From assembly GCF_016900375.1 (NCBI RefSeq), contig NZ_JACJKB010000009.1, forward strand, positions 1-64,000: a stretch of DNA of 64,000 nt, in the 5' to 3' direction. This DNA comes from Collinsella tanakaei (GTDB taxonomy: Bacteria > Actinomycetota > Coriobacteriia > Coriobacteriales > Coriobacteriaceae). A program made the position numbers and the translations under genes. This document shows, in pieces, positions 1 to 64,000 of the stretch. How positions within the stretch are numbered: position 1 is the first letter of the stretch; every line of letters starts with the position of its first letter. Under the pieces are notes generated by a model. That model was not told where the DNA came from and did no database searches. It saw nothing but the letters and a program-made list of their open reading frames with translations.

Positions 1-111
1 GTGCGGAGCGTGTGAACGGCGCAGCCGTTCGCCGCGGAGCACGCAAGGGCGGCACAGCCGCCCGCAGCGGGAGCGGATGCGCAGCATCCGCGGAATCCCT
101 CATCGCCCACC
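1..111 (+). repeat. three-hairpin structured repeat, copy 1
   Basis: Three short perfect hairpins follow each other: GAACGGC/GCCGTTC (14-30, loop gca), GGGCGGC/GCCGCCC (47-63) and GCGGATGC/GCATCCGC (73-91). GCGTG (8-12) can pair with CACGC (40-44) around the first hairpin. The copy ends in ATCCCTCATCGCCCACC (95-111), almost the same tail as the second copy at 161-302. The copy may begin outside the window. The stems differ in sequence between copies while the layout is kept, which suggests the fold is selected. Function unknown. Confidence 0.55.
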
Positions 112-125
112 ATATGTATTTTGAC

Positions 126-153
126 GACTCCAGCGATGGAGTTGTTTTCTTTT
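126..153 (+). terminator. rho-independent terminator-like hairpin between the two structured repeats
   Basis: ACTCCA (127-132), loop gcga, TGGAGT (137-142), then the T-rich run TGTTTTCTTTT. The stem is short but the T-tract is good. It would end a transcript running plus-strand through the first structured repeat. Confidence 0.5.
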
Positions 154-160
154 GGGCCCC

Positions 161-302
161 GTGCAGAGAGATTCGAACCCGAAGGGTGTGGAGCTGAGAA
201 AATGCGTCGAGCATTTTCCAGCGAAGCGCGCAAGGAGGCCTGCAAGGCCTCCTCAGCGTGAGGCCGTCGCGGAGCGGCGGCCGACATCCCTCACCGCCCA
301 CC
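161..302 (+). repeat. three-hairpin structured repeat, copy 2
   Basis: Same layout as 1-111: GCTG-A-GAAAATGC / GCATTTTC-CAGC (193-222), GGAGGCC/GGCCTCC (234-252) and GGCCGTCGC/GCGGCGGCC (262-282), ending ATCCCTCACCGCCCACC (286-302). Its 5' end reads GTGCAGAGAGATTCGAACCC, which resembles the T-arm of a tRNA read antisense, but no tRNA can be folded. It could be an RNA domain or a mobile repeat that entered next to a tRNA end. Confidence 0.55.
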
Positions 303-330
303 CCGGCAACGCTGCGATTCAATCTCCCGC

Positions 331-470
331 TGCAAAAAGTCTGGACTTTGGACGGCAATTTTGCTCCGGGTCGAGACAAGCACCCCTCTGACCTCGACGT
401 TTCCGCAGGTCCAAAGGTCGCTCATACGGACCCGAAGCGCAAAATCCGTCCAAAGTCCCCAGTTTTTGCA
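331..470. repeat. imperfect inverted repeat, about 140 bp
   Basis: The left arm at 331-363 and right arm at 437-470 are inverted copies with a few mismatches. Both arms read TGCAAAAA, then GGACTTTGGACGG, then ATTTTGC. The repeat fills most of the gap between the structured repeats and the acyltransferase promoter. Nothing in it looks coding. Confidence 0.6.
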
Positions 471-543
471 AAATCCGCCCCACTATCGCCCCGCACGCGC
501 GGGCGCCTCGGCCCAGCTATCGCGCGAAACACCACGTTCGACC

Positions 544-572
544 TCGACGGTCCGCCATGCCCGGCGTAGAAT
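544..572 (+). promoter_or_regulatory. candidate promoter of the acyltransferase gene
   Basis: A -35-like TCGACG (544-549) and a -10-like TAGAAT (567-572) are separated by 17 bp. They lie about 60 bp before the GTG start at 634. Confidence 0.4.
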
Positions 573-633
573 AGCGGCCGCAGCCTTAAACGGTTGCGCA
601 GAATCGCCCTCGACCTGCGAAAGAAAGCGAACC

Positions 634-1656
634 GTGTCGACCGCCACCGTACATCCCAAACCCCGTATCGAGCTGTACGACAACATCAAGGGACTGCTCA
701 TCGTCCTCGTGGTCATCGGGCATTTCATGCATCCGGTCCACAACGACAACCATGCTATCAGCGCGGGCTTCGACATCATCTACCTGTTCCACATGCCGCT
801 GTTCGTTTTCATGTCGGGCCTGTTCGCCAAGGGCGCCTACCGCGACGGGCGCCTGAACGTGAACCGCATAATCTCCTACCTCGTACTCGGCTTCGCCTAT
901 CAGGCGGCGATCATCCTCATCAACGGAAGCGCGCTGCTGCCCAAGCTGTTCCTGTTCACCTCGGCACCCTGGTACCTGATCGCCATGGCCTGGTGGTATC
1001 TGATGACACCCTTGCTCACGCGCGTCCGGCCCGCCGTCGGCATCGCCGCCAGCTGCGCCATCGCCCTTGCATGGGGTGCGGCCGATCTTTCGAACGGCCT
1101 GCTCGCCATCAGCCGCACGCTGACCTTTCTCCCCTGGTTTGCCTGCGGCTACTACCTGAAGCCGGAGCGCGTGGCCCATCTGCATAACAGCCGCTGGCTT
1201 TGGGCGGCCGTGCCCGCAGCCGCAGCAATCGCCCTCGCGCGCCTGCTTGATTCGACCGTCTACGATTGGTTCTTCCAGCGCGTCTACGGCGATACCCCGT
1301 ATCTCGCCGGCATCGGCATCGGCCTCGTGGAGAAACTCGTGGCCACGGCGGTCGCCATCGTGTTCTCACTCGCCGTCATCAAGCTCATCCCCAACGAGAC
1401 TCGGCCGCGCCTCGGCTTGCTCGGCAGGCGCTCGCTGCAGATCTACGTCATCCACCGACTCATCCGCGCGGCGCTCACGTTCCGCACGCCCTTCTATGAC
1501 CTGCCGATTCTGCTCGACCCTCTCTGGGGTACGCTGATCGTCCTTGCCATCAGCGCCGCTGTCTGCGGCATCTGCGCGGCGCTGCCCGTCGAGCAGGCGT
1601 TCAACGGCTTCATGCGCCGCGCGTGGATCGCCCGTCCTGCGGAAGGCGGCCGCTAG
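634..1656 (+). CDS. acyltransferase family 3 membrane protein (fucose 4-O-acetylase-like)
   Basis: A 340-residue polytopic membrane protein of the acyltransferase 3 (OafA/fucose 4-O-acetylase-like) family, which O-acylates sugars or envelope polymers. The N-terminal signature IELYDNIKGLLIVLVVIGHF gives the family's conserved Asp and the His after the first membrane segment. About ten hydrophobic segments follow, then a short basic C-terminus. The open frame runs back to 361, but that part reads through the inverted repeat and is not protein-like. I place the start at GTG 634, after a weak GAAAG, so that family homology begins near residue 10. It stands alone; the acceptor polymer cannot be told from the sequence. 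Confidence 0.8.
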   Translation: MSTATVHPKPRIELYDNIKGLLIVLVVIGHFMHPVHNDNHAISAGFDIIYLFHMPLFVFMSGLFAKGAYRDGRLNVNRIISYLVLGFAYQAAIILINGSALLPKLFLFTSAPWYLIAMAWWYLMTPLLTRVRPAVGIAASCAIALAWGAADLSNGLLAISRTLTFLPWFACGYYLKPERVAHLHNSRWLWAAVPAAAAIALARLLDSTVYDWFFQRVYGDTPYLAGIGIGLVEKLVATAVAIVFSLAVIKLIPNETRPRLGLLGRRSLQIYVIHRLIRAALTFRTPFYDLPILLDPLWGTLIVLAISAAVCGICAALPVEQAFNGFMRRAWIARPAEGGR

Positions 1657-1708
1657 CCAGCGCCGCTCCGGGGCCGCCCGGCCTCGCCGCTTTTACCTTG
1701 GTAATGGT

Positions 1709-1766
1709 TTTACCCGGTCGGCTGTGACAGAAATCGGCCTCGAAGTGTCACAACCGACCGGGTAAA
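1709..1766. repeat. long palindrome, TTTACCCGGTCGG family
   Basis: Two 21-nt arms (1709-1729 and 1746-1766) match at 20 of 21 positions around a 16-nt loop. A second member with the same core is at 46917-46971. It sits between convergent genes (acyltransferase and argD), where it could act as a two-way terminator or RNA-stability element. It may also be a dispersed repeat. Confidence 0.65.
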
Positions 1767-1828
1767 TCTTTTAGCATGCAAGATGGCACAAGCGGACAGA
1801 CAGACGCTGCCCGCCGGTTCGGTCGGCT

Positions 1829-3112
<1,284 letters not shown>

Positions 3113-3126
3113 ACATCGTCCTTTCA

Positions 3127-4080
3127 CTAGATGTTCTCGGCCAGGCGCGCGGCGAACTGCGTCAGCGGATGCGGGTGCGTATCGTTCTCGTACGCCGCCT
3201 GCGTCGAGTGCATCACCGTGCCTACGCCGGTGTCGGTCAGAAGCTCGAGCAGCAGCGCGTGCGGCGTCGTACCGTTGATGATATGCGAGCGGTACACGCC
3301 GGCCTTGAGGGCATACACGCAGCTCTGCAGCTTGGGGATCATGCCGCTATCGACCTCGCCGGAAGTGAGCATGGCCTCGGTCTCCTCAAGCGTGAGGTTC
3401 GAGATGAGCGAATCCTTGTCGGAGAAGTCCTCGTACAAGCCGTCGACGTCGGTAAGGAAGATGACCTTGTGGGCGTGGACCGCGGCGGCGATGTGCCCGG
3501 CGGCGACATCGGCGTTGATGTTGAAGAAGCCGCCGTCCTCGCCCTGCGCCACGGTGGCGACGACCGGGATGTAGTCGTTGTCCATCAGGCTGTTCAGGTA
3601 GTCGGCGTTCACGCGGGTGATCTCACCCACGCGGCCGAGATCGGCGTCGAGCTGCTTGGCCACGATCGTGCCCGCATCGCAGCCCGATACGCCCACCGCG
3701 AGGTTGCCGTGAACGTTGACGGAGGCCACGAGCTCCTCGTTCACCTTGCCGACCAGCACCTGGCGCACGACATCCATCGTGGCCTCGGTCGTCACGCGCT
3801 GGCCGTCCTTGAACTCGACGGGGATGTCGTAGTGCTTGAGGGCGGCGTTGATGTCCTTGCCGCCGCCGTGGACGATCACGGGCTTCATACCGATGATCTT
3901 GAGCAGCACGATATCGCTCATGACGTCGGCGCGGAGCTTGGGGTCGACCATCGCGGCGCCGCCATATTTGATGACGACGGTCTTTCCGGTCAGGTTCTTG
4001 ATCCAAGGCAGCGCCTCGAACAGCAGCTGTGCGGTTTCCTCGTTCGGGCGCGTGGAGCGGGAGTCGCGTGCGTACTTCAT
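3127..4080 (-). CDS. argB: acetylglutamate kinase
   Basis: A 317-residue amino-acid kinase family enzyme that phosphorylates N-acetylglutamate, usually the feedback-controlled step. KTVVIKYGGAAMVD holds the N-terminal ATP-binding lysine and glycines, VIVHGGGKDINAAL is the substrate loop, and VIFLTDVDGLYEDF with GGMIPKL-like GMIPKLQ is the C-terminal nucleotide-binding part. The roughly 25-residue N-terminal extension before the core (KYARDSRSTRPNEETAQ) resembles the mobile helix of arginine-inhibited kinases. Feedback inhibition is therefore plausible but not proven. It follows argJ by 73 bp, a gap that contains a stable hairpin. Confidence 0.95.
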   Translation of the reverse strand: MKYARDSRSTRPNEETAQLLFEALPWIKNLTGKTVVIKYGGAAMVDPKLRADVMSDIVLLKIIGMKPVIVHGGGKDINAALKHYDIPVEFKDGQRVTTEATMDVVRQVLVGKVNEELVASVNVHGNLAVGVSGCDAGTIVAKQLDADLGRVGEITRVNADYLNSLMDNDYIPVVATVAQGEDGGFFNINADVAAGHIAAAVHAHKVIFLTDVDGLYEDFSDKDSLISNLTLEETEAMLTSGEVDSGMIPKLQSCVYALKAGVYRSHIINGTTPHALLLELLTDTGVGTVMHSTQAAYENDTHPHPLTQFAARLAENI

Positions 4081-4122
4081 GGTTCCTTCTTAGGGTCTCG
4101 GGTCTTGGCGGATAGAAGAGAG

Positions 4123-4144
4123 CCGCCCGTCGGCAGACGGGCGG
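4123..4144 (-). promoter_or_regulatory. hairpin between argJ and argB
   Basis: CCGCCCGTC / GACGGGCGG with a 4-nt loop lies inside the operon just after the argJ stop. On the minus strand it is followed by a pyrimidine-rich TCTCTTCT rather than a true T-run. It is more likely an mRNA processing or partial termination site than a full terminator. Confidence 0.4.
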
Positions 4145-4153
4145 CGGCAAACC

Positions 4154-5425
4154 TTAGGTTCGGTAGTCGCCGTTGATGACGATGTACTCGTGGGTGAGGT
4201 CGCAGGTCCACACCGTCGCCTCGCCCTCGCCGGCACCCAGATCGGCCCAGATGGTGATCTCGGGCGCCTCGAAGCGGCGCAGCGCCTCGTCCTCGTCGAA
4301 AGGAACGGTCAGGCCGTCGCGGCACACCGGCATGCCCATGATGTCGATGGACACGTCCTGCTGATCGAAGACGACCCCGCACTTTCCGAGCGCCATGGCG
4401 ATGCGCCCCCAGTTGCAGTCGTGCCCGGCAACAGCGGTCTTCACGAGCGGCGAGTTCGCCACCGCGCGAGCGGCGGTGTCCGCGTCCTCGTCGCTCGGCG
4501 CGCCGATCACGTTCACGGTGATGAGGCGCGACGCCCCTTCGCCGTCGGCGGCGATGGCGCGCGCCAGGCTCTCGCACACCACCTTCAAGGCATACGCGAG
4601 CTCCTCGTAGGCTTCGCTGCCCTCGCAGATGGGCTCGCAATCGGGGGCGGCAGCGCCCGAGGCGAGCAGGATGCACGTGTCGTTGGTGGAGGTGTCGGAA
4701 TCGACCGTCACCTTGTTGAACGTCTCGTTCACGCAGGCGGCCAGCATGCGGTGGAGCGTCTCGGGCTCCACCGGCGCGTCGGTCGTGATGAGGGCGATCA
4801 TGGTCGCCATGTTGGGCATGATCATGCCCGAGCCCTTGACGCATCCGCCGACGGTGAAGGTGCACCCCACGTACTCCAGCACGCCGCTCTCGTAGGTCAC
4901 GGCGTACTCCTTGGGACGGGTATCGGTCGTCATGATGGCGCGCGCCACCGAGGCGCCGCCCTCACGCGAGCACTGCTCGAAGGCGGCGGGAATACCCGCC
5001 TCGAACGGCGCGATGTCCAGCTGCTGACCGATAACGCCCGTGGACGAGACGAGCACCTGGGTCGGCTCGCAGCCCACGACCTGCGAGACGATATCGCAGG
5101 TCTCGCGTGCCACGGCCAGGCCGGGCTCGCCCGTGGCGGCGTTGGCGTTGCCGGAGTTGACCGCCACGGCGCGCACCTTACCGAAGCCCTGCGATGCGCC
5201 GCCCAGATGCTCGCGGCTCACCGTGACGGGCGCCGCGCAGAAGCGGTTCGTGGTGAACACGCCCGCGGCGCTCACCGGCTCGTCGGCAACAAGCAGCGCG
5301 AAGTCCGCACGCGCCGGGTCGTGGCGAAAGCCGGCATGGATGCCCGCCGCCTTGAACCCGCGCGCGCTCGTAACGCCCCCTTCGGGAACGGCGCGCAGCT
5401 TGGAATCAAACGAATCGATATCCAT
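4154..5425 (-). CDS. argJ: bifunctional glutamate N-acetyltransferase / ornithine acetyltransferase
   Basis: A 423-residue ArgJ-family enzyme that moves the acetyl group from N-acetylornithine to glutamate, making the arginine pathway cyclic. ArgJ precursors cut themselves before a conserved threonine to give alpha and beta chains. Here that site is the Ala-Thr-Met in [12 protein letters not shown], with Thr208 as the nucleophile, and KGSGMI just before it is also conserved. Start at ATG 5425 with family homology from residue 15 ([17 protein letters not shown]). It lies 33 bp after argC. Whether it also uses acetyl-CoA (bifunctional form) cannot be read from sequence. No argA or argE is seen in the window, which fits the cyclic route. 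Confidence 0.95.
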
Positions 5426-5458
5426 GGGATGGTCCTCCTCGTAACGAATGGGTCGCGC

Positions 5459-6529
5459 CTACACCGGCATCGCAGTCAGCGGGAGGCCGCAGCGCTCGTC
5501 GAGCCCGAACACGATGTTCGCGCACTGGACCGCCTGGCCAGCGGCGCCCTTGCACAGGTTGTCGATGGCGGAGGTCACGACCAGCATACCCGCGCGCGCG
5601 TTCACGGCAACACCGATTTGGCAGGCGTTGGATCCCGCGACCGAACTCGTCTTGGGGCACTGGCCGGCATCGAGCACGCGCACGAAGGGGCGGCCGGCGT
5701 AGAAGGCGCGGTAGCGCTCCACCACGGCGGCATCGTCGAGCCGCGCGGCGACATCCTGTGCCAGAGGGATATTGACCGTGGACAGCAGGCCGCGGCGCAG
5801 CGGAGCCAGGTGCGGCGTGAACACCACGCGGTCGGGAAGGCCGAGGATCTGCTCGATCTCGGGCGTGTGGCGGTGCTTGCACACGCCGTAGGCCTCGACG
5901 TTCTCGTCGGCGGAGCAGTAATGGGTGCGGGCGTTGGCGCTCTTGCCGGCGCCGGTCACGCCCGAGATGGCATCGACGACCACGGCGGCCCCGGGGGCGG
6001 CCCAACCGGCGGCGATTGCCGGATACGCGCCGAGCGAGGTCGCGGTGGGATAGCAGCCGGCGCACGCGACGAGCACGGCCTCGCCGTTCGCGTGGCGCGA
6101 CGCCGCCGCGGCCAAGTCGTCGGCAAACAGCTCCGGCAGACCGAAGGCGCGGCTGGCGAGCAGCTCCGGAGAGGTGTGCGGCGTGTTGTACCAGCGCTCG
6201 TAGACCTCGGGATCGGACAGGCGGTAGTCGGCGGACAGGTCGAACACCGTCACGCCCGCCGCAAGCAGGCCGGGCACCGCCGCGAGGGCCGCGGTGTGCG
6301 GCACGGCGAGGAACACCGCATCGCAGGTCGAAAGAATCGGGTCGTCGTGCGTGGTGAACGCAAGGTCGGTCGTGCCGGCGAACGCAGGGTAGGCGCTCGC
6401 AAGCGGCTGGCCGGCGTCGGCGTTGGACGTGATAGCCACGAGCTCGAACTCGGGGTGGCCCAGCAGCAATCGGACCGCCTCGATACCCGCATAGCCCGCA
6501 GCTCCAACGACTCCCACCTTGTAGGCCAT
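5459..6529 (-). CDS. argC: N-acetyl-gamma-glutamyl-phosphate reductase
   Basis: A 356-residue NADPH-dependent reductase making N-acetylglutamate semialdehyde. The N-terminus KVGVVGAAGYAGIE is the dinucleotide-binding loop, and Cys159 in VACAGCYPTATSLG is the acyl-enzyme cysteine. HRHTPEIEQ carries the conserved catalytic-site histidine. Start at ATG 6529, preceded by GGGAGATGAGG. First gene of the arginine operon; the region just upstream holds a TGCATA/TATGCA palindrome that may bind an arginine repressor. Confidence 0.95.
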   Translation of the reverse strand: MAYKVGVVGAAGYAGIEAVRLLLGHPEFELVAITSNADAGQPLASAYPAFAGTTDLAFTTHDDPILSTCDAVFLAVPHTAALAAVPGLLAAGVTVFDLSADYRLSDPEVYERWYNTPHTSPELLASRAFGLPELFADDLAAAASRHANGEAVLVACAGCYPTATSLGAYPAIAAGWAAPGAAVVVDAISGVTGAGKSANARTHYCSADENVEAYGVCKHRHTPEIEQILGLPDRVVFTPHLAPLRRGLLSTVNIPLAQDVAARLDDAAVVERYRAFYAGRPFVRVLDAGQCPKTSSVAGSNACQIGVAVNARAGMLVVTSAIDNLCKGAAGQAVQCANIVFGLDERCGLPLTAMPV

Positions 6530-6549
6530 AGGACCTCATCTCCCAAAAT

Positions 6550-6587
6550 GTATGCTGATGGCACGAAAATGCATAATGTCGTATGCA
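6550..6587 (-). promoter_or_regulatory. candidate arginine-operon operator
   Basis: Within 60 bp upstream of argC lies the palindrome TGCATA-atgtcg-TATGCA (6570-6587), plus a further half site GTATGC (6550-6555) 20 bp away. Paired AT-rich, helically spaced boxes are typical of ArgR control of argC operons. The boxes do not match the E. coli ARG box closely, so the regulator is an inference. Confidence 0.4.
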
Positions 6588-6682
6588 GATGCCAATTGTA
6601 TCGAACAGATTGAGAGAGTACCACTCGCAGCACGCATCGCGCCGACTTTTTTCGACCGTCATAGTCTTGCAACATGAGGGGA

Positions 6683-6745
6683 CCATCGGAACCATGCGCA
6701 CAAGGGCACGTGGGGCCGATGGCGCACTCCGATGGGTTCGTTTTT
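6683..6745 (+). terminator. hairpin with T-run, possible terminator or small RNA end
   Basis: CCATCGGA (6683-6690) pairs with TCCGATGG (6728-6735), with an inner TGCGC/GCGCA stem. TTTTT follows at 6741-6745. No plus-strand gene precedes it, so it may end a short transcript starting near the argC promoter, or be chance structure. Confidence 0.3.
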
Positions 6746-6762
6746 ATCCCTTGTCGGGCCAG

Positions 6763-6969
6763 GTGGACAAAAGGGGTCGAATATGTATCTTTTCCCTGGC
6801 GGCTCGGGCTCTTCGCAGCGCTTGGCGCCCCGGGACAGGCCCCAGATGAAGACGATTTAGCCCTAATCGGCACCTCGAAGGCTGCTATTCACATAGAAAC
6901 GGGCGGGGATTGCCGCCAAGCCGGCCCTCCCCGCCCGCGAAAAAGTACATATCTGGGCACTTTGTCCAC
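6763..6969. repeat. about 207-bp element with GTGGACAAA / TTTGTCCAC ends
   Basis: The left end reads GTGGACAAAAGGGG and later ATATGTA. The right end is an inverted copy, with ACATATCTGGGCACTTTGTCCAC spread over 6947-6969. A second element with the same ends, orientation and similar length (194 bp) lies at 47108-47301. The inside has no open frame that looks real. Matching ends with different insides suggest a MITE-like non-autonomous element, or paired operators. Confidence 0.55.
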
Positions 6970-6999
6970 AATCCGTCTCGGGGCACGCGCCCAGACGCC

Positions 7000-7419
7000 C
7001 TACAGCTCGACGATGCGCTCACTGCCGTCGATATCGCAGAAGCGCGCCCGCGCCGCGCGCACGCTGAAGAAGACGAGGCGGCCGTCGTTGGCCGATTCGT
7101 GCTCCTCGCCGATCCCCACCATGTGCGCAAAGCCCGCCTGGCGCACCGCCTCGCTCGCCGAGGCGTCGGCTTCGAGGTCGGCCTCACCGGTAAGCACGAT
7201 CCAGAACGCACCGGGCTTCCAACCCGACAGCTCGAACTTGGGATGCTCGGTGAGCTCGCGCCACACGTCCTTGTCGCGCGAGGTGCAAAACCATAGGCGC
7301 CCCGCGTCCTCGCATACGAAGGAGAACGGCCTCACGCGCGGCTGGGTGGGGTCGCTCTCGTCGATCGTGGCCAGATACCACGCGGGAATCGAGGTCAGAT
7401 ACGCAACGATCTCGTCCAT
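7000..7419 (-). CDS. pyridoxamine 5'-phosphate oxidase-fold flavin-binding protein
   Basis: A 139-residue single-domain protein of the split-barrel PPOX superfamily, which binds FMN or related flavins and often F420 or heme. The N-terminus YLTSIPAWYLATI and the stretch RVRPFSFVCEDAGRLWFCTSRDKDVW are characteristic of small clostridial and coriobacterial PPOX proteins. Substrate unknown. The start at ATG 7419 follows GAAAGGAGATCGC. It lies 46 bp after a paralogue (7466-7906), with which it shares the opening residues and overall layout. Both end an ECF riboflavin-transport unit under an FMN riboswitch, which fits a flavoprotein role. Confidence 0.85.
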   Translation of the reverse strand: MDEIVAYLTSIPAWYLATIDESDPTQPRVRPFSFVCEDAGRLWFCTSRDKDVWRELTEHPKFELSGWKPGAFWIVLTGEADLEADASASEAVRQAGFAHMVGIGEEHESANDGRLVFFSVRAARARFCDIDGSERIVEL

Positions 7420-7465
7420 GTGCGATCTCCTTTCGATCGAGGCGGCAGCCGCCCCTACAGCCGCG

Positions 7466-7906
7466 CTACAGCGCGACCGGCTTCCATTCGTCGTGGTTGC
7501 AGATCCAGACCTGCGGGTCCTCGACGCTGAAGAACACGAGCGTCGGGTCGTTCGGACCATCGTAGTGCTCGCCCAGCCCCTCGAGGTGCCGCCACCCCGC
7601 CTCACGCAGCTCCGGCTCGGCGCGATCCTCGAGCCCGGCGCGTCCGCGCAGGATGAGCCAGCCGTGGCCGGGCCACCATGCCGTCGCCTCGAACAGCTGG
7701 TTAGCCACGAGCTCCTGCCACACGTCCTTCGTGGTGGCGGTGCAGAACCAAATCTTCCCATCCTGCTCGGCGGCAAACGAGAACGGCCGCACATGCGGCT
7801 GGTTGTCGACACTCGTGGCCAGATACCACGCGGGAATAGAGGTGAGGTATTCGAGCACCGTCGACATGCCGTCGGCAGCTGGGCTCATCTGGTCGGTTTC
7901 GGTCAT
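7466..7906 (-). CDS. pyridoxamine 5'-phosphate oxidase-fold flavin-binding protein
   Basis: A 146-residue paralogue of the gene at 7000-7419. Shared features are YLTSIPAWYLATS, HVRPFSFAAEQDGKIWFCTATTKDVWQEL and a closing LVFFSV segment. The start at ATG 7906 is set by AAAGGAGG 6 nt upstream. It lies 41 bp after ecfT. Tandem duplication within the riboswitch-controlled unit is the simplest history. A reductase acting on a xenobiotic or quinone, or flavin storage, are possible roles; none can be assigned. Confidence 0.85.
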   Translation of the reverse strand: MTETDQMSPAADGMSTVLEYLTSIPAWYLATSVDNQPHVRPFSFAAEQDGKIWFCTATTKDVWQELVANQLFEATAWWPGHGWLILRGRAGLEDRAEPELREAGWRHLEGLGEHYDGPNDPTLVFFSVEDPQVWICNHDEWKPVAL

Positions 7907-7947
7907 ATCGGCCTCCTTTGCGACCCGCAGCGCGGGATTGTCTACGT

Positions 7948-8748
7948 TTACGCGAGCACCCTGAGCAGCACGACCACCACGGCAAGCAGCACGAGCGCGA
8001 CCGCCGCCACGATATCGCTCGAGGTGAAGCGCAGCGGATGCAGGCGCGTGCGCCCCTGCTCGCCGTGATAGCAGCGCGCATCCATGGCCGCCGACAGCGT
8101 CTCGGCGTGGCGGAAGATGCTCGCGAAGAGCGGAATCGACACACTCGAGAGCATACGGATGCTGCCGAGCGGGCCGCTGGCCGCATGCGCGCCGCGGCTC
8201 ACCTGCGCGCGGTACGTCGTCTGCAGCTCGGTGGCGAACTGCGGCATGAAGCGCAGCGCGATACCGAGCATCATACCCAGCTCGTGGGTGGGAAGCCCCA
8301 CGCGCGCGAGGGGTGACAGCAGGCGCTCCACCGCGTGCGTGAGGTCGAGCGTCATGGTGGTCATCGTCACGAGGCTCATGCCACACATCATGAACAGCAT
8401 GCGCACCGCGGTGAACGCAGCCGTAGCGACACCGCCCTCGCTGACGCAGATGACCCCCAGCCGAAACAGCACGCGGCCTTCCTGCTGGGTGAAAAGCCTG
8501 AGGATCGCCACCACGGCGACGATACCCAGAAGCGGCGCCAGAGATCGCAGCGCCCTGCCTGCAGGTATGCGGGCGAGCGCATACAGCGCCACGATAAACG
8601 CACCGAGAGCGATAAGCCCCGCGACGTTGCCCGCCAGAAGCGACACGATCAGAAACGCGATGCCGCCCAAAAGCTTCGTGCGCGGATCGAGCCGGTGAAG
8701 CACGCTGTCGCCCGGATAGTAGCTGCCGAAGGAGAAGACCTCGTTCAT
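7948..8748 (-). CDS. ecfT: energy-coupling factor transporter transmembrane protein EcfT
   Basis: A 266-residue membrane scaffold of an ECF vitamin transporter. DPRTKLLGGIAFLIVSLLAG is the usual N-terminal start of the first segments. Later coupling helices include SSVSIPLFASIFRHAETLSAAMDARCY, whose Ala-Arg stretch is the family's signature contact with the ATPases. The ATG start at 8748 overlaps the ecfA stop in an ATGA, so translation is coupled. Confidence 0.92.
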   Translation of the reverse strand: MNEVFSFGSYYPGDSVLHRLDPRTKLLGGIAFLIVSLLAGNVAGLIALGAFIVALYALARIPAGRALRSLAPLLGIVAVVAILRLFTQQEGRVLFRLGVICVSEGGVATAAFTAVRMLFMMCGMSLVTMTTMTLDLTHAVERLLSPLARVGLPTHELGMMLGIALRFMPQFATELQTTYRAQVSRGAHAASGPLGSIRMLSSVSIPLFASIFRHAETLSAAMDARCYHGEQGRTRLHPLRFTSSDIVAAVALVLLAVVVVLLRVLA

Positions 8749-10556
8749 CGGGAGCCTCCCTTCGCAAGCGACGCCACGGCATCCGCCAGGCTCTCGATCG
8801 AATAGAGGCGGCTATCCGCGAGTGGCGCGCCGGCTGCCCGCAGGCCATCGGCCATGCGCTGGGCGGCGGGCATGCCCAAGCCCACGCGACGCAGCCGCTC
8901 GCCCTGGCAGAACACCTCGCTCGGCGTGCCGGTGAGCATCGTGCGCCCCTCGTTGAGCACCACGACGCGGTCGCAGAGCGCCGCGAGGTCGTCCATGCTG
9001 TGGGACACCATGACAACGGTGAGGCCCTCGTCGTGCAGCTGCGCGATCAGGCTCAAAAACGAATCGCGCGCCGCGGGGTCGAGCCCAGCGGCCGGCTCAT
9101 CGAGCACGAGCACGCGTGGGCGCATGGCGAGCACGCCGGCAAACGCACAGCGGCGCTGCTGGCCTCCCGAAAGCGAGAACGGGCTCCTGTCGGCCACCTT
9201 GTCGAACGGCAGGCCGACAAGCTCCAGCGCCTGCCGCACGCGCGCATCCACCTCCTCGGGCGCAAGCCCGAGGTTGCGCGGGCCGAACGCCACGTCCTCG
9301 TACACCGTAGGCGCAAAGAGCTGGTGCTCGGGATACTGGAACACCAGCCCGACAAGCCCTTTGGCCTCGGCCGCGGCGCGCTTGTCGGCAAGGTCGCGGC
9401 CGCAGACCGACACGCGTCCCATCGTGGGATGCACGATGCCGTTCATGTGCTGGATGAGCGTCGACTTGCCCGATCCCGTGTGCCCCGCAATGCCCAGGAA
9501 CTCCCCCTCGTGCACCGTGAGGTCAACGTTGTGGAGTGCCCACACGGCTTCGGGGTCGTTGCCCCAGGCAGCAGCCCGCTTCGAACGCGCAGCGCGCCGG
9601 CGGCGCGAGCGCTCGCGCACCGACGACTCGTAGCTGTAGCTCACGTGCTCGAAGGAGATGAGCGGCTCCCGGGAAGGCTCCTCCCTGCCGCCATCCAACG
9701 AGGCGCCCGCCCTCGGCTCGCGCGCAAGGGTCGCGTGAACCGGAGCGATCACCGCCGCGACCTCGCGCACCATGGCGCTCTCGTCCACGCGCGGCACGAC
9801 GTCCACGCCGCGCTCGCGAAGCGCCAGACCGAGGCGGCACGAAGGTGGAACCTCGAGGTTCAGCCGGGAGAGCTCGTCCACCCGTGTCAGCACGTCCGCC
9901 GGCGCCCCTTCGAGGGCGATCTTTCCCGCATCGAGCACCACGATGCGATCGGCCAGGGCAGCCTCTTCCATATAGTGTGTGATCATGATGATGGTCATGC
10001 CCTGGTCGTGCAGCTCGCGGCACACGCGCATGAGGCCTGCGCGACCGCGCGGGTCGAGCATGGCCGACGCCTCGTCGAGCACGAGCACGCGCGGGTGCAT
10101 GGCGAGCACGCCCGCGATGGCCACGCGCTGCTTCTGCCCGCCCGAGAGCGCATACGTCTCGTGGCGCTCGAAGTCCATAAGACCGACTTCGCGCAGGGCG
10201 TCGCGCACCGCGCGCTCGATACGCTCGGGCTGCTCGCCCAGATTCTCCGGACCGAAGGCGACGTCATCTTCCACCAGCGTGGCGACCAGCTGATCATCGG
10301 GGTTCTGGAACACATAGCCCACGGTCGAGCGGATGTCGTACACGTATTCCGGGTCGGCGGTGTCGAGCCCATCGACCAGCACGCGCCCCCGATCGGGCAC
10401 GAGCAGCGCGTTGATGTGCTTGGCGAGCGTCGACTTGCCCGAACCGTTGCCGCCCAGCAGGCAGACGAACTCGCCGTCGGCCACCGTCAGGCTCACATCA
10501 TCGAGCGCACGCGTCGCCCCGTCGTAGGAATAGACCAGATGCTCGCACGAGATCAT
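8745..10556 (-). CDS. energy-coupling factor ATPase, EcfA1-EcfA2 fusion
   Basis: A 603-residue protein with two ABC ATPase domains. Domain 1 has Walker A GGNGSGKST (Lys41), Q-loop FQNPDDQ, signature LSGGQKQR and Walker B VLVLDEAS. Domain 2, from about residue 310, has AGHTGSGKST, FQYPEHQ, LSGGQQRR and VLVLDEPAAGLDP. The linker is Arg-rich. ECF transporters normally use two separate ATPases; here both are in one chain. Domain 1 has DEAS where domain 2 has DEPA, a common asymmetry. The start at ATG 10556 overlaps the S-component stop (ATGA). It would power uptake through the neighbouring S component and perhaps others such as BioY. Confidence 0.93.
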   Translation of the reverse strand: MISCEHLVYSYDGATRALDDVSLTVADGEFVCLLGGNGSGKSTLAKHINALLVPDRGRVLVDGLDTADPEYVYDIRSTVGYVFQNPDDQLVATLVEDDVAFGPENLGEQPERIERAVRDALREVGLMDFERHETYALSGGQKQRVAIAGVLAMHPRVLVLDEASAMLDPRGRAGLMRVCRELHDQGMTIIMITHYMEEAALADRIVVLDAGKIALEGAPADVLTRVDELSRLNLEVPPSCRLGLALRERGVDVVPRVDESAMVREVAAVIAPVHATLAREPRAGASLDGGREEPSREPLISFEHVSYSYESSVRERSRRRRAARSKRAAAWGNDPEAVWALHNVDLTVHEGEFLGIAGHTGSGKSTLIQHMNGIVHPTMGRVSVCGRDLADKRAAAEAKGLVGLVFQYPEHQLFAPTVYEDVAFGPRNLGLAPEEVDARVRQALELVGLPFDKVADRSPFSLSGGQQRRCAFAGVLAMRPRVLVLDEPAAGLDPAARDSFLSLIAQLHDEGLTVVMVSHSMDDLAALCDRVVVLNEGRTMLTGTPSEVFCQGERLRRVGLGMPAAQRMADGLRAAGAPLADSRLYSIESLADAVASLAKGGSR

Positions 10557-11143
10557 GCGCGTCCCCGGACCCTGTCCTTCTCGGGGGTGATGAGGTTCGA
10601 GATCGCCTTGTACACCGCGAGGGTGAGCACAGAGTTCAGAACCGTTTTGGCCAGGTTGAACGGGATGACCGCGGGGACCATCAGCGGCAGGATGGCATCG
10701 GCCGAGCCGTACCAGAACCACACGCCGATCGTAAGGTTAGATACCACCGAGGCCGCCGTGGCGCACACCACGCCCAGCGCCAGGCCGACCACAGCGCCCA
10801 TGAAGGTGCGCTTGCTGCGGTAGACGAGCGCCGCGGGAAGGATGAAGCACACGCAGGCGACGATGTTCATGAGGGCACCGACCCAGTCGCCGGTCGTGAG
10901 CGCATGGATGACCACCGCGAGAACGCCCACGGCAACGCCCGATCCCGGTCCGTATGCGAAGCCCGAGACCATCGCCGGCACGAGCGATGGGTCGTAGGTG
11001 AGAAACGGCGCCGCGGGAATGAGCGGAATCTGCACGAACATGAACAGCGCGCTCACGGCGCACATCAGCGCCATGGTCACGAGCTGCTTGGTGCTCCACC
11101 GATTCGTATTCTCAAAATGGATATGACGAGACTGCTCAGCCAC
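10553..11143 (-). CDS. ribU: ECF transporter S component, RibU-like (riboflavin)
   Basis: A 196-residue, roughly six-helix substrate-binding membrane protein. RWSTKQLVTMALMCAVSALFMF then a Pro-rich loop (PLIPAAPFLTYDPSLVP) matches the RibU/ThiT-like S-component pattern, and the Asp-Pro stretch after the first helix is typical of RibU. Riboflavin or FMN specificity is inferred mainly from the FMN riboswitch directly upstream. I choose GTG 11143 because AGGTGAT, fully complementary to the 16S tail, lies 5 nt before it. That site directly abuts the 3' strand of riboswitch helix P1, so translation control is plausible. A GTG at 11152 is an alternative. Confidence 0.88.
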   Translation of the reverse strand: MAEQSRHIHFENTNRWSTKQLVTMALMCAVSALFMFVQIPLIPAAPFLTYDPSLVPAMVSGFAYGPGSGVAVGVLAVVIHALTTGDWVGALMNIVACVCFILPAALVYRSKRTFMGAVVGLALGVVCATAASVVSNLTIGVWFWYGSADAILPLMVPAVIPFNLAKTVLNSVLTLAVYKAISNLITPEKDRVRGRA

Positions 11144-11152
11144 AAGAATCAC

Positions 11153-11333
11153 CTGCCTCTTCCATCCGGCCTGTAACCGTTGGCCCCGGATTCTCACCGG
11201 ATCGGCCCGCAGGCGAACCAACGCCTGCCGGGCTCGCGGGCTCATCGGTTCCGCGCGGGACCCCTTGCCCCGCGCCCGGACGACGTCCGGCCGATTCACC
11301 GCCAGTGGGGAATTCCACCCCGCCCTGAAACAG
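11153..11333 (-). promoter_or_regulatory. FMN riboswitch (RFN element)
   Basis: On the minus strand the conserved RFN blocks appear in order: GGAATTCCCCACTGGCGGT, a Ser-like GAGCCCGCGAGC, GATCCGGTGAGAATCCGGGG, and CAACGGTTACAGGCCGGATGG. The closing helix P1 is CTGTTTC (11327-11333) with GAGGCAG (11153-11159), mostly Watson-Crick with G-U pairs. No separate terminator follows. P1 ends directly beside the Shine-Dalgarno of ribU, so the switch likely blocks translation when FMN is bound. Confidence 0.95.
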
Positions 11334-11504
11334 CAGACCCATCGTAGCACGCTACACCGCCAGGAACGGCGGCATCTGCCGAGTTTCTTGATGCGGCAAT
11401 GGTGCGTGGGCTCAGAGTGCCGTAGGGGCCGATATCGTCCGTATATACGGAAGAAAAGGGGGTCTTTATTTCAATAATCGCTGTAGATGGGGGTCGGTTT
11501 ATAG

Positions 11505-11692
11505 AAGTCAGTTCAGATATGCGTTACCTATATGCTATGTAGGATAATATTTGGTGATATACACACCCTCACATGGGTGCGATGTCCCCGCCGACGGCCC
11601 CAAATCGGGCGCTCAAACAGAGGAATTCGGACAATCCGGGCTCGGCTACTATCCTACTAATTCGCTAGCGTTACGCATATCTGAACTGACTT
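11505..11692. repeat. 188-bp inverted-repeat element with 20-bp perfect ends
   Basis: The 20-nt arms at 11505-11524 and 11673-11692 are perfect inverted copies; each contains CAGATATG, a core also found in the ends of the 6763 and 47108 elements. The inside is AT-rich in places and has a second, shorter inverted pair (GTAGGATA/TATCCTAC). No coding capacity is visible. It lies between the FMN riboswitch and the cutC terminator. Confidence 0.6.
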
Positions 11693-11704
11693 TTCGCTCA
11701 AGGC

Positions 11705-11736
11705 AAAAAAGGGGCAGCGCGCACGCGAACTGCCCC
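11705..11736 (-). terminator. rho-independent terminator of cutC
   Basis: On the minus strand GGGGCAG, a 12-nt loop, CTGCCCC and then six T residues follow the cutC stop by about 14 bp. Confidence 0.8.
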
Positions 11737-11749
11737 CGGCCCCTGCCTG

Positions 11750-12427
11750 CTACAGCTGCACGATCTTGGTGCCGTGAACCTCGTTGACGCCCAAGGCCTC
11801 AGCGACCTGCTCGGCGTTCTCGTGGGTGATGCCGCCGCCCGGCAGGATGGTGATACGGCCTGCCGCGTGATCGATCAGGCGCTTCAGGTGATCGACGTTG
11901 CCCATGATGGGCGTCCCGGCGGCACCGCCGTGAGTCAGGATGCGCTCGACACCGAGTTCCGCCAGATAATCGATGGCCTCGAGCTGGCGCGGCTCGGACA
12001 GCTCGTCGAACGCCATATGGAACGTGACCCACACGGGGGCGACGCCGTCGAGCTCGCCATGGGCGGCATCCACGAGCTTCTTGGTCATCGCCCGGTCGAT
12101 CACCGGCTCGCCGGTCTCGGGGTCGGCAACCAGGCAGCCGAAGACCACACCCGTGATGCCCAGACGACGCGCGCAGACAACGTCGTCGAGCATCATCTGC
12201 TCCTCCTCGGGGGTGTACACGAAGTTGCCGCCGCGCGGGCGCGCCATGGCCATGACGGCGACGTCGTGCTTCGCGGCAAACGCCACGGCAGCGCGGATCA
12301 CGCCATAGCTCGGGCTCGTACCGCCCACCGTCAGGTTGTCGCACAGCTCGATACGGCCCGCGCCGGCAGCGACGGCAGCGGGAACCCGCTCCATGTTCTC
12401 CGCGCAGAACTCCCTCAGCAACGCCAT
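11750..12427 (-). CDS. cutC: CutC family protein (PF03932)
   Basis: A 225-residue TIM-barrel protein of the CutC family, named for copper homeostasis though the copper role is doubtful and no enzymatic activity is settled. Visible signatures are GAGRIELCDNLTVGGTSPSYG, MARPRGGNFVYTPEE, GVVFGCLVADPETG, RILTHGGAAGTP and ITILPGGGI. The ATG at 12427 follows GGAGGAG; upstream extension is not protein-like. It diverges from two other TIM-barrel genes of the amino-sugar block. CutC genes often lie beside sugar PTS or hexosaminidase genes, so a sugar-related role is possible. Confidence 0.9.
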   Translation of the reverse strand: MALLREFCAENMERVPAAVAAGAGRIELCDNLTVGGTSPSYGVIRAAVAFAAKHDVAVMAMARPRGGNFVYTPEEEQMMLDDVVCARRLGITGVVFGCLVADPETGEPVIDRAMTKKLVDAAHGELDGVAPVWVTFHMAFDELSEPRQLEAIDYLAELGVERILTHGGAAGTPIMGNVDHLKRLIDHAAGRITILPGGGITHENAEQVAEALGVNEVHGTKIVQL

Positions 12428-12592
12428 GGCTCCTCCTTCGCCGCCACGCGCACGTCGCGCGGCGCTCGCAAATCCCGTGTCGCGGCGCGCACCGAACACG
12501 ATTCCAACAACATGATGGTATACCCGCGCCCGGGACGCCTACGCCCTGCGTATGTTCACCTCTGCTGCCGCCTGGAGCGGCACCGCACTCGA

Positions 12593-12621
12593 TTGAGTCG
12601 GCCTGATGGCGCCATTAGCAT
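12593..12621 (+). promoter_or_regulatory. candidate promoter of the amino-sugar block
   Basis: TTGAGT (12593-12598) and TAGCAT (12616-12621) are 17 bp apart, 74 bp before the ATG at 12695. TATATA follows directly. Confidence 0.45.
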
Positions 12622-12694
12622 ATATAGAAAGACGAGGAGCGTGCGCGCGTCCGCAGCACCGTGCCATACGCGCGCGAAAGAGAAAGGCCGTGCC

Positions 12695-13606
12695 ATGAAG
12701 CGTCTGCTCAACTGCGAAACCTCCGACTTGGCGACCATGAGCCGCCAAGAGCGTCTCGACGCCATCGAGGCGAGCGAAGGTCGCGTCATCGTCCAGGAGC
12801 TCTCGCTGTTCCGCAACGCCATGATGCTCGAGCCCATCTCCGATGCCGAGCTCGCCTGCGCGTTCGGCGCCGACCTCATCCTGCTCAACGCCTTCGACTG
12901 CGAGCATCCGCACGTGGCGGGTATCGACGCCGAGCCCGCGGAGACCGTCCGCACCCTCAAGCGCTACACCGGCCGCTTGATCGGCCTCAACCTCGAGCCC
13001 GTGGGCGACTCCGCCATGCTGGGCGAGCAGGAGTCCATGCCCTCCGGCCGCGCCGGCACCGTCGAGAACGCCCTGCGCGCCCGCGACCTCGGCTTCGACT
13101 TCATCCTGCTCACCGGCAACCCCGGCACGGGCGTCGACAACACCGCCATCCTCAAGGCCGTGCGCGACATGCGCGAAGCCCTGGGCGACGACATGATGAT
13201 CTTCGCCGGCAAGATGCACGCCGCCGGTTCCAAGGATGAGGCGGGCGAGAACATCGTCAGCAAGGACATGATCCGCGCCTTCGCCGACGCGGGCGCCGAC
13301 GTCATCCTGCTGCCCGCCCCCGGCACCGTTCCGGGCGTGACGTTCGAGTTCGTGCGCGAGATGGTCTCCTATATCCACAGCCTGAGCAAGCTCTCGCTCA
13401 CGGCCATCGGCACCTCCCAGGAGGGCGCGAGCGCCCAGACCATCGAGCAGATCGCTCTCATGTGCAAAATGGCCGGCACCGACCTCCATCACGTGGGCGA
13501 CGCCGGCGTGGGCGGCCTCAACCCCGAGAACCTCATGGCATACAGCATCGCCATCCGCGGCAAGCGCCACACCTATCTGCGCATGGCGCGCTCCATCAAC
13601 CGCTAA
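12695..13606 (+). CDS. TIM-barrel-like protein of unknown function (DUF7916-like)
   Basis: A 303-residue soluble protein. Repeated beta-alpha units are suggested by DLILLNAFDCEHP, TGRLIGLNLEPVG, FDFILLTGNPGTG, MMIFAGKMHA and ADVILLPAPGTVPG. The His-Val-Gly-Asp-Ala-Gly near the C-terminus (HHVGDAGVGGLNPEN) looks like a phosphate-binding loop. It resembles uncharacterised barrel proteins found beside PTS operons in Firmicutes and Actinobacteria. I recall these as a DUF family but could not verify the name. Start at ATG 12695 after GAAAGAGAAAGG. It lies 100 bp before mupG and probably shares its transcript. A role in handling a phosphorylated amino sugar is plausible. Confidence 0.7.
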   Translation: MKRLLNCETSDLATMSRQERLDAIEASEGRVIVQELSLFRNAMMLEPISDAELACAFGADLILLNAFDCEHPHVAGIDAEPAETVRTLKRYTGRLIGLNLEPVGDSAMLGEQESMPSGRAGTVENALRARDLGFDFILLTGNPGTGVDNTAILKAVRDMREALGDDMMIFAGKMHAAGSKDEAGENIVSKDMIRAFADAGADVILLPAPGTVPGVTFEFVREMVSYIHSLSKLSLTAIGTSQEGASAQTIEQIALMCKMAGTDLHHVGDAGVGGLNPENLMAYSIAIRGKRHTYLRMARSINR

Positions 13607-13706
13607 ACCCCCAATCGGGCCCCGAGAGGTACATGCGCCTCACGGGGCCCAACTTCCCCTCAGCAGCAAGCGGGGCATCCCCGTCATCACGTAGAAAGGA
13701 CCGCAC

Positions 13707-14795
13707 ATGCATCGTCTGGGCATCTCGCTGTACCCCGAGCACTCGACCCCCGACAAGGACTACGCCTACATGGAGCTTGCGGCGATGAACGGCTTCAGCC
13801 GCATCTTCACCTGCCTGCTCTCCGTCGAGAAGAACGCCGAGGACACCATCGCCGAGTTCGGCGGCTTCATGGCCAAGGCGCATGAGCTCGGCTTTACCGT
13901 CGCCGTCGACACGAACGAGAAGGTCTTCGAGCGCCTGGGCGCCACGCCGAGCAACCTCAAGCCCTTCAAGGAGCTGGCCGTCGACATCATCCGCCTCGAC
14001 GGCCATTTCGGCGACATGGGCGACATCATGCTCACCCGCAACCGCGAGGGCATCCAGATCGAGTTCAACGGCAGCGGCAACCTGCCCATCGACCTGCTCG
14101 CCGAGCGCGGTGCCGACAAGCGCAACATGGTGACCTGCGCGAATTTCTACCCCGAGCCCTTCACCGGCATGTCCGAGGAGCGCTTCTGGGAGCTCTCCCA
14201 TAAGTACAAGAGCCACGGCTTCCAGACCGCCGCGTTCGTGTCGAGCCAGCAGGAGAACACCTTTGGCCCCTGGCCCGTGTTCGCCGGCCTGCCCACCTGC
14301 GAGGACGACCGCCATCGTCCCATCGACCTGCAGGTGCGCCATATGATCGCCACCGGCCTCATCGACGACATCATCATCGGCAATGCCTTCGCAAGCGCCG
14401 AGGAGCTCGCCGCCATGGCTGCCGTCGACATGACCCGCACCACCATGCGCCTCGCGCTCGACGAGGGCGCAACCGAAGAGGAGCTGCGCGTCGTGTATGG
14501 CTACGACCACACCGAGCGCCCCGATTCTTCCGCCTACATGCTGCGCTCCAGCTGGCCGCGCATGGACTTCCGCGAGACGAGCATCCCCGCGCGCACCGCG
14601 CCCGAGACCTTCCATCGCGGCGATGTCCTCGTGGTGAACGACAACCTGGCGCACTACCGCGGCGAGCTGCATGTTGCCCTGCGCGACATGCCCAACGACG
14701 GCACGCGCAACCTCGTGGGCCGCATCTCCGCCGAGGAGCTCTTCCTGCTCGACTACATCAAGTCCGAGAACCCCTTCGCGTTCATCAAGGAGTAA
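13707..14795 (+). CDS. mupG: MupG-family TIM-barrel protein (DUF871), probable 6-phospho-N-acetylmuramidase
   Basis: A 362-residue cytoplasmic protein. HRLGISLYPEHSTPDKDYAY and GFSRIFTCLLS are the N-terminal signatures of the DUF871/MupG family. In Staphylococcus aureus MupG splits MurNAc-6-phosphate-GlcNAc taken up by a PTS during wall recycling. Family features here include the acidic LDGHFG and EFNGSG segments in the barrel and a smaller cyclophilin-like C-terminal domain from about residue 245. Start ATG 13707, preceded by GAAAGGACC. The neighbourhood, with a lactose/cellobiose-family PTS downstream, fits disaccharide-phosphate cleavage. Whether the substrate is wall-derived or another amino-sugar disaccharide is open. 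Confidence 0.88.
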   Translation: MHRLGISLYPEHSTPDKDYAYMELAAMNGFSRIFTCLLSVEKNAEDTIAEFGGFMAKAHELGFTVAVDTNEKVFERLGATPSNLKPFKELAVDIIRLDGHFGDMGDIMLTRNREGIQIEFNGSGNLPIDLLAERGADKRNMVTCANFYPEPFTGMSEERFWELSHKYKSHGFQTAAFVSSQQENTFGPWPVFAGLPTCEDDRHRPIDLQVRHMIATGLIDDIIIGNAFASAEELAAMAAVDMTRTTMRLALDEGATEEELRVVYGYDHTERPDSSAYMLRSSWPRMDFRETSIPARTAPETFHRGDVLVVNDNLAHYRGELHVALRDMPNDGTRNLVGRISAEELFLLDYIKSENPFAFIKE

Positions 14796-14865
14796 CGCGC
14801 TCACACCACCTCCGGGCGTCGGCAGGCACAGGGCCTTCGCCTGCCACACGCTCTCCTTCCACCCC

Positions 14866-14902
14866 GAGCGCCGCCCCCGTCAGCGGGGCGGCGCTCATTT
14901 TT
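14866..14902 (+). terminator. rho-independent terminator after mupG
   Basis: GAGCGCCGCCCC and GGGGCGGCGCTC form a GC-rich stem followed by ATTTTTG, 70 bp after the mupG stop. It separates mupG from the regulator-PTS genes. Confidence 0.85.
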
Positions 14903-15260
14903 GTGCTGCCGACAAGTGCCCCGGGAGCCTTTTGTCAATGTCGATGTGGCCTTTCTGAATGTGTGTCCATTTTGTCTTGTATGTCGACTTTGTCCGCTAT
15001 GCTATCGACCCCGAACCTACGGCCAGAATACGGACAGCGGGAGCGATTCCATGCACATCGGGCCACCGCCCACCCTGCCAAACATGCCGTTTGGCGTGGC
15101 GGCAGATTCTCTGACAAAGGGGGAAAACCGCCCCGAAACGGCGTTCGCGGCAGTTCACTGCACGAGAATGCAGTGCCGTTTTCACAGTTCAGAGCTGCAA
15201 AAAACACTTGGTGAACATCTCGTGCACATCCACTGCCGCGCAAACCGGCATAAAACGGTT
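14903..15260. other. gene-free region upstream of the PRD regulator
   Basis: No convincing gene. It has two small hairpins, CACTGCA/TGCAGTG (15158-15177) and AAACCG/CGGTTT near 15240, and is less GC-rich than the genes around it. The hairpins could be operators or RNA elements for the regulator. Confidence 0.4.
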
Positions 15261-15289
15261 TTGAGACCCCGCGCCTTTCCCTATAGATT
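15261..15289 (+). promoter_or_regulatory. candidate promoter of the PTS regulator operon
   Basis: TTGAGA (15261-15266) and TAGATT (15284-15289) with 17-bp spacing lie 24 bp before the ATG at 15313. Confidence 0.5.
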
Positions 15290-15312
15290 GAATGTGAAGG
15301 GATGGTGAAGGC

Positions 15313-17232
15313 ATGCAAGATACCCGTTTGGTGCGACATATCCTCAAGCACGAGGGAATCGCCCCAGCCGATCTGTCTGCCTATCTAGGCACCAAAGAGC
15401 GCGCGATGCGCGACCGCATCCGCCATGCGAACGACGCCATGAATGGCTCCGCCCTCATCGCGTACAGCCGCGCACAGGGCGGCTACGTGGTCAAGGTTTC
15501 CGACGAGGACGCGTTCAAGGCGTGGCTCGAGGGCACCGCCCCGCGCGACCCGTTCGACCGCCTCCCCTCCACGCCGGAGGAGCGCGCCGACTACCTGCTT
15601 CAGGACCTGCTGTCCCGCTCCGACTGGATCACCCTCGAGGACCTCGCGAGCCTGCTGTTCGTATCGCGCTCGACCATCTCGAGCGACCTGCGCACCATCG
15701 AGCAGGTTCTCGAGCGTTTTCACCTCACAATCGAGAAGCGCCCCCGCTACGGCATCCGCGTCGCGGGCGACGAGATGAACCGCCGCATCTGCCTGGCGAG
15801 CATCGCCGTCGACACGCGCCTTGCCGATGACGAGCTCTCCGGCGCCATCTCGCCCGATATGCTCGACGCGGTGGGCACCTGCGTGAGCGAGGCCCTCGAC
15901 CGCGAGCGCTACAAGATCAACCCCGTGTCCCACCAGAACCTGGTGGTGCACATCGCCATCGCCATCGCGCGCATCCGCAAGGAGTGCTACGTGCCCATGG
16001 AGGCCGCGCACCTCGAGCATGTGCGCGGCACGCACGAGTACACGGTGGCCGGCAACGTCGCCCACGAGATCGAGCGCACCTTTGACATCGACCTCCCCGA
16101 GGAGGAGATCGCCTACATCGCGATCCACCTGGCGAGCAAGCACCTCGTCGAGGGCGGCAGCCCGTCGCATATGGAAAACGGCTCCGAGGCGAACCTCGAG
16201 ATCTCCGACGAAGCCTGGAACCTCGCCGCCGAGATGATCGAGATCATCTGGCGCGCCTTCCGCTTCGACTTCCGCAACGACGCCGAGCTCCGCATGAATC
16301 TCGCGCGCCACACCATGCCGCTCATCGTGCGCCTGCGCTACGGCATGGCGCTCGAGAACCCCCTGCTGCCCGACATCAAGGCGCGCTATCCCCTGCCGTT
16401 CTCCATGGCCGCCGACGCCATGAGCCTGCTTTCCGACCGCTACGGCGCCACCGTCTCCGACGACGAGATCGGCTACGTGGCCCTGTTCTTCGCGCTCGCC
16501 CTTGAGCGCGAGAAGACCGCTCACGCCAAGAAGCGCGTGCTCGTGGTCTGCGCGTCGGGCGCGGGCAGCGCGCGCCTTCTGGCCTACCGCCTGCAGAACG
16601 ACTTCAGCTCCGATTTCGAGCACGTCGAGACCTGCGATGCCTCTGAGTTTGAAGACCGCGACCTCGACGGCATCGACTACATCTTCACCACCGTGCCGCT
16701 TTCGCGCCGCGTGAGCATCCCGGTCGTCCATATCAGCCTGTTTTTGGACGACACGAGCCGCCGCGACGTCAAGCGCGCCCTCACCCAGGACAGCACCGCG
16801 AGCGTGAAGGCCTACTTCACCCCCGAGCTGTTCTTCCCCCACCTCAAGCTGCACACGCGCGAGGAGATCATCTCCTACCTGTGCGCCGCCTGCGCCGCGC
16901 ACGACGAGCTTCCCGATAACTTCGAGCACCTCGTGTGGCAACGTGAGCGCGCGGCCGCGACCTCCTTTGGCAACATGGTCGCGCTTCCCCACCCCTACGA
17001 GGCCGTGAGCACGCGGACCTTCGTGGCGGTGGCACTCCTTGATGAGCCCGTCGACTGGAACGGCACGCCCGTCCAGGCGGTGTTCATGATATGCGTCGCC
17101 CGCGACGCAGGAGCCGACCTCGAGGCGTTCTACCGCGCCATCGGCGGTCTGCTCACCCAGCAGTCGGCAATTCAGAAGCTCACGAGCGATATGCGCTTCG
17201 ATGTGCTCCTGAGCGAATTGGAAGGAGAATAA
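15313..17232 (+). CDS. PRD-containing transcriptional regulator with EIIB- and EIIA-like domains
   Basis: A 639-residue LicR/MtlR-type activator. In order: two DNA-binding helix-turn-helix regions (about 1-75 and 90-150, with LEDLASLLFVSRSTISSDLR as the clear recognition unit), PRD1 (about 165-280), PRD2 (about 300-400), an EIIB-like domain from 408 (KRVLVVCASGAGSARLLAY, cysteine present) and an EIIA-like domain from about 495 (MVALPHPYEAV, histidine present). PRD histidines are phosphorylated by PTS proteins, linking activity to sugar supply. The gene is directly followed by PTS EIIA with no gap, so it most likely controls that PTS and is translated with it. Confidence 0.92.
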   Translation: MQDTRLVRHILKHEGIAPADLSAYLGTKERAMRDRIRHANDAMNGSALIAYSRAQGGYVVKVSDEDAFKAWLEGTAPRDPFDRLPSTPEERADYLLQDLLSRSDWITLEDLASLLFVSRSTISSDLRTIEQVLERFHLTIEKRPRYGIRVAGDEMNRRICLASIAVDTRLADDELSGAISPDMLDAVGTCVSEALDRERYKINPVSHQNLVVHIAIAIARIRKECYVPMEAAHLEHVRGTHEYTVAGNVAHEIERTFDIDLPEEEIAYIAIHLASKHLVEGGSPSHMENGSEANLEISDEAWNLAAEMIEIIWRAFRFDFRNDAELRMNLARHTMPLIVRLRYGMALENPLLPDIKARYPLPFSMAADAMSLLSDRYGATVSDDEIGYVALFFALALEREKTAHAKKRVLVVCASGAGSARLLAYRLQNDFSSDFEHVETCDASEFEDRDLDGIDYIFTTVPLSRRVSIPVVHISLFLDDTSRRDVKRALTQDSTASVKAYFTPELFFPHLKLHTREEIISYLCAACAAHDELPDNFEHLVWQRERAAATSFGNMVALPHPYEAVSTRTFVAVALLDEPVDWNGTPVQAVFMICVARDAGADLEAFYRAIGGLLTQQSAIQKLTSDMRFDVLLSELEGE

Positions 17233-17544
17233 ATGGACGAGCTGGTACGCACGAGCTTCCAGATCATCGCTGCAGTTGGCGGTGCCCGAAGCTGCTATGT
17301 CGAGGCCGTCGACGCCGCCAAGAAGGGCGACTTCGAGAAGGCTGAGGAGCTGATGAAGAAGGGCGACGAGAGCTTCCTGACCGGACACGACGCCCACACC
17401 GGCCTGATCCAGAAGGAGGCCGGTGGCGACCCGGTGCACATGACCCTCATGATCACCCACGCCGAAGACCAGCTCATGGCCGCCGAGACCTTCAAAATCG
17501 TGGCCACCGAGCTGATCGACGTCTACCGCCACATGGCCCAGTAG
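17233..17544 (+). CDS. PTS lactose/cellobiose-family EIIA component
   Basis: A 103-residue helical EIIA of the lactose/chitobiose family. It takes phosphate from HPr on His76 in MITHAEDQLMAA and hands it to EIIB. The trimer core pattern AKKGDFEKAEELM is conserved. It starts directly after the regulator stop. Specificity within the family (lactose, cellobiose, chitobiose) cannot be told from EIIA alone. Confidence 0.93.
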   Translation: MDELVRTSFQIIAAVGGARSCYVEAVDAAKKGDFEKAEELMKKGDESFLTGHDAHTGLIQKEAGGDPVHMTLMITHAEDQLMAAETFKIVATELIDVYRHMAQ

Positions 17545-17644
17545 ACCGCGATTCGTTTCGTTGCTCCCCGCATGCGACCAGAGGGAGGGTCGATGCGGTT
17601 TATGTCCGAGCGGCCGGAAGGCCGCGGATAGAAAGGAAAGGACT

Positions 17645-17980
17645 ATGGCAGACAAGAAGAAGATCTACCTGTTCTGCAGCGCCGGCATGTCCACCAGCAT
17701 GCTCGCCCAGAACATGCAGCAGGTGGGCGACTCCCACAACCTGCCCGTGGAGGTTCGTGCCTTCCCCATCGGCAAGGTCGACGAGATCGCCGGCTCCGAG
17801 CACCCCGCGTGCGTCCTGCTCGGCCCGCAGGTTCATCATCAGTACGAGGAGACCAAGAAGCGCATCGAGAGCACGTTCGACATCCCCGTCGGCATCCTCG
17901 ATCAGCAGGCCTACGGCATGATGGATGGCGAGGCTTCCCTGAAGTACGCCGTCAAGCTCATCAAGACCTACAAGAAGTAA
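17645..17980 (+). CDS. PTS lactose/cellobiose-family EIIB component
   Basis: A 111-residue cytoplasmic EIIB. IYLFCSAGMSTSMLAQNM is the phosphocysteine loop with Cys11. It receives phosphate from the EIIA at 17233 and passes it to the sugar carried by the EIIC at 18018. The ATG at 17645 follows GAAAGGAAAGG. A 100-bp gap to EIIA holds a G-rich stretch but no clear terminator. Confidence 0.93.
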   Translation: MADKKKIYLFCSAGMSTSMLAQNMQQVGDSHNLPVEVRAFPIGKVDEIAGSEHPACVLLGPQVHHQYEETKKRIESTFDIPVGILDQQAYGMMDGEASLKYAVKLIKTYKK

Positions 17981-18017
17981 GACACCTGCGTTAGCCACGC
18001 GCATACAAGGAGGCACA

Positions 18018-19388
18018 ATGTTCGAAAAGCTTGAGAAGGTACTCATGCCTCTTGCCGAGGCCATCGGCAACAACAAGTACCTCGTCTCTATCCGTGACGG
18101 TTTCCTGATCTCGACGCCGCTGCTGATCGCCGGCTCGATCTTCCTGGTTATCGCCAACCTGCCGTTCCCCGGCTTCTCCGACTGGATCGCGAGCATCCCC
18201 ATCGCCGACGGCACGTTGGCCACCTACCTGTCCAAGCCCTCTGACGCGACCTTCTCGCTGATGGCCATCTTCGCGACGTTCGGCATCGCCTACAGCTATG
18301 CCCGCCAGATCAACAGCGACTCGCTGTTCTGCGCCGCCGCGGCCCTCATGGCTTGGTTCCTCATCATGCCCTACACCGTGACCGGTTCCGTCGAGGTCGG
18401 CGGCGAGGCTGTTGACGTCGCGCTCTCCGGTATTCCTCTGGGCTGGGTCGGCGCCAAGGGCATCTTCGTCGGCATCTTCAGCGCCTTCGGTGCCACCGCG
18501 ATCTACACCTGGGTCAAGAACCGCGGCTGGGTCATCAAGATGCCCGCTGGCGTTCCGCCCACCGTCACCGAGTCCTTCTCGTCACTGATCCCCATCACCG
18601 TGACGATGACGATCTTCTTCCTCATCAACGTGGCTTTCGGTCTCGCTGGTACCAACGTGTTCGACATCGTCTTCACGTTCCTGCAGACTCCGCTGCTCGG
18701 CCTGGGCGACACGCTCGGCGCCATGATCGTGGCCTACCTGTTCCTGCACGCCTTCTGGTTCTTCGGCATCAACGGCGGCTCCGTCGTCGGCGCCGTGTTC
18801 AACCCGATCCTTCAGACGCTCGCTGCCGAGAACCTCGAGTTCTTCCGCACCGGTGTCGGTGAGGGCCACATCATCTGCCAGCAGTTCCAGGACCTGTTCG
18901 CCACCTTCGGCGGCTGCGGCTCCACCCTGTCGCTGCTGATCGCCATGATCCTGTTCTGCAAGTCCGCCCGTATCAAGCAGCTCTCCCGCCTCGCCTTCAT
19001 CCCCGGCGTGTTCAACATCAACGAGCCGATCGTCTTCGGTCTGCCTATCGTTATGAACCCGGTCATCATCATCCCGTTCGTGCTGGTGCCGACCCTGAAC
19101 ATCATCATCTCCTACTTCGCCATGGACTGGGGCATCGTGCCCATCTGCTCCGGCGTCCAGATCCCCTGGACCATGCCGCTGGGCATCTCCGGCCTGCTGG
19201 CCACCAACTGGGTGGGTGGCGTCCTGCAGATCCTGCTGCTGATCATGGGCGTCTTCATCTACCTGCCGTTCATCAAGACCATCGACAACCAGTACCTGCA
19301 TGACGAGCAGCTGGCTGCCGAGGCCGCCGCGAACGAGCCCGACGAGGACGACATCGACCTCGACGACCTGTCGTTCGACGACCTGTAA
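18018..19388 (+). CDS. PTS lactose/cellobiose-family EIIC permease
   Basis: A 456-residue membrane carrier with about ten hydrophobic segments. Family marks include the start KLEKVLMPLAEAIGNNKYL, IRDGFLISTPLLIAGSIF, HAFWFFGINGGSVVG and FNINEPIVFGLPIVMNP, where the NEP glutamate binds sugar. The acidic C-terminal tail (DEDDIDLDDLSFDD) is unusually long for the family and cytoplasmic. 38 bp after EIIB. The nearby MupG and aspartylglucosaminidase genes suggest an N-acetylglucosamine-containing disaccharide as substrate, but cellobiose-type sugars remain possible. Confidence 0.93.
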   Translation: MFEKLEKVLMPLAEAIGNNKYLVSIRDGFLISTPLLIAGSIFLVIANLPFPGFSDWIASIPIADGTLATYLSKPSDATFSLMAIFATFGIAYSYARQINSDSLFCAAAALMAWFLIMPYTVTGSVEVGGEAVDVALSGIPLGWVGAKGIFVGIFSAFGATAIYTWVKNRGWVIKMPAGVPPTVTESFSSLIPITVTMTIFFLINVAFGLAGTNVFDIVFTFLQTPLLGLGDTLGAMIVAYLFLHAFWFFGINGGSVVGAVFNPILQTLAAENLEFFRTGVGEGHIICQQFQDLFATFGGCGSTLSLLIAMILFCKSARIKQLSRLAFIPGVFNINEPIVFGLPIVMNPVIIIPFVLVPTLNIIISYFAMDWGIVPICSGVQIPWTMPLGISGLLATNWVGGVLQILLLIMGVFIYLPFIKTIDNQYLHDEQLAAEAAANEPDEDDIDLDDLSFDDL

Positions 19389-19452
19389 GATGCACTGATC
19401 GCCGGGGCCTCCCGGCTCCGGCGACCGCGAGCATCTGCATTTCGCAGCATTG

Positions 19453-19501
19453 CCGCCCGTGCTCACTTCGGCAATGCCGATACGAGCACGGGCGGTTTTT
19501 T
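19453..19501 (+). terminator. rho-independent terminator after the PTS EIIC gene
   Basis: CCGCCCGTGCTC (19453-19464) and GAGCACGGGCGG (19484-19495) form a 12-bp perfect stem followed by six T residues. It separates the PTS genes from the asparaginase-like gene. Confidence 0.9.
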
Positions 19502-19574
19502 GTAAGCGGCGAGGCGGCGCGCTGCGAGGGCACGCAACCGCATCGCTGTACACCCCAGCACACAAGGAGTAGCC

Positions 19575-20627
19575 ATGTGGGGCATCATCGCAACATGGAG
19601 GATGGCGCGCGAGGGCGTTGAGAAAGCAAGCGAGGCGCTTGCCGGCGGCGCCAACGCAGGCGACGCCATCGAGATGGCGGTCCGCGAGGTCGAGGACTTC
19701 CCGTACTACAAGTCCGTGGGCTACGGCGGCCTGCCAAACGAGGATATGCAGGTCGAGCTCGACGCGTCGTTCATGAACGGCGACACGCTCGAGTTCGGCG
19801 CCGTGGGCGCTGCCAAGAACATCGCCAACCCCGTGAGCGTGGCCCGCGCGCTGGCTCACGGCGATGCCAACAACCTGCTCGTCGGCGCCGGCGCCGAGAA
19901 GTTCGCCGACGAGATGGGCTTCGAGCGCAAGAACATGCTCACCGACCGCGCCAAGATCCACTACGCCCGCCGCGTCGCCGAGGAGGGCGGCCGCCTTCCC
20001 AACGCCGCCCGCATGCTGGGCGAGCCGGAGGCCGAGCAGGAGACGGCGCGCGGCGCTATGCCCGAGAAGGACGCCCGCCCCGGCATCGACCAGGAAGGCA
20101 CCTGCCCCGAGGGCCACGACACCGTGGGCATGGTCTGCCTGGACGCGTCCGGCACCATCACGGCGGCAACCTCGACGAGCGGCCTGTTCATGAAGCACGC
20201 CGGCCGCGTGGGTGACTCCTCCATCCCCGGCGCCGGCTTCTATGCCGACTCCGACGCGGGCGGCTCGGCCTCCACGGGTCTGGGCGAAGACGTCATGAAG
20301 GGCTGCGTGGGCTACGAGATCGTGCGCCTCATGGCGACCGGCATGCACCCGCAGCAGGCCTGCGAGCAGGCCATCGCTACCTTCACCGAGGTGCTCAACC
20401 GCAAGCGCGGCCATGCGGGCGACATCAGCTTCGTGGCCATGGACGCCCAGGGCCGCTGGGGCGCCGCCAGCAACATCGAGGGCTTCTCGTTCGTGGTCCA
20501 GACCGAGAACGAGCCCGCCTGCGTGTACCTGGCCCACCCGCAGCCCGACGGAACCTGCACGCACGAGGTCGCCAGCGACGAGTGGCAGGAAGAATACATG
20601 CGCTCCCGCATGGCTCCGTTGACCTAA
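19575..20627 (+). CDS. N4-(beta-N-acetylglucosaminyl)-L-asparaginase / isoaspartyl peptidase-type Ntn hydrolase
   Basis: A 350-residue Ntn-hydrolase of the plant-type asparaginase family. The precursor should cut itself before Thr183 in EGHDTVGMVCLD, which becomes the nucleophile. HDTVG is the aspartylglucosaminidase form of the motif, and the paired RVGDSSIPGAG and TGLGED also fit that branch. These enzymes split the GlcNAc-Asn bond left when N-glycoproteins are degraded. No signal peptide, so the substrate must be imported. The N-terminus (MWGIIATWRMA) matches bacterial homologues. It lies after the PTS terminator but in the same direction. An isoaspartyl peptidase role is the main alternative. 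Confidence 0.88.
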   Translation: MWGIIATWRMAREGVEKASEALAGGANAGDAIEMAVREVEDFPYYKSVGYGGLPNEDMQVELDASFMNGDTLEFGAVGAAKNIANPVSVARALAHGDANNLLVGAGAEKFADEMGFERKNMLTDRAKIHYARRVAEEGGRLPNAARMLGEPEAEQETARGAMPEKDARPGIDQEGTCPEGHDTVGMVCLDASGTITAATSTSGLFMKHAGRVGDSSIPGAGFYADSDAGGSASTGLGEDVMKGCVGYEIVRLMATGMHPQQACEQAIATFTEVLNRKRGHAGDISFVAMDAQGRWGAASNIEGFSFVVQTENEPACVYLAHPQPDGTCTHEVASDEWQEEYMRSRMAPLT

Positions 20628-20722
20628 CCTAGCGGCTTTCCCAGGCGCCGCATCTCGGGGTTCAAGTTTCCGTTGTTGGGTTTCGTTGTTGTTGAGTTTC
20701 CGTTGTCGAGTGTCCTGTCCCC

Positions 20723-20902
20723 TTGGCCTCTTTGGGGACGTAGCCAGAAGAGGCCAAACTTGTCCACTTTCAGGACGGAGATGAAAGTGGACATTCTCCG
20801 CTTCCGACAGCGGGCCCTCAAGATGCCCCCTGCCGGCCACGCCCCAAAAGGGCCGCAGCCGGCAGAACATGTCCACTATCATCTCCGTCCTCAAAGTGGA
20901 CA
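20723..20902. repeat. compound inverted-repeat element
   Basis: Two 33-nt arms (20761-20793 and 20870-20902) are inverted copies at 31 of 33 positions, and each arm is itself a hairpin (GTCCACTTTC / GAAAGTGGAC). A separate hairpin TTGGCCTCTT / AAGAGGCCAA (20723-20757) stands before them. Its GGCCTC-TTGGGGACGTAGCC core recurs in the 62417-62574 element. The right arm ends 31 bp before the M20 dipeptidase start, so it may lie in its leader. Confidence 0.65.
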
Positions 20903-20933
20903 TCCACCTGTTTCCATCCGTAAAGGAGTTGTC

Positions 20934-22148
20934 ATGAGCAGTGCAGACTGCCTTGAGAACGAGGAACATATCGCTATCGAACCTGAGCTCGAAGAGCGCA
21001 TCCTCGCTGAGGTCGACACCATCTCCGACGAGATGATCGAGGCCATCCGCACCATCGTGCGGCAAAAGAGCGTTCAGGGGGAACCCGCCCCCGGCGCCCC
21101 CTTCGGCACCGACGTGCGCGCCGCGCTCGACCAGACGCTCGAGCTCTGCCGCACGCTGGGCTTCGAGACCACCGATGTCGACGGCTACATGGGCTACGCC
21201 ACCTGGAAGGGCGAGGCCGGCGCCGACGGCGAGCCGGTGCTTCCCGGCTACGTGTGCGCCCTCGGCCATCTGGATGTCGTGCCCGAGGGCACGACGGGCT
21301 GGAAGGTGCCACCCTATAGCGCGCACCTGGAAGACGGCCGCATCACGAGCCGCGGCGTCCTCGACAACAAGGGCCCCATCTACTCGTGCCTGTACGCCCT
21401 CTGGGCGCTCAAGCGCCTGGGCCTCACGCCGCGCCGCGATGTACGCATCATCTTCGGCTGCAACGAGGAGTGCGGCTTCGGCGACCTGCGCTACTACCTG
21501 GAGCACGAGCCCGCGCCCGTGATGGGCTTCACGCCCGACTGCAAGTACCCCGTGGTGTACGCCGAGCGCGGCCGCATGGCCGTCCGCCTCACCGCGAAAC
21601 CCGAGGACGGCGAGGACGCGAGCGCGCGCCTGGAGCGCTTCTTCGGTTTCGTGAACGAGTACGTCCTGAACGCCAAGCCGAACGGCGAGCGCTTCGGCAT
21701 CGACTGCACCGATCCCGAATTCGGTATCACCGAGGTCCGTAACTACAAGCTCGTCCTCGAGGGCGACGAGCCCGCCGTGGAGTTCGCCATCAGCTATCCC
21801 GCCGGCATCGCCGCCGACGAGCTGCAAGAGCGCCTGGACAAGGTCGCCGACGAGCAGGGCCTCACCTTCGAGGTCACGGGCAACTTCAACCCGGTGCGCT
21901 TCGAGAAGGACTGCCGCCTCGTTCGCACGCTCGTGTACACCTACGAGCACGCCACCGGCTCCGATGGCACCCCGGTCACGACGACGGGCGGCACCTATGC
22001 CAAGCTCATGCCCAATATCGTGCCGTTCGGCCCGTCGTTCCCCGGCCAGAAGGGCATCGGCCACCAGCCCAACGAGTGGATGGATGTGGCCGACATCATC
22101 ACCAACGCCAAGATCTACGCCCTGAGCCTCTACCTGCTCTCGCGCTAG
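20934..22148 (+). CDS. M20 family metallopeptidase (PepV/Sapep-like dipeptidase)
   Basis: A 404-residue zinc exopeptidase. CALGHLDVVPEG gives the first metal-ligand histidine and aspartate, SRGVLDNKGP the bridging aspartate, and GCNEECGFGDL the catalytic glutamate pair. A lid domain lies between about residues 190 and 320. Near the end GGTYAKLMPN and GKGIGHQPNEW-like GIGHQPNEW close the site. PepV-like enzymes cleave dipeptides of various kinds. Start at ATG 20934, with AAAGGAG 7 nt upstream, just after the repeat element. It may process amino acids or peptides set free by the neighbouring asparaginase, though this is only a positional hint. Confidence 0.9.
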   Translation: MSSADCLENEEHIAIEPELEERILAEVDTISDEMIEAIRTIVRQKSVQGEPAPGAPFGTDVRAALDQTLELCRTLGFETTDVDGYMGYATWKGEAGADGEPVLPGYVCALGHLDVVPEGTTGWKVPPYSAHLEDGRITSRGVLDNKGPIYSCLYALWALKRLGLTPRRDVRIIFGCNEECGFGDLRYYLEHEPAPVMGFTPDCKYPVVYAERGRMAVRLTAKPEDGEDASARLERFFGFVNEYVLNAKPNGERFGIDCTDPEFGITEVRNYKLVLEGDEPAVEFAISYPAGIAADELQERLDKVADEQGLTFEVTGNFNPVRFEKDCRLVRTLVYTYEHATGSDGTPVTTTGGTYAKLMPNIVPFGPSFPGQKGIGHQPNEWMDVADIITNAKIYALSLYLLSR

Positions 22149-22230
22149 ACCGTCCCGGGGCGCAACCCCGCGCTGCGCCCCGCCTATGCTATCTTGCCCC
22201 GAGCAAGAGCAACACGATCCGAGGAGGAGC

Positions 22231-22896
22231 ATGAGTTCCAAGAAGCACAAAAAGAAGCGCACGCACACCGAGCCCGCCGCGCAGGCGGCGCAACCGCAGC
22301 AGCAGGCGTCCGAATCGAAGGCCACCAAGACGGTCACCCAGTTCACGGACCGCGCTGGCGCGCCCGCCCCGGTCACCCGCCGCTTCTTCGCGTACCTCAT
22401 CGACTGGTATGTCGGAGCCCTGTGCACCGCCATCCCCATCTCGTTTGCTGCCTACCAGACGAGTGGAGACATCACCAACCAGTACCTCACCGACCTCCCC
22501 GCTCCCATCGGCATCATCACCGGCGCTTGCGCGCTGCTGTTCGCCTTCGCGTACTACATCCTGGTCCCGCTGTTCGTCTGGCGCGGCCAGACGCCCGGCA
22601 AGCGCCTGTGCGGCGTCATGATCGTGCAGGCCGACGGCAGCCCCGTCACGCTGCCGTGCCTCGCGCTGCGCCAGATCGTCGGCGTCACCATCATCGAGGG
22701 CGTCATCGCCAACGCGAGCGGCATCTGGCACCAGATGCTCTCGATCGCGACCGGCATCAACTTCGTCCACCCCCTGATGTACGTAGGCTTCGCGTTCACG
22801 CTCGTGAGCTGCATCATGATCCTCGTTCGCAAGGATCACCGCTGCATCCACGACTTCATCGCCGGCACCAAGGTGGCGCTCGTCGAGAAGTCGTAG
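22231..22896 (+). CDS. RDD family membrane protein
   Basis: A 221-residue protein with a basic, low-complexity N-terminus (SSKKHKKKRTH, then Ala/Gln-rich to about residue 45) and an RDD domain. The domain begins VTRRFFAYLIDWYVGAL, with the Arg and Asp of the name. GQTPGKRLCGVMIV is the second signature and RKDHRCIHDFIAGTKVAL closes it. Four membrane segments are likely. Some RDD proteins have been linked to sodium or proton transport, but function here is unknown. Start ATG 22231 after GAGGAGGAG. Confidence 0.85.
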   Translation: MSSKKHKKKRTHTEPAAQAAQPQQQASESKATKTVTQFTDRAGAPAPVTRRFFAYLIDWYVGALCTAIPISFAAYQTSGDITNQYLTDLPAPIGIITGACALLFAFAYYILVPLFVWRGQTPGKRLCGVMIVQADGSPVTLPCLALRQIVGVTIIEGVIANASGIWHQMLSIATGINFVHPLMYVGFAFTLVSCIMILVRKDHRCIHDFIAGTKVALVEKS

Positions 22897-22997
22897 ACCG
22901 CGGCAGGGCACCCGGATATGGAGGGAACCCCATGTCATACGCCATCGCCCACCCTGAGGTTCTGCAAGACATCGCATCGAAGCGAAAGGAAACCACT

Positions 22998-23519
22998 ATG
23001 AAGATCGTCATGATTTACGACCAGATCCAGTCCGGCCTCGGCGCCAAGGACGACCGTAACCTGCCGCTCGGCATCCTGAAGGAGCCCGTCGGCCCGGCCA
23101 TCATGATGGAGAACCTGCTCAAGCAGGTCGGCGGCAAGGTCGTCGCCACCCTGTACTGCGGCTGGGGCACCTACGCCGACAACCCCGATGAGGTCGCCCG
23201 CAAGCTCGAGGCCATGTGCGTCAAGATCAACCCCGACGTCGTCATGTGCGGCCCCACCTTCAACTACGCCGAGTACGCCGAGATGGCCTGCCGCATCGCT
23301 TCCGACCTCGAGGCCGGCGGCAAGGTGCACGCGCTCGCCGCGGTGAGCCAGGAGAACACCGAGGCCATCGAGCGCTACCGCGACAAGGTCCTCATCGTCA
23401 AGACCCCCAAGAAGGGCGGCACCGGCCTGAACGAGGCCCTGAAGAACATGTGCCTCGTTGCCAAGGCCCTGACCGACGGCACCGACACCACCGAGCTCAA
23501 GCAGAAGGCATGCTTCTAA
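22998..23519 (+). CDS. small GrdB-related protein (glycine/betaine reductase component B-like)
   Basis: A 173-residue cytoplasmic protein. KIVMIYDQIQSGLGAKDDRN followed by LGILKEPVGPAIMMENLLKQ resembles the start of the GrdB subunit of selenocysteine-dependent amino-acid reductases, and MCGPTFNYAEYAEMACR resembles the GrdB AGPAFNAGRYG stretch. Full GrdB is over 400 residues; the catalytic C-terminal half with its selenocysteine is absent, and no in-frame TGA readthrough is seen. Start ATG 22998, with AAAGGA 7 nt upstream; a longer start at 22932 is possible. One base separates its stop from the next gene. Function unknown; perhaps a stand-alone binding domain. Confidence 0.75.
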   Translation: MKIVMIYDQIQSGLGAKDDRNLPLGILKEPVGPAIMMENLLKQVGGKVVATLYCGWGTYADNPDEVARKLEAMCVKINPDVVMCGPTFNYAEYAEMACRIASDLEAGGKVHALAAVSQENTEAIERYRDKVLIVKTPKKGGTGLNEALKNMCLVAKALTDGTDTTELKQKACF

Positions 23520-23520
23520 G

Positions 23521-24612
23521 ATGACTGATTCCCAGACCTCTTCTTCCAAGGATCGGCGCCGCCGCGCCCACGAGGTCTCCGCTGAGCGGCGGCGTGCCCA
23601 GCGCAGCCGTGCCGTCGAGCACCTGCACGAGGAGCGCGCCGCCAAGCAGGCGGCCGTCATGGAGCAGCTCGAGGAGATTCCCGAGGAGCCCCTGTTCACC
23701 TTCCCCGAGGTCAAGGTCGACCTCAAGGCGGAGATGGAGCGCCTGAAGAACCTCCGCCGCTTCGTGTTCATCCGTCGGTGCATGACGCTCGCCTCGGTGG
23801 TGCTCTCGGCCCTTATCCAGGCCTACACCATCCAGGCGTTCGTGAACCCCGCGAATCTGCTTTCCAGCGGATTCACCGGCGTGGCCATCCTCATCGACCG
23901 CATCACCTCGCTGTTCGGCTTCTCCTTCCCCACCTTCGTGGGCATGGTGGCGCTGAACATCCCCGTGGCGCTCATCTGCTGGAGGTCCATCAGCCGGCGC
24001 TTCGTGGTCTTCTCGATGATCCAGGTGTTTTTGGCCTCGTTCTTCCTGCGCGTGTTCACCTTCGAGCCAATCATCGACAACCTGATGCTCCAGGTCATCT
24101 TCGGCGGCTTCCTGTACGGCTTCGCCATCGCCGTCGCCCTGCGCGGCGGCGCCTCGACCGCGGGCACGGACTTCATCTCGCTGATGGTGTCCAACAAGAC
24201 CGGCCAATCCATCTGGGGCCTCATCTTTGCGGGCAACTGCGTGGTGCTCCTCATCTTCGGCGCCCTGTTCGGCTGGGAGGCGGCGGCCTACTCAATCATC
24301 TTCCAGTTCATCTCCACCAAGGCGATCGAGATGTTCTACACCCGCTACGACCGCGTCACGCTGCAGATCACCACGACGCGCCCCGAGCAGATCCTCGAGG
24401 ACTACAACGAGATCCACAAGCATGGCTCGTCGGTCGTGGAGATCATGGGCGGACGCAGCCGCAAGCGCTACTGGATGATCACCACCGTCGTGTCGTCCTA
24501 CGAGGTCGACGACATCATGCACCTCATCCGTGTGCACGACGGCGGCGCTGTGGTGAACGTCTTCCGCACGGAGAACTTCTTCGGCAACTTCTACCGCGCC
24601 CCCATCGATTGA
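23521..24612 (+). CDS. YitT family membrane protein
   Basis: A 363-residue YitT (DUF161/DUF2179) protein. Residues 1-75 are charged and helical (likely coiled coil, rich in Arg/Glu). Six hydrophobic segments follow, with FVNPANLLSSGFTGVAILIDRI and ALRGGASTAGTDFISLMVS as family signatures. The C-terminal cytoplasmic DUF2179 domain (VTLQITTTRPEQILE onward) is an ACT-like ligand domain. The N-terminal extension is longer than usual for the family. It follows the GrdB-like gene by a single base, so they are co-translated. Substrate unknown. Confidence 0.85.
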   Translation: MTDSQTSSSKDRRRRAHEVSAERRRAQRSRAVEHLHEERAAKQAAVMEQLEEIPEEPLFTFPEVKVDLKAEMERLKNLRRFVFIRRCMTLASVVLSALIQAYTIQAFVNPANLLSSGFTGVAILIDRITSLFGFSFPTFVGMVALNIPVALICWRSISRRFVVFSMIQVFLASFFLRVFTFEPIIDNLMLQVIFGGFLYGFAIAVALRGGASTAGTDFISLMVSNKTGQSIWGLIFAGNCVVLLIFGALFGWEAAAYSIIFQFISTKAIEMFYTRYDRVTLQITTTRPEQILEDYNEIHKHGSSVVEIMGGRSRKRYWMITTVVSSYEVDDIMHLIRVHDGGAVVNVFRTENFFGNFYRAPID

Positions 24613-24764
24613 TGACAGTTAGGACGGGGTCCACTGTCATGCTTTTGCGGCCTTCTGCCCCTGCGGGCGGAAGGCCGTTTTATTTGAGCGACAAGATGGT
24701 GCCAGGTACAAACTTGTCGACGGCCCGCGGTTTTCATGACACTGGGCCCCGTCCTAACTGTCAT
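24612..24764. repeat. inverted-repeat element with ATGACAGTTAGGACGGGG ends
   Basis: 30-nt arms (24612-24641 and 24735-24764) match at 28 positions. Inside are the yitT terminator and a second hairpin CGACAAG/CTTGTCG around the text GTGCCAGGTACA, a phrase typical of REP-like repeats linked to Y1 transposases. One more copy of the right arm stands alone at 37381-37410. The left arm overlaps the yitT stop codon. Confidence 0.65.
24648..24685 (+). terminator. rho-independent terminator of yitT
   Basis: CGGCCTTC (24648-24655) pairs with GAAGGCCG (24670-24677), with inner GCCC/GGGC pairing, followed by TTTTATTT. It lies inside the inverted-repeat element. Confidence 0.8.
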
Positions 24765-24818
24765 GAAAAGCCTCCGCCGGGGCGAGGGTTCTTTGCTGGC
24801 TTGGTTTTGCCGCGTGAC

Positions 24819-24962
24819 TTAGAAGTCGACGTCCTGATCGTTGTAGACGCACTCGAGGAGCTTCTCCATCTCCCCCTGGGTCGGCTGGCGGTGCTTGATA
24901 CCCTTCTCGTAGTCGGTGATGACGGAGAACTGGTGACCTCGGTCGCGGTGCCGGAGGTGGAG
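24819..24962 (-). pseudogene. remnant of an iron-containing alcohol dehydrogenase gene, internally deleted
   Basis: 24819-24890 matches the 3' end of the intact gene (30819-30890) with one or two differences, including the same stop codon. Directly joined to it, 24891-24962 matches the internal part 31557-31628 with a few changes and a one-base deletion. About 670 bp between these parts and all of the 5' half are missing. The near identity suggests a recent copy or conversion from the gene 6 kb away. Confidence 0.88.
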
Positions 24963-25179
24963 ATAATGTCAGGTAGGCGCGTCTCCATGTGGGAAGACCC
25001 ACCTTCGACACCTCCACATAAACGCAACTCAAACGGAGCAGAAGGTTCTTGAAGTCGAAAAAGCCGAGCGGCGCCCCTCCTCCCCTGCTCGAAAGGGCAC
25101 CGCTCGGTATGGGAAGACGCACTTGGCAGAAGCGGCCTATCGCGCGTCGGATCCCCACACTCGATTGGACGAAACTGCC
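24963..25179. other. intergenic stretch after the dehydrogenase remnant
   Basis: No gene is visible. It holds a short repeat-like phrase (CATGTGGGAAGACCCACC) and the EIIBC terminator at 25056-25108, given separately. Confidence 0.4.
25056..25108 (-). terminator. rho-independent terminator of the beta-glucoside PTS gene
   Basis: On the minus strand CCGAGCGGTGCCC and GGGGCGCCGCTCGG form a long stem around a CTTTCGAGCAGGGGAGG loop, followed by CTTTTTCG. It lies about 75 bp after the EIIBC stop. Confidence 0.75.
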
Positions 25180-26622
25180 TTACTTTTCCTCGGGCTTGTA
25201 TGTGACGAATTCGACGACGAAGGCCAGCACGGCCGCCACGAGCGAGGCGATGATCGCACAGAGCATCATCGAGATGCCGTATCCACCGGGCGTCTCGTCG
25301 ATGAAGTTCAACCAGTTGAAGACGCCCAGACCGCCCGAGATGAACATGAGCGCGCCGGTAGCGCCCACGATGGCACCGCCTACCGCTGAGCTCAGGCATG
25401 CCACCACGAGCGCCCGCTTGTTGGGCAGCGCCACACCGTAGATCGCCGGCTCCGTCACGCCAAAGAAGAAGGCCGACACCATGGCGGGCAGGGCAATGCC
25501 GCGGAACTTCTCATCCCTATTCTTGAGATACATCGCAAAAACCACTGCACCAAGAGCAAAACCATGAGCGATGGTGGCCGCCAGCACGTAGTCGTGCCCG
25601 ATGGTGTTGAGGTTCATGATGGAGATCGGGATGAGACTCCAGTGGAAACCGAAGATGACAAGGCACATCCACAGGCCGCCCACCAGCGCGCTACCGAACA
25701 CGGAGCCGACAATCGGCAACTCGAAGATAAAGGAGAACGCTGCGCTCAGCAGATTGGTGATAAGCGTTGCCACAGGACCGATGACGAGATAACCGAGCAC
25801 GATTGCCAGCGTCATGGTGCAAAGCGGCACGAGGAACATCTTGATTGCTGCGGGCATCCAGCTCTTGAGCCAACGCTCGACCAGAGAACCGAACCACACC
25901 ATGAGCAGCACCGGGATGACCGAACTCGCATAGCCCGAGGCCGGCATGATGATGGGGATGCCGAGCGCCGTGGCATACCACGAAAACGTGCCGGCGACGC
26001 CCAGATCGATGCTTCCGAGGACCTCGCCCGAGGTCAGCGCCACCATGGTGGGGTACAGCAACGCCACGCCGATGGCGACGCCGGTGAACTCATTCATGCG
26101 GAACTTGCGCGCCGCGCTGTAGGCGAGTGCCACGGGCAGGAAGTAGAAAAAGCCGTCCGCCACCGTGTACAGAAGGGTGTAGAGGCCGTCGTTTGCAAAC
26201 TCGGGGATGAAGAAGGTGATAAGCGCGAGCAGGCCCTTCATGATGCCCGCAGCTGCAAGCGGCCCCAAGATCGGCTGGAAGATGCCGGAGATGAGGTCGA
26301 TGATCACCGATGCCGCCGTCTTCTTCTCGCCCGGCTGACCCTCGTCGGTCTCGACGGCACCGCCGTCGGCAAGACCGCTCACCTCGAGCACCGCGGCGTG
26401 GACGTCCTCCACGATGTTGCCCACGACCACCTGGTACTGACCGTTTGCCTGAATCACCTGGATGACACTCGGGAGCGCCTCGATGGCATCCTTGTTGGCC
26501 TTACTCTCGTCTTTCAGCTTGAAGCGCACGCGCGTGATGCAGTGCGCCACGCTCGTGATGTTGTCGCGACCGCCGACGTTGTCGACTATGGCGCGCGCCA
26601 GATCGTCGTACTTACCTGCCAT
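25180..26622 (-). CDS. PTS beta-glucoside-family EIIBC component
   Basis: A 480-residue permease. Residues 1-85 form EIIB, with VAHCITRVRFKLKDE holding the phosphocysteine. The rest is a ten-segment EIIC of the glucose/beta-glucoside superfamily, with signatures FFGVTEPAIYGVALPNK and GGLWMCLVIFGFHWSLIP. Many homologues (BglF, BglP) carry a C-terminal Glc-type EIIA; here the protein ends after EIIC. A free EIIA(Glc) is encoded at 60687-61184 and could serve it. Start ATG 26622 after AGGAGGAACC. It follows the 6-phospho-beta-glucosidase by 60 bp, so aryl- or alkyl-beta-glucosides are likely substrates. Confidence 0.92.
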   Translation of the reverse strand: MAGKYDDLARAIVDNVGGRDNITSVAHCITRVRFKLKDESKANKDAIEALPSVIQVIQANGQYQVVVGNIVEDVHAAVLEVSGLADGGAVETDEGQPGEKKTAASVIIDLISGIFQPILGPLAAAGIMKGLLALITFFIPEFANDGLYTLLYTVADGFFYFLPVALAYSAARKFRMNEFTGVAIGVALLYPTMVALTSGEVLGSIDLGVAGTFSWYATALGIPIIMPASGYASSVIPVLLMVWFGSLVERWLKSWMPAAIKMFLVPLCTMTLAIVLGYLVIGPVATLITNLLSAAFSFIFELPIVGSVFGSALVGGLWMCLVIFGFHWSLIPISIMNLNTIGHDYVLAATIAHGFALGAVVFAMYLKNRDEKFRGIALPAMVSAFFFGVTEPAIYGVALPNKRALVVACLSSAVGGAIVGATGALMFISGGLGVFNWLNFIDETPGGYGISMMLCAIIASLVAAVLAFVVEFVTYKPEEK

Positions 26623-26682
26623 GGTTCCTCCTCAAGGAATCGATGTTGCGGGCCGCAGGATGCCTGCGACCCGTATGAGCCC

Positions 26683-28125
<1,443 letters not shown>

Positions 28126-28253
28126 CTATCGGTCGCACGCCCTCGTTGCGGGCGCACGCTGCCTTCATACGTAAACGAAGCAATCTCGAAGGCGCCCGCA
28201 CAACAGCACACTTGGGCCGCCTCTCGCCTATCTGACCGAATATGCGATGTCCG

Positions 28254-29207
28254 CTACTGTTCGACCGCGACCATACGGCCCTGGAGCAAGCCGGGCACCT
28301 GCGCCAGGCACACGCCGAACAGGATGACCGCCACGCCCAGCCACTCGATGACGCCCAAGGGCTCGCCGAGCACGATCATGGCGATCAGAAGGCCCGCCGG
28401 AAGCTCGGCGGCCGCCATGACGGTGGAGAGGCCCGCGGGCAGATAAGGCGTCCCCAGGCCGAAGAGCAACACCGGGCAGAGCAGGCCGAAAAAGCCCGCA
28501 ATCACCGCAAAGGGCAGGATGCCTTGGGCGAGCACGCCGGAGATGATGTAGTCGGGGCAAACGGTAAGCGACATCGCGATCGAGCCGGCACAGACGATCA
28601 TGCCGCGCTGTTCGTTGGAGCACTCGACCTTCACGCGGCCGGACAGCGTGACGAACAGCGAGCAGCTCACCGCGGCGCCGAGCGCACAGAGCAGCGCGAT
28701 CGGGTCATAGCCCGCAAGGCCGGTCTTGTAGACGCCGCTCGCGAACACCGTCCCGCACAAGATGACCAGAGCGGAAACAACTTCTAGGGCTTTGGGCGCA
28801 CGGCGCGTCATGATGGTCTGCCAGATGAGGCCCATCCAGGTGAACTGGAACAGCAAGGTAAGGGCAACTGGCGCGGGCAGCACACTCATGGCGTAGCAGT
28901 ACAAAATGGAGGTAAGACAGGTAAGCGCGCCGAGTCCCATCAGCTTCAGCCCCCGCTTGATGCCGATGCGCTCCCACTGGCCACCGCGTGCGCAATGGAT
29001 TCCAAACGCGAGGGCAAAAAAGAGGCAGCCGAACCACGCCTGGCTTGCGACGACCTGGCTCGAGGTGAATCCGGACGCATAGGCGAGCTTGTAGGTGGTG
29101 GCCATTGCTCCGTAGCACGCGCCACCGGCAAACACCTGTAGCGCCGCTACAAGCTGCCGATGGCTCCCCTTCGCCTGCACGCCCTGTTTGCACGCTATCT
29201 GTTCCAT
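28254..29207 (-). CDS. DMT superfamily transporter (EamA family)
   Basis: A 317-residue membrane protein with ten hydrophobic segments in two EamA repeats, the first opening LQVFAGGACYGAMATTYKLAY and the second YDPIALLCALGAAVSCSLF. EamA proteins export metabolites or amino acids; substrate unknown. The frame runs back to 29372, but that part covers a leader hairpin. I choose ATG 29207 because AGGGGAG lies 5 nt before it. A good promoter at 29391-29420 and a hairpin at 29304-29339 lie in between, so expression may be attenuated. Confidence 0.88.
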   Translation of the reverse strand: MEQIACKQGVQAKGSHRQLVAALQVFAGGACYGAMATTYKLAYASGFTSSQVVASQAWFGCLFFALAFGIHCARGGQWERIGIKRGLKLMGLGALTCLTSILYCYAMSVLPAPVALTLLFQFTWMGLIWQTIMTRRAPKALEVVSALVILCGTVFASGVYKTGLAGYDPIALLCALGAAVSCSLFVTLSGRVKVECSNEQRGMIVCAGSIAMSLTVCPDYIISGVLAQGILPFAVIAGFFGLLCPVLLFGLGTPYLPAGLSTVMAAAELPAGLLIAMIVLGEPLGVIEWLGVAVILFGVCLAQVPGLLQGRMVAVEQ

Positions 29208-29303
29208 AACGCTCCCCTTTCTGCCCATCATCCGATGGGGCCGATCCCCGCTGACATCCAAGAGATCGGTCGGAAGCGCATGCCGGCGTGTTGCCACGAC
29301 ATG

Positions 29304-29339
29304 AAAAAGCCACGCAACCGATTCCCTCGGTTGCGTGGC
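29304..29339 (-). promoter_or_regulatory. attenuator-like terminator in the leader of the DMT transporter
   Basis: On the minus strand GCCACGCAACCG, loop AGGGAAT, CGGTTGCGTGGC and then TTTTT form a strong rho-independent terminator, about 45-80 nt after the expected start of transcription and 97 nt before the gene. GCGTGG at 29369-29374, earlier in the leader, can pair with CCACGC of the terminator's first arm and would undo it. That arrangement suggests a riboswitch or antitermination control. No known riboswitch core was recognised. Confidence 0.65.
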
Positions 29340-29390
29340 AAAAAGGTGACAAGTTCGCCCAGAAAAGTCCACGCGATTTTAGACTAGTGA

Positions 29391-29420
29391 AGTTTAGCAG
29401 GCAGCCCGGCGATGTGTCAA
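29391..29420 (-). promoter_or_regulatory. promoter of the DMT transporter
   Basis: On the minus strand TTGACA (29415-29420), 18 bp, then TAAACT (29391-29396). One of the best sigma-70-type matches in the window. Confidence 0.75.
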
Positions 29421-29510
29421 TAACAATTGTTCGGCTTTCTCCGCAGTTGGTCTGATGCCCTACCCATGATGAGCGGAAAACTCAGAAGTGGCATCTCATA
29501 CCGACAGCGT

Positions 29511-29578
29511 TCAAAGCAAATCAACGAAAATCAAAAAAGTCAACAGAAATCAAAGAGATTAACGACTCTGGGTATACT
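29511..29578 (+). promoter_or_regulatory. phased TCAA array and -10 box before the AAA ATPase gene
   Basis: TCAA occurs at 29511, 29521, 29531, 29540 and 29550, and TTAA at 29559, about every 10 bp, so all face one side of the helix. TATACT (29573-29578) is a good -10; the -35 place is covered by the array. The stretch is A-rich, unlike the rest of the window. It may bind a cooperative activator or repressor, or bend the DNA. Confidence 0.55.
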
Positions 29579-29600
29579 GACACATAAGAGAGGAGTGGTT

Positions 29601-30710
29601 ATGACATTCGAAGAGACCGTGCGTGCCAATCCGTTCACCCCGGTATTCGGGAAAGTGCCTCCCTTTATGGCGGGGCGCGAACAAGTCATACACGACATTG
29701 CCGCTGCGCTTGTCTCGAACGGCAACAGTCCTGATATCTGTTCTCTTTTCGTGGGCGCACGCGGAACGGGAAAAACCTCACTGCTCACCTATCTCGCGAA
29801 TGAGGCTGAACAACAAGGCTGGATATCCGCACGAGTCACCGCAGCACCAGGCATGCTCGAAGATATCGTGCAACGGCTGCATGAGTCGGCAGCCCATCTT
29901 TTGGATAGCCAGGCAGCGCGGCATCTCAGCGGCATCGAGATTGCTCCGCTTGGCGGCGTGTACTGGGAAACTGCACGGGAAGCGCCCGCAAACTGGAGAA
30001 CGCGCATGAACGAGTTGTTCTCCACCCTAGAAAACACTGAAACGGGCATCATCATCTGTGTGGACGAAGTCGACCCAGAGTTTGAAGAGATGGTGCAGCT
30101 CATCACCACATACCAGCATTTTGTCGAAGAGGGCAAGCGCACGATGCTGCTCATGGCGGGACTGCCGCATCGCGTGTCCCGGCTGCTTTCCGGTCGCGCA
30201 ACATCGTTTCTGCGCCGAGCCGCACGCCATAATCTTGGCCCGATTCCCCGTTATGAAGTAGAAGAGACATTTCGGCTCACCGTTGAGTCGGGCGGCAAGC
30301 ATATCGATGATGGGGCGCTGCAAGAAGCGGTCAATGCCATCGATGGCTTCCCGTTCATGCTGCAACTTGTGGGATACCGCGCATGGAACGCAACGGGGAC
30401 AGACGATGTTATCGGCATTGAATCGATGCGTCGTGGTATTCGCTTAGCTCAGGAGGAGCTTGAGCACCGCGTGTTCGACGCCACGATAGCAGAACTCTCA
30501 AAGGGCGACATCGCGTTTCTTCAAGCAATGGCAGCAGATGAGGTAATCACGGATAGATCCGTGCTTGCCGAGCGGCTTGGACGCAGCTCAAGCTATATAT
30601 CTACCTACAAGAAGCGCCTGCTCGAAGCTGGCGTGATCGAGGAGACCCGTCCCGGCATATTCGCGTTTGCCCTTCCCGGGTTTAGGGATTATCTCCAAAA
30701 CCGTCTGTGA
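29601..30710 (+). CDS. AAA ATPase with C-terminal winged helix, Orc1/Cdc6-like fold
   Basis: A 369-residue ATP-binding protein. Walker A is GARGTGKTS (Lys58) and Walker B IIICVDEVD (Asp155-Glu156). MLLMAGLPHRVSRLL fits a sensor-1 region and the last 65 residues (DRSVLAERLGRSSSYISTYKKRLLEAGVI) form a winged helix. This layout resembles single-gene actinobacterial ATPases of unknown role, often carried on mobile or accessory DNA. Codon use and base content are less GC-rich than the neighbours, which suggests transfer. Start ATG 29601 after GAGAGGAGTGG. It stands alone between a divergent transporter gene and a convergent dehydrogenase gene. Roles in regulation or stress response are guesses. 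Confidence 0.78.
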   Translation: MTFEETVRANPFTPVFGKVPPFMAGREQVIHDIAAALVSNGNSPDICSLFVGARGTGKTSLLTYLANEAEQQGWISARVTAAPGMLEDIVQRLHESAAHLLDSQAARHLSGIEIAPLGGVYWETAREAPANWRTRMNELFSTLENTETGIIICVDEVDPEFEEMVQLITTYQHFVEEGKRTMLLMAGLPHRVSRLLSGRATSFLRRAARHNLGPIPRYEVEETFRLTVESGGKHIDDGALQEAVNAIDGFPFMLQLVGYRAWNATGTDDVIGIESMRRGIRLAQEELEHRVFDATIAELSKGDIAFLQAMAADEVITDRSVLAERLGRSSSYISTYKKRLLEAGVIEETRPGIFAFALPGFRDYLQNRL

Positions 30711-30748
30711 TGGGATGTCACAGACAGGCGCTATGTGCCAGACAAACA

Positions 30749-30788
30749 CAAAAACAAGAAGGCCCTCGAGGACATCCCCGAGGGCCTT
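30749..30788 (-). terminator. rho-independent terminator of the alcohol dehydrogenase gene
   Basis: On the minus strand AAGGCCCTCG / CGAGGGCCTT forms the stem, followed by CTTGTTTTTGTG, about 30 bp after the dehydrogenase stop. Confidence 0.8.
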
Positions 30789-30818
30789 CCGGTAGAAGCA
30801 CGTGCCCAGCCAAGCAGA

Positions 30819-32033
30819 TTAGAAGTCGACGTCCTGATCGTTGTAGACGCACTCGAGGAGCTTCTCCATCTCCTCCTGGGTCGGCTGACGCGGGTTGGAG
30901 CCGGTGCAGGCGTCGAGGATGGCGTTGGCAGCCACATCGGACTTCTTGGCCTCGAACTCGGCGTAGTCGATGATGGACTCCTCGGCCTTCACGCCGCCCT
31001 TGCCGTAGTTCTTGATGCCCTGCGGGATGTCCAGCTTGTCGTTGAGGTCGCGGATGCACTGGACGAGAGCGGCCACGAGCTCGTCCTCGGTCTCACCCTC
31101 GAGGTGCAGGATGTCCTTGGCGATGAAGGCGTAGCGGCTCTTGGCGCGGGCGTCCTTGGCGTTGAACTGGATGACCTTGCCGAGGTACATGGCGTTGGCG
31201 CAACCGTGGATGATGTGGTCGCCGGTGAAGGCGGCACCGGTCTTGTGGGCCATGGAGTGCACGATGCCCAGCAGGCCCGAGGAGAAGGCGATGCCGGCGA
31301 TGCACTGAGCGTCGTGCATGTGCTGGCGGGCCTCATGGTCGCCCTGATAGGACTTGGGCAGCCACTCGACGATCTCGCGGATGGCGTGCAGGGCGTTGCC
31401 GTCGGTGTACATGGAGCCGGCGGTGGAGACGTAGGCCTCGATGGCGTGGGTCAGAGCGTCCATGCCGGTGTGGGCGCAGAGCTTCTGCGGCATGGTGTAG
31501 GTGAGCTCGGGGTCGACGATGGCGACGTCAGGGGTGATGTTGAAGTCGGCCAGCGGGTACTTGATGCCCTTCTCGTAGTCGGTGATGACGGAGAACGCGG
31601 TGACCTCGGTCGCGGTGCCGGAGGTGGAGGCAATGGCGCAGAAGTGGGCCTTGGTGCGCAGCTCGGGGAAGCTGAACGGGACGATGGCCTGCTCGAAGGT
31701 CTCCTCCGGATACTCGTAGAACAGCCACATGGCCTTAGCGGCGTCGATAGGCGAACCGCCGCCGATGCCAATGATCCAGTCGGGCTGGAACTTGAGCATG
31801 GCGTCGGCACCGCGCTTCACGGTCTCGACGGAGGGATCGGACTCGACGCCCTCGAAGATCTCGACCTCGAAGCCGGCCTCCTTGAGGTCAGCCTCAACGT
31901 CCTGCAGGAAGCCGCCGCGACGCATGGAGCCGCCGCCGGTGACGATCATGGCGCGGGAGCCCTTGAGGTTCTTCACCTCATGGCGAGCGCCCTCACCGAA
32001 ATACAGGTCGCGAGGATTGGTAAAACGTCCCAT
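30819..32033 (-). CDS. iron-containing alcohol dehydrogenase
   Basis: A 404-residue group III (Fe-dependent) NAD(P)-linked alcohol dehydrogenase, reducing aldehydes to alcohols in fermentation. IGIGGGSPIDAAKAMW binds the dinucleotide, and the metal ligands are seen in HTGMDALTHAIEAYVS and GIVHSMAHKTGAAF with the following GDHIIHG. Start ATG 32033 after GGAGGCAAAAAC; the frame extends upstream through leader hairpins and is not real there. A roughly 130-nt leader contains GCGAGGCC/GGCCTCGC. A damaged near-identical copy lies at 24819-24962. Butanol or propanediol-type alcohols are possible products. Confidence 0.94.
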   Translation of the reverse strand: MGRFTNPRDLYFGEGARHEVKNLKGSRAMIVTGGGSMRRGGFLQDVEADLKEAGFEVEIFEGVESDPSVETVKRGADAMLKFQPDWIIGIGGGSPIDAAKAMWLFYEYPEETFEQAIVPFSFPELRTKAHFCAIASTSGTATEVTAFSVITDYEKGIKYPLADFNITPDVAIVDPELTYTMPQKLCAHTGMDALTHAIEAYVSTAGSMYTDGNALHAIREIVEWLPKSYQGDHEARQHMHDAQCIAGIAFSSGLLGIVHSMAHKTGAAFTGDHIIHGCANAMYLGKVIQFNAKDARAKSRYAFIAKDILHLEGETEDELVAALVQCIRDLNDKLDIPQGIKNYGKGGVKAEESIIDYAEFEAKKSDVAANAILDACTGSNPRQPTQEEMEKLLECVYNDQDVDF

Positions 32034-32378
32034 GTTTTTGCCTCCAAAAAGTCGTGCACCGGCACGGTGCAGCTGCTGCGAGGCCCTGCGGCCTCGCAAA
32101 GGACCTATATCTGCCGCCAAAACGCCTCTGGCGGCGGGCTGCCGGATGGACCCGCAGCCGCCCTTATTTTACCGTGTTCGTAACAAAGTATTCACAGATA
32201 TGGGTAAGCGGTCTGCCGGATTGTCCGCTTTTTCTGCCTTCGAGGAGGGCACCGCAAGGCAGGAAACATACCGCCGGCGCGCATCTCTATAATTATGTCG
32301 TCCCGGGGCGCCCATCCGTCCCGCATACACCTGCAAGCCCATCGCCGGCAGCGAGGCCCCGGCTGGAAAGGCATGTCC

Positions 32379-32783
32379 ATGAAACGCGCCATCCGCGCAG
32401 ATATCATCGTCATCGTCGTGCTGCTCGCGGCGTTCGGCATCTGGTTTTGCCTCTCGGCGCTCCCGGTTTCGACCACATCCGAAGGCGAGGCGGGGCCTGT
32501 CGTCGTCTGCCAATCGAGCAACGGCTTCTACCGATGCGACCCGCTCGACTCGGATGTCGCGTACACCGTTACGGTCTCCGGAACCGCCGCGGGAACCTTC
32601 GCCGGCGAGAACAACGTCGTCATCGAAAACGGCACCGTCGACGTGACGTCCGCCGACTGCTCCAACCAGGTCTGCGTCGAGCACGCGCCCATCTCGTCGG
32701 TCGGCGAGCAGATCGTGTGCCTGCCCCATGGCGTCGTCATCGAGGTCCTCGCGCACGAAGAGGACGCCACCGTCCTTTCGTAA
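32379..32783 (+). CDS. NusG domain II-containing membrane-anchored protein
   Basis: A 134-residue protein with one N-terminal membrane segment (residues 7-27, ADIIVIVVLLAAFGIWFCL) and an extracytoplasmic NusG-II domain. The family mark is DCSNQVCVEHAPISSVGEQI followed by CLPHGVVIEV, where the paired cysteines may bind metal or form a disulfide. Homologues often accompany RnfG/ApbE-like or FMN-linked redox genes; no such neighbour is seen here. Start ATG 32379, 7 nt after GGAAAGG; an ATG at 32373 is too close to that site. Confidence 0.82.
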   Translation: MKRAIRADIIVIVVLLAAFGIWFCLSALPVSTTSEGEAGPVVVCQSSNGFYRCDPLDSDVAYTVTVSGTAAGTFAGENNVVIENGTVDVTSADCSNQVCVEHAPISSVGEQIVCLPHGVVIEVLAHEEDATVLS

Positions 32784-32898
32784 GGTAGCGGCCGCAGCAC
32801 GACCCGCTTTTCGCCACACCCGCCACATAGACGCGGCGGCATGCGGCGCGTTACACTGAACGGATACCTTGTACCGAACCGCAACGAGAGGAGGCGCC

Positions 32899-33981
32899 AT
32901 GGCCTTCGACCCCATTCAGGAGGACTGCCTGCGCCTCATCCTGGAATCCATGCGCCGCGATCGCATCTACCCGCTCGACGACGCGATGTACATCGAGCGC
33001 GCCATGGAGCGCTTCCGCGAGGACCCCGCGCAGCTCATCACCTGCGACCGCGACCGCTCGTTCCATCTGATGGCGAAGGCGACCGAGATCCTCGACTACC
33101 GGACCCCCTTCCTGACCGACGAGGCGGAAATCGATCGTCAAGAATCCCTCGCCCAGAACCACCTCAAGGAGGCGATCGAGCTCGACGCGTCGAATTGGGA
33201 TGCACGCCGCATGCTCGCCGCACTCGATGCCCCGAGCAACGATGCCTACGTGAGCTACCTGCTCGACAACCGCGCCGCGGTCGAACGCGACCTCGCAGCG
33301 ACCATCGAGTCCGCCGACGACGCCTACAGCCGCGAGTTCGCGGACGACCTGGCGCGCCGCCCCCTGCTGCGCTGGCTCGCCGCCACGGCGTCGAGGGCCG
33401 TCATCGCCGGACAATATCGCCTGGCGCTCAGCGTCGTCGAGGAAAGCCTCGGCTACGCCCCCGCCGACCCGGGCGGCATCCGCCATACCGGCATGCTCGC
33501 CTTGGCCAAGCTCGAGGCGCCCCTGCAGGATCTCAAGCAGTACCGCCGTCGCCACGCGGTGTCCTACCAGATCGCCGGCCCGCTTCGCCGGCGCCACCAC
33601 ATGACCGAGAAGGCCCTCGACGCCTGGACGTTGCTCGCCGAGATGAGCGCCTCATACCGGTCGTTTGACTACGCGGGGGCCGACCGCGCCCTCCATCAGC
33701 TCATGCGCGCCTACCCCGACGCTGCCGAGCCGCTCTACTTCCAGGCGGAGTTTCCCGACGGGCTGTTCGCGCGCGTCAACATCGTTCCCGGCAGCCAAGA
33801 CGAGCTGATCCTCGCGCTCAGCGAGGCGACGCCGCTGCTCCAGGAGGGCATCGGCGCGCCCGACAACGCATCGTTTGCCAGCTGGATCGCCAACCACGAG
33901 CTCATCCGCCGCGCGATGCAGGGACGGACGCAGCGAACGCCGGGGCATGTGGGCCGCACGGGAACGGGAGGCGATAACTGA
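32899..33981 (+). CDS. unknown helical-repeat (TPR-like) protein
   Basis: A 360-residue soluble protein I do not recognise. It is almost all helical by pattern: LIELDASNWDARRMLAAL, LAATASRAVIAGQYRLALSVVEESLGYAP and HMTEKALDAWTLLAEMSASY have the spacing of tetratricopeptide-like units. No signal peptide or membrane segment. Start ATG 32899 after GAGAGGAGGC. Its stop overlaps the start of the next gene by one base (TGATG), and that gene has a similar size and layout, so the two likely work together. The function cannot be given from sequence. Confidence 0.65.
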   Translation: MAFDPIQEDCLRLILESMRRDRIYPLDDAMYIERAMERFREDPAQLITCDRDRSFHLMAKATEILDYRTPFLTDEAEIDRQESLAQNHLKEAIELDASNWDARRMLAALDAPSNDAYVSYLLDNRAAVERDLAATIESADDAYSREFADDLARRPLLRWLAATASRAVIAGQYRLALSVVEESLGYAPADPGGIRHTGMLALAKLEAPLQDLKQYRRRHAVSYQIAGPLRRRHHMTEKALDAWTLLAEMSASYRSFDYAGADRALHQLMRAYPDAAEPLYFQAEFPDGLFARVNIVPGSQDELILALSEATPLLQEGIGAPDNASFASWIANHELIRRAMQGRTQRTPGHVGRTGTGGDN

Positions 33982-35006
33982 TGGACCCGCGTGAGTACAT
34001 CCCCGCCTACCTCGAGCAGGCATATCTCGCCTCGCATACGGACCTGACCCCGGCCGCCCGGCAGCTCGTGCACGACCAGATCATGCGCAATCCCGCTCAG
34101 TACGCCGCGGACGACCACGCGCGCGCCCTGATCTCGTACGGCCAGGTGCACGAGGGCATGATGCGCGCGCTCGATCGTATGGACGACCTTCCCGACGAGG
34201 AGTTCGACCGCCAGCGCGAGCAGCTGTTCGGGCAGACGCGCCTCGCCCTGCACGAGATCGTCCGCGACGACAAGCTGTGCATCGACGCGCAGCTGCTCGA
34301 CATCCTGCTGGCCGACGTGCCGATCGACTCCTGCCTGAACGACCTGCTCAAACTCGAGGACACCGTCCATGAGCACCTGCGCGCCCTGCCTGAGTTCGAC
34401 GACGATGCCCCCGCCTTCTGGCGCGCCGAGAAGCTTATCGACATGGACGAGGCCCTGCGCACCCGCAGCGATCCCACGATGATCGGATGGCTGCACACGC
34501 TCGAGGCCATCGCCCAGCTCTCGCTCGCGAGCTCGCGCTATCGCGCCGCGATCCGCTACGCTCGCTGCGCCATGCGCGCCCGCGGATATACGAACTACGC
34601 GGTGGGAACGGTCCTGCTGGCGCTCGCGCGCCTCGAGGACGAGGACGGTTTCTTCGCGTGCGCCCGCGAGGCCGATGCCTCGCTTGCCGTCGAGGACTCG
34701 CCGTGGTTCCTGCTGGGCCGCACGCTTTTGCTCTACAAGCTCGGGCGCCGCAAGAACGCCCGGCGCGCGCTGCGCGACTTCTCATCACGCTGCGAGGGTG
34801 GCGCGTTCTTCCTGCTCAACCCGACCTACCTCACCCCCTATCTGCCGGTCCGCCCCGTCGTGCGCGAAGCCTGGGAGCTCACGCATCAGGCGGTGTGGGA
34901 GGCCGACGGCATCATCGTCGATACTCCGGATTTCGTGGGATGGGCCGCATCGGTCGAGGGCATCGAGGACGCATCCGAGCGCTTCGCCCAGCGCTACGGC
35001 TTCTAG
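33981..35006 (+). CDS. unknown helical-repeat (TPR-like) protein, partner of the preceding gene
   Basis: A 341-residue soluble, helix-rich protein I do not recognise. ALISYGQVHEGMMRALDRMDDLP near the start and SLASSRYRAAIRYARCAMRARGYTNYAVGT in the middle have TPR-like spacing. The C-terminal third is richer in aromatics (LLNPTYLTPYLPVRPVV). Translation is coupled to the gene at 32899 by a one-base overlap. The two may be distant paralogues. No enzymatic motif is visible; a scaffold or regulator is the best guess. Confidence 0.62.
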   Translation: MDPREYIPAYLEQAYLASHTDLTPAARQLVHDQIMRNPAQYAADDHARALISYGQVHEGMMRALDRMDDLPDEEFDRQREQLFGQTRLALHEIVRDDKLCIDAQLLDILLADVPIDSCLNDLLKLEDTVHEHLRALPEFDDDAPAFWRAEKLIDMDEALRTRSDPTMIGWLHTLEAIAQLSLASSRYRAAIRYARCAMRARGYTNYAVGTVLLALARLEDEDGFFACAREADASLAVEDSPWFLLGRTLLLYKLGRRKNARRALRDFSSRCEGGAFFLLNPTYLTPYLPVRPVVREAWELTHQAVWEADGIIVDTPDFVGWAASVEGIEDASERFAQRYGF

Positions 35007-35193
35007 GAGCGGGCCGGGGCGCACATCGACACGGCAGGCGTTCTTTCCGCGCCGCCCGACCCGGGCGCAAGAGCTGTCGATTCCATAGCGTTCCGGTTAT
35101 CTTTTGCGCGTCATGCTAGAGTTACCTGTGTTTTCCTGCACATCGACTTCGTTTTGGCGCCCATGCGCCAGACACCCATCAAAGGCGGTTTTT

Positions 35194-35670
35194 GTGTCTG
35201 ATTTCTCCCTCAAGCACGTCGTGACCGTGCACTATACCGGAAGCTTTGACGACGGCGAGGTGTTCGACACCACGCGCGGCCGCACGCCGCTCACCTTTGT
35301 CGAGGGCAACCACGAGGTCGTCCCCGGCTTCGAGGCGGCGGTGCTCTCCATGGAGCCCGGTGAGACCAAGAAGGTGCACCTCGAGCCCAAGGACGCTTAC
35401 GGCGAGCGCACCGCGGCACTCGTGTACTCCATGCCGACCATCCAGATCCCCAACTACGACGATCTGGTCGTCGGCGAGATGATCTACCTCATGAACTCCG
35501 ACGGCTACCAGCAGCTTGCCCGTGTGGCCAAGGTCGAGGACGATGGCGACACGATCTTTGACTTCAACCACCCCATGGCGGGCTGCGCGCTCAACTTCGA
35601 GATCGAACTGCTGAGCCGCGAGCCCTACAACCCTTCCGCCGAGTCGGAGGAAGGCGAAGCCCATGCGTAA
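35194..35670 (+). CDS. slyD: FKBP-type peptidyl-prolyl isomerase, SlyD-like
   Basis: A 158-residue cytoplasmic prolyl isomerase and chaperone. VTVHYTGSFDDGEVFDTT is the FKBP opening and VEGNHEVVPGFEAAVLSMEPGE the second half of the active site, interrupted by the IF chaperone domain (about residues 70-125). The His-rich, metal-binding tail of E. coli SlyD is missing. Start GTG 35194, with AAAGGCGG upstream. Its end overlaps the next gene by 8 bp. Confidence 0.9.
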   Translation: MSDFSLKHVVTVHYTGSFDDGEVFDTTRGRTPLTFVEGNHEVVPGFEAAVLSMEPGETKKVHLEPKDAYGERTAALVYSMPTIQIPNYDDLVVGEMIYLMNSDGYQQLARVAKVEDDGDTIFDFNHPMAGCALNFEIELLSREPYNPSAESEEGEAHA

Positions 35671-36448
35671 CCCCCAACGCGGCATCCTGTGCGCTGGCTG
35701 CCCCCATCGCGCGGCATACCTCGCGCTGAAGGAGGCGACGCGCCGCAAGCGCGGCCGCGTGATCTGCGGAAACGCCGGCTGCACCGCTGTCGGCGAGGTT
35801 CATCCCGCCGCGGCGACCTGCCCGGGCGGCATGGACGCCCTGCTGCCGCGCTACAACCAGGCTGTTCCCACAGGCGGCACCGTCGACGAGCCGGCAGCCC
35901 CCGTCTGCGTGCACGTGGCTGCCGACCTTGAGGTCGCTGCCGACGATGCCGCCGAGCGCTTCGCGGGCCTTGCTGCGGAGGGCGAGATCACCCTCTTCGC
36001 CGTCATGGCGTCGAGCAGGCGGTTCCTGGCACGCGATGCCGTTGAGGAGCTCGGCCAGCGCGTTCTTGGATTGGGCGCCGACACCGTCGTGGTGCTCGAC
36101 CCCTTCGACGCGATCCGCTGCGCCGAGGTCCTCGGCAGCCTTCTGGAGACCCCCGGTGTTCACGGCGTGATCTTCGCCTCCCCCTGCGCCCAGCTCCAGC
36201 GCGGCGAAGGCGCGAACGAGCCCGTTGAGATTGACCGCTACACCTGCGTTGCCTGCCACCGGTGCTTCCAGATCACCGCCTGCCCCGCGCTGTCGTTCGC
36301 CCCGCCGGTCTACCAGGTGGACCCGGACGCCTGCGCCGGCTGCGACCTGTGCTGCAACTACTGCCGCACGCAGGTCATCTACAGCCCCCGCTCGCGCATG
36401 GGCGTCGAGGAGAAGTCCCGCGCCCGCTACGCTGCAGCCCAGCGTTAG
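35663..36448 (+). CDS. short indolepyruvate ferredoxin oxidoreductase-like iron-sulfur protein
   Basis: A 261-residue protein. The N-terminus ILCAGCPHRAAYLAL and VICGNAGCTAVGEV match the start of the TPP-binding part of IorA-type 2-oxoacid oxidoreductases. The C-terminus has two [4Fe-4S] motifs, CVACHRCFQITACP and CAGCDLCCNYC. Full IorA is about 600 residues and the catalytic pyrimidine-binding half is absent. The middle is unusual (ITLFAVMASSRRFL). ATG 35663 overlaps slyD by 8 bp. It may be an electron-transfer or regulatory relative rather than an active oxidoreductase. No IorB partner is adjacent. Confidence 0.78.
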   Translation: MRNPQRGILCAGCPHRAAYLALKEATRRKRGRVICGNAGCTAVGEVHPAAATCPGGMDALLPRYNQAVPTGGTVDEPAAPVCVHVAADLEVAADDAAERFAGLAAEGEITLFAVMASSRRFLARDAVEELGQRVLGLGADTVVVLDPFDAIRCAEVLGSLLETPGVHGVIFASPCAQLQRGEGANEPVEIDRYTCVACHRCFQITACPALSFAPPVYQVDPDACAGCDLCCNYCRTQVIYSPRSRMGVEEKSRARYAAAQR

Positions 36449-36516
36449 GCGCGCGTTGGCCGTTCGGTACCGGATGGACAGGATGGGTACCGTCCAAACC
36501 GCATCCACCGGCAAGC

Positions 36517-36555
36517 GACAGCCCGCCCCTCCGCTTTGCGGAAGGGCGGGCTGTC
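36517..36555. terminator. hairpin between the Fe-S protein gene and bioY
   Basis: GACAGCCCGCCC (36517-36528) and GGGCGGGCTGTC (36544-36555) form a 12-bp stem with an inner TCCGC/GCGGA. There is no T-run on either side, so the terminator role, for convergent genes, is only likely. Confidence 0.5.
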
Positions 36556-36574
36556 TGGCAATGGCGAAAAGGCT

Positions 36575-37117
36575 TTAGGCGTGCTGCATCGTGTGCCCCA
36601 TGGCGCGGGCGACCGTGCAGCCGATGCTCGTGCCCATGAAGAGCTTCACCGCGTCGGGAATCACGAAGGGGATGACCGCGATCGCGAGCGCGGCGAGAAC
36701 GTCCATGGAGCCGATGATCATGAGCTGCACCGTGCCGCAGGTATAGGAGACGAGCAGCAGCACGATACTCGCCGCGAGCGAGCGAGCGAACAGCGGGACG
36801 CGCTTGGGCAGCAGCGACTCGACGGTGGTGCCGGCGAGCATGCCGAGGATGAAGCCCCACAGAAAGCCACCGGTCGGACCGGCGATCGAGCCGATGCCGC
36901 CACCGAAGCCGGAGAACACCGGCAGACCGATGGCTCCGAGCAACAGGTACACGGCAACCGCCGTGCATGCGGTCTTGCGGTCGAGCGCGGCGGGCAGGAT
37001 GGCCAGCGCAAGCGTCTGCAGCGTGAAGGGGACCGGTCCGATGGGGATGGTCACCCACGCCGACACCGCCAGCAGGGCAACCGAAACGCCCGCACGGGCG
37101 ATCTGCCGAGTATCCAT
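36575..37117 (-). CDS. bioY: biotin transporter BioY (ECF S component)
   Basis: A 180-residue membrane protein with about six segments. The BioY signatures are IPIGPVPFTLQTLALAILPAALDRK, GAIGLPVFSGFGGG and GPTGGFLWGFILGM. It binds biotin and normally works with an ECF ATPase-EcfT module. None is adjacent, so it may use the module at 7948-10556 or act alone. Start ATG 37117 after AAGGAGA. A good -10 (TATACT) and a near-perfect palindrome lie upstream. Confidence 0.95.
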   Translation of the reverse strand: MDTRQIARAGVSVALLAVSAWVTIPIGPVPFTLQTLALAILPAALDRKTACTAVAVYLLLGAIGLPVFSGFGGGIGSIAGPTGGFLWGFILGMLAGTTVESLLPKRVPLFARSLAASIVLLLVSYTCGTVQLMIIGSMDVLAALAIAVIPFVIPDAVKLFMGTSIGCTVARAMGHTMQHA

Positions 37118-37155
37118 AGCGCATCTCCTTCTTGTTGAAGTCATCACTGCCGTCG

Positions 37156-37179
37156 AGTATAGCGAGCGCCGGCACTCGC
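37156..37179 (-). promoter_or_regulatory. candidate bioY promoter and operator
   Basis: On the minus strand GCGAGTGCCGGCGCTCGC (37162-37179) is a palindrome apart from one base pair and sits directly before the -10 box TATACT (37156-37161). A repressor bound there would block RNA polymerase. The regulator is unknown. Confidence 0.45.
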
Positions 37180-37240
37180 CAGCCCCGCAGCTGTGTACTC
37201 GCAATGTACTAACCTTTGCCGCACGTGCCGCTGCTCCATC

Positions 37241-37249
37241 TGGTATACT
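37241..37249 (+). promoter_or_regulatory. extended -10 promoter of tRNA-Glu
   Basis: TGGTATACT is an extended -10 box, 11 bp before the tRNA. No good -35 is seen, as is common with extended -10 promoters. Confidence 0.5.
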
Positions 37250-37260
37250 TTGCTGTTGCT

Positions 37261-37335
37261 GTCCCCATCGTCTAGTGGTCAGGACATCGCCCTTTCAAGG
37301 CGGCGACACGGGTTCGAGTCCCGTTGGGGGCACCA
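37261..37335 (+). tRNA. tRNA-Glu (UUC anticodon)
   Basis: A 75-nt cloverleaf with acceptor stem GTCCCCA/TGGGGGC, a D-arm containing AGTGGTCAGG, anticodon loop CTTTCAA (anticodon TTC, 37294-37296) and T-loop GGTTCGAGTCC. The CCA end is encoded. It is the only tRNA in the window. Confidence 0.97.
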
Positions 37336-37345
37336 TTTGAGTGCC

Positions 37346-37379
37346 AAGCCCGGTTACCCTCGCGGTAGCCGGGCTTTTT
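37346..37379 (+). terminator. rho-independent terminator of tRNA-Glu
   Basis: AAGCCCGGTTACC pairs with GGTAGCCGGGC and is followed by TTTTT, 11 bp after the tRNA. Confidence 0.85.
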
Positions 37380-37380
37380 G

Positions 37381-37410
37381 CATGACACTGGACCCCGTCC
37401 TAACTGTCAG
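37381..37410. repeat. solo arm of the ATGACAGTTAGGACGGGG repeat
   Basis: Matches the right arm of the element at 24735-24764 over about 28 bases with two differences. It stands alone just after the tRNA-Glu terminator and before the aim24 stop. Confidence 0.65.
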
Positions 37411-37414
37411 GTTT

Positions 37415-38113
37415 CTAGTTGGATGAGGTCGGCAGGTAGGGATGCATCGCTTGGGCGAGATTCGCCAGGTTGCGCGTCTGGATATACACGCGGCCGCTGC
37501 CGGTGAAGGTGTTGACCAGGCCCTCGCCGGTCGTGAAGCCGAGCATGCCGCTCGCGACCTCGATGTGGTAGTCGAGCGTGGCGTCCCAGGCGACCACGTG
37601 CTCGTTGTCGACCCTAAGCGGATCGCCCGGGTTCACGTCGAGCGCGAGGATGTCGCCGAACGCCGAGACGAGCAGCGAACCCTCACCCGACGTCTCCATC
37701 ACAAACAGACCGCCGGTGTTGCCGAACAGCGCCTTCGAGATGCCCTGACTGACCATCGTGTACTCGACCGTCTCGTCGCAGGCAAGAAACGCACCGGTGT
37801 TCAGGCGGTACTGATGGACAGCATCGACCTTGAGCTCCACGATCTTGCCGGGAATCGCGGGCGCGACGGCGATCTCGCCGTCATCGGCGGTTCCCGTCGC
37901 CGTGGTGATGAACATCGACTCGCCGCTCGTGATGCTGCGGCCGATGGCGCTGAACACGCCGCCGAGGCCTTTCTTCTTCGTATTGAGCCCGCCGGAGATG
38001 TCGACCCCGCGCGAGTAGACCATGCTTCCCGACTCGGTCCTCACCGACTCGCCATAGCCAAGCGCGATGCGCACGATCGGGCAATCGGAGTCGCCGGTCA
38101 AAACGAACTTCAT
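37415..38113 (-). CDS. AIM24 family protein
   Basis: A 232-residue beta-rich cytoplasmic protein of the AIM24 (DUF124) family, related to a mitochondrial biogenesis protein in yeast but of unknown biochemical role in bacteria. Family stretches are GSMVYSRGVDISGGL, SMFITTATGTADDGEIAVAP, GKIVELKVDA, AFLACDETVEYTM and DPLRVDNEHVVAWDATLDY. The ATG at 38113 is followed by family-like sequence at once and AAGGAGGTATCCC precedes it. Confidence 0.88.
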   Translation of the reverse strand: MKFVLTGDSDCPIVRIALGYGESVRTESGSMVYSRGVDISGGLNTKKKGLGGVFSAIGRSITSGESMFITTATGTADDGEIAVAPAIPGKIVELKVDAVHQYRLNTGAFLACDETVEYTMVSQGISKALFGNTGGLFVMETSGEGSLLVSAFGDILALDVNPGDPLRVDNEHVVAWDATLDYHIEVASGMLGFTTGEGLVNTFTGSGRVYIQTRNLANLAQAMHPYLPTSSN

Positions 38114-38250
38114 GGGATACCTCCTTATCGTAGGGGCACGCCGCACAGAGGTCGGCGAGCTGCCCTCAGTGTACCCACCTCGCGGCAAAAAGCCCGGCTG
38201 CCGCTCGGGCAACCGGGCTTTCGATGCAAACGAATCGCTGAACCGTCGCT

Positions 38251-40347
38251 CTACACGTAGAACAGGATGTCGTCGTAGGTGGGAACCGGCCAGTAATCGG
38301 CGGCGACGATCTCCTCCATGGCGTCGACGGCCTCGCGCAGGCGACCCATGACGGGCGCGACCTCGTGCGCATAGCAGTTGGCCTGCTCCTGCGCGTCGAT
38401 AAGGGTCTCGGCCTTCTTGTGGACCGCATCGAGCTGCTTGATGGCGTCATTGATCTCGGTGATGCCGTAGCACAGCTTGTTGAGCGTGTTCTGCTCGCAT
38501 TCCATGGCGGCCTCGGCGCCGGCCGTGCGGATGGCGGCCAGGCCCTTGGCGACCTTCGTGGCGTAGGCGGTGATGACCGGGCGGTACGTGCGGCGCGCCT
38601 CGCGGATCATCGTCGTGGCCTCGATGTTCATGAGCTTGTTGTACTTCTCGAGCTTCACCTCGTAGCGGCTGAAGGCCTCGGTCTCGGACAGCACGCCCAT
38701 GCTGGTCCAGAGCCTCATGCTGTTCTCGTTGACCATCGCGGGCAGGGCGTCGGCCGTGGTGCGCAGGTTGGCAAGGCCACGGCGCTCGGCCTCCTTCTGC
38801 CACTCGTCGGAGTAGCCATCGCCGGAGAACAGGATGCGGCGGTGGTCGTTCAGCACCTTCTTGCAGTAGTCGAGCGCGGCGGCGGCGAAGTCATCGGCAG
38901 GCGTGCCCTCGAGCGCGTCGGCAAACTCCTTCAGCGACTCGGCGACCGCCGTGTCGAGCACCAGGTTGCAGTCGGAGGCGTTGGCCTCGGAACCCACGGC
39001 GCGGAACTCGAACTTGTTGCCCGTGAAGGCGAACGGCGAGGTGCGGTTGCGGTCGGTGTTGTCCTGCTCGAGGTTGGGCAGCACGTCGGCACCCAGGTCG
39101 AGCACGCCATGCGTGGCGTGGACGGACGCCTCGCCGTCCATGATCTTCTGCACGACCTCGGTGAGCTGGTCGCCCAGGAAGATGGAGACGATCGCCGGAG
39201 GCGCCTCGTTGGCGCCCAGACGATGGTCGTTGCCGCAGCTCGCCACAGACATGCGCAGCAGGTCCTGGTACTTGTCGACCGCCTCGATCACCGCGGTGAG
39301 GAAAACCACGAACTGCAGGTTCTCCAGCGGCGTGTCGCCGGGATCCATGAGGTTCTCGTCCTCGGTGGAAATCGACCAGTTGTTGTGCTTGCCCGAACCG
39401 TTGATGCCCTCGAACGGCTTCTCATGCAGCAGGCAGGTGAGGTCGAAGCGCGAGGCCACGAGCTTCATCTTCTCCATGACAAGCATGTTGTTGTCGATGC
39501 CCTCGTTGAGCTCGGAGTACACGGGCGCGAGCTCGTGCTGGCAGGGGGCAACCTCGTTGTGCTTGGTCTTGGCGGGAATGCCGAGCGCCCACAGCTCGTC
39601 GTCGAGCTCCTTCATGTACTTGGACACGGAGGGGCGGATGGCGCCGAAGTAGTGCTCCTCGAGCTCCTGGCCCTTGCAGGGCGGCGCGCCGAAGAGGGTG
39701 CGGCCGGTGATGACCAGGTCGCGGCGCTTGCGGTAGGCGTCCTTCTTGATGAGGAAGTACTCCTGCTCGAGGCCGATGCTGGGCGTGACGCGCTTGGGGT
39801 GCTTGCCGAAGAGCGCCAGCACGCGCTTAGCCTGGGTGTCGAGCACCTTCATGGAGCGCAGCAGCGGGGTCTTCTTGTCGAGGGCCTCGCCGTTGTAGCC
39901 GCAGAACGCCGTGGGGATGCACAGCACGTCGTCCTTGATGAACGCGGGGCTCGTGGGATCCCAGGCGGTGTAGCCGCGCGCCTCGAAGGTGGCGCGCAGA
40001 CCGCCGTTGGGGAAGCTCGAGGCGTCAGGCTCGCCCTGGATGAGGTTCTTGCCGGTAAACTTGGTGATGGCCGTGCCATCGTGGTTGGGCTCGAGGAAGC
40101 TGTCGTGCTTCTCGGAGGTGATGCCCGACAGGGGCTGGAACCAATGCGCATAGTGGGTGGCGCCGTTCTCGATCGCCCACTCCTTCATGGCGTGCGCGAC
40201 GGCATTCGCCACGTCCAGGTCGAGCGGCGCTCCCTGGTCCATCGTGGCGGCGAGACGTTTGTAGATGTCCTTCGGCAGACGCTTGCGCATCACGTCCTCC
40301 GAAAAGACCATGGTACCGAATCGACTGGTAAGCTCGGTATCGGCCAT
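38251..40347 (-). CDS. glnN: glutamine synthetase type III
   Basis: A 698-residue GSIII enzyme that makes glutamine from glutamate, ammonia and ATP. Length and order are typical: an N-terminal domain ([15 protein letters not shown]), [10 protein letters not shown] and [18 protein letters not shown] with metal ligands, [10 protein letters not shown], and a C-terminal GSIII helical domain. Start ATG 40347, with GAAGGGAGC 8 nt upstream. Divergent from gltBD, so both halves of the GS-GOGAT cycle share a control region. A TTGTA-N3-TACAA palindrome (40408-40420) lies upstream. Confidence 0.96.
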
Positions 40348-40750
40348 AGGGGCTCCCTTCGTAACACGCCGGCCTCGTGCTGCCGACGTTTTGTCCCAAC
40401 GAACGAATTGTAGATTACAAGCCGCTGGTTTCGGTCTAATTTCATACGGGTTGCCGCATTGCAACGGTCCCGTGACCGTCTGAAGACGGGCGGGGCGGGG
40501 CGCCGAGCACGCCCGCGTAAGCCCGAAACATTTCTCGATAGCACCGTTTCCGCAGCTTATCGCTATCGTCTGCACCGCACGGCAGGCACCTCGGCGGCGC
40601 CATGAATCCAAGTTGCCCCCGAATTGAAACCGCGCCGAAACGTACGGGAAAACCCGTCGCAACCACAGCTGCGTAGCATGGATCGCCGCGCCACGCGCCG
40701 CTCGCGCGCGGGCGCACGTTCCTTCCGACCAGATTCTCCGGGGAGGCCCC
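40348..40750. other. shared control region of glnN and gltBD
   Basis: 403 bp without a gene. The palindrome TTGTA-gat-TACAA (40408-40420) is 60 bp before glnN and overlaps a -10-like TACAAT on the minus strand. It is a candidate operator. The rest shows GC-rich short repeats only. Confidence 0.4.
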
Positions 40751-43700
40751 ATGAGACACCAAACCCTGTATCGCCCCGAATTCGAGCACGACGCCTGCGG
40801 CATCGGTGCGCTCGCGGCGATCGACGGCACGCGAAGCCACCAGATCCTCGACGACGCGCTCTCACTGCTCGTGAACCTCGAGCACCGCGGCGGCACGGGC
40901 CTCGAGCGCAACACGGGCGACGGCGCGGGCATCCTCTTCCAGATTCCCCACCGGTTCTTCCGCAAGGAGGCCCAGCGCTGCGGTCAGCTGCTGCCAGCCG
41001 AGGGCGACTACGGCGTGGCGATGCTCTTCCTTCCGCAGGACGAGCGGGGCGTGCAGGCGGCCGTGCGCCTGTTTGAGGAAGGCTGCGCACAGGAGGGCAT
41101 CCCCGTGCTCTTCTGGCGCGACGTGCCGGTCGACGCCCACGACCTGGGCGAGACCGCACGAGCCTGCATGCCCACCATCAGGCAGGTCTTCCTGGGCCGC
41201 CCTGACGACGTCGACCCGGGCGACGCCTTCGAGCGCCGCCTGTACCTGTGCCGCCGCGCCATCGAGAAGCGCGGGGATGCCGAACATGCGCTTGCGGGCA
41301 AGATCTTCTATATATGCTCCATGAGCTCGCGCACCATCGTGTACAAGGGCATGCTCGTGGCCACGCAGATGAGGCGCTTCTTCACCGACCTGAACGATGC
41401 GGCCGTCAAGACCGCGGTGGCGCTCGTCCACTCGCGCTACTCCACCAACACCACGCCCAGCTGGGAGCGCGCCCACCCCAACCGCTTCATCATCCACAAC
41501 GGCGAGATCAACACGCTGAAGGGCAACGTAAACTGGATCCGCGCCCGCGAGCCCAACCTGTACTCCCCCATCTTCCAGGGCGATCTCGAGCGTGCGCTGC
41601 CCATCATCAACCGCGAGGGCTCCGACTCCGCCATCCTGGACAACGTGCTGGAGTTCCTGGTGATGAACGGACGGCCCCTCACGCGCGCGGTGTCGCTGCT
41701 CATGCCCGAACCCTGGGACCACAACAGCGAGCTCTCCCCCGCGCGCCGCGCCTACGACGCCTACCAGTCGATGCTCATGGAGCCGTGGGACGGTCCGGCG
41801 GCCATCGCCTTCACCGACGGGCGCACCCTCGGCGCCGCGCTCGACCGCAACGGCCTGCGTCCCGCCCGCTACGTGGTGACGCGCGACGACCGCTTCCTGC
41901 TCTGCTCCGAGGTGGGCGCCCTCGAGATCGACCCCGCCAACGTGCTCACGAGCGGCTGCCTGGGCCCTGGCGAGATGCTCGAGGTCGACATGGCGAGCGC
42001 GCGCGTGCGCTACAACGACGAGATCCGCAACGGCTTCGCCAAGCTCAAGCCCTTTGCCGACTGGATCGCGGACGAGACCCTCTCGCTCGCCGATCTGGAC
42101 GATGCCGCGCAGGACGAGGCGGACGAGATGCCGACCCACCCCGCGGACGACCTGAAATACGGCTACCACTGGGATGACATCCAGGAGGTGCTCCGCCCCA
42201 TGGCGGCTACGGGCGCAACACCGCTCGCATCGATGGGCATCGACGCGCCGCTCGCCTGCCTCTCACGCAAGGCGCGCTCGTTCTACGACTACTTCTACCA
42301 GCTGTTCGCCCAGGTGACGAACCCGCCCATCGACGCCCTGCGCGAGCACATGGTGACCTCGACCGTGCTGTACCTGGGCAACCACGGCAACCTGCTGGAG
42401 GACTGCCGCGCCACCTGCCGTCTCATCAAGCTCGATACACCCCTGCTCACGCGCGATGAGTTCAACCGCATCTGCGCCGTCGACCGCGCGGGCTTCGAGG
42501 CGCGCCGCTTCCGCGCCGCCTACCGCCGCGACGACGCCGCAGGCGCGCTCGAGCGGGCACTGGAGGACCTGAGCGCGCAGGTCATCGAGGCCGTGCGCTC
42601 GGGCGTGAACATCGTCGTGCTGTCCGATCGCACGGGCGACGACGAGGTGCCGGTCCCCGCGCTGCTCGCCGTGGGCGCCGTGCACAACGCCCTCATGCGC
42701 GCCGGCCTGCGCACCTTCGCCGACCTGGTGGTCGAGTGCGGCGACGCGATCTCGGCCCACGACTTCTCCGCGCTTGTCGCCTACTCGGCAAGCGGCATCT
42801 ACCCGTACCGCGCCCATGCGCTCGTGGCGCGCATGGCCGAAGAGGGCGACCTCACGGCGAAGGACGGCCGCGCAATCGGCGCCGAGGAGGCCATCGCCAA
42901 CTACAACCGCGCAGCCGTGGCGGGCATCGTGTCGATCATGTCCAAGATGGGCATCTCGACCGTCCAGAGCTACCACTCCGCCCAGATCTTCGAGGCGGTC
43001 GGCCTGGCCTCGAAGCTGGTGGACCGCTATTTTACCGGCACCGTCTCGCGCGTGGAGGGCCTGGACGTCGACGGCGTGGAGCGCGAGCTGAACGAGCGCT
43101 TCGACGCCGCGTGCGCCATGGGCGTCTCGCCCGCGCCCAATGCGCTGCCGAGTCTCGGCCTCACGAAGTGGCGTCCGCAGGGCGGCGAGGACCATCTGAT
43201 CGACCCCGATACCGTCTACCTGCTGCAGCAGGCCGTGCGCACCGATTCCTACGACACCTTCTTGGCCTACAGCGAGCACCTGCACCGTCCCGGTCGCGCC
43301 GTCCGCCTGCGCGACCTTCTGGATTTCGATGACCGCGGACGCACGCCCGTACCGCTCGACGAGGTGGAGGACGCGCACAGCATCGTCAGGCGCTTCAACA
43401 CCGGCGCCATGAGCTACGGCTCCATCAGCCAGGAGGCGCACGAGTGCATGGCCATCGCCATGAACCGCCTGCACGGCCGCTCCAACTCCGGCGAGGGAGG
43501 CGAGGACCCGCGGCGCGAGACCCCGCTCGAGAACGGTGACTCCGCCAACTCCGCCATCAAGCAGGTGGCCAGCGGCCGCTTCGGCGTGACGAGCCGCTAC
43601 CTGTCCTCCGCCATCGAGCTGCAGATCAAGATGGCCCAGGGCGCCAAGCCCGGCGAGGGCGGGCACCTGCCCGGCAAGAAGGTCTACCCGTGGATCGCGC

Positions 43701-45367
43701 GGGTGCGCCAGTCGACGCCGGGCATCGGGCTCATCTCTCCCCCGCCGCACCACGACATCTACTCCATCGAGGACCTGGCCGAGCTCATCTTCGACCTCAA
43801 GTGCGCCAACCCCGACGCCCGCGTGAGCGTGAAGCTCGTATCCGAGGCGGGCGTGGGCACCATCGCCACCGGCGTGGCGAAGGGCGCCGCCGACAAGATC
43901 TTGATTTCCGGCCACAACGGCGGATCGGGCGCCGCGCCGCGCGACTCCATCTGGCATGCGGGCCTGCCGCTCGAGCTCGGACTCGCCGAGGCGCAGCAGA
44001 CGCTCGTGCGAAACGGCCTGCGCTCACGCGTGGTGCTCGAGGCTGACGGCAAGCTCATGGACGGCACCGACGTCGCCGTGGCGTGCTTGCTGGGCGCCGA
44101 GGAGTTCGGCTTCGCAACCATGCCGCTCATCGCCATGGGCTGCCTCATGCAGCGCGACTGCCAGCAGGATACCTGCCCGGCGGGCATCGCCACCCAGAAC
44201 TGCCGCCTGCGCCGCCGCTTTGCCGGCAAGCCCGAGCACGTGGAGCATTTCATGCTGTTCGTCGCCGAGCAGCTGCGCGGCGTCATGGCGCGCCTGGGCT
44301 TCCGCACCATCGACGAGATGGTGGGGCACCCCGAGTGCCTGCGCCAGGTCGGGGTCGCCGACAACTGGAAGACCGATTGCATCGACCTGTCCTGCGTGCT
44401 CGCGCCCGCCGTATGCGAGTTCGGCGCGAAGGTGCCGGGCGCCGACTGCCCGCACTTCCTGCCCTCGATGGCCGCCGACGTGCTGCTCGACCGCACGCTC
44501 GACGCCACCCTGTTCATCCCCTATACCGCAAGCGCCCGGCGGCATCTCGTGCCCGTGCGCTTCCACGCGGATATCGCCAACGTCAACCGCTGCGTGGGCA
44601 CCATGCTCGGCCACGCCGTCACCGCGGCGCATCCCGACGGCCTGCCCGAGGGGCTCATCACCATCGACTGCACGGGATCTGCCGGCCAGAGCTTCGCGGC
44701 GTTTCTGCCCCGCGGCGTGGAGCTCAACGTCGAGGGCGACGCGAACGACTACTTCGGCAAGGGCCTTTCGGGCGGCACCGTGTCGGTCCGCCCGTCCGAG
44801 GCGGCGAGCTATAAGTTCGACGAGAACATCATCGTGGGCAACGTTGCCTTCATGGGCGCCACCGGCGGTCGCGGCTTTGTGAACGGGCGGGCGGGCCAGC
44901 GCTTCTGCGTGCGCAACTCCGGCGCCACCGTGGTCGTCGAGGGTGTCGGCGCGCACGGCTGCGAGTACATGACAGGCGGCTGTGCGCTCATCCTGGGCGA
45001 GGTGGGACCGAACTTCGCCGCCGGCATGACGGGCGGCGTGGCCTTTGTGTACGACGAGTACCGCACACTCGCCGGACGCTGCAATCTGGACACCGTGGCG
45101 CTGCGGGAGCCGAGCCCCGCGGAGCTCGCGCAGATCCGCGAGCTCATCGTCGCCCATGTGCGCGCCACGCAAAGCCCGCTCGGCATCAAGATGCTCTACC
45201 GCTTCGACGCCATCGCCGCGCACTTCGTGAAGGTCGTGCCGGTGGAGTACGAGCGCGTGATGGCCATCGTGGAGGACGCGGAGCGCGAGGGCGCGACGCG
45301 CGAGGAGGCGCTCGAGACGGCCTTCGAGGTCGTGACGGGCGCAAAGGAGGTGAAGCGCCATGGGTAA
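40751..45367 (+). CDS. gltB: glutamate synthase large subunit
   Basis: A 1,538-residue ferredoxin- or NADPH-dependent GOGAT large subunit. After a 15-residue propeptide the mature chain should begin at Cys16 in [14 protein letters not shown], the glutaminase nucleophile. The order is glutamine amidotransferase (16-430), central domain, FMN-binding synthase domain (about 830-1200, [19 protein letters not shown]) with the 3Fe-4S cysteines in [21 protein letters not shown], then a GXGXG beta-helix (about 1270-1480, [11 protein letters not shown]). The last 8 bp overlap gltD. Confidence 0.97.
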
Positions 45368-46850
45368 GCCGGGCGCCTTTCTCACACACGACCGCAAGGT
45401 GCACGAGCTGCGCCCCGTTGATGAGCGCGTGCGCGACTACGACGAGCTCTACCGCGAGCTCGACGAGGGCGAGCGCCGTGTGCAGGCGAGCCGCTGCATG
45501 ATGTGCGGCGTCGCCTTCTGCCAGACCGGCCATCCTTTCGGCCGCGCCCGCTCGAGCGGCTGCCCGCTGCACAACCTCATCCCCGAATGGAACGACCTGG
45601 TGTGGCGCGGGCGCTGGCGCGAAGCGGCCGACCGCCTGGCGCTCACGAGCCCGCTGCCCGAGTTCACGAGCCGCGTGTGCCCCGCGCCCTGCGAGGCGGC
45701 CTGCAACCTGGGATCCTTCGAGGGCGCACCCGTGGCGATCCACGATACGGAGCGCGCCATCTCCGATTGGGAGTGGGAGCACGGAGGGCCGGCTGCGTTC
45801 GCAGAGCCGGCAGCCGACGCGCCGCGCGTCGCCGTGATCGGATCGGGTCCCGCGGGCCTCGCCTGCGCCTGGGAGCTCGCGCGGCGCGGAGCGCGCGTGA
45901 CGGTCGTCGAGCGCGCCGACCGGCCGGGCGGCCTGCTCCTGTACGGCATCCCCAACATGAAGCTGCCGAAGGATGTCGTGGAGAGGCGCTGCGCCCTCAT
46001 GGAGGAGCGCGGCATCGCGTTCATGCTGGATACCGACGCCGCCGATCCCGCTGTGGCATCGACGCTGGCAGGCACCTTCGACGCCGTCGTGACGGCAGTC
46101 GGCGCGGGCGCCGCGCGCACGCTTTCCGTTCCCGGGGTCGAGAGCGCCGGCGTAGTCATGGCCGTCGACTACCTTTCCGCCTCCACCCGCGCCGTGCTCG
46201 ACGGGGGCGTGCCCGCCATAGAGGCGCAGGGACTCGATGTCGTGGTCATCGGCGGCGGCGACACGGGCAACGACTGCGTCGGCACCGCCGTGCGCCAGGG
46301 GGCGCGCAGCGTGCGGCAGCTCGAGGTCATGCCCGAGCCCGCAGAGGAGCGCCTGCCCGGAAACCCCTGGCCCCAGTGGCCCAACGTCAAGAAGACCGAC
46401 TACGGGCAGCAGGAGGCCATCGCCCTTATGGAGGGAGAGATGCGCACCTGGTCGGTCGACACGCGCGAGGTGCTGGCGGACGCCGATGGACGCGTGCGCG
46501 CCCTGCGCATCGTCGATGTCGACTGGTCCGGCGGCGCGCCTGAGGCCGTTCCCGGAACCGAGCGCGAGCTTTCCGCCCAGCTCGTGCTTATCGCCTGCGG
46601 CTTCACCGGACCCCAGCGCGGGGTGCTCGAAGCACTGGGCGCGACCCTGCCCGAACCGGGCACCGGCAGGCCCCTGCCGATCATGACGGAGCCCGGCGGG
46701 CACCGTTGCGCGCTCGCCGAAACGGCGCCTGAGCCCACACATGGCGTCTGGGCCTGCGGCGATGCCCGCAACGGCGCCTCGCTCGTCGTGAACGCCATCG
46801 CCGACGGCGTCGCCTGCGCCCGCGAACTCGCAGCAGCCTGCGGGCTGTGA
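45360..46850 (+). CDS. gltD: glutamate synthase small subunit
   Basis: A 496-residue FAD- and NAD(P)-binding partner of gltB. N-terminal Fe-S cysteines are in SRCMMCGVAFCQTGHP and SSGCPLHNLIPEWND, with a further pair in CPAPCEAACNLG. VIGSGPAGLACAWELARRGA binds FAD and VVIGGGDTGNDCVGTAVRQGA binds NAD(P). The start overlaps gltB by 8 bp, giving coupled translation. Confidence 0.96.
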   Translation: MGKPGAFLTHDRKVHELRPVDERVRDYDELYRELDEGERRVQASRCMMCGVAFCQTGHPFGRARSSGCPLHNLIPEWNDLVWRGRWREAADRLALTSPLPEFTSRVCPAPCEAACNLGSFEGAPVAIHDTERAISDWEWEHGGPAAFAEPAADAPRVAVIGSGPAGLACAWELARRGARVTVVERADRPGGLLLYGIPNMKLPKDVVERRCALMEERGIAFMLDTDAADPAVASTLAGTFDAVVTAVGAGAARTLSVPGVESAGVVMAVDYLSASTRAVLDGGVPAIEAQGLDVVVIGGGDTGNDCVGTAVRQGARSVRQLEVMPEPAEERLPGNPWPQWPNVKKTDYGQQEAIALMEGEMRTWSVDTREVLADADGRVRALRIVDVDWSGGAPEAVPGTERELSAQLVLIACGFTGPQRGVLEALGATLPEPGTGRPLPIMTEPGGHRCALAETAPEPTHGVWACGDARNGASLVVNAIADGVACARELAAACGL

Positions 46851-46856
46851 ACGGTT

Positions 46857-46886
46857 GAGGGGATGGGGCTTCCGCCCCATCCCCTC
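46857..46886 (+). terminator. strong hairpin after gltD
   Basis: GAGGGGATGGGGC / GCCCCATCCCCTC, 13 bp with a 4-nt loop, 6 bp after the gltD stop. No T-run; still the most likely transcript end. Confidence 0.6.
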
Positions 46887-46904
46887 TCAGCAGCCCACGG
46901 CTGC

Positions 46905-46984
46905 CTGGTAAACCCCTTACCCAGTCGGTTGTGACGCTTTTCGGGCAAATCTGTCACAAACGACCGGGTAAGCTGTTTTACCAA
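46905..46984. repeat. long palindrome, TTTACCCGGTCGG family, second copy
   Basis: Arms at 46917-46935 and 46953-46971 match at 17 of 19 positions, with an outer pair TGGTAAA/TTTACCA. Same core as 1709-1766, and it also follows the 3' end of a gene. Confidence 0.65.
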
Positions 46985-47107
46985 GCCAGTGCGACGCGCC
47001 CAGGACCTCGGCCAAGCATTCCCGCCGCTTGGCCGCCCTGCACGATGCCCAATCCCCGACCAGGTTCACGCCTGCCTCGGTCTCACGCACCAGCCCCGAG
47101 GGCTCGG

Positions 47108-47301
47108 GTGGACAAATTGCCCAGATATGTACTTATTCGCAAGGTCCCGGCGCCATTCTGGGCATCGCCTTGATAGAACAGCCCTTTGAGCAGGCACCGG
47201 ATAACATAATATGTATTGCATAAGCGCTCCAGAGTAGCACGCTTCGCGGAAATCGCTCGTGGGTGCCACCCGTTTAATACATATCTGGGGGATTTGTCCA
47301 C
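47108..47301. repeat. 194-bp element with GTGGACAAA / TTTGTCCAC ends, second copy
   Basis: Left end GTGGACAAATTGCCCAGATATGTAC, nearly the same as the inverted right end of the element at 6763-6969; right end ATACATATCTGGG then TTTGTCCAC. GGCTCGG and CCGAGCC just outside extend the inverted match. It lies upstream of metF, where its ATATGT boxes could affect the promoter. Confidence 0.55.
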
Positions 47302-47458
47302 GTAGCCGAGCCAGACACCATCTATTGACCCACTTGCCGCAGCATCCTGCCCGCTCATCCCGTGAACAACGCGTTACGGCATGGGCGGCGCGCCGCCCCC
47401 TGCTGCGCGCGGTGTATGATTCCCCCACAGCACATCATGCGATACGAGGGGAAACGCC

Positions 47459-48334
47459 ATGAGAGTCGACCAAATCTTCGCCGATGCGAAAGCCGCCGGA
47501 ACCCAGCCCGTCTCGTTCGAGATGTTCCCTCCCAAAGGCGAGCTCACGCTCGAGCGCGCCCGCGAGGTCGCGGGGGGCTTCGCGCCGCTTTCCCCCGATT
47601 TCATCAGCGTCACGTACTCCGCGGGCGGATCGGGCAACTCCGGCGCCACGGCAAAGATCGCCCAGATGATCTCGACCGAGCTCGGCATCTCCTCCGTGGC
47701 GCACCTCACCTGCATCTCGCTCACGCGCGAGACGCTCGCTGAGAAGATCCTCGAGTTCATGGATGCCGGCATCGAGAACGTGCTGGCGCTTCGCGGCGAC
47801 CTGCCCGCCGGCATGAGCGAGGCCGAGGCGGAAGACATCGCCTTCCCTTACGCCAAGGACCTCGTGCCCGCGCTCATCGACGCCGGCTTCTGCGTGGGCG
47901 GCGCCGCCTACCCCGAGGGGCATCTCACCTGCGACGATCTGCCGACCTCCGTCAAGCACCTGCGCCAGAAGCAGGATGCGGGCGCGAGCTTCCTCGTGAC
48001 GCAGCTCTTCTTTGACAACGAGTACTTCTACCGCTTCCGCGAGCTTGCCGACGCGGCGGGCATCACCATCCCCATCACGGCGGGCATCATGCCCTTCACG
48101 AGCAAGCAGCAAATCACGCGCATGGTGTTCACCTGCGCCGCGTCGCTGCCCGCCCCGGTCATCAAGATCCTCGCCCGCTACGAGGACGACCCCGAGAGCC
48201 TGCGTGCCGCGGGCATCGAGTATGCCTGCCGCCAGCTGGAAGACCTGCAGAGCCACGGCGTCGACGGCCTGCACGTGTACACGATGAACCGCGCCGATGT
48301 GGCCGAGGCCGCCATGAGCGCGCTGCGCGCCTAA
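47459..48334 (+). CDS. metF: methylenetetrahydrofolate reductase
   Basis: A 291-residue TIM-barrel flavoprotein that makes methyl-THF for methionine synthesis. VSFEMFPPKGELTLERA is the N-terminal signature with the active-site glutamate; FISVTYSAGGSGNSGA, LALRGDLPAG and FLVTQLFFDNEYFYRF follow. Start ATG 47459, with GAGGGGAA upstream. First gene of a methionine operon; no SAM or cobalamin riboswitch is seen before it. Confidence 0.96.
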   Translation: MRVDQIFADAKAAGTQPVSFEMFPPKGELTLERAREVAGGFAPLSPDFISVTYSAGGSGNSGATAKIAQMISTELGISSVAHLTCISLTRETLAEKILEFMDAGIENVLALRGDLPAGMSEAEAEDIAFPYAKDLVPALIDAGFCVGGAAYPEGHLTCDDLPTSVKHLRQKQDAGASFLVTQLFFDNEYFYRFRELADAAGITIPITAGIMPFTSKQQITRMVFTCAASLPAPVIKILARYEDDPESLRAAGIEYACRQLEDLQSHGVDGLHVYTMNRADVAEAAMSALRA

Positions 48335-48354
48335 CGGCGGAGAGCTCCGATTCC

Positions 48355-49119
48355 ATGGCAGAAGCCGTTCCCGCCGCACCTGAGCACCTTGCATCGCCGA
48401 CCCTCTACCGGCCGGACGCGTCCGCCTGCCCGCACATCGACCGCGGGGAGGTCCTGCGCTACCTCGGCTATACGGGGCAGGATATCGATGGGGAGCTGGC
48501 GGCTCGCATCGAGCTCATCGAATGCAACCTCGAGCACGACATAGCCCCGCGCGGCATCTGGCGAGCGTTTCCCGTGGACGCACGCGGGATCGACGCGTCG
48601 GGCAATCCGTGCATCCGCCTTGTAGGCACGACGGTCGAGCTGCAGGGCCGCGACATCTTCCGGCATCTGAAAGATTCGACATCCTGCGTGCTTCTGGCCT
48701 GCACGCTTGGCATGGAAAGCGAGCGACGCCTGCACGCCCTGGGCGGCCAGAGCCCGCTTGAAGCCACGGTGCTCGACGCCGCGGCCTCTGCCTATGTCGA
48801 AGCCGCCGTCGACCAGATGGATGCCGCCATCGGGCGGGCAGCGCGAGAATCCGGCCTTTCGCGCAACAGGCGCTTCTCCTGCGGGTACGGCGACTGTCCC
48901 ATCGAGGCGCAGGACGCCATCGTGGCCGCTCTCGACGCGACTCGCCGCATCGGCCTCACCGTCACGCCGACGCACCTGCTGCTCCCCTCCAAGAGCGTCA
49001 CCGCGATGATTGGGCTGTTCGAGGGCATGGAGCCCGCAGCCGATGCGCGCCCCAGCTGCGCTAACTGCCGTGTAGCCGGTGCCTGTGCCTTCCGTGAGCG
49101 CGGTACCACCTGCTACTGA
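48355..49119 (+). CDS. MetH reactivation-domain-like protein
   Basis: A 254-residue protein resembling the S-adenosylmethionine-binding activation domain of cobalamin-dependent methionine synthase, found here as a separate gene. RRFSCGYGDCPIEAQDAIVAAL and LLLPSKSVTAMIGLFEG are the corresponding stretches of activation domains. The C-terminus has Cys-rich SCANCRVAGACAFRERGTTCY. It lies between metF and a metH that lacks this domain, so it most likely repairs cob(II)alamin on MetH. Start ATG 48355, 20 bp after metF. Confidence 0.9.
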   Translation: MAEAVPAAPEHLASPTLYRPDASACPHIDRGEVLRYLGYTGQDIDGELAARIELIECNLEHDIAPRGIWRAFPVDARGIDASGNPCIRLVGTTVELQGRDIFRHLKDSTSCVLLACTLGMESERRLHALGGQSPLEATVLDAAASAYVEAAVDQMDAAIGRAARESGLSRNRRFSCGYGDCPIEAQDAIVAALDATRRIGLTVTPTHLLLPSKSVTAMIGLFEGMEPAADARPSCANCRVAGACAFRERGTTCY

Positions 49120-49191
49120 TGCGGACAGGTGCGCTCCCCCGTTATGTCATACTGGCACCAAGCTGCCGACAAGCAATCGTAAGGACCCCCA

Positions 49192-51642
49192 ATGACCGCA
49201 TGCACGCCCCGCACGCTCGACACCCTGCGCATCGCCGACGACGACCTGCGCGCCGTCCTTGAAGGACGGCGCCACCTGCTGTTCGACGGCGGCATGGGCA
49301 CCATGCTGCAGGCGGCGGGCCTTGTCGCCGGCGAGCTGCCGGAACTGCTGAACCTCACGAACCCCGACGAGATCACCGCCGTTCACGCCGCCTACGTCGA
49401 AGCGGGCTCCGAGGTCGTGACCACCAACACCTTCGGCGCCAATGCGCGCAAGCTGGGCGACGCCGCCACCGTAGAGGAGATCTTCGACGCCGCCGCGCGC
49501 TGCGCCCGCGCCTCGGGGGCCCGCTATGTCGCCGGCGATATCGGCCCGCTCGGGGCCCTCTTGCGCCCCATGGGCACGCTCACCTTCGACGAGGCCTACG
49601 AGCTGTTCGCCCAGGAGGTGCGCGCCGCGGCCAGCGCGGGCGTGGACCTCCTGGTCATCGAGACGATGACCGACCTCGCCGAGATCAAGGCGGCGGTGCT
49701 CGCCGCCAAGGAGAATTCCGACCTGCCGATCTTCGCCACCATGACCTTCGAGGAGGACGGCCGCACGTTCTTGGGCACCTCGCCCGAGGTCGCCGCCGTC
49801 ACGCTCGACGCACTGGGCGCCGATGTCGTGGGCATCAACTGCTCCTTGGGCCCCGCCGAGCTCCGCCCGTTCGCGGCGCGCATGGTCGCGCAGACCGCCA
49901 AGCCCGTTATGGTGCAGGCAAACGCCGGTCTGCCGCATGTGGAGGACGGCCGCACGGTCTACGACATCGACCCGGCATCGTACGCCGAGGCTGTGGCCGG
50001 GATGGTCGCCGACGGCGTCGGCGTCATCGGCGGCTGCTGCGGCACGAACCCCGACTACATCCGCCTGCTCGCGGACATCGTGGCGGATCGCACGCCCCAC
50101 CCGCACCTGCCCACCCCCGCGCTCACCGTCACGAGCGCCCAGCGCCTGGTGAGCCTGCCCGCGCAGGGCCACGCCATCGCCGTGGTCGGCGAGCGCATCA
50201 ACCCCACGGGCAAGAAGCGGCTGCAGGCGGCGCTGCGCGACGGTGACATCGACTACGTGGTCGGCCAGGGTATCAGCCAACAGGAGCAGGGCGCCGACAT
50301 CCTCGACGTCAACGTCGGCCTGCCCGGCATCGACGAGGCCGACATGCTCTGCCGCGTGTGCGAGCAGCTGCAGGCGAGCACGCTTTTGCCGCTGCAGATC
50401 GACTCGACAGACCCCGTGGCCATCGAGGCCGCCGTGCGCCGCTACGCCGGTAAGCCCATCATCAACTCCGTAAACGGCAAGCAGGAGAGCCTGGACGCCA
50501 TCCTGCCCATCGCCGCGCGCTACGGCGCGAACGTCATCGGCCTCACGCTCGACGAGCGCGGCATTCCCGCCACGGCGGACGAGCGCTTCGCCATCGCCGA
50601 GCGCATCGTGGGCGAGGCCGCGCGCTACGGCATCGGACCCGAGCGCATCCTGATCGACTGCCTCGTCATGACCGCCTCGACCAACCAGGATCAGGCGCTC
50701 GAGATCCTGCGCGCCGTGACGATGTGCCGCGAGCGCCTGGGCGTGAAATGCGCGCTCGGCGTCTCGAACATCAGCTTCGGCCTGCCCGCGCGCGAGGTGC
50801 TGAACGCGGCGTTTCTGGCGGCCGCCTTCGGCGCCGGCCTGGACGCGCCCATCATGAACCCGGGATCCGCGCGCTATATGGATGTGGTGCGCAGCTTCCG
50901 CGTGCTCAACGGAGAGGACGCCGGTTCCGCCGCCTATATCGAGCACTTTGCCGGATGGACCGACCCCTACAAGGGCGGAGCGGCGCCGGCAGCCGGAGCG
51001 TCGGCTGCCCCCGTGCTCGACGACGTCACCGACCCCATCCGCAGGCTGATCCTTTCGGGCCGCAAGGGCGAGATGGCCGCCGTCACCGAACAGCTGCTCG
51101 CCACCTGCGATGCGATGGAGCTCATCAACGGACACTTCATCCCCGCGCTCGACGAGGTGGGCGAGCTGTTCGACCGCGGCACGTACTTCCTGCCGCAGCT
51201 CATGGCATCCGCCGAGGCGGCCCGCGTGGGCTTCGACACCATCCGGCGCCTCATGCCCGCAAGCGATATCGCCTCCAAGGGGAGCATCTGCCTGGCCACC
51301 GTGAAGGGCGACATCCACGACATCGGCAAGAACATCGTGAAGATGCTGCTCGACAACTATGGCTACACCGTGTTCGACCTCGGACGCGATGTGGACCCGC
51401 AGGTCATCCTCGACGAGGTCCTTGCCCGTGATGTGCGCCTGGTGGGACTCTCGGCACTCATGACCACGACGGTGCCGGCCATGGAGGCGACCATCGAGCT
51501 TCTGCACGCGCAGGCGCCGAACGTGAAAGTCATCGTGGGCGGAGCCGTGCTCACCCCCGAATACGCCGAGCAGATCGGAGCGGATTTCTACGCCAAGGAC
51601 GCCGCCGAGGCGGCCCGCATCGCCGAGGAGGTCTTCGGGTAG
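49192..51642 (+). CDS. metH: cobalamin-dependent methionine synthase, without reactivation domain
   Basis: An 816-residue MetH with three of the usual four modules. Homocysteine-binding barrel (about 20-300, with zinc cysteines in GINCSLGP and GGCCGTNP), pterin-binding barrel (about 320-590) and a B12 cap plus Rossmann domain (from about 620, with DIHDIGKNIV giving the cobalt-ligand His). The protein ends at the B12 domain, near residue 816 against about 1,200 for E. coli MetH. The missing activation domain is encoded by the preceding gene. Confidence 0.96.
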   Translation: MTACTPRTLDTLRIADDDLRAVLEGRRHLLFDGGMGTMLQAAGLVAGELPELLNLTNPDEITAVHAAYVEAGSEVVTTNTFGANARKLGDAATVEEIFDAAARCARASGARYVAGDIGPLGALLRPMGTLTFDEAYELFAQEVRAAASAGVDLLVIETMTDLAEIKAAVLAAKENSDLPIFATMTFEEDGRTFLGTSPEVAAVTLDALGADVVGINCSLGPAELRPFAARMVAQTAKPVMVQANAGLPHVEDGRTVYDIDPASYAEAVAGMVADGVGVIGGCCGTNPDYIRLLADIVADRTPHPHLPTPALTVTSAQRLVSLPAQGHAIAVVGERINPTGKKRLQAALRDGDIDYVVGQGISQQEQGADILDVNVGLPGIDEADMLCRVCEQLQASTLLPLQIDSTDPVAIEAAVRRYAGKPIINSVNGKQESLDAILPIAARYGANVIGLTLDERGIPATADERFAIAERIVGEAARYGIGPERILIDCLVMTASTNQDQALEILRAVTMCRERLGVKCALGVSNISFGLPAREVLNAAFLAAAFGAGLDAPIMNPGSARYMDVVRSFRVLNGEDAGSAAYIEHFAGWTDPYKGGAAPAAGASAAPVLDDVTDPIRRLILSGRKGEMAAVTEQLLATCDAMELINGHFIPALDEVGELFDRGTYFLPQLMASAEAARVGFDTIRRLMPASDIASKGSICLATVKGDIHDIGKNIVKMLLDNYGYTVFDLGRDVDPQVILDEVLARDVRLVGLSALMTTTVPAMEATIELLHAQAPNVKVIVGGAVLTPEYAEQIGADFYAKDAAEAARIAEEVFG

Positions 51643-51660
51643 GCCAGAGCGCAGCGAACG

Positions 51661-53301
51661 CTACCGGATGCGCCTCAGAACCCCAAGGCCAATCTTCCGC
51701 CAACCGATTGTGCCCGCGACCACGAACCAGGGCCCGAAGAGGAACAGGTAGCGCGCGCGGCACTCGAAGATGAGGAGGAAGGCGCTCATCATCAGAAGGG
51801 CGAGGCAGATCGCCGTCAGCCGCCGGTCGGCACGCCGCGCGATGCTTGCGGGCACGATGCCCACGAGCACCATGAACCAGATTACCTGGGCCGGCCATGC
51901 CCAGGGAACGACATCGTCCGGCGCCAGCTTGGCGGGCGTCACTTCCTCGTCGGGAATCCCGTACACCCAGCGGACGATCTCATTCTCGCCGAAAACGTCC
52001 TCGAAATACCAATCGCGCCAGGTGAAGGCGCCCTCGCCATAGGCCAGCATGGCCTTCTTCGCGAACAGTTCCCCGATACCGACAGGGCCGAGCTGCTCCA
52101 CGCGCTCCCACCAAGCCGACAGGTTTGCCGCGGCGCGCTCTTCGACGGTCGCGAAGCTCGAGGTGAACGCGAAGTCCTCGGGCGAATAGACCCCGTTGTA
52201 TTCCTCGTTGAAACCCATCATCAGATAGTGCGGGATGCCGACCGCCTTGCTCTCGTCCACCGTAAAGCGCGTCTGCCGCTCGACGAGACCGGCAGCACCC
52301 AAGGCGAGCGCCAGGGAGAGCACGGCACAGCCCACGAGGGGCAGTGTGCGCGACGCGAAACCACCCCGCCAGGCATCGGGCCGAACGGCTGCGGCATGGC
52401 GCCCCTTGAGGGGAGCATCCTCATCGCGGGGCACCAGGCGCGCAAGGGCGAGCAGGCCCTCGACGGCCACCGGAGCCGCGAGCGCGAACACCGCGGTCGG
52501 TTTGATGCAATAGCCGATGTACATGAAAAACGGCATGAGCAGCCACTGCGCCGCCCTGTTGTGCACAACGACGTACAGGAAGAGGACGAGCGTAGGGCAC
52601 AGCATGCCGTAGGCATCCGAATACGGCACCAGGATGTTGGGGTTCAGACCCAGCAGGACCCACGCCACCGTGAAGGCGCACATACCTGCCACGGGGCCTG
52701 CGAGCGCGCGTCCGATATAGGCGGACAGGCCGACGCTCGCCGCCACGCCGAGCGCTCCGATCACCGTGAACACCAGGTAGGAATCGACGCCCGCCTGCGA
52801 ACATAGACCGCCCACGAGCGAGAAGAAGCCCGCTAGAAACCATTGGTTGGGGTAGGTCGAGAAATAGGTCGACTGATCGGCATGATGCTCGAAATCGGTC
52901 AGCACGCCCACGTCCCAGCCGGTCTCGAACCGCGCGCCGAAGATGACGACCAGCTGGACAGCGACCAGAAGGGCGGTGCCGATCAGGGTCATCAGCAGAA
53001 AGGCCCTCGGCGAGGAGAGCAGGCGCGACAGGCGCTTCCGCGCGCCCAGCATGATGGCGAGCGCGATGACGCCGAGCACAACGGCCGCAGCCAAAAGCGC
53101 GAGGTCATAGGGTGCAAGCCCGTACTGCTGGTAATACGCCACCTGTCCGTTCACGAAAGCGAGCAGAACGATCACGATGGCGATGTAGGCGCCGAAGCCC
53201 ACCCGTCCGATTTCGGGAAGCGCCCGGAGGATGCGCGCGGCAAGCGGCCCCTCGCGCCGCTCGGGCCCGCATTGACCCTGCGCCATATGCTTGAATCCCA
53301 T
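51661..53301 (-). CDS. polytopic membrane glycosyltransferase (GT39/PMT-like)
   Basis: A 546-residue membrane protein with about twelve hydrophobic segments. DQSTYFSTYPNQWFLAGFF in the first large loop resembles the Asp-containing loop of dolichyl-phosphate mannosyltransferase-like and ArnT-like enzymes, which move sugars from lipid carriers to acceptors outside the cell. The C-terminal part returns to short hydrophobic stretches (YLFLFGPWFVVAG). Start ATG 53301, with GGGGA 8 nt upstream; ATG 53310 and a frame from 53334 are less likely. No neighbours belong to an obvious glycan cluster. Confidence 0.75.
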   Translation of the reverse strand: MGFKHMAQGQCGPERREGPLAARILRALPEIGRVGFGAYIAIVIVLLAFVNGQVAYYQQYGLAPYDLALLAAAVVLGVIALAIMLGARKRLSRLLSSPRAFLLMTLIGTALLVAVQLVVIFGARFETGWDVGVLTDFEHHADQSTYFSTYPNQWFLAGFFSLVGGLCSQAGVDSYLVFTVIGALGVAASVGLSAYIGRALAGPVAGMCAFTVAWVLLGLNPNILVPYSDAYGMLCPTLVLFLYVVVHNRAAQWLLMPFFMYIGYCIKPTAVFALAAPVAVEGLLALARLVPRDEDAPLKGRHAAAVRPDAWRGGFASRTLPLVGCAVLSLALALGAAGLVERQTRFTVDESKAVGIPHYLMMGFNEEYNGVYSPEDFAFTSSFATVEERAAANLSAWWERVEQLGPVGIGELFAKKAMLAYGEGAFTWRDWYFEDVFGENEIVRWVYGIPDEEVTPAKLAPDDVVPWAWPAQVIWFMVLVGIVPASIARRADRRLTAICLALLMMSAFLLIFECRARYLFLFGPWFVVAGTIGWRKIGLGVLRRIR

Positions 53302-53357
53302 AGTCGCCATCCCCGATTGCCCGCTATCGCACACGTCATTGTAACGAACCGTCTGCG

Positions 53358-53470
53358 CACGTGAAAGTTCGGGGACAGGTCCGAAACTTTCATGCCGCCG
53401 GAAGACGATTCGACACGTTGGGTTTCGCTTTGGCGTGAAAGTTTCGGACCTGTCCCCGAACTTTCACGTG
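53358..53470. repeat. inverted repeat with 35-bp perfect arms
   Basis: Arms 53358-53392 and 53436-53470 are perfect inverted copies around a 43-nt loop. Each arm contains TCGGGGACAGGTCCGAAAC, itself partly palindromic. It sits between the divergent glycosyltransferase and PFL genes, just 61 bp before the PFL start. Confidence 0.75.
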
Positions 53471-53530
53471 CCCAGGTGGTTCGCTAGAATGGGTGCAGCA
53501 ATAAGCATCCGCACGAACGAAGGAGCGCTC

Positions 53531-54895
53531 ATGGCGATTACGCCTGCTGAAATTGCTGAGACTCGGGACATGGTTTCCGAGCAGCACCTGGACATCCGTA
53601 CCATCACCATGGGCATCTCGCTCATGGGATGCGCCGACGAGAACCTCGACCGCATGTGCACCAAGGTCTACGACCGCATCACGAAGACGGCCGAGCAGCT
53701 GGTGCCCACCGCCACGGCGCTCGAGCGCGAGTACGGCATCCCCATCGTCAACAAGCGCGTGTCGGTCACGCCGGTGGCGCAGATCGCCGCCGCCTGCCCC
53801 GATGAGGATCTCACCCCGCTCGCGCACGCGCTCGACCGCGCTGCCGAGACTCTGGGCATCGACTACCTGGGCGGCTTCTCGGCGCTCGTGCACAAGGGCA
53901 TCGGCAACGGCGACCGCCGCCTCATCCAGAGCATCCCCGAGGCGCTCGCGCAGACGAGCCGCGTGTGCTCGAGCGTGAACGTGGCCAGCCTGCGCGCCGG
54001 CATCAACATGGACGCCGTTCTCATGGTCGCCCAGACCGTGCTCGACTCCGCTCGCCTCACGGCCGACCGCGACTCCGTGGGCGCCTCGAAGTTCGTCGTC
54101 TTCGCCAACATGGTCGAGGACTCCCCCTTCATGGCCGGCGCCACCCATGGCTCCGGCGAGGCCGACGCCGTCATCAACGTCGGCGTTTCCGGCCCCGGCG
54201 TCATGGCCGCCGCCCTCGAGCAGCTGCCCGAGTCCGCGAGCATGATGGATGTCGCCGAAAAGATCAAGCAGACCGCCTTCAAGATCACGCGCGCCGGTGA
54301 GCTCATGAGCCGCGAGGCCGCGCGCCGTCTTGGCGTGGAGAAGGGCATCGTCGACCTCTCGCTCGCCCCGACGCCCGCCATCGGCGACTCGGTGGCCCGC
54401 ATTCTCGAGATCATCGGCGTGGGCACCTGCGGCGGCCCCGGCACAACAGCCGCGCTCGCCCTGCTCAACGACTGCGTCAAGAAGGGCGGCGTCATGGCGA
54501 GCTCCAGCGTGGGCGGCCTGTCCGGCGCGTTCATCCCCGTGTCCGAGGACGCCGGCATGATCGATGCCGTCGAGGCCGGTGCGCTCACCCTCGAGAAGCT
54601 CGAGGCCATGACCTGCGTGTGCTCCGTGGGCCTGGACATGATCGCCATCCCCGGCGATACGAGCGTCGAGGCCATCGCCGGCATCATCGCCGACGAGATG
54701 GCCATCGGTGTCATCAACAACAAGACCACGGCGGTCCGCGTCATCCCGGCCATCGGCAAGGGTCTCGGCGAGTCCGTCGACTACGGCGGCCTGTTCGGGC
54801 GCGCGCCCATCATGCCGGTGAACCCCCATGCCGGCACCGTGTTCGCCCATCGCGGCGGACGCTTCCCGGCGCCGCTTAACTCGCTGAAGAACTAG
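53531..54895 (+). CDS. PFL family protein (UPF0210)
   Basis: A 454-residue protein of the UPF0210 (PFL, DUF711) family, similar to a pyruvate formate-lyase fold but of unknown reaction. Family stretches are [73 protein letters not shown] and [18 protein letters not shown]. These genes usually follow a small ACT-domain gene (UPF0237), which is not adjacent here. Start ATG 53531 after AGGAGCGCTC; the frame extends back into the inverted repeat. Confidence 0.93.
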
Positions 54896-54910
54896 CGCTC
54901 GGGCCGACCG

Positions 54911-55019
54911 CGGGAGGGAGGCGCAAGGTCCGGCGCTCGGGCAGTCCTGCTCGCTCGAAGGCGCCACTGGCGCCTTCGGCTCGTGCGGAACTCGCGGCGG
55001 ACCTTGCGCCTCCCTCCCG
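54911..55019. repeat. nested inverted repeat
   Basis: Outer arms of 22 nt (54911-54932 and 54998-55019) are perfect; an inner hairpin GAAGGCGCC/GGCGCCTTC (54957-54977) sits in the middle. The whole could form a long cruciform. It follows the PFL gene by 16 bp. Confidence 0.7.
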
Positions 55020-55090
55020 CTACGGCGACGGCGTTGTTGCGGGGGCGCGGCGGCGGGATGCGTCCGCCGCGATGGGACGGCGGGGCCGGT

Positions 55091-55152
55091 ATGGGTACGG
55101 TTCTTGCTTGGTTTTAAATTGGTGCGCGGCGCTGGAGCGCCGCGCGTTTTTT
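55091..55152 (+). promoter_or_regulatory. short leader frame and terminator before the methyltransferase
   Basis: An eight-codon open frame (55091-55117, Met-Gly-Thr-Val-Leu-Ala-Trp-Phe-stop) is followed by GCGCGGCGC-TGGA-GCGCCGCGC (55124-55145) and TTTTTT (55147-55152). The layout resembles a leader-peptide attenuator, but the peptide is very short and the hairpin may simply end an upstream transcript. The methyltransferase starts 16 bp later. Confidence 0.5.
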
Positions 55153-55167
55153 ATAGGGGTGGGTGGG

Positions 55168-56025
55168 ATGCGCTCTTCGCTGTTGGAGACGGATTGGAAT
55201 GAGGAGTGGATGGCGCTGCAGGCTGAGCGGCGCGATCCGGACGATCCGGCGTTTTGGGATGCCCGGGCCCGGCATTTCAGGCCGCGGGAGACGCATCCGT
55301 ATGCGCAGGCGTTTTTGGAGCTGGCGGGTATCGAGGCGCACGAGTCGGTGCTCGACATGGGATGCGGGGCCGGCTCGCTTGCCATTCCGCTGGGGCAGGC
55401 AGGGCATCGTGTGGTAGCTGCCGACTTTTCGGACCGCATGCTTGAGGTGCTCGCTGAGAGCGCCGCCACGTATGGGGTCTCGGATCGTATCGAGGCCGTT
55501 CGGGTTGCCTGGGATGAAGACTGGGAACAGGCGGGTATCGGTGCGAAATCGGTCGACGTCGCGCTTGCGAGCCGGTCCATCGCCACCTCAAACCTCAAGG
55601 CTGCGCTCGCCAAGCTTACCGACGCGGCGCGTCGGCGCTGCTGCATCACGTTGATCGCCGGGGCAAGCCCGCGCTATGACGAGCACATCATGAATGCCAT
55701 CGGAGCATCGATCACGCACAGCCGCGATTACGTATACGCCTTCAATATCCTCATAGGCATGGGGCTGCGGCCCGAGGTCCGCTACATCGACTCGCCGCGT
55801 CGCGACACCTTCGATTCGCTCGAAGACGGCGTCGCCGACTTCTCCCGCATGCTCGAGGACGGCAACGAGAACAAGATCGACGAGCTCCGCTCCTATCTTG
55901 CCCGTCACATGGTCCCGAACCCCCATGCCGGAGAGCCGGGTTCGAAAGGACGTCCCCAGGGGCGCTATAGGCTCGACCACACCCGTCTGGTGCGCTGGGC
56001 GTTCATCTCGTGGGAGGCATGCTGA
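55168..56025 (+). CDS. class I SAM-dependent methyltransferase
   Basis: A 285-residue methyltransferase. VLDMGCGAGSLAIPLGQAG is motif I, VVAADFSDRMLEVL motif II and DVALASRSIATSNL motif IV. An N-terminal cap with WNEEW and DPAFWDARARHFRP is seen in methyltransferases linked to corrinoid or quinone-like substrates, but the target is unknown. Start ATG 55168 after GGGGTGGGTGGG; the frame extends back across a terminator and is not used there. Less GC-rich at its 5' end than the neighbours. Confidence 0.85.
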   Translation: MRSSLLETDWNEEWMALQAERRDPDDPAFWDARARHFRPRETHPYAQAFLELAGIEAHESVLDMGCGAGSLAIPLGQAGHRVVAADFSDRMLEVLAESAATYGVSDRIEAVRVAWDEDWEQAGIGAKSVDVALASRSIATSNLKAALAKLTDAARRRCCITLIAGASPRYDEHIMNAIGASITHSRDYVYAFNILIGMGLRPEVRYIDSPRRDTFDSLEDGVADFSRMLEDGNENKIDELRSYLARHMVPNPHAGEPGSKGRPQGRYRLDHTRLVRWAFISWEAC

Positions 56026-56191
56026 CGCCTCCTCCGCCTGCCGGCGGGAACCCGCCGTTCATCCCCCCATCGGGCACCCAACCGCGAATTCCGCGTGAAA
56101 ACCGAGGTGATTGACGGATAGGGTGGAATTGTTCGACCTGGTGCACTATCGTGTATCAGCTAGACCACAACGAAGAAAAGGATTTCCTCTC

Positions 56192-56491
56192 ATGGCACTT
56201 ACCGGCAAACAGGTTCGTCAGCTCCGCGCTCTCGCCCACCATCTGAACCCGATCATCCATATCGGCCGCAGCGGCGTCAGCGACGGCGTCGTCGAGCAGA
56301 CCGAGGAGTGCCTCGAGGCGCACGAGCTCGTTAAGTGCGCCGTCCAGGATGGCTGCGGCCTCGAGGCCCGCGACGCCGCGAACGCCCTCGCCGAGATGAC
56401 GGAGTCCGAGGTCGTTCAGGTCATCGGCCACCGCTTCACGCTCTACCGCGAGAGCTCGCGCACCGATATCGAGAAGATCAAGCTTTCCTAA
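56192..56491 (+). CDS. yhbY: YhbY family RNA-binding protein (CRM domain)
   Basis: A 99-residue CRM-domain protein that binds pre-50S ribosomal RNA. LTGKQVRQLRALAHHLNPIIHIGRSGVSDGVV is the full N-terminal signature, with GxxG-like IGRSG as RNA contact, and QVIGHRFTLYRES closes the fold. Start ATG 56192 after AAAAGGA. Confidence 0.95.
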   Translation: MALTGKQVRQLRALAHHLNPIIHIGRSGVSDGVVEQTEECLEAHELVKCAVQDGCGLEARDAANALAEMTESEVVQVIGHRFTLYRESSRTDIEKIKLS

Positions 56492-56509
56492 CCCGCCGAT
56501 TCGCCCCGC

Positions 56510-56547
56510 AATCCCCTCCCTCCGAAGCCGGAAGGAGGGGATTTTTC
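56510..56547 (+). terminator. rho-independent terminator of yhbY
   Basis: AATCCCCTCC and GGAGGGGATT form the stem, with TTTTT directly after; the convergent SARP gene ends 30 bp on. Confidence 0.85.
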
Positions 56548-56576
56548 GTATCGGGGTCCTGCCCGCCGTACCCCGT

Positions 56577-59500
56577 CTACAGCATCACCGCTCGTTTCGC
56601 ACGGTTGATGATGCGGTCGTAGGCCTCGCGTGTCTCCTCCTCGGGCAGGGTGTTGAGCTCGCGTTCGAGATAGTGCAGATGGCTGTTGTACAGCTCGACC
56701 ACCTCGCGGCGGCGTCCGTTCAGGTCGAACACCGTCATGGCACGTCTGATCACATCCTCGCGCGTCGGAGCCTGACGCAGGGCCGCCTCGACCAGCCAGG
56801 CCGCTGACGACAGGTTCTCCAGCTCGATGGCGGCGTCGATGCCGCGCACCATGCAATCGATGAAGCGCGTTTGATAGGCACGGCGCGCGTTCGTGAAGAA
56901 CGCCGGGCTCCCGCTGTCGGGGATGTAGAGCGGTCCGCGGTAGAGCTGCTCGATCTTAAGGCAGGTCTCGACCACCTGCTGGGTCGGCATGGCATCGCTT
57001 CCCAGCAGGACCTCGCGCGCCAGGCCATCGAAGCGCTTGGTATCCGAATACACGTACTCGCCGTTGAGCGCGAGGCCCTCGCCCTGCGTCAGGATGTACT
57101 GCGGGCCTCCGTTGCGCTGGCCCAGAGCCGACCTGAGCGCCGAGAGGGTCACGTACAGGCTCTCCCTCCCCCGGTGGTATTCTGCCTCGGGCCAGAGCTC
57201 ATCGATGATCGTGCGACGGCTCACGAACGTGCCGAGCGTCAGCACGAGGCGCGCCGCAAGCACGCTCGCCTTCTTCCGGCGCCAGATGCCCTCCGTGAGC
57301 GCATGGCCGTTGCGCTCGATGTGAAAGCCCCCGAACAGGTTGATGAGGACCTGCCCCGTCTCCGGCAGCATGCCGCCTGGTATCACCTCGAAGAGCGTCT
57401 CGGATACCGGCGCGCACTCGACGCCCTGGATGTTCCGCACCGCGGCGCGGCGCGGCAGCAGGCGGCGCATCGAGTCGGCCCGGTTGCCGAGCATGGTCAT
57501 GGCAAGCCGTGCCGCCGGCAAGAACCGCTTCTCGAGCATCGTTCCCTTATGGAGCGAATACCATGCGGAGAGCTCGGAGTCGAAGCGCGCGGCGGAAAGA
57601 TGCAGCGCGACGCTCCACGCCCGCGCGACGTCGCAGCCCTCCTCTGACAGGTCGAGGCTCTCGGCCTCCTCGCGGACCTTGACGCGCGAGGTGCAGCGCA
57701 GATGCCCCACGCACTCGAGCAGGTTCGCCCACGAGATCAGAAAGGTCTGCTGATCGCCTGAGAGCTTTATGACCTGCTGTCCGCGGAACTGGGCGTTGAC
57801 GGCCTGCCCCACCACGAGCCCCTGCCATCCTTCGGCAGCCAAACACAGAAGCTGGGTCGACAGATCGGACTCGCGCACAGCCGTCGTCCCGGCGTCCACG
57901 AACCCGCGCTCGTCGACCACCGGCTCGCCGGCAAAGAGCCGCGAGAGGTTCACCACCATGCGCACCCGCGCGGCGATGGGCGTCAGCCGGCGGCTCACGA
58001 GGGTCTCCACCAAGCGCTCCAGCTCCTCGCGTGCCGGCGCGCCGATGCCGCGTCCGTGCAGGATGTCGTCGAGATACCGGTCGCAGCGAAGCAGCAGAAG
58101 GGGTATGTCCACCTCAACGGGACGTGCCGGCGTCTCCAGCAGCTTCGACAGCTCCTTCCACGAGATATCACCCGACCTGCCGACGAGCTCGGCGTACTGG
58201 CTCGCATGCGCGCGAAGCAGCATGGCCGACGTCGACGATGTACGGGCACCGGGGCGCTCGGGGATATCGGGCAGGCCGATGCCCGACACGCTGTCCCACA
58301 CCTCCGAGACCGCGCGCACGCAGGCCCAATCCTCGTCGCTCAGCTCCTGCGCGATGGCGCTGGAGCGCCTCCTGAGCTCGATCGCCGCGCTGCGGGCAAG
58401 GCGATAGTCGCCCAACGTCAGCGCCGACACGTAGGCAGCGACGAGCGCGCCGCTCTCGATGCCGGTCGATATAGTCAGACCGGCCGTCGCCAGCACGCTG
58501 TTCACGAACGCACCGTGCCCGGCAAGCGCGAACCGCAGGGGATACTGGACGACGATCTCCAGGCGCTCATCCTTGTTCAGAACGAGCTGCGCCAGCGCGA
58601 CCGCATCGTCCACGCGCCCGCTTCGCACCAACGCGCGGGCGGCCTGCGCGGCGTACCCCGGCTTGCGTGCGGCGATCTTCTTGCGGAGCTTGGCGAGCGC
58701 AGACACCTTGGTCGTCAGGCACGAGAAGCCGCCCTCCTGCTGCTCCATCCCGAACATCGGATAGTCGCGTCGCAGGCGCGCGACAGTCTCCTCGCGAATC
58801 TTCAGACCGCTCTTCGAGAGCTCTCCGAACGCTCCCGACCCCATCAGCACCATCATGCTCACGATTCGGTAAATCGGGTCGCGGTCGTGGCGAAGCTCAT
58901 CGATCACCTGCCCGTACAGCTGGATGATTCCGTCCTCGAGCGGCCCTTCGCTTCCGTAGCGATCCGTCACCGCCTGAAGGGCTGCCACCAGGCAGGGGAT
59001 TCCCTCGGTCAGGCCGTAGACGTCGAGCGTCTGCGCGATCGAGAACACGCTTACCCATTCGGAATACTCACTCGGCTGCACCGTCAGGCTCTGCGCGCCG
59101 ATGCGCCCGGCATCGGAGAGCTCGTCGACCAGCGCGCGATTCGCCGGCGTGCAGGCGACCACCACCTCGGCGCCCCGGTTGCGCAGTGCCCGCAGCGCTG
59201 ACGCCAGGCGTCCTGCCTCCCCGCGCGTCAGGTGCCCGATCCCATCGACCAAGATCAACGGACGCAGCTCCCACGGAAGCGCATCGGCTGAAAGATCGAG
59301 GTGCTGCAGCAGCTCTTGAATATCCAGATCCGATCCATCGACCAACATGACACCCTTGCGGTCTCGCTCGGCCTCCACCGCATGTCCGTACTGCATGAGC
59401 AGCGTCGACTTACCGAATCCCTCCGGTGCGACCACGAGCACGATGCCCGACTCCGCACCCTTTCCGCCGATTTCTCGCAGCAGGCGCTCACGCCGGACGG

Positions 59501-59600
59501 TCGTGCCGGAATACCACTGCTCGCCCGCATCCTTCTGCTGATCGGAATCCCTCGTCGTCCTCTTGCGCCCCGCCTGCTTGTCCATTGTCGCGTTACCCAT
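56577..59600 (-). CDS. large SARP-type regulator with AAA ATPase and BTAD domains
   Basis: A 1,007-residue regulator. N-terminal NTPase with Walker A APEGFGKSTLLMQYG and a Walker B-like LILVDGI; a long helical middle (about 330-730); then a C-terminal OmpR-like DNA-binding unit (INLFGGFHIERNGHALTEGIWRRKKA) and a bacterial transcriptional activator domain (BTAD, TPR-like) to the end. Most SARP proteins place the DNA-binding part first, so this order resembles the large MalT-like LAL/SARP hybrids. Start ATG 59600 after AGGGAGGA. The target genes are unknown. An AT-rich palindrome lies 110 bp upstream. Confidence 0.88.
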   Translation of the reverse strand: MGNATMDKQAGRKRTTRDSDQQKDAGEQWYSGTTVRRERLLREIGGKGAESGIVLVVAPEGFGKSTLLMQYGHAVEAERDRKGVMLVDGSDLDIQELLQHLDLSADALPWELRPLILVDGIGHLTRGEAGRLASALRALRNRGAEVVVACTPANRALVDELSDAGRIGAQSLTVQPSEYSEWVSVFSIAQTLDVYGLTEGIPCLVAALQAVTDRYGSEGPLEDGIIQLYGQVIDELRHDRDPIYRIVSMMVLMGSGAFGELSKSGLKIREETVARLRRDYPMFGMEQQEGGFSCLTTKVSALAKLRKKIAARKPGYAAQAARALVRSGRVDDAVALAQLVLNKDERLEIVVQYPLRFALAGHGAFVNSVLATAGLTISTGIESGALVAAYVSALTLGDYRLARSAAIELRRRSSAIAQELSDEDWACVRAVSEVWDSVSGIGLPDIPERPGARTSSTSAMLLRAHASQYAELVGRSGDISWKELSKLLETPARPVEVDIPLLLLRCDRYLDDILHGRGIGAPAREELERLVETLVSRRLTPIAARVRMVVNLSRLFAGEPVVDERGFVDAGTTAVRESDLSTQLLCLAAEGWQGLVVGQAVNAQFRGQQVIKLSGDQQTFLISWANLLECVGHLRCTSRVKVREEAESLDLSEEGCDVARAWSVALHLSAARFDSELSAWYSLHKGTMLEKRFLPAARLAMTMLGNRADSMRRLLPRRAAVRNIQGVECAPVSETLFEVIPGGMLPETGQVLINLFGGFHIERNGHALTEGIWRRKKASVLAARLVLTLGTFVSRRTIIDELWPEAEYHRGRESLYVTLSALRSALGQRNGGPQYILTQGEGLALNGEYVYSDTKRFDGLAREVLLGSDAMPTQQVVETCLKIEQLYRGPLYIPDSGSPAFFTNARRAYQTRFIDCMVRGIDAAIELENLSSAAWLVEAALRQAPTREDVIRRAMTVFDLNGRRREVVELYNSHLHYLERELNTLPEEETREAYDRIINRAKRAVML

Positions 59601-59708
59601 GGTGTCCTCCCTTGAAGGGGCCCTTCCATTCGCGACTCCGTGTCTCGCGAAGGGCCTTACGGTTGTGGGACACAAGTAAAGCACTTTTCTGACCGTAATA
59701 TTGCGCTC

Positions 59709-59729
59709 ATACAATAATATTTATTGTAT
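59709..59729 (-). promoter_or_regulatory. AT-rich palindrome upstream of the SARP gene
   Basis: ATACAATAA-TAT-TTATTGTAT, 9-bp perfect arms in an unusually AT-rich 60-bp stretch that also holds TATATAT. Likely operator or autoregulation site for the divergent region. Confidence 0.5.
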
Positions 59730-59807
59730 CTTCTATATTTTGGCTCTCTTTTGGCACAAAGGGCCAGCTCATCAGGGTAGTCAAGTTATATATCAGATGT
59801 TAACAAA

Positions 59808-59834
59808 ATGCGCTCCGGATAATCCGGAGCGCAT
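59808..59834 (-). terminator. rho-independent terminator of nagB
   Basis: On the minus strand ATGCGCTCCGGAT-TATCCGGAGCGCAT, a 12-bp stem followed by TTTGTTAAC, about 30 bp after the nagB stop. Confidence 0.8.
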
Positions 59835-59863
59835 CGTTCGCGTCAGTTGTATGCGTCAGTGCG

Positions 59864-60607
59864 TTACGCGAGCTCGTCGGCACACAGAGAAAGCGCGGCC
59901 TCGTCGGCAACGAGCACCGTGTTGGGGTGCAGCTGCAGGATGGAAGCCGGGCAGGTCGGCGAGACAGGGCCGAAGCACATGTCGTGAACAGCCTGAGCCT
60001 TCTTGTCGCCGTTGGCGGCAACGAGGATCATCTTGGCGGACATGATGGTCTGAACGCCCATGCTGAACGCCTGGCGCGGCACGTCGTCGATGCTGTCGAA
60101 CAGACGGCTGTTGGCCTGGATGGTGGACTCGGTCAGGTCGACAAGGTGCGTGCCCTTCGAGAAGTGGTCGTCGGGCTCGTTGAAGCCGATGTGGCCGTTG
60201 TTGCCGATACCGAGCAGCTGCAGATCGGGATAACCGGCGGCGGCGACAGCCTCGTCGTAGGCGGCGCAGGCGGCCTCGTAGTCCTCGGCCAGGCCGTCGG
60301 GCACATGGGTGCGGGACTTATCGATATTGACGTGATCGAACAGGTTGGTGTTCATGAAGTAGCGGTAGCTCTGCGGGTGATCGCCGGCAAGACCGCGGTA
60401 CTCGTCGAGGTTGTAGGAGGAAACCTGGGAGAAGTCCAGGTCGCCCTTCTTGTACCACTCGACAAGCTGCTGGTAAGCGCCGATCGGGGTGGAGCCCGTC
60501 GCAAGGCCCAGCACGCAGTTGGGCTTGAGGATAACCTGGGCGGAGATGATATTCGCCACCTTACGGCTCATATCGTCGTAATCACGCGCGCGTACGATAG
60601 AAATCAT
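59864..60607 (-). CDS. nagB: glucosamine-6-phosphate deaminase
   Basis: A 247-residue enzyme turning glucosamine-6-phosphate into fructose-6-phosphate and ammonia. GLATGSTPIGAY binds phosphate, YNLDEYRGL gives the catalytic Asp and GIGNNGHIGFNEP the Asp/His/Glu site. Slightly short for the family, like many Gram-positive forms. Start ATG 60607. It follows the crr gene by 79 bp. It should process amino sugars from the PTS and MupG-like block. Confidence 0.96.
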   Translation of the reverse strand: MISIVRARDYDDMSRKVANIISAQVILKPNCVLGLATGSTPIGAYQQLVEWYKKGDLDFSQVSSYNLDEYRGLAGDHPQSYRYFMNTNLFDHVNIDKSRTHVPDGLAEDYEAACAAYDEAVAAAGYPDLQLLGIGNNGHIGFNEPDDHFSKGTHLVDLTESTIQANSRLFDSIDDVPRQAFSMGVQTIMSAKMILVAANGDKKAQAVHDMCFGPVSPTCPASILQLHPNTVLVADEAALSLCADELA

Positions 60608-60686
60608 GCCGGAACCCTTTCTCGAAATACCTTCCGATATCAAACCGGTCCCCGCATCCGGCGCGAGGGCCAATCCAACCGAATGC

Positions 60687-61184
60687 CTACCGCTCGCGGG
60701 CGGTGATGAGCTGATCGAGCTCGTTCACGGTGTCGCCGACATTGCCCTTGATGCTCGCAAACTCGACCGAGTTGCATATGAGAATCGGAGCAGTGACGTC
60801 GAACCCTTCGCGCTCGATAGCCTCGCGGTCGAACTCGATCAGCACGTCGCCCTTCTTGACCGTCTGGCCCACGGAAGCCTTCACGTTGAAGTACTTGCCG
60901 TCGAGTTTGACGGTATCGAGGCCGACATGGATCAGGACATCGAGGCCTTCGTCCGTATGGAGCGCAAGCGCATGTCCCGTGGGGAAGATCGCCTCGATCT
61001 TGGAGTCAGACGGAGCGACGACCTTGTTGCCCGTGGGCTCGATCGCAACCCCCTGACCCAGAAGGCCGGCAGCAAATGTCTGGTCGTTGACCTCGGACAG
61101 AGGGATGACCTTGCCCGCAATCGGCGAAAGCAGCACATTGCACCGCTTTCGCAAGCCAAACGACTTGAGAAACTCGCTGAACAT
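60687..61184 (-). CDS. crr: free-standing PTS EIIA(Glc)-type protein
   Basis: A 165-residue cytoplasmic EIIA of the glucose family. Phosphoryl histidine candidates are His86 in VLIHVGLDTV with His71 in TGHALALH; SPIAGKVIPLSEVND and GDVLIEFDREAIE are the other marks. It can supply phosphate to EIIB(Glc/Bgl) domains, and the beta-glucoside EIIBC at 25180 lacks its own. Start ATG 61184. First gene of a unit with nagB. Confidence 0.93.
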   Translation of the reverse strand: MFSEFLKSFGLRKRCNVLLSPIAGKVIPLSEVNDQTFAAGLLGQGVAIEPTGNKVVAPSDSKIEAIFPTGHALALHTDEGLDVLIHVGLDTVKLDGKYFNVKASVGQTVKKGDVLIEFDREAIEREGFDVTAPILICNSVEFASIKGNVGDTVNELDQLITARER

Positions 61185-61366
61185 GATCCCCCTTGTTCAA
61201 ACCGTGCATAGAATCAGAGAATCTATACCGTTATCCTACCGCAAAGACCTTAGGCAGGATACGCCATTTTGGCAGTTTCGGACCGCGCGACAGGGCATAA
61301 AAACACCCTCGTTCCGTTCACCCAGCGTAGCGATATAGATAGTATTGGAAGGCAGGAATTCCGCAC

Positions 61367-61408
61367 AAAAGCAGGCAGGGCCTGCCGAAAAGCTCGACAG
61401 GCCCTGCC
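61367..61408 (-). terminator. terminator of the rplM-rpsI operon
   Basis: On the minus strand GGCAGGGCCTG and CAGGCCCTGCC form the stem and CTTTTG follows. It lies 22 bp after the rpsI stop. Confidence 0.75.
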
Positions 61409-61429
61409 AATACGTGCAAGTAGGTGCGC

Positions 61430-61825
<396 letters not shown>

Positions 61826-61827
61826 CT

Positions 61828-62271
61828 TTAAGCCTCCAGCTCGATCTTAGTGGGGTTCTGAGCAGTGTGCGGATGCTCGGGGCCAGCGTAGACCTTGAGC
61901 TTCTTCAGCTGCTGACGACCAAGCGTGGTCTTGGGGAGCATGCCGCGGACGGCGCGCTCGATGACCTTCTCGGGGTGCTTCTCCATGGCCTGACGGAACG
62001 TCTCGGCCTTGAGACCGCCGTTGTAACCGCTGTGACGGTAGTAGACCTTCTGGTTGGCCTTGTTGCCGGTAAGCTGGACCTTATCGGCGTTGATGACCAC
62101 CACGAAGTCACCGCAGTCAGAGTTGGGGGTGAACTGGGGCTTGTTCTTGCCGCGCAGGATCATGGCGATCTGAGTGGCAAGACGGCCCAGGACAGCGCCC
62201 TCGGCATCGACGAGGACCCAATTGCGGGCAACCTCACCCTGCTTGGCGTAGTGAGTCGACTTCTGAATCAC
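61828..62271 (-). CDS. rplM: 50S ribosomal protein L13
   Basis: A 147-residue L13. [20 protein letters not shown] and [18 protein letters not shown] are the family signatures. The frame is open back to 62475, but I choose GTG 62271, 4 nt after AGGAG and past the promoter at 62339-62366, so earlier starts cannot be used from that promoter. Confidence 0.97.
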
Positions 62272-62338
62272 TTGACTCCTCCATGTACAGTACGTGTGTC
62301 TTAACAGAGATTCACGGGGCTCTGCAAATGACTGAAGA

Positions 62339-62366
62339 ATTATAGCGCGCCCATACAGGAGGTCAA
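62339..62366 (-). promoter_or_regulatory. promoter of rplM-rpsI
   Basis: On the minus strand TTGACC (62361-62366), 16 bp, then a perfect TATAAT (62339-62344). The leader would be about 60 nt. Confidence 0.8.
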
Positions 62367-62416
62367 CCTGAAGAAATCCCGCACCCAGAGTTTCTGCACA
62401 TGTCGTGCAAGTTCGG

Positions 62417-62574
62417 GGACATCCCGCCGCCGCGGGCAGGCTGGCCTCTCTGGGGACGTAGCCGGGAGGCGCCACGCCGGGGATTCCGGATGGTAGCTTT
62501 GCCGCAGTCGCCGGCGTGGCGCCTCCCGGCTACGTCCCCAGAGAGGCCAGCCTGCCCGCGGCGGCGGGATGTCC
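62417..62574. repeat. inverted repeat with 64-bp perfect arms
   Basis: Arms 62417-62480 and 62511-62574 are perfect inverted copies around a 30-nt loop. The arm contains GGCCTCTCTGGGGACGTAGCC, shared with the 20723 element, and CTCCGTCCTGAAAGTGGACA follows the right arm, also like the 20761 arm. It separates the rplM promoter from the patatin gene. The longest perfect palindrome in the window. Confidence 0.8.
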
Positions 62575-62611
62575 GAAAACACCTCCGTCCTGAAAGTGGA
62601 CACGCGGCTGG

Positions 62612-63481
62612 TCAGGCGAGGAAGGACTTGATGTCCGCGAGACGGCGGGTGCACTCCTGGCGACCCTGGATGTAGAGGTCGAGCAGCTTGGCGGTATCGT
62701 GCTCGATGTGCCCCACCTCGACCGGGCGGCGCGGGGCGAGCACGAGGGCACGACCCTGCTCCTCGTAAGCCCAGATATGCTCGCGCTGCTCGTTGTAGCG
62801 CTCGTGGCGGTTCTCGATGGCCTCGAGCAGATAGGGGTACTCGCCATAGCGCGCCCGCGCGGCGGCCATCAGCTCGTAGGGCCCCTTCACGTAGGCGCGA
62901 TGGCGCGTGAGCACCACGACCGCGCGATCGTAGCCGGCGTCTTCGAGCACGTGCTCGATGGGAACGGAATCCGCCACGCCGCCGTCCAGGTACAGGTGCC
63001 CGTCAATCTCCACCGGAGGGGCCATGAGCGGCAGCGACGTCGAGGCGCGCACGGCGTCGATATCGAGCACGGCGTTCTTGATCTCGAGATACGCCGCCGT
63101 TCCGAACACGATATTGGTCGCCGTAGCCACGAGCGGCATGGGGTTTGCCAGGTACGCATCGTTATCGAAGGGGTCGAGACGGTCCTGCACGTCGTTCAAC
63201 ATGAAGTCGTAGCCGATGAAGCTGCCGCTGCGCGCGAACGAGCGCGTGCCCATGTAGCGCTCGTCGTTGCAAAACGCCAGGTTCACGCGGTTGGGGCGGC
63301 CGATCTGCCGCGATTTGTAGGAAAGGCCGTTCAACACGCCGGCGCTCACGCCATAGCAGGCGTCCGGCCAGATACCGTGCTCCATGAGGACATCGAGCAC
63401 GCCCGCCGTGAACTGCCCGCGAAAGCTGCCGCCCTCGAGGATGATCGCCGTCTTGCCCGCATTCGCCGCACGCTCGTCCAT
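62612..63481 (-). CDS. patatin-like phospholipase
   Basis: A 289-residue patatin-fold hydrolase without signal peptide. IILEGGSFRGQFTAG is the oxyanion-hole loop, Ser46 in YGVSAGVL the nucleophile and the Asp of YLDGGVADS its partner. The C-terminal part is helical and charged. Start ATG 63481, with GAAGGGCG upstream; the frame extends 19 codons further but without a ribosome site. Lipid acyl hydrolase of unknown substrate, commonly single genes in gut actinomycetes. Confidence 0.9.
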   Translation of the reverse strand: MDERAANAGKTAIILEGGSFRGQFTAGVLDVLMEHGIWPDACYGVSAGVLNGLSYKSRQIGRPNRVNLAFCNDERYMGTRSFARSGSFIGYDFMLNDVQDRLDPFDNDAYLANPMPLVATATNIVFGTAAYLEIKNAVLDIDAVRASTSLPLMAPPVEIDGHLYLDGGVADSVPIEHVLEDAGYDRAVVVLTRHRAYVKGPYELMAAARARYGEYPYLLEAIENRHERYNEQREHIWAYEEQGRALVLAPRRPVEVGHIEHDTAKLLDLYIQGRQECTRRLADIKSFLA

Positions 63482-63733
63482 ACTGCGCCCTTCGTTTTCG
63501 TTGCGTGGTTTTTCCTCTTCTACCACAAACGGCGGCACCGCAAACCTCCCCCGCGTCCAGATGGATGCGAAACGGCGGAATGGACAGCCTCCTATCCGCC
63601 GTTTGCCGTATGCTTAAGAGACAGACGACCTCCCATTGAACAATGGATCATCTCGGCGCGCAGATTCGCGCGCGGCGATCGGATGCTCTCGCGAGCGACA
63701 ATCCCGACCGCATGGAAGGGCAGGTGAAGCTCG
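63482..63733. other. divergent control region of the patatin and MFS genes
   Basis: 252 bp with no visible gene. No clear hairpin or repeat. A -10-like TATGCT is present near 63610. Confidence 0.3.
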
Positions 63734-64000
63734 ATGAACACGACACGGCGCGCAAGCCGTCAGGGCGGCAGCCAGCAAGCCCCCGGCACCATCAGCGTCC
63801 TCGGGCTCGGCTACCTTGCGGCGATCTGCTGCGGCGTGCTCATGCCGGTCATCGACTCCACGCTAGTCGCGGTCGGTATGGACACCCTCGTCGAGGCGTT
63901 CGGCTCCGACACCATCACCATGCAATGGGTGAGCACCTCGTATCTGCTCGCGCTGACAGCGGCGGTCCCCATCACCAACTGGGCCCTCGGCCGCCTGGAC
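63734..64000 (+). CDS. MFS transporter, DHA2/EmrB-QacA family (partial, cut at window end)
   Basis: The first 89 residues of a drug:proton antiporter. After a polar start (about 20 residues) LGLGYLAAICCGVLMPVID and STLVAVGMDTLVEAFG form helix 1 and its loop, and MQWVSTSYLLALTAAVP is the family signature of helix 2. Start ATG 63734, with GGGCAGGTGAAG upstream. The rest of the gene lies beyond the window. Confidence 0.85.
   Translation, partial: MNTTRRASRQGGSQQAPGTISVLGLGYLAAICCGVLMPVIDSTLVAVGMDTLVEAFGSDTITMQWVSTSYLLALTAAVPITNWALGRLD

Follow-up and report, generated by a model that had tools for sequence, protein, structure and literature searches.

The organisation of REPINs, together with compensatory changes, is known from Pseudomonas (PMC3116915). 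In a related line of work, Di Nocera 2013 described moderately abundant TIR families, many of which occur in dimers or clusters (PMC3733652), and 20 of the 26 TIRYTs of that study were assigned by Quentin 2018 to TnpA_Y1 subclass 2.1, which the same author equates with RAYT group 1 (PMC6006769). Automatic and manual searches reported in the latter paper did not detect any REP-like sequence next to genes of subclass 2.1 (PMC6006769). REP dimers within palindromes are represented by the GTAG-15 family of Anabaena and the CGTC-1 family of Halothiobacillus (PMC3733652), and cleavage of single-stranded REPs in vitro has been reported for RAYT groups 2 and 3 (PMC8266576). The origin of REP and REPIN families, and the way in which they remain symmetric, is still an open question. 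In BIMEs, a single REP family is combined with motifs of other kinds.

The elements described below, which were encountered in a window of 64,000 nucleotides from Collinsella tanakaei, can be classed as REPIN-like and assigned to the TIRYT branch of RAYTs. They share with the REPINs presented in the cited parts of PMC3116915 the inverted doublet, the many extragenic copies, the conserved ends, the less conserved middle of fixed length, the compensatory changes and the presence of a transposase in the same genome. They differ from them by perfect arms of up to 91 bp among the loci fetched, by several families nested in mirror order and by a transposase from another branch. The likeness to the TIRYT/TIRtron systems, as outlined in the parts of PMC3733652 and PMC6006769 considered, concerns the enzyme (about 250 aa, with NHVH, FQ and Y-x-x-x-NP motifs and a weak C-terminal helix-turn-helix signal, which stays below cut-off here) as well as the repeats, which are dimeric and carry GGGAC in 17 of the 22 repeat-sharing loci. 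One family here occupies 142 places and joins composites, unlike what is described for these systems. A REP dimer within an outer palindrome is also found in GTAG-15 and CGTC-1, where the cited sections report one outer palindrome per family, whereas up to three families occur per hairpin here, with mirrored junctions at several positions. Finally, the REP mosaic and the alternating orientation are reminiscent of BIMEs as sketched in PMC2817692, from which the present elements are distinguished by the concentric arrangement of distinct families. Among the papers listed by ranked literature searches, subscription papers aside, none links Collinsella with REP, RAYT or REPIN, and none describes a hairpin in which several families linked to transposases are nested.

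The very long perfect palindrome pointed out by the earlier note at 62417-62574 was recovered as such, with 64-bp arms complementary at 64 of 64 positions and a 30-nt middle that pairs partly (Table 1). Repeat comparison shows it to consist of two inverted copies of family A, a repeat of 33 nt. A unit of a second repeat, family B, overlaps the last 5 bases of the right arm, and the left arm stops inside the same B sequence. Folded as single-stranded DNA, positions 62417-62602 reach -112.6 kcal/mol, to be compared with -44.8 +/- 3.2 for 200 shuffles (z -21). The same note had proposed that the palindrome shares its modules with an element at 20723, in a different order. The difference in order is confirmed, since the modules read A>B>B< at about 20724-20902 and A>A<B< at about 62442-62602. 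The sharing holds in part. The GGGGACGTAGCC part, found in the window at 20734(+), 62452(+) and 62528(-), does lie inside the palindrome. The TGAAAGTGGACA part lies outside it: this part belongs to family B, in the unit that adjoins the palindrome end with the 5-base overlap, and the corresponding GAAAGTGGACA is found in the window at 20761(-), 20783(+) and 62592(+).

Table 1. Repeat units and neighbouring features in the window
Feature	Positions	Strand	Basis or detail
Single family A unit	20724..20756	+	repeat comparison, pattern search
Family B unit, perfect stem	20761..20793	+	hairpin, pattern search
Inverted partner family B unit	20870..20902	-	pattern at 20880-20902
Nested pair F>D>F<: D unit (24690-24718) inside inverted F pair	24614..24762	.	
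Inverted family C pair, 60-nt arms, 90%	53337..53491	.	family C flanks P0003 (L002)
rplM, ribosomal protein L13 (presumed)	61828..62271	-	GTG start at 62271
Promoter-like site of rplM	62339..62366	-	TATAAT 62339-62344, TTGACC 62361-62366, 16 nt apart
Left arm, perfect palindrome	62417..62480	+	64/64 complementary to 62511-62574
Family A unit TGGCCTCTCTGGGGACGTAGCCGGGAGGCGCCA, 33 nt, within left arm	62442..62474	+	repeat comparison, pattern search
Palindrome middle, inner part of 40-nt tip	62481..62510	.	tip common to nine 85-nt-spacing elements, mean pairwise identity 0.72
Right arm, perfect palindrome	62511..62574	-	complementarity to left arm
Family A unit, inverted, within right arm	62517..62549	-	repeat comparison, pattern search
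Family B unit	62570..62602	-	23-nt pattern at 62580-62602, one mismatch
Patatin-like gene (presumed)	62612..63538	-	palindrome just past its stop

The palindrome sits between a gene that is taken, from its sequence, to be patatin-like and the promoter-like site of a gene presumed on the same basis to be rplM, encoding ribosomal protein L13. Similar promoter-like sites are visible by eye before rplM in relatives. A role of the palindrome as a leader or attenuator of rplM was considered and ruled out by the promoter-like TTGACC/TATAAT pair that separates the two. More generally, there is no sign in the sequence of a regulation of rplM, because the palindrome is located upstream of that site. It may act as a terminator for the patatin-like gene. 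The rplM locus was fetched 29 times from 42 relatives, and 27 of these loci were readable, L121 and L126 being left out as out of register. The palindrome is absent before rplM in all 27, and in 25 of them (by eye) the patatin-like gene stops shortly before the promoter region of rplM. One relative (L118) has 20-nt arms of a different sequence, 136 nt apart, and the relative G029 has at this site a 17-nt TGTCCCCAGAGAGGACA, which looks like a remnant or a small copy of its own repeat.

With at most 3 mismatches, family A was found in 142 places of the 2.48-Mb genome, which is assembled in 87 contigs with the window on contig C76, and its reversed control in none; family B was found in 82 places of this genome and in one place each of G029 and G026. 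At 2 mismatches, the 43 genomes of the genus gave 135 family A matches in the source genome (G000), six in G029, one each in G028, G039 and G040, and none in 38; the reversed control matched once each in G003, G020 and G029 at this setting, so that single matches are at the level of chance. A scan of named genomes for the repeat core returned eight stretches, of which seven hold single matches, taken for chance, and one, L112 from an uncultured Collinsella sp., an inverted pair. The counts of A pairs, spacings, nesting orders, stem mismatches and genic contexts given here refer to the first 100 of the 142 places as listed, together with the window; the stem-mismatch count also took in loci of family C and of the E variant. 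Most of these 100 places belong to inverted pairs, among whose distances 47, 63, 85 and 129-135 are examples of values that recur, and nine A elements, including the palindrome of the window, have a spacing of exactly 85. The fetched loci contain 41 head-to-head A pairs. Their longest perfect arms measure 91 bp (L014), 88 bp (L041) and 84 bp (L070), and the mirror symmetry extends beyond the A core for 1 to 55 nt, varying among elements. Among 45 A clusters examined, 42 lie outside coding-like frames, with 27 between tandem, 10 between convergent and 3 between divergent genes, and 2 in an unknown context.

A search for a TnpA-REP-like gene returned four genes above the Pfam cut-off for Y1_Tnp (P0001 to P0004), each with its own flanking palindrome. 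P0001 (C1:180430-181173) has a family A unit upstream and, directly downstream, an inverted A pair with 40-bp perfect arms. P0003 is flanked on both sides by family C, P0004 by family D and P0002 by family E. The flanking repeats of P0001 and P0003, families A and C, are dispersed, and a variant of family E occurs in 16 places. By their flanks, none of the four Y1 genes is cognate to family B, the most frequent partner in the composites, and family F was unseen beside all four. P0001 is a protein of 248 aa with the motifs NHVH, VFQG and YIHDNP (D for L), which fits TnpA_Y1 subclass 2.1 by length and motifs, the subclass being marked by NHVH, FQ and Y[IV]HLNP and by a size of around 240 aa. H60, H62, Y119 and N123 are invariant across 23 aligned Y1 proteins, and P0003 reads YITNNC at the Y-x-x-x-N[PC] motif. 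The AlphaFold2 model of P0001 (pLDDT 89.4) has helices from 187 to 247, and its best PDB match in a structure search is 4er8 (E 4.1e-7, TM by target 0.73), a RAYT bound to a REP hairpin; the sequence itself has no PDB match at E 0.01. Scores for NCBIfam NF047646, whose cut-off is 80, are 81 (P0002), 76.1 (P0004), 53.5 (P0003) and 51.5 (P0001). C-terminal helix-turn-helix matches, all below cut-off, were obtained with HTH_23 for P0001, HTH_68 for P0002 and HTH_38 and others for P0003, and there was none in P0004. In a separate observation, P0003 (L002:1232-2385, contig C1 of G000) lies between 166-nt inverted repeats with one mismatch, each containing a tRNA-Ala(GGC) gene; these surroundings look like a mirrored duplication around the gene.

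The repeats themselves were compared with known REPs. The 5' GT[AG]G was not found at the hairpin foot: GTAG is located inside the A unit, was unseen by eye in families C, D and E, and is not conserved in the repeats at the syntenic places of G029 and G039. The family A repeats would therefore not be counted as canonical REPs. In the comparison with GGGGWSAS, family C has GGGGACAG, family A GGGGACGT and family D GGGGCCAG.

The association of transposase and repeat extends to the genus, where 71 transposase matches were obtained and 33 loci examined. Both flanks share a repeat in 22 of these 33 loci. Left out of the 22 are L081, L082, L089 and L099, whose locus windows overlap at contig ends, and L103, a weak case with a truncated gene; a shared flank repeat is absent in six loci (L076, L083, L084, L093, L094 and L104). 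When contig-end loci are set aside, a repeat is shared in 23 of 29 loci, the weak L103 being added, against 62 of 812 cross-locus flank comparisons. The syntenic gene of G029 shares 57% identity with P0001, and no closer protein was found in the 42 other genomes of the genus; no P0001 relative was confirmed by a contig scan of named genomes, in which records near the source genome may be missing. The enzyme and the repeat seem to change together, because this G029 gene adjoins a related but changed repeat, TGTCCTC with GGGGACGGGG. A repeat similar to it is found in G039. A second repeat family, observed next to genes in L088, L090 and L091, is dispersed, with 6 to 69 copies, in 22 of the 43 genomes and has no copy in G000. 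The kind of gene that it adjoins was fetched from four of those 22 genomes, and the family and its gene may part ways. This second family forms palindromes with arms of 34-39 nt in 15 of 17 stretches, which come from other genomes including one in a single contig; the exceptions are L194, without a palindrome of that family, and L201, with 27-nt arms. In a palindrome family of the genus other than that of the window (L195, L198, L199, L202, L203, L206 and L207), a middle of 52-53 nt that is similar by eye lies in both directions, as does the middle of the window's family.

The earlier note had ascribed these modular repeats to spread in trans by a Y1 (REP-associated) transposase. This idea is supported by the A-flanked gene, the copy numbers of families A and B and the structural match to 4er8, so that the refuting outcome named in the note, a genome lacking a related transposase or additional copies, did not arise. 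The palindrome is very probably a REPIN-like non-autonomous mobile element, the cognate enzyme of which would most likely be the Y1 transposase P0001; the link is one of association, the pairing of family A with P0001 is known from one genome, and neither target duplications nor excision or movement were observed. By analogy with the known family, the transposase would bind the single-stranded hairpin, cut beside it by means of its tyrosine and move the pair. Cutting by P0001 is a prediction here, because this protein belongs to another branch than groups 2 and 3.

The concentric nesting of the families, the junctions mirrored in several cases and the agreement between arms go beyond that first idea. 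Among the fetched loci, the cluster orders were A>A< (16 cases), A>A<B< (5), B>A>A<B< (4), B>A>A< (3), B>A>E>E<A< (3) and A>E>E<A< (2). Single cases of C inside A, F>D>F< and D>A<D< were observed, as well as seven tail to tail and C beside A, and many A pairs carry B on one side only. The E variant is inside A pairs in 12 of its 16 places (6 of 7 pairs), and no A was seen inside C or E in these loci. As read from these orders, the families are nested concentrically, B lying around A and A around C or E. One and the same C tip is joined to A at three positions, after TGGGGA (L173), after GTAGCCGG[AG]AGG (L161 and L165) and after the full unit followed by CCGCG (L171), and the junction is mirrored on the other arm each time. 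The junctions of L163, L167 and L169 are not mirror-symmetric.

The two arms of a given element agree with each other, and the arms of different elements differ. The variable core dinucleotide, of which there are five variants, is the same on both arms in 40 of 41 head-to-head A pairs. At the next 12 positions, 467 of 492 comparisons agree; when the arms were re-dealt 2000 times, the agreements averaged 366 and reached 393 at most. This test is inflated by the shared descent of subfamilies. Stem mismatches amount to 24 of 1893 positions in 42 A palindromes which differ from each other, the poorly paired stem ends having been trimmed by a rule that favours few mismatches. The middles of the nine 85-nt elements are recognisably one sequence, with a mean agreement of 72%. 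Since the stems are nearly free of mismatches while the middles agree at this level only, the elements look old, with arms whose likeness is preserved by correction or by selection acting on the core. In the same nine elements, the inner 19 nt run into the middle and for that reason have slightly more differences between arms (2.56) than between elements (2.28), a comparison that gives no support for arm maintenance. One orthologous site could be compared between G029 (L112) and G000 (L191). Its flanks are 94% identical, a CT/AC difference is mirrored on both arms, and one of the two tips is 4 nt long, the second about 40 nt. Substitution of another copy for the hairpin as a whole and copying from arm to arm would explain this difference equally. 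The 94% identity of this stretch may be set beside the 77-93% of the other stretches compared between the two genomes, and a recent transfer of it is possible.

Tolerance of hairpins of this size was considered through SbcCD. None of the 43 genomes of the genus has an SbcD match (TIGR00619) over the cut-off of 77.65, and two match at E 0.001 (21.7 and 19.7 bits); 13 of the 14 control genomes match, 8 of them over the cut-off. SbcC (TIGR00618) is matched at E 0.001 by 43 of 43 genomes, none over the cut-off, which is a weak test as just one of 14 controls passes. The match in G000 (28.9 bits) falls in a 1189-aa frame presumed from its size to be SMC. The genus thus appears, from these profile searches, to be without SbcCD. 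Long hairpins are probably tolerated for this reason, and palindromes of about 160-220 bp may persist owing to the absence of SbcCD. SbcCD of E. coli does cut the hairpin formed by an interrupted palindrome of 246 bp, and the cited part of that work mentions such cutting just with artificial palindromes, longer than the natural ones of this organism (PMC3315005).

Several mechanisms can be envisaged for the long nested palindromes. The sequences show a mirror order in the nesting of families linked to different transposases, and arms that differ jointly from those of other elements. Both kinds of change would occur in the folded hairpin, in which a single join or copying step would give two mirrored changes once unfolded. 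In a tentative form of this proposal, hairpins would be exchanged and renewed in the folded state: the stem of one family would capture the tip of another by a single join, catalysed or triggered by the Y1 transposases, and ever longer concentric palindromes would be built from several transposase systems and maintained without SbcCD. In a rival reading, somewhat less likely than not, the transposase would spread the short repeats only and polymerase template switching would make the long palindromes: the nascent strand would fold back at a hairpin and copy its own upstream DNA, producing perfected arms, mirrored junctions and an invertible middle. Template switching is described as homogenising the arms of inverted repeats and inverting their spacers (PMC8604942, in the part cited). 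The shared middle of the 85-nt elements does occur in both directions, 5 versus 4 on the contig strand, which insertion either way would give as well, and its direction relative to a single B neighbour is mixed (one way in the window, L008 and L038, the other way in L021 and L061). The 166-nt inverted repeats around P0003 are in keeping with template switching too, as are the varying mirror extents past the A core, which the loss of one outer side could also produce. Against it stand the three mirrored positions of the C tip in A and the regular order of nesting, which together suggest a recombination step with preferred partners.

The nesting might also result from target choice alone, each family inserting independently into the single-stranded tip of an existing hairpin. 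This reading, which is rather unlikely, accounts for the E pairs inside A pairs (6 of 7) and for the occurrence of F>D>F< and D>A<D<; the copies may nevertheless derive from a few events that were later amplified, and the mirrored truncation of A around C (L173, and L161/L165 elsewhere) would need an added symmetric loss. Selection for an RNA hairpin, such as a terminator or a protector of mRNA 3' ends, is improbable as the cause of arm identity. Compensatory changes are known in REPINs (PMC3116915, in the part cited), and 37 of the 45 A clusters lie between tandem or convergent genes, a raw count without genome baseline. However, G-T is not in excess over A-C among the arm mismatches (7 and 8 of 24), a strand-blind comparison that is not decisive, and element-specific B-A spacers are identical between arms in L041 and L069, though not in L065. 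The earlier note had mentioned an assembly artefact as a possible source of the perfect arms. The genome is in 87 contigs, two of which end inside A palindromes, but this is the opposite of false joining; with element-specific variants common to both arms, real mismatches elsewhere and palindromes of the same build but shorter arms in other genomes, including one in a single contig, an artefact is very improbable.

Dozens of related hairpins, mirrored junctions, one differing orthologous pair, matching transposases and an apparent natural SbcCD-negative background are offered together by this genome, which makes it possible to test how arms are corrected, how tips are exchanged and what limits the length of a palindrome. 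It is also suggested that the transposase branch reported without REPs in the cited sections of Quentin 2018 can carry large REPIN-like populations.

Other repeats were observed in the window. A 33-nt GCGAAAAAGTACATATCTGGGCACTTTGTCCAC, which is not palindromic-looking, occurs at 6937-6969 and 47108-47140, the two copies being inverted, 94% identical and 40 kb apart. Inverted copies of 38 nt are found at 1743-1780 and 46902-46939 with 79% identity, and the first of these serves at the same time as right arm in a local inverted repeat (1699-1776).
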